From NCBI GenBank assembly GCA_030040395.1, contig JASHTU010000132.1, forward strand, positions 1-12,436: DNA of 12,436 bases, given 5' to 3'. Under the pieces are notes generated by a model. The model searched no databases, was not told the origin of the DNA, and worked only from the letters and a program-made list of their open reading frames with translations. This DNA comes from Acidobacteriaceae bacterium (GTDB lineage: Bacteria > Acidobacteriota > Terriglobia > Terriglobales > Acidobacteriaceae). Of the stretch, positions 1 through 12,436 are shown piece by piece (position 1 is the first letter of the stretch; each line of letters opens with the position of its first letter). Position numbers and translations under genes: made by a program.

Positions 1-1441
1 CCGGCGGAACGGTGTGCAGCACATTGGCCGTGGCCACGAACAGCACTTGCGAAAGGTCGTAGTCCACGTCCAGATAGTGATCCTGGAAGGTGATGTTCTG
101 CTCCGGATCGAGAACTTCGAGCAGCGCCGAGGCCGGATCACCGCGGAAATCGGAGGAAATCTTGTCCACCTCGTCGAGCAGGAACACCGGATTCTTGGTG
201 CCCGCGCGCTTCATGTGCTGGATGATCTGGCCCGGCATTGCGCCGATATACGTTCTGCGATGGCCGCGTATCTCCGCCTCATCGCGCACGCCGCCCAGCG
301 ATAGGCGCACGAACTTCCGCCCGGTGGCCTTGGCGATCGACATGCCTAGCGAAGTTTTGCCCACCCCTGGAGGGCCGACAAAGCACAATATCGAGCCCTT
401 GGGATTTTTCACCAGCTGCCGCACCGCCAGGAACTCGAGAATGCGCTCCTTGATTTTCTCCAGCCCGTAATGGTCGTTGTTGAGCACCTTCTCTGCGTAG
501 TCGATCGATCGGGTCTCTTTTGACCGCTTCTTCCACGGCACCGCCAGCAGCCAATCGATATAGTTGCGGCTCACGGTGGATTCGGCCGACATGGGCGGCA
601 TGGCTTCGAGCTTCTTGAGCTCCTGGATGGCCTTGTCGAGCACCTCTTTGGGCATGCCCGCGCTTTCGATCTTCTTGCGCAGTTCGTCGAACTCGCTCTT
701 TTCGCCTCGGCCCAGCTCCTTCTGGATGGCTTTGATCTTTTCGTTGAGATAATACTCTTTCTGCGCCCGCTCCATCTGCCGCTTGACCCGAGATTGAATG
801 TTGCGGTCGAGATCCAGCTTCTCGATTTCGACGTCGAGCACGTCGGCAATCCGCGCCAGCCGCGCCGCCGGATCGAAGATGGCCAGAAGCTCCTGCTTCT
901 CCTCAATGCCAAGTTGCAAATTCGCGGCGATAGTGTCGGAGAGCTTCGACGGCTCGTCCATACGGACCGCGGCGATGATGGTCTCGTAGTTGAGCGACTG
1001 CTGCAGCTTCACGTATTGCTCGAAGAGCGACGTGACCCGCTGCATCAGTTGCTCCACGGCCGCCGTCATTTCGAACTGCGTCTTGCCGGTGCGCACCGTG
1101 GCTACAAAAAATCCGTCGCGGTCGTTCACCTCGACGGACTTGGCGCGCTCGATCCCCTCCACCAGAACCTTGATGTTGCCGTCCGGCATCTTCACGCTCT
1201 GGACAATATTGCAGATCGATCCGACCTGGTAAATGTCCTTGGCTTTGGGCTCGTCGATGGACGCGTCGTGTTGGGTAGCGAGAAAAATCTTGCGGTCGCC
1301 GGTCAGGGCCTCTTCGAGGGCGCGCACGCTGGACTCGCGGCCCACCACGAAGGGCGTCATCATGTAGGGAAAGATGACCATGTCCCGGATGGGCATCATG
1401 GGCAGCTTGCGCGGCTCGTTCTTTTCGCGGGGTATGGTCAT
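1..1441 (-). CDS. lon: ATP-dependent protease Lon (partial, C-terminus beyond left edge)
   Basis: Lon is a cytoplasmic homo-hexameric AAA+ serine protease that unfolds and degrades damaged and regulatory proteins. The visible 480 residues begin [20 protein letters not shown], the usual start of the substrate-binding N-domain (about 1-210), followed by a helical region with [23 protein letters not shown] sequence. The AAA+ module then has Walker A GPPGVGKT at 356-363, Walker B LLDEVDK with D423/E424, and the sensor-1 Asn in VATAN at 473; all three match E. coli Lon numbering exactly. The arginine finger, sensor 2 and the Ser-Lys protease domain lie outside the window, so I cannot say the protease is intact. 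The ATG at 1441 is preceded on the minus strand by AGGTG with 5-nt spacing. It lies 246 bp downstream of uvrD on the same strand and probably has its own promoter. No CIRCE or HAIR heat-shock operator was recognised upstream. Identity is near certain. Confidence 0.97.
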
Positions 1442-1483
1442 TCTGACACCTAAAAAAATTAGACGTGCGAGATGCGTTCCGGC

Positions 1484-1508
1484 TCTCTCTGGCCGCGGGG
1501 TCTCTCTG
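1484..1508. repeat. Direct repeat in the lon leader
   Basis: The octamer TCTCTCTG occurs at 1484-1491 and again at 1501-1508 (CAGAGAGA on the transcribed strand), 17 bp apart start to start. Both copies fall between the candidate lon -10 and the start codon. They could be a tandem regulator or RNA-binding site, or simply low-complexity sequence. Confidence 0.3.
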
Positions 1509-1513
1509 TCGGA

Positions 1514-1542
1514 ATTGTACAGCCGATCGGGGCGGGCGCGAA
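1514..1542 (-). promoter_or_regulatory. Candidate promoter for lon
   Basis: Read on the minus strand, TACAAT (1514-1519) is a good -10 match. A weak -35 candidate, TTCGCG (1537-1542), lies 17 bp upstream. Transcription would start near 1507, giving a leader of about 65 nt. The -35 region overlaps a GC hairpin (GGGCGGG and CCCGCCC arms, about 1530-1558). The -35 match is poor, so confidence is limited. Confidence 0.35.
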
Positions 1543-1687
1543 GCGCTCTACCCGCCCGTTGGGGTTACTTTTAGCCGGTTTTGTCGTTTGATTCCGCGTG
1601 CCATTCCGCGCCGAATCGCCGCGCCCTCTCGCCTTCGGATATCCTCGTCATCTTCTCACCGGCGAAGACAAGGGGAATCCGCCGCCG

Positions 1688-4495
1688 TTACAGCTTCTCC
1701 AGATTTGCGAATTTCTCCATCAGCTTTTTCAAGCCGTAACGGGGAAAATCAACCGTCAACTTGGCGTCTTCGCCTTCACCCTCGCGCATCAGCACGGTGC
1801 CCTCGCCATATTTTGCATGGCGCACGCGTTGGCCTTGCTTCAATCCCGTCGCGCCGTAGCTCACCGGAATGTTCATCGCCGGCCGCGCAAATGCGCCGGG
1901 GCGGCCGTCCTTCCCGCCTCCAAAAAAGCGCGCAATGTTGTCGATCGACTGCTCCGGAGGCGTTTCCGTACTTCCACTCTTTGCACCTGCGCTACGGCTT
2001 GACAAAAATTGCCGCGCGCCTGTCCGCGGCGTCTCCTGGCTCTCATCTTCGTAGTTAAAGTGCCGGCGGTCGAACTCGCTCGCGTATCTGCGCTCGCTCC
2101 TCGCTCCGTAACTTCCGTAACCGGAGCCATACGCTGCGCTGGACCACGCCGCTCTGCGGCCGCCCAGGTTCTCGATGAGCCGCACCGGGGTCTCTTCCAG
2201 AAACCGCGATGGAATGCTCGCCTCCGGCGCGTCGTTGCCGTAGCGGCGGCGATAGTGGGCGCGAGTCAATATCAGTGTGTTCATGGCGCGCGTCATGCCC
2301 ACGTAACAAAGCCGCCGCTCCTCTTCGAGTTCGTCGGGATTGTTGAGCGTGCGCGAGTGCGGAAACAGACCCTCCTCCATGCCGGCCAAAAACACCAGGG
2401 GAAACTCCAGGCCTTTCGCGGCATGCAGCGTCATCAGCGTGACCCGCGCGTTGGGGTCAAACTGGTCCGTGTCCGAGGCCAACGCCGCGTGATCCAGAAA
2501 ATCGGCCAGCGTCTCGCCGCGCGCTTCGGCGTCATGCGCGGCGTTGGCCAACTCCTTCAGGTTCTCGATGCGGCTGAAAGCCTCCGGCGAGCCTTCGGCT
2601 TCGAGCGCCTTGATGTACCCGGTGCGGTCGATGATGAATCGGATCAGCTCCGGCAGCGTGGCCGCGTCTCCAGGAGCTCGAAATCCCGGCGCCGCCTTTT
2701 CTTCGTCTTCGGCGACCTCTTCTGCATCGGACTCAAAATCGGCGTATGGATGCGCTGGCTCCGCCTTTGCCGCCCCGGCTTCTTCGTCCCGCTTCCGCAT
2801 CTTCAGAAAAGACCGCTTCGCCGCTTCCGCAAACGGCGAAAAATGCGTTGCGTCCAACAGCGGAATCTGCGCCTCGTTGCCGCCGAAGCTGAAATCGGAC
2901 ACCTCTTCGATCGCTTCCGCAGCCGACTGCTTTTCTTCCGCTCCCGGCGCCTCCGCGCCGAAGGCGAAATCCGTGTCCGCCTCCTCGGCCTCCGTCTCCG
3001 TCACATCGGCCGCCAGTTTGCCCGCAAAATCCGGGTCCAGCATCGCCTGCGCATCCAAAATAAGCTGGCGAAACGATTCCACCGCCATCAGTGCGCGCGT
3101 GGGAATTAGCTTGTTCGCAATCGCCGCGCCCGCCGCGTCCCAAGTCGAGCTGCCGGTCTCCAGAGCCAGCCGCTCCATGGTTTCCAGCGTCGCCTTGCCA
3201 ATGCCCCGCGCCGGCGTGTTGATGACCCTGGCGAGCGCCATCGAATCGTGCGGATTCTTCACCAGACGCAAATACCCCAGCAGGTCTTTGATCTCCGCGC
3301 GCTCGTAAAAGCTGAATCCGCCCACCATGGTGTAGCTGATGTTGTAGCGGCGCAGGGCTTCCTCCACCAGCCGCGATTGCGAGTTGGTGCGATACAATAC
3401 CGCGCAATGCGCGCCCCCGCCCGCGCCTTCGTTCTGCGCCTCGCCCTCATGCTCGCGCAGGAAGGCCTGAATCCTGTCGGCGATGAACAGCGCTTCATTC
3501 TCTCCGTCCGGCGCCTCGTAGTAGCCGATCAGCGATCCGCCCTGCCGGTCCGTCCACAGCTTCTTGCCCTTGCGGCGAACGTTGTTCGCCACCACCGCGC
3601 CCGCCGCCTCCAGAATCACCTGCGTCGAGCGGTAATTCTGCTCCAGGCGCACGATCTGCGCGTTGGGAAAATCCTTCTCGAATTCCAGAATGTTGCGGAT
3701 GTCCGCCCCGCGCCAGGAATAGATGCTCTGGTCCTCGTCGCCCACCGCGCACACATTTTTCTGCTCGCCCGTCAGCAGCTTCATCAGCTCGTATTGCGGT
3801 CGGTTGGTGTCCTGGTACTCGTCCACCAGCAGATATCGATACCGCCGCTGGTAGCGCTCCCGCACTTCGCCGGAAGCGCGCAGCAAGCGCACCGCTTCGA
3901 GCAGCAGGTCGTCGAAATCCATGGCGTTGTTTTTTGCCAGTTCCGCCTGGTAAGCCCGGTAAATGTGGGCGATGCGCTCACTGTTCGGGTCCTTGGAGTC
4001 CAGGTAATACTCCTGCGGATCGACCATGTGATTCTTGGCCCAGGAAATCCGCCCCAGCACTGTGCGCGGCGTGAGCTGCTTCGTATCCAGCCCCATGCGC
4101 CGCATCACCTGCTTCACGATGCCCTGCTGGTCGTCCTCGTCGAAGATGGCGAAAGTCCGCGTCAGTCCTTTATCGCCCACCTTCAGCGCCTCGATATCGC
4201 GCCGCAAAATGCGCACGCACAGCGAATGAAATGTGGAGATGAGCGGCTTGGCCAGCGAAGCATGGCCGATCAGCCGCTCCACGCGCTCCGCCATCTCGCC
4301 CGCGGCCTTGTTGGTGAAGGTGACGGCCGCAATCGCGTCCGGAGCCACGTTTTTCTCCCGGATCAGCCAAGCGATGCGATGCGTAATCACGCGCGTCTTG
4401 CCCGAGCCCGCGCCGGCCAGAATCAGCAGTGGGCCCTCGGTGAGCTCAACCGCGGCGCGTTGTTCGGGGTTCAGGTTGGCGAGGAGCGGGTGCAA
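1688..4495 (-). CDS. uvrD: UvrD/PcrA-type superfamily 1A DNA helicase
   Basis: A 3'-5' ATP-dependent helicase of the UvrD/PcrA/Rep family, acting in excision repair, mismatch repair and clearing of stalled complexes. The 935 residues show all SF1A motifs: Q-motif LNPEQ (8-12), Walker A AGAGSGKT (27-34, K33), Ia TFTNKAAGEM (59-68), II LLVDEYQD (222-229, D225/E226), III VGDEDQSIYSWRG (251-263), IV RLEQNYRST (283-291), V LMTLHAAKGLEF (687-698) and VI ERRLCYVGMTRA (726-737). The C-terminus (about 886-935, GQRVRHAKYGEGTVL) is the Tudor-like PcrA/UvrD tail that contacts RNA polymerase in homologues. It is about 200 residues longer than E. coli UvrD. Much of the excess is an acidic insert at about 492-612 in the 2B region, plus a Ser/Gly/Tyr-rich linker at about 780-885. 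An in-frame TGA lies upstream, and TTG at 4493-4495 is the only usual start codon after it and before the Q-motif. A weak GGA lies 8 nt upstream of that TTG. The gene is divergent from denD. Confidence 0.95.
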   Translation of the reverse strand: MHPLLANLNPEQRAAVELTEGPLLILAGAGSGKTRVITHRIAWLIREKNVAPDAIAAVTFTNKAAGEMAERVERLIGHASLAKPLISTFHSLCVRILRRDIEALKVGDKGLTRTFAIFDEDDQQGIVKQVMRRMGLDTKQLTPRTVLGRISWAKNHMVDPQEYYLDSKDPNSERIAHIYRAYQAELAKNNAMDFDDLLLEAVRLLRASGEVRERYQRRYRYLLVDEYQDTNRPQYELMKLLTGEQKNVCAVGDEDQSIYSWRGADIRNILEFEKDFPNAQIVRLEQNYRSTQVILEAAGAVVANNVRRKGKKLWTDRQGGSLIGYYEAPDGENEALFIADRIQAFLREHEGEAQNEGAGGGAHCAVLYRTNSQSRLVEEALRRYNISYTMVGGFSFYERAEIKDLLGYLRLVKNPHDSMALARVINTPARGIGKATLETMERLALETGSSTWDAAGAAIANKLIPTRALMAVESFRQLILDAQAMLDPDFAGKLAADVTETEAEEADTDFAFGAEAPGAEEKQSAAEAIEEVSDFSFGGNEAQIPLLDATHFSPFAEAAKRSFLKMRKRDEEAGAAKAEPAHPYADFESDAEEVAEDEEKAAPGFRAPGDAATLPELIRFIIDRTGYIKALEAEGSPEAFSRIENLKELANAAHDAEARGETLADFLDHAALASDTDQFDPNARVTLMTLHAAKGLEFPLVFLAGMEEGLFPHSRTLNNPDELEEERRLCYVGMTRAMNTLILTRAHYRRRYGNDAPEASIPSRFLEETPVRLIENLGGRRAAWSSAAYGSGYGSYGARSERRYASEFDRRHFNYEDESQETPRTGARQFLSSRSAGAKSGSTETPPEQSIDNIARFFGGGKDGRPGAFARPAMNIPVSYGATGLKQGQRVRHAKYGEGTVLMREGEGEDAKLTVDFPRYGLKKLMEKFANLEKL

Positions 4496-4526
4496 GGCGC
4501 GGTCCGGCGGAAAGAGTCCTTTCTCT

Positions 4527-4532
4527 AGTGTA
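4527..4532 (-). promoter_or_regulatory. Candidate -10 element for uvrD
   Basis: The minus strand reads TACACT, 4/6 matches to TATAAT, 32 bp upstream of the TTG start. No good -35 is present at 16-18 bp; the expected position overlaps one arm of the adjacent inverted repeat. Transcription would start near 4520, leaving a leader of about 25 nt. Confidence 0.3.
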
Positions 4533-4545
4533 AGACCGCACGGGA

Positions 4546-4572
4546 CCGTTCACGCCCTGAGCCCCTGAACGG
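4546..4572. repeat. Inverted repeat between uvrD and denD (possible operator)
   Basis: CCGTTCA (4546-4552) and TGAACGG (4566-4572) are perfect 7-bp inverted arms, with centres 20 bp apart (two helical turns). That geometry suits a dimeric regulator but would also allow an RNA hairpin. The repeat sits in the spacer between divergent uvrD and denD, next to the candidate uvrD -10. The arm order (GTTC...GAAC) is opposite to the Gram-positive-type LexA box. Confidence 0.35.
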
Positions 4573-4687
4573 CAATCGGTCAGTTCCGAAAAAGCACGGG
4601 CTCGCTCCTCGTTTCTCCTGGCCGGCACGCGGGACGATGCGCCGCCACGGCGAGTTACGATACTTAGAGGAGATCGAGGTACAGCCG

Positions 4688-5674
4688 GTGAAGGTTCTCA
4701 TCACGGGTGGCGCGGGCTTTGTGGGCGCACGCCTCGCACGTACGTTGCTCGCCAACGGCCGCATCGCCGGCGAGTCCATTGACGAGCTGGTGCTCGCCGA
4801 CCAGTTCACCCCGCCCCGCGACCTGCTGGCCCACTCGCGCGTCCGCGCCTTAACCGGCACGCTCATCGAGCAATCCGCAAAGCTGCGCGACGAGGCCTTC
4901 GACACCGTGTTTCATCTGGCCGCGGCCGTTTCCGCCGAGTGCGAAGCCGACTTCGACCTCGGTATGCGCTCCAATCTCGACTCCACTCGCGCGCTGCTCC
5001 AGGCCCTGCGCGCCGCAGGCAACACGCCCCGCTTCATTTTTTCCAGCTCCGCCGCCGTCTTCGGCCCCGATCCCGGCCTGCCCATGCCTCCGGTCATTCG
5101 CGCCGACACGCTTCCCACCCCGCAGTCCTCCTATGGGATCCAAAAGTTCATCTGCGAGCAACTGGTTGCCGACTACACGCGCAAAGGCTTTATCGACGGC
5201 CGCAACGTGCGCCTGATGACCGTGGTGGTGCGTCCCGGCAGGCCAAACGGCGCAGCGTCCGGCTTTTTCTCCGGCATTGTACGCGAGCCACTGAACGGCC
5301 AGGCAGCCATCTGCCCGGTCGCGCCGGAAACCCGCGTTGCGCTCGCCTCGCCGGCGCGGACCGTCCAGGGAATCATTGCCGTCGCCGAGGCCTCGCGCCA
5401 GGCCCTCGGTGGACGCATCGCTTTGAATTTGCCCGCGCTTACCGTAACTGTGGCGGAAATTCTCGATGCCCTCGAAGCCGTCGCCGGAGCTCAAGCCCGG
5501 GCGCTGGTGCGCTTCGAGCCCAACCCCGCGATTGCTCGCCTAGTCAGCGGATGGCCCGCGGTCTTCGACAATTCCCGTGCCCGGAGCCTCGGCCTCGAAC
5601 CCGACCCCGATTTCCATTCCATCGTGCGCGCGTTCCTCGCCGACCGCGCCGCAGAGCCTACTTTGCTTTGCTGA
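4688..5674 (+). CDS. denD: D-erythronate dehydrogenase (DenD-like, extended SDR family)
   Basis: An NAD(P)-dependent extended short-chain dehydrogenase, best matched to DenD, which oxidises D-erythronate to 2-oxo-D-erythronate in four-carbon sugar-acid catabolism. From the chosen start it has 328 residues. The Rossmann motif TGGAGFVG is at 6-13, the HLAAAVS cofactor segment at 76-82, SSSAAVFG at 119-126 and the catalytic YxxxK as Y149/K153. The stretch [20 protein letters not shown] (182-201) is, to my knowledge, typical of the DenD group. GTG at 4688 is chosen because GAGGT ends 7 nt upstream and it places the Rossmann strand at residue 2. The in-frame ATG at 4637 would add 17 unconserved-looking residues. 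It lies 28 bp before otnI, which acts next in the pathway, and this supports the assignment over a generic sugar-nucleotide epimerase. Cytoplasmic. Substrate is inferred from family and context, not proven. Confidence 0.85.
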
Positions 5675-5702
5675 AAGCTATTTCACCCCAGGAGTGATCA
5701 CT

Positions 5703-6506
5703 ATGCCTCGTTTTGCAGCCAACCTTACCATGATGTACCGCGAGCACAACTTCCTCGACCGGTTTGCCGCCGCTGCCCAGGACGGCTTTACCGCCGTCGA
5801 GTATCTCTTCCCCTACGACTATCCCGCCGAAAAACTGGCTGGGCTGTTGCAGCAGAACGGGCTGCGGCAGGTGCTCTTCAACGCCCCTCCCGGCAACTGG
5901 GACGCCGGCGACCGCGGTTGCACGTCCTTGCCCGGCCGGGAACAGGAGTTCCGCGAGGGGTTCCAGGAGGCGCTCGAATACGCGCGCGTCCTCGAGTGCC
6001 CGCGCATCCACGCCATGGCTGGCGTCGCTCCCGAAGGGGCCAACCGCGCCCGGATGCATGAGACCTACGTCGACAATCTCTCCTGGGCGGCGGATCAGGC
6101 GCGGCCGGCTGGCGTCGATGTCCTCATCGAGCCCATCGCCCCGCGCAATATGCCCGGATTCTTTCTTAACCGGCAGGATGAAGGCCACGCCGTGGTCGTC
6201 GAGGCCGGTAAACCGAATCTAAAGGTTCTCATGGACCTGTTTCATTGTCAGGTGGGCGAGGGCGACCTGGCCATGAAGATCCGCGCCTATCTTGGCAAAC
6301 CGAATGACAGCCGCGTGGGCCATATTCAGATCGCCGGCGTGCCTGACCGGCATGAGCCCGACACGGGCGAAGTCAACTATGATTTTCTCTTTGACCTGCT
6401 TGACGAGCTCGGCTACCGGGGTTGGATCGGATGCGAATATATCCCCAAGGCCGGCACGTCTGAAGGCCTCGTCTGGCTCAAGGAGCGCCAGCCTGTCATG
6501 CTTTGA
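5703..6506 (+). CDS. otnI: 2-oxo-tetronate isomerase (OtnI; hydroxypyruvate isomerase family)
   Basis: A TIM-barrel sugar-acid isomerase of the Hyi/OtnI family (xylose-isomerase-like fold). In the D-erythronate pathway OtnI converts 2-oxo-tetronate to 3-oxo-tetronate, which is then phosphorylated by OtnK and decarboxylated by OtnC. The 267 residues match the family length of about 260. Catalytic and metal-binding residues are visible: E143 in [10 protein letters not shown]178 in LMDLFHCQ, H207 in VGHIQIAG, and E245 in GCEYIPK. The start is clear: AGGAG at 5690-5694, 8 nt before ATG 5703, just after denD. The longer open frame begins inside denD and has no support. The family also includes hydroxypyruvate isomerase (Hyi), but the denD partner favours OtnI. 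No otnK or otnC is in the window. The stop codon lies inside a perfect hairpin. Confidence 0.88.
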
Positions 6507-6510
6507 CAGG
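6492..6510 (+). other. Perfect hairpin containing the otnI stop codon
   Basis: CCTGTCA (6492-6498), loop TGCTT, TGACAGG (6504-6510): a 7-bp perfect stem whose right arm begins with the otnI TGA. It is not followed by a T-tract, so it is not a canonical intrinsic terminator. It could stabilise the mRNA 3' end or impede ribosomes or polymerase. Confidence 0.4.
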
Positions 6511-6531
6511 AACGTGACTCGATGAGAAGAC

Positions 6532-6590
6532 GGGCGCACCTTCGCTTTTGGGGGCGCGCCCGGACACACAGCCGCGATTTCCCCGTCCGG
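6532..6590. terminator. Overlapping hairpins between convergent otnI and the beta-barrel gene
   Basis: Two inverted repeats fill the 90-bp convergent spacer: GGGCGC/GCGCCC (6532-6537 and 6556-6561) and CCGGAC/GTCCGG (6560-6565 and 6585-6590). They share bases at the join and so are mutually exclusive. Neither has a good T-tract on either strand, so bidirectional termination is only a suggestion from position. Confidence 0.3.
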
Positions 6591-6596
6591 CCTAGA

Positions 6597-7472
6597 TTAC
6601 CAGCGGATGCCAAGCGAAAACGGCAGCAGCTTGGTGTCGCCGCCAATTGTCACCGGCGAAAGTCCGTTGGCGGACTCTCCGACAGCGGCCGGAGACAACA
6701 CCTCCACATACCGAACCTCGGCAAAGAACCGGGTCCGGCTCTCTCCATACATCCCGCCGAAACGGTGCTGATAGCCGCCGCCGGCATTCCACCCACCTTG
6801 GTTCGAGGAAAAATGACCGATGACACTTGGTGCGTACTCGACCCCGCAATAACCGAAATAGGTGCAGAATTCCTCCGGAGTAAGGTCGGTGAAATCGGTC
6901 ACCTTGCGGTAGAAACCACCGCCGCCTGTCACGTAAATGTCATTAGAAGCCTTGGGGAGAAGATCGAAAACCGGATCAAGCGTGAACGACCAGATGTGGT
7001 AATGCCCTCCCGTCGCTCCGGTTTCGGCAATGACCGCCCCGGGAATCTTATCGTCCATGAACTGATATTCGATCATCGCGGCCAGATACTGGTTGATGTT
7101 AAAGCCGCCGCCAAGGGTAAATTGGCCGCCCCAGGTGATGTAGGATTTGTCCCCAGCCGGAGCGTTCGCGCCGCCACTCGCCTCTATAGTGAGCCTGTGC
7201 CTTAAATCCCAGCCGGAATAGGTCGTCGTCGTTTGATCCTGCTGGCCACCAGCAGACGCCGGTCCCGGCGCGGAAGGCAGCGCCGCGGAGCTCCCAGGCA
7301 AAGCGGCCTTCGCAAGCTCAAGCGAGCTCGATTCGCCGGAGGGAGCCTCCGGAGCATTGATTTGATTCGTGGAAGCAGTGGACTGCGCAGCGGCCAAAGA
7401 AGCAGTGAAAATGGCTGCGTAGCCAAGGACACAAAAACCACCCGTCAATGACTTCCAGCGAGGAAAGGGCAT
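6597..7472 (-). CDS. Outer-membrane beta-barrel protein of unknown function
   Basis: A 291-residue exported protein. Residues 1 to about 30 form a Sec signal peptide: basic MPFPRWK, a hydrophobic core, then SLAAAQ with probable cleavage near 28-30. Residues 31-85 are a Ser/Ala/Pro/Thr-rich low-complexity linker. From about 88 to the end there are alternating amphipathic strands rich in Gly and aromatics (RLTIEASGG, WGGQFTLGGGFNI, DIYVTGGGGFYRK, RFFAEVRYVEV), ending in FSLGIRW with a C-terminal Trp, as expected for Bam-dependent insertion. This fits the broad OMP beta-barrel (OmpA/OmpW-like) superfamily; I cannot assign a substrate or partner. C203 and C209 (FCTYFGYC) could form a disulfide loop. 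The ATG at 7472 has GAGGT 7 nt upstream on its strand. It is separated from the RNase gene upstream by hairpins and is probably its own transcription unit. Confidence 0.75.
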   Translation of the reverse strand: MPFPRWKSLTGGFCVLGYAAIFTASLAAAQSTASTNQINAPEAPSGESSSLELAKAALPGSSAALPSAPGPASAGGQQDQTTTTYSGWDLRHRLTIEASGGANAPAGDKSYITWGGQFTLGGGFNINQYLAAMIEYQFMDDKIPGAVIAETGATGGHYHIWSFTLDPVFDLLPKASNDIYVTGGGGFYRKVTDFTDLTPEEFCTYFGYCGVEYAPSVIGHFSSNQGGWNAGGGYQHRFGGMYGESRTRFFAEVRYVEVLSPAAVGESANGLSPVTIGGDTKLLPFSLGIRW

Positions 7473-7662
7473 ATTTGGAACCTCAAGGATCGAAGTAGGT
7501 TAGTGCCGAGGGAATCCCCCACAGTTAGACACCAGATTGCGCGTGGAGGTTGCGTTTTGCTGAGAATTTGGGGGAGAAGCGCGGCCCGTGGGGTCCGTCT
7601 GCCCCGCTTTCCACCCAATCTCCAGAGGCAGGCTCAGGCCATCAACCTTGGCGGCCGCATTC

Positions 7663-7678
7663 CTCCGGCGCACCGGAG
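7663..7678. other. Short perfect hairpin in the RNase-barrel spacer
   Basis: CTCCGG, loop CGCA, CCGGAG: a 6-bp stem with a tetraloop, 14 bp from the larger terminator-like hairpin. The rest of this 287-bp spacer (7473-7759) shows no convincing gene. An open frame of 75 codons on the plus strand has no ribosome-binding site or recognisable family. Confidence 0.3.
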
Positions 7679-7692
7679 ATCCTTGAACAGCA

Positions 7693-7718
7693 AAGGCCGG
7701 AAGCAAGCCTCCGGCCTT
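7693..7718 (-). terminator. Probable intrinsic terminator of the RNase E/G gene
   Basis: AAGGCCGGA (7693-7701), an 8-nt loop, and TCCGGCCTT (7710-7718) form a perfect 9-bp stem about 42 bp beyond the RNase stop codon. On the minus strand the stem runs into CCTTTGCTGTT, a short, interrupted T-tract. It would separate the RNase gene from the downstream beta-barrel gene. Confidence 0.6.
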
Positions 7719-7759
7719 CAACCTCGCTGACAGTAATCCCTGACCGCTGACCCTATCTT

Positions 7760-10700
7760 TCACCCCTGGATATCGAACTGCTCCGGGTGCAGCGCGGGAT
7801 CGCTCTTGACGAGCACGTTCTTGCCCACCAACTCCTCGAACTCCGTCAGCCACCGCCCCGCGTTCGATTTGAGCACCTTCACCACTTCGGGATTCACCCG
7901 CACCATCACGTCGGCGCCCTCAAAGTGCTTCCGCATCTTGCGCAGTTCGATGTACATCTCATTGCACACCGTGGTCGGGCTTTTCACCATGCCCGTCGCC
8001 TGGCAGGTTGGGCAGGGCACGCTCAGGGTGCGCTCCAGCGACTGCTTGACCCGTTTGCGCGTAATCGCCACCAGTCCAAAATCATTGAACTGCAGCACCT
8101 TGGTCGGAGCGCGGTCGCTCTTCAAAGCTTCTTCGAGCGCCGCCATCACTTTGAACCGGTTCTTGCGCTCATCCATGTCGATGAAGTCGATCACAATGAT
8201 CCCGCCCAGGTCGCGCAGCCGAATCTGACGCACAATCTCTGGCACTGCGTCGAGGTTGGTCTTCAGAATCGTGTCCTCGAGCCGCGCCGACTTGCCAACA
8301 TACTTGCCCGTGTTGATGTCGATGGCCACCAGCGCCTCAGTCTGGTTGATGACGATCGACCCCCCCGATTTGAGCCACACCTTCGAACGCAGCGCCTTGG
8401 AAATCTCGTCCTGAATGCCGAAGTGTTCGAAGAGCGGCGTGTCCTTGGTGTAAAGCTTCACGCGCCGCACCAGCGAGGGCGAAAAGCGGTTGAGGAAGCG
8501 CACAATCCGCTCGTAGTCGGCCTCCGCGTCCACCCAGATATTCGAGAAGTTGGCGCTCACCTGGTCGCGCAGAATGCGCTCGATCAGCGAGAGATCGTGA
8601 TAGATCAGCGCCGGCGACTTGGAAGCCTCGGAGCGCTGCTTGATCTCGTTCCAGAGATTCATGAGGAAGCGTAGATCGGCCCTCAGCTCCTCTTCTGAAG
8701 CGCCCTCGGCCGCGGTCCTCACAATGAAACCGCCGGAAGCTTCGCCCCGCTCGTGGGTGAGAATCCGCTTCAGACGATGGCGCTCCTCGTCGGAGGCGAT
8801 CTTGCGGCTCACCCCCACATGGTTCACCGTAGGCATGAAGACCAGGAACCGCCCCGGCAGGGCAATGTGGCTGGTGATGCGCGCGCCCTTCTTGGCGATC
8901 GGCTCCTTGGCGATCTGCACCAGAATCTCCTGGCCGGGCTTCAAAAGGTCGGAGATGACCGGTAAATCGGAGGTTTGCATCGATCGGCGCGAAGGCCCGC
9001 GCCGCGGACCCGCTCCTTGCGGCCCGCGGCCTCGATGTCCGCGTCCGGTGCGGTCGCGGTGCTGATGCGCCCCTTCGCGCGGCGCCGCGGGCTGCGCTTC
9101 CGCGGCAGGTTCCTCCTCCTCCTCGATGTCGAATGCCTCTTCCTCTTCTGCGCCGCCCTTCTGGCCCAGTTCTATCTGGATGCGGTGGTCAAGGTGCGCC
9201 TCCTGCAGCAACTCGCCTAAATCGCCGGAGCGAATCTGCGCGGGAAGCGTTTCTTCCTCGTACTCGTCCAGATCGTGCTCCTCGGGCTTGCGATGGCGGA
9301 GATGAGGTTCGAGTTCCTCGCCTTCAATAACTTCCTCCTCGACCACGCCCACGCCGGGAGCATACGCGGAAGTGACGGGCGCTGCTGGGGCTGCGGCAGG
9401 CTTTTCAGCTTCGGGCTCCCGGTCCTTTCGTTTTTTGCCGCCCAAGCCGAAAAGCCGGAAGCCCGTGGGAGGGGCCGGATCCACGCGGTGCGATGCGGAG
9501 GTGTCGGCCTGGGGCTCCGCAGACGCCTCTTCGGCTGCGCTAGCTTCCGCCGTGGGAAGCGCGTCGGCTACGACCTCTGCTGGGGTTTCCTCTTCGACTT
9601 CCCTGCCGGGGAGGCCTTCCTCTCCCAATGTCGACAAAAGCGGCGCCTCCTCAGGCGCGCTCTCGTGGAATCCCGCGACCGGCTCACGCGGCAATGCCTT
9701 TGCGATTTCATGCAGCGCCGGCGGCCGAGACTCTTCTGTCTCCTCGAATATTTCTTCCTCTTCGTCTTCCGCCTCGAGCGCAACCGCAACCTCGGCCCTC
9801 GCCTCCAGAGTTTCTTCCCTTTCCAGTTCGGGACTCGTTTCGGCTTGCGGTTGAGAAGCTTTCTCGGCTTGCGGTTCCGGCCGGCGAGGCGTGCGGAGCG
9901 AAAGCGACTCCCCAGGCAACAGCCCGCTTCCGTCCCACGCGATAGGAGCTTCCACCAGCGTGGAAGGCTTCGACGTGGAAACCCCGCGCGAAGGCGCTTC
10001 CGTGAATCCCGGCGATTCCGGTGCAGGCGTGCCTCCGTATTTCGATAGCGACTCGCCGGGAAGGACAAAAGGCGATGGAACAGAAGTGCGTACAACTGGA
10101 GCTTGAACCAGCGCCGGTTCACGCGTCTCCGCAAAGTGGCTCGCCGAAGCGCCGCCCGGCCCTCCGGCCGGCGGTACCGCCGATGCGTGGATTTGCGAAG
10201 CCGTGTCAGCCTCGGAGCCCGCTTCGGCGGCCAATGCCTCGGTCAACCCGAAATCCGCCCGGCTTTGCTCCTCAACCGCCGGTCCGCGTCCGCGGCGATG
10301 CCGCCGTCCCCGCCAGCGCCGGCTTCCCGCCGGGCTAGCCGTTTCCTGGCTGGATTGCGGCGGGGGCGCCAGTTCACCGGTTGACGAGGCGGCTGCGGCG
10401 AATTCGGGCGCACCGCCGGTTGCCCACCGCCGTTCCTTTTCCGCTTGTTCCTCAATTACTTCCGCTTCCCGGGTTTCCGGTCTTTGGACCGCTTGTTGGC
10501 CGGGACGGGAGGGCTCCTCGCGCCGCGCGCCGTTCGCTCGCCGGACTTCGCGAGGCGCTTGGCCTGCCCCGCTTGCCGCAGCCTTCTCAAGTTCCTCGGT
10601 GTCCTCCAGGTCCTCGAGCTCGATGAAGTCGGTTACATAGAGAAACGCATCGCGCTCCAGGCCAAGATCGACAAATGCCGATTGCATGCCAGGTAGGACG

Positions 10701-10843
10701 CGTGTGACCCGGCCGTTGTAAATCGACCCGGCCAGAGTGTATTCGTTTTCGCGTTCGTAATAGATTTCCGCGAGTTGATCATCTTCAAGAATCGCAAGCC
10801 GCGTTTCATGCGGCGTGCTGGAGATGCAAATTTCCTTTGCCAT
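7760..10843 (-). CDS. rng: Ribonuclease E/G with a very large insert in the S1 domain
   Basis: An endoribonuclease that cuts single-stranded AU-rich RNA, with roles in mRNA decay and rRNA processing. The 1027 residues are about twice RNase G length. The first half of the S1 domain (about 35-73, GSIYNGRVTRVLPGMQSAFVD) is separated from the second half (about 628-673, LKPGQEILVQIAKEP) by about 550 residues of charged, Pro/Ala/Glu-rich sequence. The catalytic core follows: 5'-sensor R709/T710 in IVRTA, metal-binding D842 and N844 in AIDIN, D886 in VIDFIDM, and zinc-link CPTC at 944-947. The tail ends about 80 residues later in ALHPEQFDIQG, like RNase G, with no C-terminal scaffold. The insert has Arg-rich blocks (174-187, 596-620), acidic tracts (about 357-371, 501-532, 565-579) and a repeated LPGESLS motif. 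ATG at 10843, beginning MAKEICIS, has AAAGG 4 nt upstream; an upstream TTG (11023) is rejected. The symbol rng rather than rne is a judgement based on the tail. Confidence 0.93.
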   Translation of the reverse strand: MAKEICISSTPHETRLAILEDDQLAEIYYERENEYTLAGSIYNGRVTRVLPGMQSAFVDLGLERDAFLYVTDFIELEDLEDTEELEKAAASGAGQAPREVRRANGARREEPSRPGQQAVQRPETREAEVIEEQAEKERRWATGGAPEFAAAASSTGELAPPPQSSQETASPAGSRRWRGRRHRRGRGPAVEEQSRADFGLTEALAAEAGSEADTASQIHASAVPPAGGPGGASASHFAETREPALVQAPVVRTSVPSPFVLPGESLSKYGGTPAPESPGFTEAPSRGVSTSKPSTLVEAPIAWDGSGLLPGESLSLRTPRRPEPQAEKASQPQAETSPELEREETLEARAEVAVALEAEDEEEEIFEETEESRPPALHEIAKALPREPVAGFHESAPEEAPLLSTLGEEGLPGREVEEETPAEVVADALPTAEASAAEEASAEPQADTSASHRVDPAPPTGFRLFGLGGKKRKDREPEAEKPAAAPAAPVTSAYAPGVGVVEEEVIEGEELEPHLRHRKPEEHDLDEYEEETLPAQIRSGDLGELLQEAHLDHRIQIELGQKGGAEEEEAFDIEEEEEPAAEAQPAAPREGAHQHRDRTGRGHRGRGPQGAGPRRGPSRRSMQTSDLPVISDLLKPGQEILVQIAKEPIAKKGARITSHIALPGRFLVFMPTVNHVGVSRKIASDEERHRLKRILTHERGEASGGFIVRTAAEGASEEELRADLRFLMNLWNEIKQRSEASKSPALIYHDLSLIERILRDQVSANFSNIWVDAEADYERIVRFLNRFSPSLVRRVKLYTKDTPLFEHFGIQDEISKALRSKVWLKSGGSIVINQTEALVAIDINTGKYVGKSARLEDTILKTNLDAVPEIVRQIRLRDLGGIIVIDFIDMDERKNRFKVMAALEEALKSDRAPTKVLQFNDFGLVAITRKRVKQSLERTLSVPCPTCQATGMVKSPTTVCNEMYIELRKMRKHFEGADVMVRVNPEVVKVLKSNAGRWLTEFEELVGKNVLVKSDPALHPEQFDIQG

Positions 10844-11226
10844 CGTGCCTTTCCGTCCGGCAGCCGTAAACTGCCGGAGCCCGCGGCGAGGTGGGATGGA
10901 GGCGCGCAGAACCGGGAGGGGAGGGTATGGGCGGACGACCTTTGAGTCGCTGGCGTAGCGGCATTTGAGCGCGGACGCGCGCTGACCTGAGCGGCAATCC
11001 GCGGCGGACTTCCGGAAAAGCAAGCCAATCGGCCTGGGGTTTGCGGGAATCCGAATCGAGACAGCGGGCGGCCATGCCTGCGAGCGTCTTCATGGATGGC
11101 TTTCCCTCGTCGCTCCGGACGACGCGCGACTGAAACCACCCGCAGCCCTGAGGCTCCCGCCGCCAACTCCTGGTCGGCGCAGTAAAGTATTTCTCGAATG
11201 GCTGCAGACCGAAGCTATTCGCTCCA

Positions 11227-11253
11227 GCGGCTTTTTCTCCAAGAAAAAGCCGC
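11227..11253. repeat. Perfect 12-bp palindrome with 3-nt loop
   Basis: GCGGCTTTTTCT (11227-11238), loop CCA, AGAAAAAGCCGC (11242-11253). On both strands the T-run is in the 5' arm and the A-run in the 3' arm, the reverse of a bidirectional terminator, and no T-tract follows on either strand. It is therefore a strong cruciform/hairpin of unknown role inside the rodA-RNase gap. Confidence 0.6.
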
Positions 11254-11371
11254 CTTGCACGAAGCTCAAAAGTCCGCGTGAATTCGAAAAATCCTCGGGC
11301 GCGGCCTTCCTGTCTCCGCGTGCTCATGAACCCAATCCTGCCGGGCTCGCGGTCCATCGGACCTGGCCGGC

Positions 11372-11389
11372 AAATATTTCATTTAAATA
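11372..11389 (-). promoter_or_regulatory. AT-rich island, candidate promoter region for the RNase E/G gene
   Basis: Seventeen of 18 bases are A or T (AAATATTTCATTTAAATA on the plus strand) in an otherwise GC-rich region. It lies about 530 bp upstream of the RNase start and 105 bp after rodA. No clean -35/-10 pair can be picked out. If it is the promoter, the mRNA would carry a leader of roughly 500 nt. Confidence 0.25.
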
Positions 11390-11473
11390 CAGTTCTCGTG
11401 CCGGCCCCATCGATCTTGAATCCGATCCTGAATTCTTCCGAGCCGCGCATGAGTTCGAATCCGTGACTTCGCG

Positions 11474-11490
11474 TCCCCACCTTTCGGGGA
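11474..11490. other. Stem-loop just downstream of rodA
   Basis: TCCCC, loop ACCTTTC, GGGGA: a 5-bp GC stem 4 bp from the rodA stop codon, extendable by GCG/CGC across a bulge. There is no T-tract on the minus strand, so termination is uncertain. Confidence 0.3.
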
Positions 11491-11494
11491 TCGC

Positions 11495-12436
11495 CTAGTT
11501 GACGAACCGGCGCATGCGGACATTCATCGCCACACCGAGCGCCAGAAACGTAAACAACACCGAAGATCCGCCGTAACTCATTAACGGCAAAGGGATTCCG
11601 GTAACCGGCATAAAGCCTATGACCATGCCCACGTTGACCCCAATCTGAAAGGTCAATACCGCCACCACTCCCATAATAATGAGGGAGCCGGGCAGGTCCG
11701 CAGCGGTTTGAGCGTTTTGAATCAAACGCATCAATATGAAAAAGTATAGCAGTAGGACGGAAATCGCGCCCACAAAGCCGTGCTCCTCGCTGAAGGCGGC
11801 GAAGATGAAGTCCGTATATGGGATGGGCAGGAAATACCCCTGCGTCTGGCTTCCCTTTTCGGCGCCTTTGCCCCAAATCCCTCCTGAGCCCACGGCAATC
11901 AAAGATTGGCGAATCTGGTATCCGCTGCCCCGGGGGTCCACGTCTGGATTGATGAAGCTCGTCAGTCGCGCCTTTTGGTACGGTTTCAAAATCTTGCCGC
12001 TCGACCATGCGCCTACGATCAGCGATGCCCCACAAACGAACAGGATGGCCGCCTGGCGGAAACTGATGCCGCCCAGCAAGAGGCCGGCAATGAGGATCGG
12101 CGAGTAGGTGAGAGTGGTTCCCAGGTCCGGCTGGATGAGAACCAGAAGCATGGGAATGCCCACAAGGGCAAAAGCCTTGAAGATCTCTCTCCACGTAAGG
12201 TTGCGCCCACCCAGGTTGGCGAAGTAGCGGGCCACCACCAGCACCAGCACCAACTTCACCCACTCCGAAGGCTGGAACTCGAACGGCCCAAGTGCGATCC
12301 ACCGCCGCGCGCCCATCACTTTGCGGCCCACCACCCGAACCGCGACCAGGGAAACCAAAAACAATGCATAAGCCCAGGGCGCCCAGTCGAGAAGACGGTG
12401 GTAATCGATCTTCGCCAGAATGAACATGCCCGCCAG
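11495..12436 (-). CDS. rodA: RodA, SEDS-family peptidoglycan glycosyltransferase (partial, N-terminus beyond right edge)
   Basis: RodA polymerises lipid II into glycan strands at the inner membrane as part of the elongasome, working with PBP2 and the MreBCD proteins. The visible 314 residues run to the C-terminus. Counting from the Met at 12427, the SEDS signatures are QPSEW (52-56), QPDLGTT (99-105), PRGSGYQIRQSLIAVGSGG (about 155-173), YTDFIFA with the conserved catalytic Asp at 196, EEHGF (204-208) and GIPLPLMSYGGSS near the end. Repeated hydrophobic helices separate these. E. coli RodA has 370 residues, and the first transmembrane helices are missing here. The frame stays open to the window edge (codons reading L-A-G before that Met), so the Met is internal. 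The sequence MGARRWIALGPFEFQPSEW favours RodA over FtsW. The neighbouring RNase E/G gene recalls mre/rod/rng clusters. Confidence 0.95.
   Translation of the reverse strand: MAGMFILAKIDYHRLLDWAPWAYALFLVSLVAVRVVGRKVMGARRWIALGPFEFQPSEWVKLVLVLVVARYFANLGGRNLTWREIFKAFALVGIPMLLVLIQPDLGTTLTYSPILIAGLLLGGISFRQAAILFVCGASLIVGAWSSGKILKPYQKARLTSFINPDVDPRGSGYQIRQSLIAVGSGGIWGKGAEKGSQTQGYFLPIPYTDFIFAAFSEEHGFVGAISVLLLYFFILMRLIQNAQTAADLPGSLIIMGVVAVLTFQIGVNVGMVIGFMPVTGIPLPLMSYGGSSVLFTFLALGVAMNVRMRRFVN

What the first reader, a model, noticed from the sequence alone, without database searches (positions are those of the whole stretch)
8963..10624. RNase E/G whose S1 domain is split by a ~550-residue charged, disordered insert
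The S1 fold is interrupted between the ...DAFLYVTDF strand and ...LKPGQEILVQI. Both halves and the catalytic core look intact, and the protein ends RNase G-style after the zinc-link. Alphaproteobacterial RNase E is known to carry a smaller acidic S1 insert; this one is far larger and has Arg-rich, acidic and helix-prone segments like the C-terminal degradosome scaffold of E. coli RNase E. Inference: an internal scaffold, placed at the RNA-entry domain instead of the tail, assembling a degradosome or binding RNA or ribosomes.
Basis: partly seen in the sequence, partly recalled or inferred. Interest (0 to 1): 0.75.

Follow-up and report, generated by a model that had tools for sequence, protein, structure and literature searches.

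The report
RNA-cutting enzyme with giant inserted segment
An RNA-cutting enzyme of an acidobacterium has a 556-residue, probably floppy segment inserted in its RNA-binding domain; short pieces of it have stayed nearly unchanged in relatives, which suggests a docking platform whose partner is still unknown.

Summary
The minus-strand gene 10843..7760 encodes a 1,027-residue RNase E/G whose S1 domain is split by a 556-residue charged, predicted-disordered segment (residues 74-629). It is no artefact: all 119 inserts measured among 121 closest homologues are 477-615 aa, and the insert evolves as coding sequence. The same site holds 15 residues in E. coli and 74 in Caulobacter. Conserved islands lie inside. 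The strongest is LPGE[ST]: 74 of 74 inserts of the window's class (72 distinct genes) against 0 of 23 long inserts from other Acidobacteriota. Two copies are usual in Acidobacteriaceae-type inserts, 44-64 residues apart although insert length varies from 456 to 865. I read it as an internal scaffold: a bivalent docking and RNA-binding tether on the RNA-entry domain. No partner could be tested. S1 inserts of 50-150 residues are known in alphaproteobacteria and plants, so this is a new variant of a known kind. Against an easy functional reading: most of the insert diverges fast, both AlphaFold models left S1 at low confidence, alphaproteobacteria have both insert and tail, and a PcrA-like helicase in the same window also has an acidic insert.

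The parts
7760..10843 (-). RNase E/G gene, 1,027 aa, ATG at 10843
10625..10843 (-). N-terminal part and first half of S1 (residues 1-73)
   Evidence: aligned to 4oxp and 2bx2; mean top-residue frequency 0.99 in 118 homologues
8957..10624 (-). S1 insert, residues 74-629
   Evidence: present in 119 of 119 measured homologues
10283..10327 (-). Arg-rich Trp island GSRRWRGRRHRRGRG (173-187)
   Evidence: strict pattern in 113 of 119 closest-homologue and 36 of 74 class inserts
10034..10075 (-). first LPGES motif (257-270, SPFVLPGESLSKYG)
9890..9943 (-). second LPGES motif (301-318, IAWDGSGLLPGESLSLRT)
9422..9469 (-). PTGFRLFGLGGKKRKD island (459-474), near relatives only
   Evidence: pattern FxxFG in 116 of 119 closest-homologue but 13 of 74 class inserts
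9308..9373 (-). acidic island (491-512)
9158..9286 (-). acidic segment and amphipathic helix island (520-562); helix 543-558 in the model
8978..9064 (-). Arg/Gly-rich patch before the second S1 half (594-622)
   Evidence: last 40 insert residues net positive in 69 of 71 class inserts
7763..8956 (-). second half of S1, 5' sensor, catalytic domain, zinc-link and short C-terminal end (630-1027)
11495..12427 (-). rodA-like gene upstream (runs to the window edge region); rodA hit also present in 73 of 80 named loci
   Evidence: PF01098

Best explanation
The insert is an internal disordered scaffold of an RNA-decay enzyme. Shown by sequence: a normal RNase E/G core whose S1 domain is opened at the same site as in alphaproteobacterial RNase E by a 556-residue coding segment, in which conserved islands are separated by fast-evolving spacers. 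Inferred: it is disordered in the cell; the Arg-rich patches bind RNA; the paired LPGES motifs, held about 50 residues apart, are a bivalent docking site for one folded partner; the acidic helix is a second docking site in near relatives. Because the tether leaves from the RNA-entry domain, the partner (perhaps a 3' exonuclease or a helicase, as in known degradosomes) would sit at the mouth of the catalytic channel.
For: LPGE[ST] in 74 of 74 class inserts (72 distinct genes; shuffled mean 0.3) and 119 of 119 closest-homologue inserts. In 38 of 71 class inserts the first two copies lie 44-64 residues apart, CV 0.07, against CV 0.19 for total length and 0.32 for the N flank. FP[DE]SK[YF] lies before LPGES in 17 of 33 inserts without a tandem pair and in 0 of 38 others. 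dN/dS 0.26 in the insert. Same site as the Caulobacter insert, in a fragment that binds RhlB there (PMC4245959). Of 60 Acidobacteriota copies, the 17 with inserts of 89-511 aa have no tail and the 20 with tails have intervals of 10-18 aa.
Against: No partner is known and none could be tested. A strict DNA pattern for the motif hit only RNase E/G loci (7 hits in 7 of 14 genomes), so no other protein with the motif points to a partner. Mean top-residue frequency in the insert is only 0.56. 16 of 33 inserts without a tandem pair show no second motif. The insert/tail exclusion is 2-3 changes on the tree and fails in four alphaproteobacterial genes. A PcrA-like helicase in the window also has an acidic insert.
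Confidence: 0.5

Rival explanations
1. Self-regulation: the insert acts on its own enzyme. Its acidic stretches mimic RNA and cover the S1/5'-sensor channel, the Arg-rich patches capture RNA and displace them, and LPGES docks on the enzyme's own surface, so the insert gates substrate entry or drives condensates without a dedicated protein partner.
For: In Caulobacter the helical S1 insert lies where RNA binds in E. coli, and the authors suggest acidic side chains could mimic RNA; deletion of the insert in Arabidopsis RNase E reduces activity, as cited there (PMC4245959). Whole-insert median net charge is -54 while the last 40 residues are net positive in 69 of 71 class inserts. The strict motif pattern was found only in RNase E/G.
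Against: AlphaFold2 gave no confident contact or structure for LPGES (residues 244-262 below pLDDT 50), but the model is too weak to count much. Inserts of other lineages keep the site and lose the motif (0 of 23), which is odd if the motif docks on the conserved core.
Confidence: 0.25
2. Mostly neutral inflation: this lineage tolerates acidic, low-complexity inserts in loops of core enzymes. One or two short motifs are useful and the rest is spacer with no scaffold role.
For: Insert length varies from 333 to 865 aa within the class; mean top-residue frequency 0.56; a PcrA/UvrD-like helicase in the same window has 136 residues where PcrA 1pjr has 13.
Against: Purifying selection on the insert (dN/dS 0.26 against L031), class-wide LPGE[ST] and tight spacing of the pair. 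How common such inserts are in other enzymes of the lineage was not surveyed.
Confidence: 0.15
3. Assembly or frameshift artefact, or two genes wrongly read as one.
For: The window's assembly is 674 contigs and 77% complete; three of 80 named relatives have the frame broken upstream of the core.
Against: 119 of 119 measured homologues carry the insert in one frame, 73 of 80 named loci too, including isolate genomes such as Terriglobus roseus L057; coding signature.
Confidence: 0.01

Closest known systems
Alphaproteobacterial RNase E S1 insert (Caulobacter crescentus, PDB 4oxp; PMC4245959)
   Same: Same site in S1: residue 70 pairs with chain residue 91 and 629 with 166. Charged and predicted disordered; partly helical in the crystal; RhlB binds a fragment (1-274) that includes it.
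   Different: 74 residues in Caulobacter, and 66-168 in four alphaproteobacterial genes on plasmid records, against 556. None of those four has LPGE[ST]; they also have 286-607 residues after the aligned core. RhlB binding to the insert itself is not proven there and not tested here.
E. coli RNase E C-terminal degradosome scaffold
   Same: Long disordered region punctuated by short segments that bind partners (passage of PMC4245959).
   Different: Lies after the catalytic part, not inside S1. No E. coli microdomain was searched for in the insert.
RNase G (Rng)
   Same: Short C-terminal end; the RNase G model is the best NCBIfam score.
   Different: 495.4 bits against a cut-off of 594; in six Acidobacteriota copies aligned without tail the same interval can be as short as 23-33 residues (e.g. 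L118, L122, L133).
Tail-type RNase E of other Acidobacteriota families
   Same: Same family of enzymes in the same phylum, with Arg-rich and acidic extra sequence.
   Different: Separate part of the tree, extra region after the zinc-link, 10-18 residues at the S1 site; the 20 copies examined all come from genomes with two or three PF10150 matches.

Membership tests
RNase E/G (Rne/Rng) | PF10150 catalytic domain and Rne/Rng model over cut-off | tested here: met
   347.5 against 25.5 bits; TIGR00757 478.5 against 325.95
RNase E/G (Rne/Rng) | Catalytic-site segments (AIDIN, IDFIDM) and CPxC zinc-link | tested here: met
   aligned to E. coli 2bx2; that they hold the metal and zinc ligands is recalled
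RNase G equivalog | NCBIfam PRK11712 cut-off | tested here: not met
   495.4 against 594 bits; the split S1 may itself lower the score
S1-inserted RNase E (alphaproteobacterial/plant kind) | Insert at this S1 site | tested here: met
S1-inserted RNase E (alphaproteobacterial/plant kind) | Charged and predicted disordered | tested here: met
S1-inserted RNase E (alphaproteobacterial/plant kind) | About 50-150 residues long (PMC4245959) | tested here: not met
   556 residues
S1-inserted RNase E (alphaproteobacterial/plant kind) | Helicase binding by the S1/5'-sensor part | not testable with these tools
   needs a binding experiment; shown only for Caulobacter
Degradosome RNase E with C-terminal scaffold | Large non-catalytic C-terminal region | tested here: not met
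   84 residues from C944 to the end
Degradosome RNase E with C-terminal scaffold | Complex with PNPase, helicase or a metabolic enzyme | not testable with these tools
   needs co-purification

The most novel reading that the evidence does not exclude
Terriglobia have built a degradosome-like hub inside the S1 domain instead of on a tail: a class-wide LPGES motif, usually paired in Acidobacteriaceae, docks an unidentified partner at the RNA-entry face of the enzyme, and another Acidobacteriota clade uses a different repeated motif (FER[VI]xD[DE]) at the same place.
Probability: 0.4. Interest if true: 0.8.

Novelty: new variant of a known kind. Interest (0 to 1): 0.6.

Why it matters
The RNase E degradosomes in the papers I saw are built mainly on a C-terminal tail. 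Here a whole class of Acidobacteriota seems to have placed a far larger flexible region in the RNA-entry domain and kept a precise motif in it. That gives a concrete bait for finding RNA-decay partners in a phylum for which I found none described, and a natural test of whether it matters that a scaffold sits beside the active site instead of trailing behind it.

Tried and rejected
Artefact or frameshift: rejected.

S1 fold by prediction: two AlphaFold jobs (window protein; shorter homologue L110) left S1 below pLDDT 50, so they neither support nor refute it. No fold search was run.

Solved-structure match for the helix island: one hit, ribosomal protein L25, E = 1.1, taken as chance.

Motif elsewhere in genomes: one strict DNA pattern, 7 hits in 7 of 14 genomes, reversed-pattern control 0. 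All seven lie beside the RNase E/G core by position; six were placed inside the insert and L116 has no N half. The pattern misses half of the genomes, so weaker copies in other proteins would be missed too.

Motif outside the class: 0 of 23 other Acidobacteriota inserts of 100 aa or more; 0 of 6 genes from other phyla, four of them alphaproteobacterial. Other phyla were not surveyed.

Known RNA families in the window: none over the gathering score.

Literature (open-licence library only): no paper held 'RNase E', 'Acidobacteria', 'insertion' and 'S1 domain' together or 'LPGES' with 'RNase E'. In the listings no title or abstract start was about Acidobacteriota S1 inserts; most of those papers I did not open. 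I recall, from no call, a published classification of RNase E/G by the position of extra regions; I did not find it here and it may already name internal insertions.

Full report
What is there. The gene runs on the minus strand from an ATG at 10843 to a stop ending at 7760 and encodes 1,027 residues. It is the only RNase E/G match found in the window's assembly, which is 77% complete. The core is ordinary: PF10150 at 347.5 bits and the Rne/Rng subfamily model over its cut-off; the RNase G model scores best but stays below its cut-off. Against E. coli RNase E (2bx2) our residue 71 pairs with chain residue 78 and our residue 627 with 94. Against Caulobacter RNase E (4oxp) 70 pairs with 91 and 629 with 166 (the query starts 60 residues upstream). 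So the gap holds 15 residues in E. coli, 74 in Caulobacter and about 556 here (residues 74-629, window 8957-10624).

It is real and general near by. Of 121 proteins (the query and the 120 listed hits, the best of 8,000 scored), 119 could be measured; P0006 lacks its start and P0071 failed the end pattern. Inserts are 477-615 aa, median 535. In the window's family 77 of 80 genomes searched have a match, and most listed open frames have about 850-1,210 codons. Of 80 named loci, 73 have both halves in one frame; four of the other seven are cut by a contig end, and in L073, L074 and L082 the frame is broken upstream of the core. Insert lengths, by a definition that gives about 7 fewer residues than mine, are 456-865 in Acidobacteriaceae-type loci, 427-658 in Korobacter/Sulfotelmatobacter-type loci, 333-523 in Bryobacterales-type loci and 143-299 in seven deeper loci (the grouping is mine, by title and length series). 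Against L031 the insert has dN/dS 0.26 and the flanks 0.03-0.04. For four more relatives dS is high or undefined, so only L031 is used for the ratio. A rodA-like gene lies upstream here and a rodA hit is found in 73 of 80 named loci.

Anatomy. In an alignment of 118 close homologues the mean frequency of the commonest residue is 0.99 before, 0.56 in and 0.95 after the insert, but inside the insert conservation comes in islands: an Arg-rich Trp patch (173-187), two LPGES motifs (257-270, 301-318), PTGFRLFGLGGKKRKD (459-474), an acidic island (491-512), an acidic segment with helix (520-562) and an Arg/Gly patch (594-622). In 65 more diverse proteins P262 of the first LPGES column is invariant, and L261, G263, E264 and R178 are at least 90% conserved; seven of these rows lack LPGES, so the invariant Pro partly reflects the alignment. 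LPGE[ST] is in 74 of 74 class inserts (72 distinct genes: L112 and L113 repeat the genes of L030 and L017) against a shuffled mean of 0.3, and in 0 of 23 inserts of 100 aa or more from other Acidobacteriota. The other islands are narrower: the strict RRW pattern is in 36 of 74 class inserts, FxxFG in 13 of 74, the helix pattern in 12 of 71. Some class rows are titled only 'Acidobacteria bacterium'; the three of them put in the tree (L084, L090, L091) fall in the window's starred clade of 17. The class name Terriglobia rests on Terracidiphilus names among the hits and the taxonomy look-up; the window itself is unnamed.

Spacing. In 38 of 71 class inserts with two or more copies (L111, whose second match lies far off, left out) the first two lie 44-64 residues apart, CV 0.07; total length has CV 0.19 and the N flank 0.32. 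In the closest-homologue set 116 of 119 have two or more, 47-56 apart. Of 33 inserts without a tandem pair of this kind (32 single-copy and L075, which has three), 17 have FP[DE]SK[YF] upstream, 27-51 residues from LPGES in 15 of 17, with outliers at 89 and 164; 0 of the other 38 have it. The remaining 16 show no second motif, which counts against a universal pair.

Disorder. Composition and charge-hydropathy put the insert on the disordered side. AlphaFold2 gave low confidence through the insert except a helix at 543-558 in blocks of mean 59 and 56. S1 was also low in this model and in one of a shorter homologue, so the models do not test the S1 fold.

Wider comparison. I fetched 60 RNase E/G copies from Acidobacteriota genomes, picked by hand to cover families, long frames and second copies, not at random. 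Seventeen have S1 intervals of 89-511, 20 have at least 149 residues after the zinc-link CxxC (several cut by the stretch I fetched, so minimum values), 3 have an N-terminal extension and 20 are short; L159, counted as short, is also cut. No copy has both: insert copies have 85-92 residues after CxxC and tail copies have intervals of 10-18. The 17 insert copies come from genomes with one match, the 20 tail copies from genomes with two or three. On the tree (84 rows, quick method, with a long-branch warning) the insert label needs 2 changes and the tail label 3, so this is close to one evolutionary contrast. Four alphaproteobacterial genes have inserts of 66-168 aa and also 286-607 residues after the aligned core, so the exclusion is not general.

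Another clade does it differently. Six inserts (L121, L130, L131, L136, L137, L151) share a FER[VI]xD[DE]-like motif, 16 copies in 6 of 6, shuffled mean 0.10; four of the six match a loose helix pattern resembling the window's helix. These patterns, FP[DE]SK[YF] and LPGES too, were drawn up after reading the sequences, so the shuffles overstate significance. For LPGES the full conservation across a class is the stronger argument.

Mechanism. Shown: a conserved, translated, modular insert in the RNA-entry domain. Inferred: disorder in the cell, RNA binding by the Arg-rich patches, docking by LPGES and the helix, recruitment of decay partners. In Caulobacter RhlB binds a fragment (1-274) that contains the S1 insert, and the insert lies where RNA binds in E. 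coli (PMC4245959; passages, Discussion section). That paper gives 50-150 residues for alphaproteobacterial and plant inserts. PMC5436854 (one passage) calls a roughly 50-aa S1 insert typical of alphaproteobacteria. PMC3071783 (passages) prints 511 beside 'Fibrobacteres/Acidobacteria group' in a table that I did not read in full.

Doubts. No partner is known. A PcrA/UvrD-like helicase in the same window (1691-4495) has 136 residues where PcrA 1pjr has 13, so the lineage may simply tolerate acidic inserts; how common that is was not surveyed. The genome-wide motif search was one strict pattern and is a weak test.

Verdict. The internal-scaffold reading is plausible and strengthened by class-wide LPGES and the even spacing of the pair, but not proven. 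It is a new variant of the known S1-inserted RNase E.

Noticed in passing
window 2660-3067 (within 1691-4495, minus strand): PcrA/UvrD-like helicase with 136 residues (477-612, acidic by eye) where PcrA 1pjr has 13; a second core enzyme with an internal insert in the same window.
   Followed up: partly
window 11306-11374 (minus strand): Conserved hairpin-like element followed by an ATGAGCACGC-like stretch in the long rodA-RNase E/G intergenic region; nhmmer finds it in 12 of 80 named loci; no Rfam match in the window.
   Followed up: partly
L121, L130, L131, L136, L137, L151: S1 inserts of another Acidobacteriota clade carry a repeated FER[VI]xD[DE]-like motif (16 copies in 6 inserts); four of six also match a helix pattern like the window's.
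   Followed up: partly
L134, L154, L174, L175: Tails of tail-type RNase E share a short motif like RS[DE]ELMPAA (NELMPAA in L175).
   Followed up: no
L141, L142, L168: RNase E/G copies with N-terminal extensions of 170-410 residues (to the furthest upstream ATG) and short S1 intervals.
   Followed up: no
L073, L074, L082: Reading frame broken upstream of the core in three metagenome-assembled relatives; error or real break not distinguished.
   Followed up: no
17 of 33 class inserts without a tandem LPGES pair: FP[DE]SK[YF] motif upstream of LPGES, possibly related to it.
   Followed up: partly
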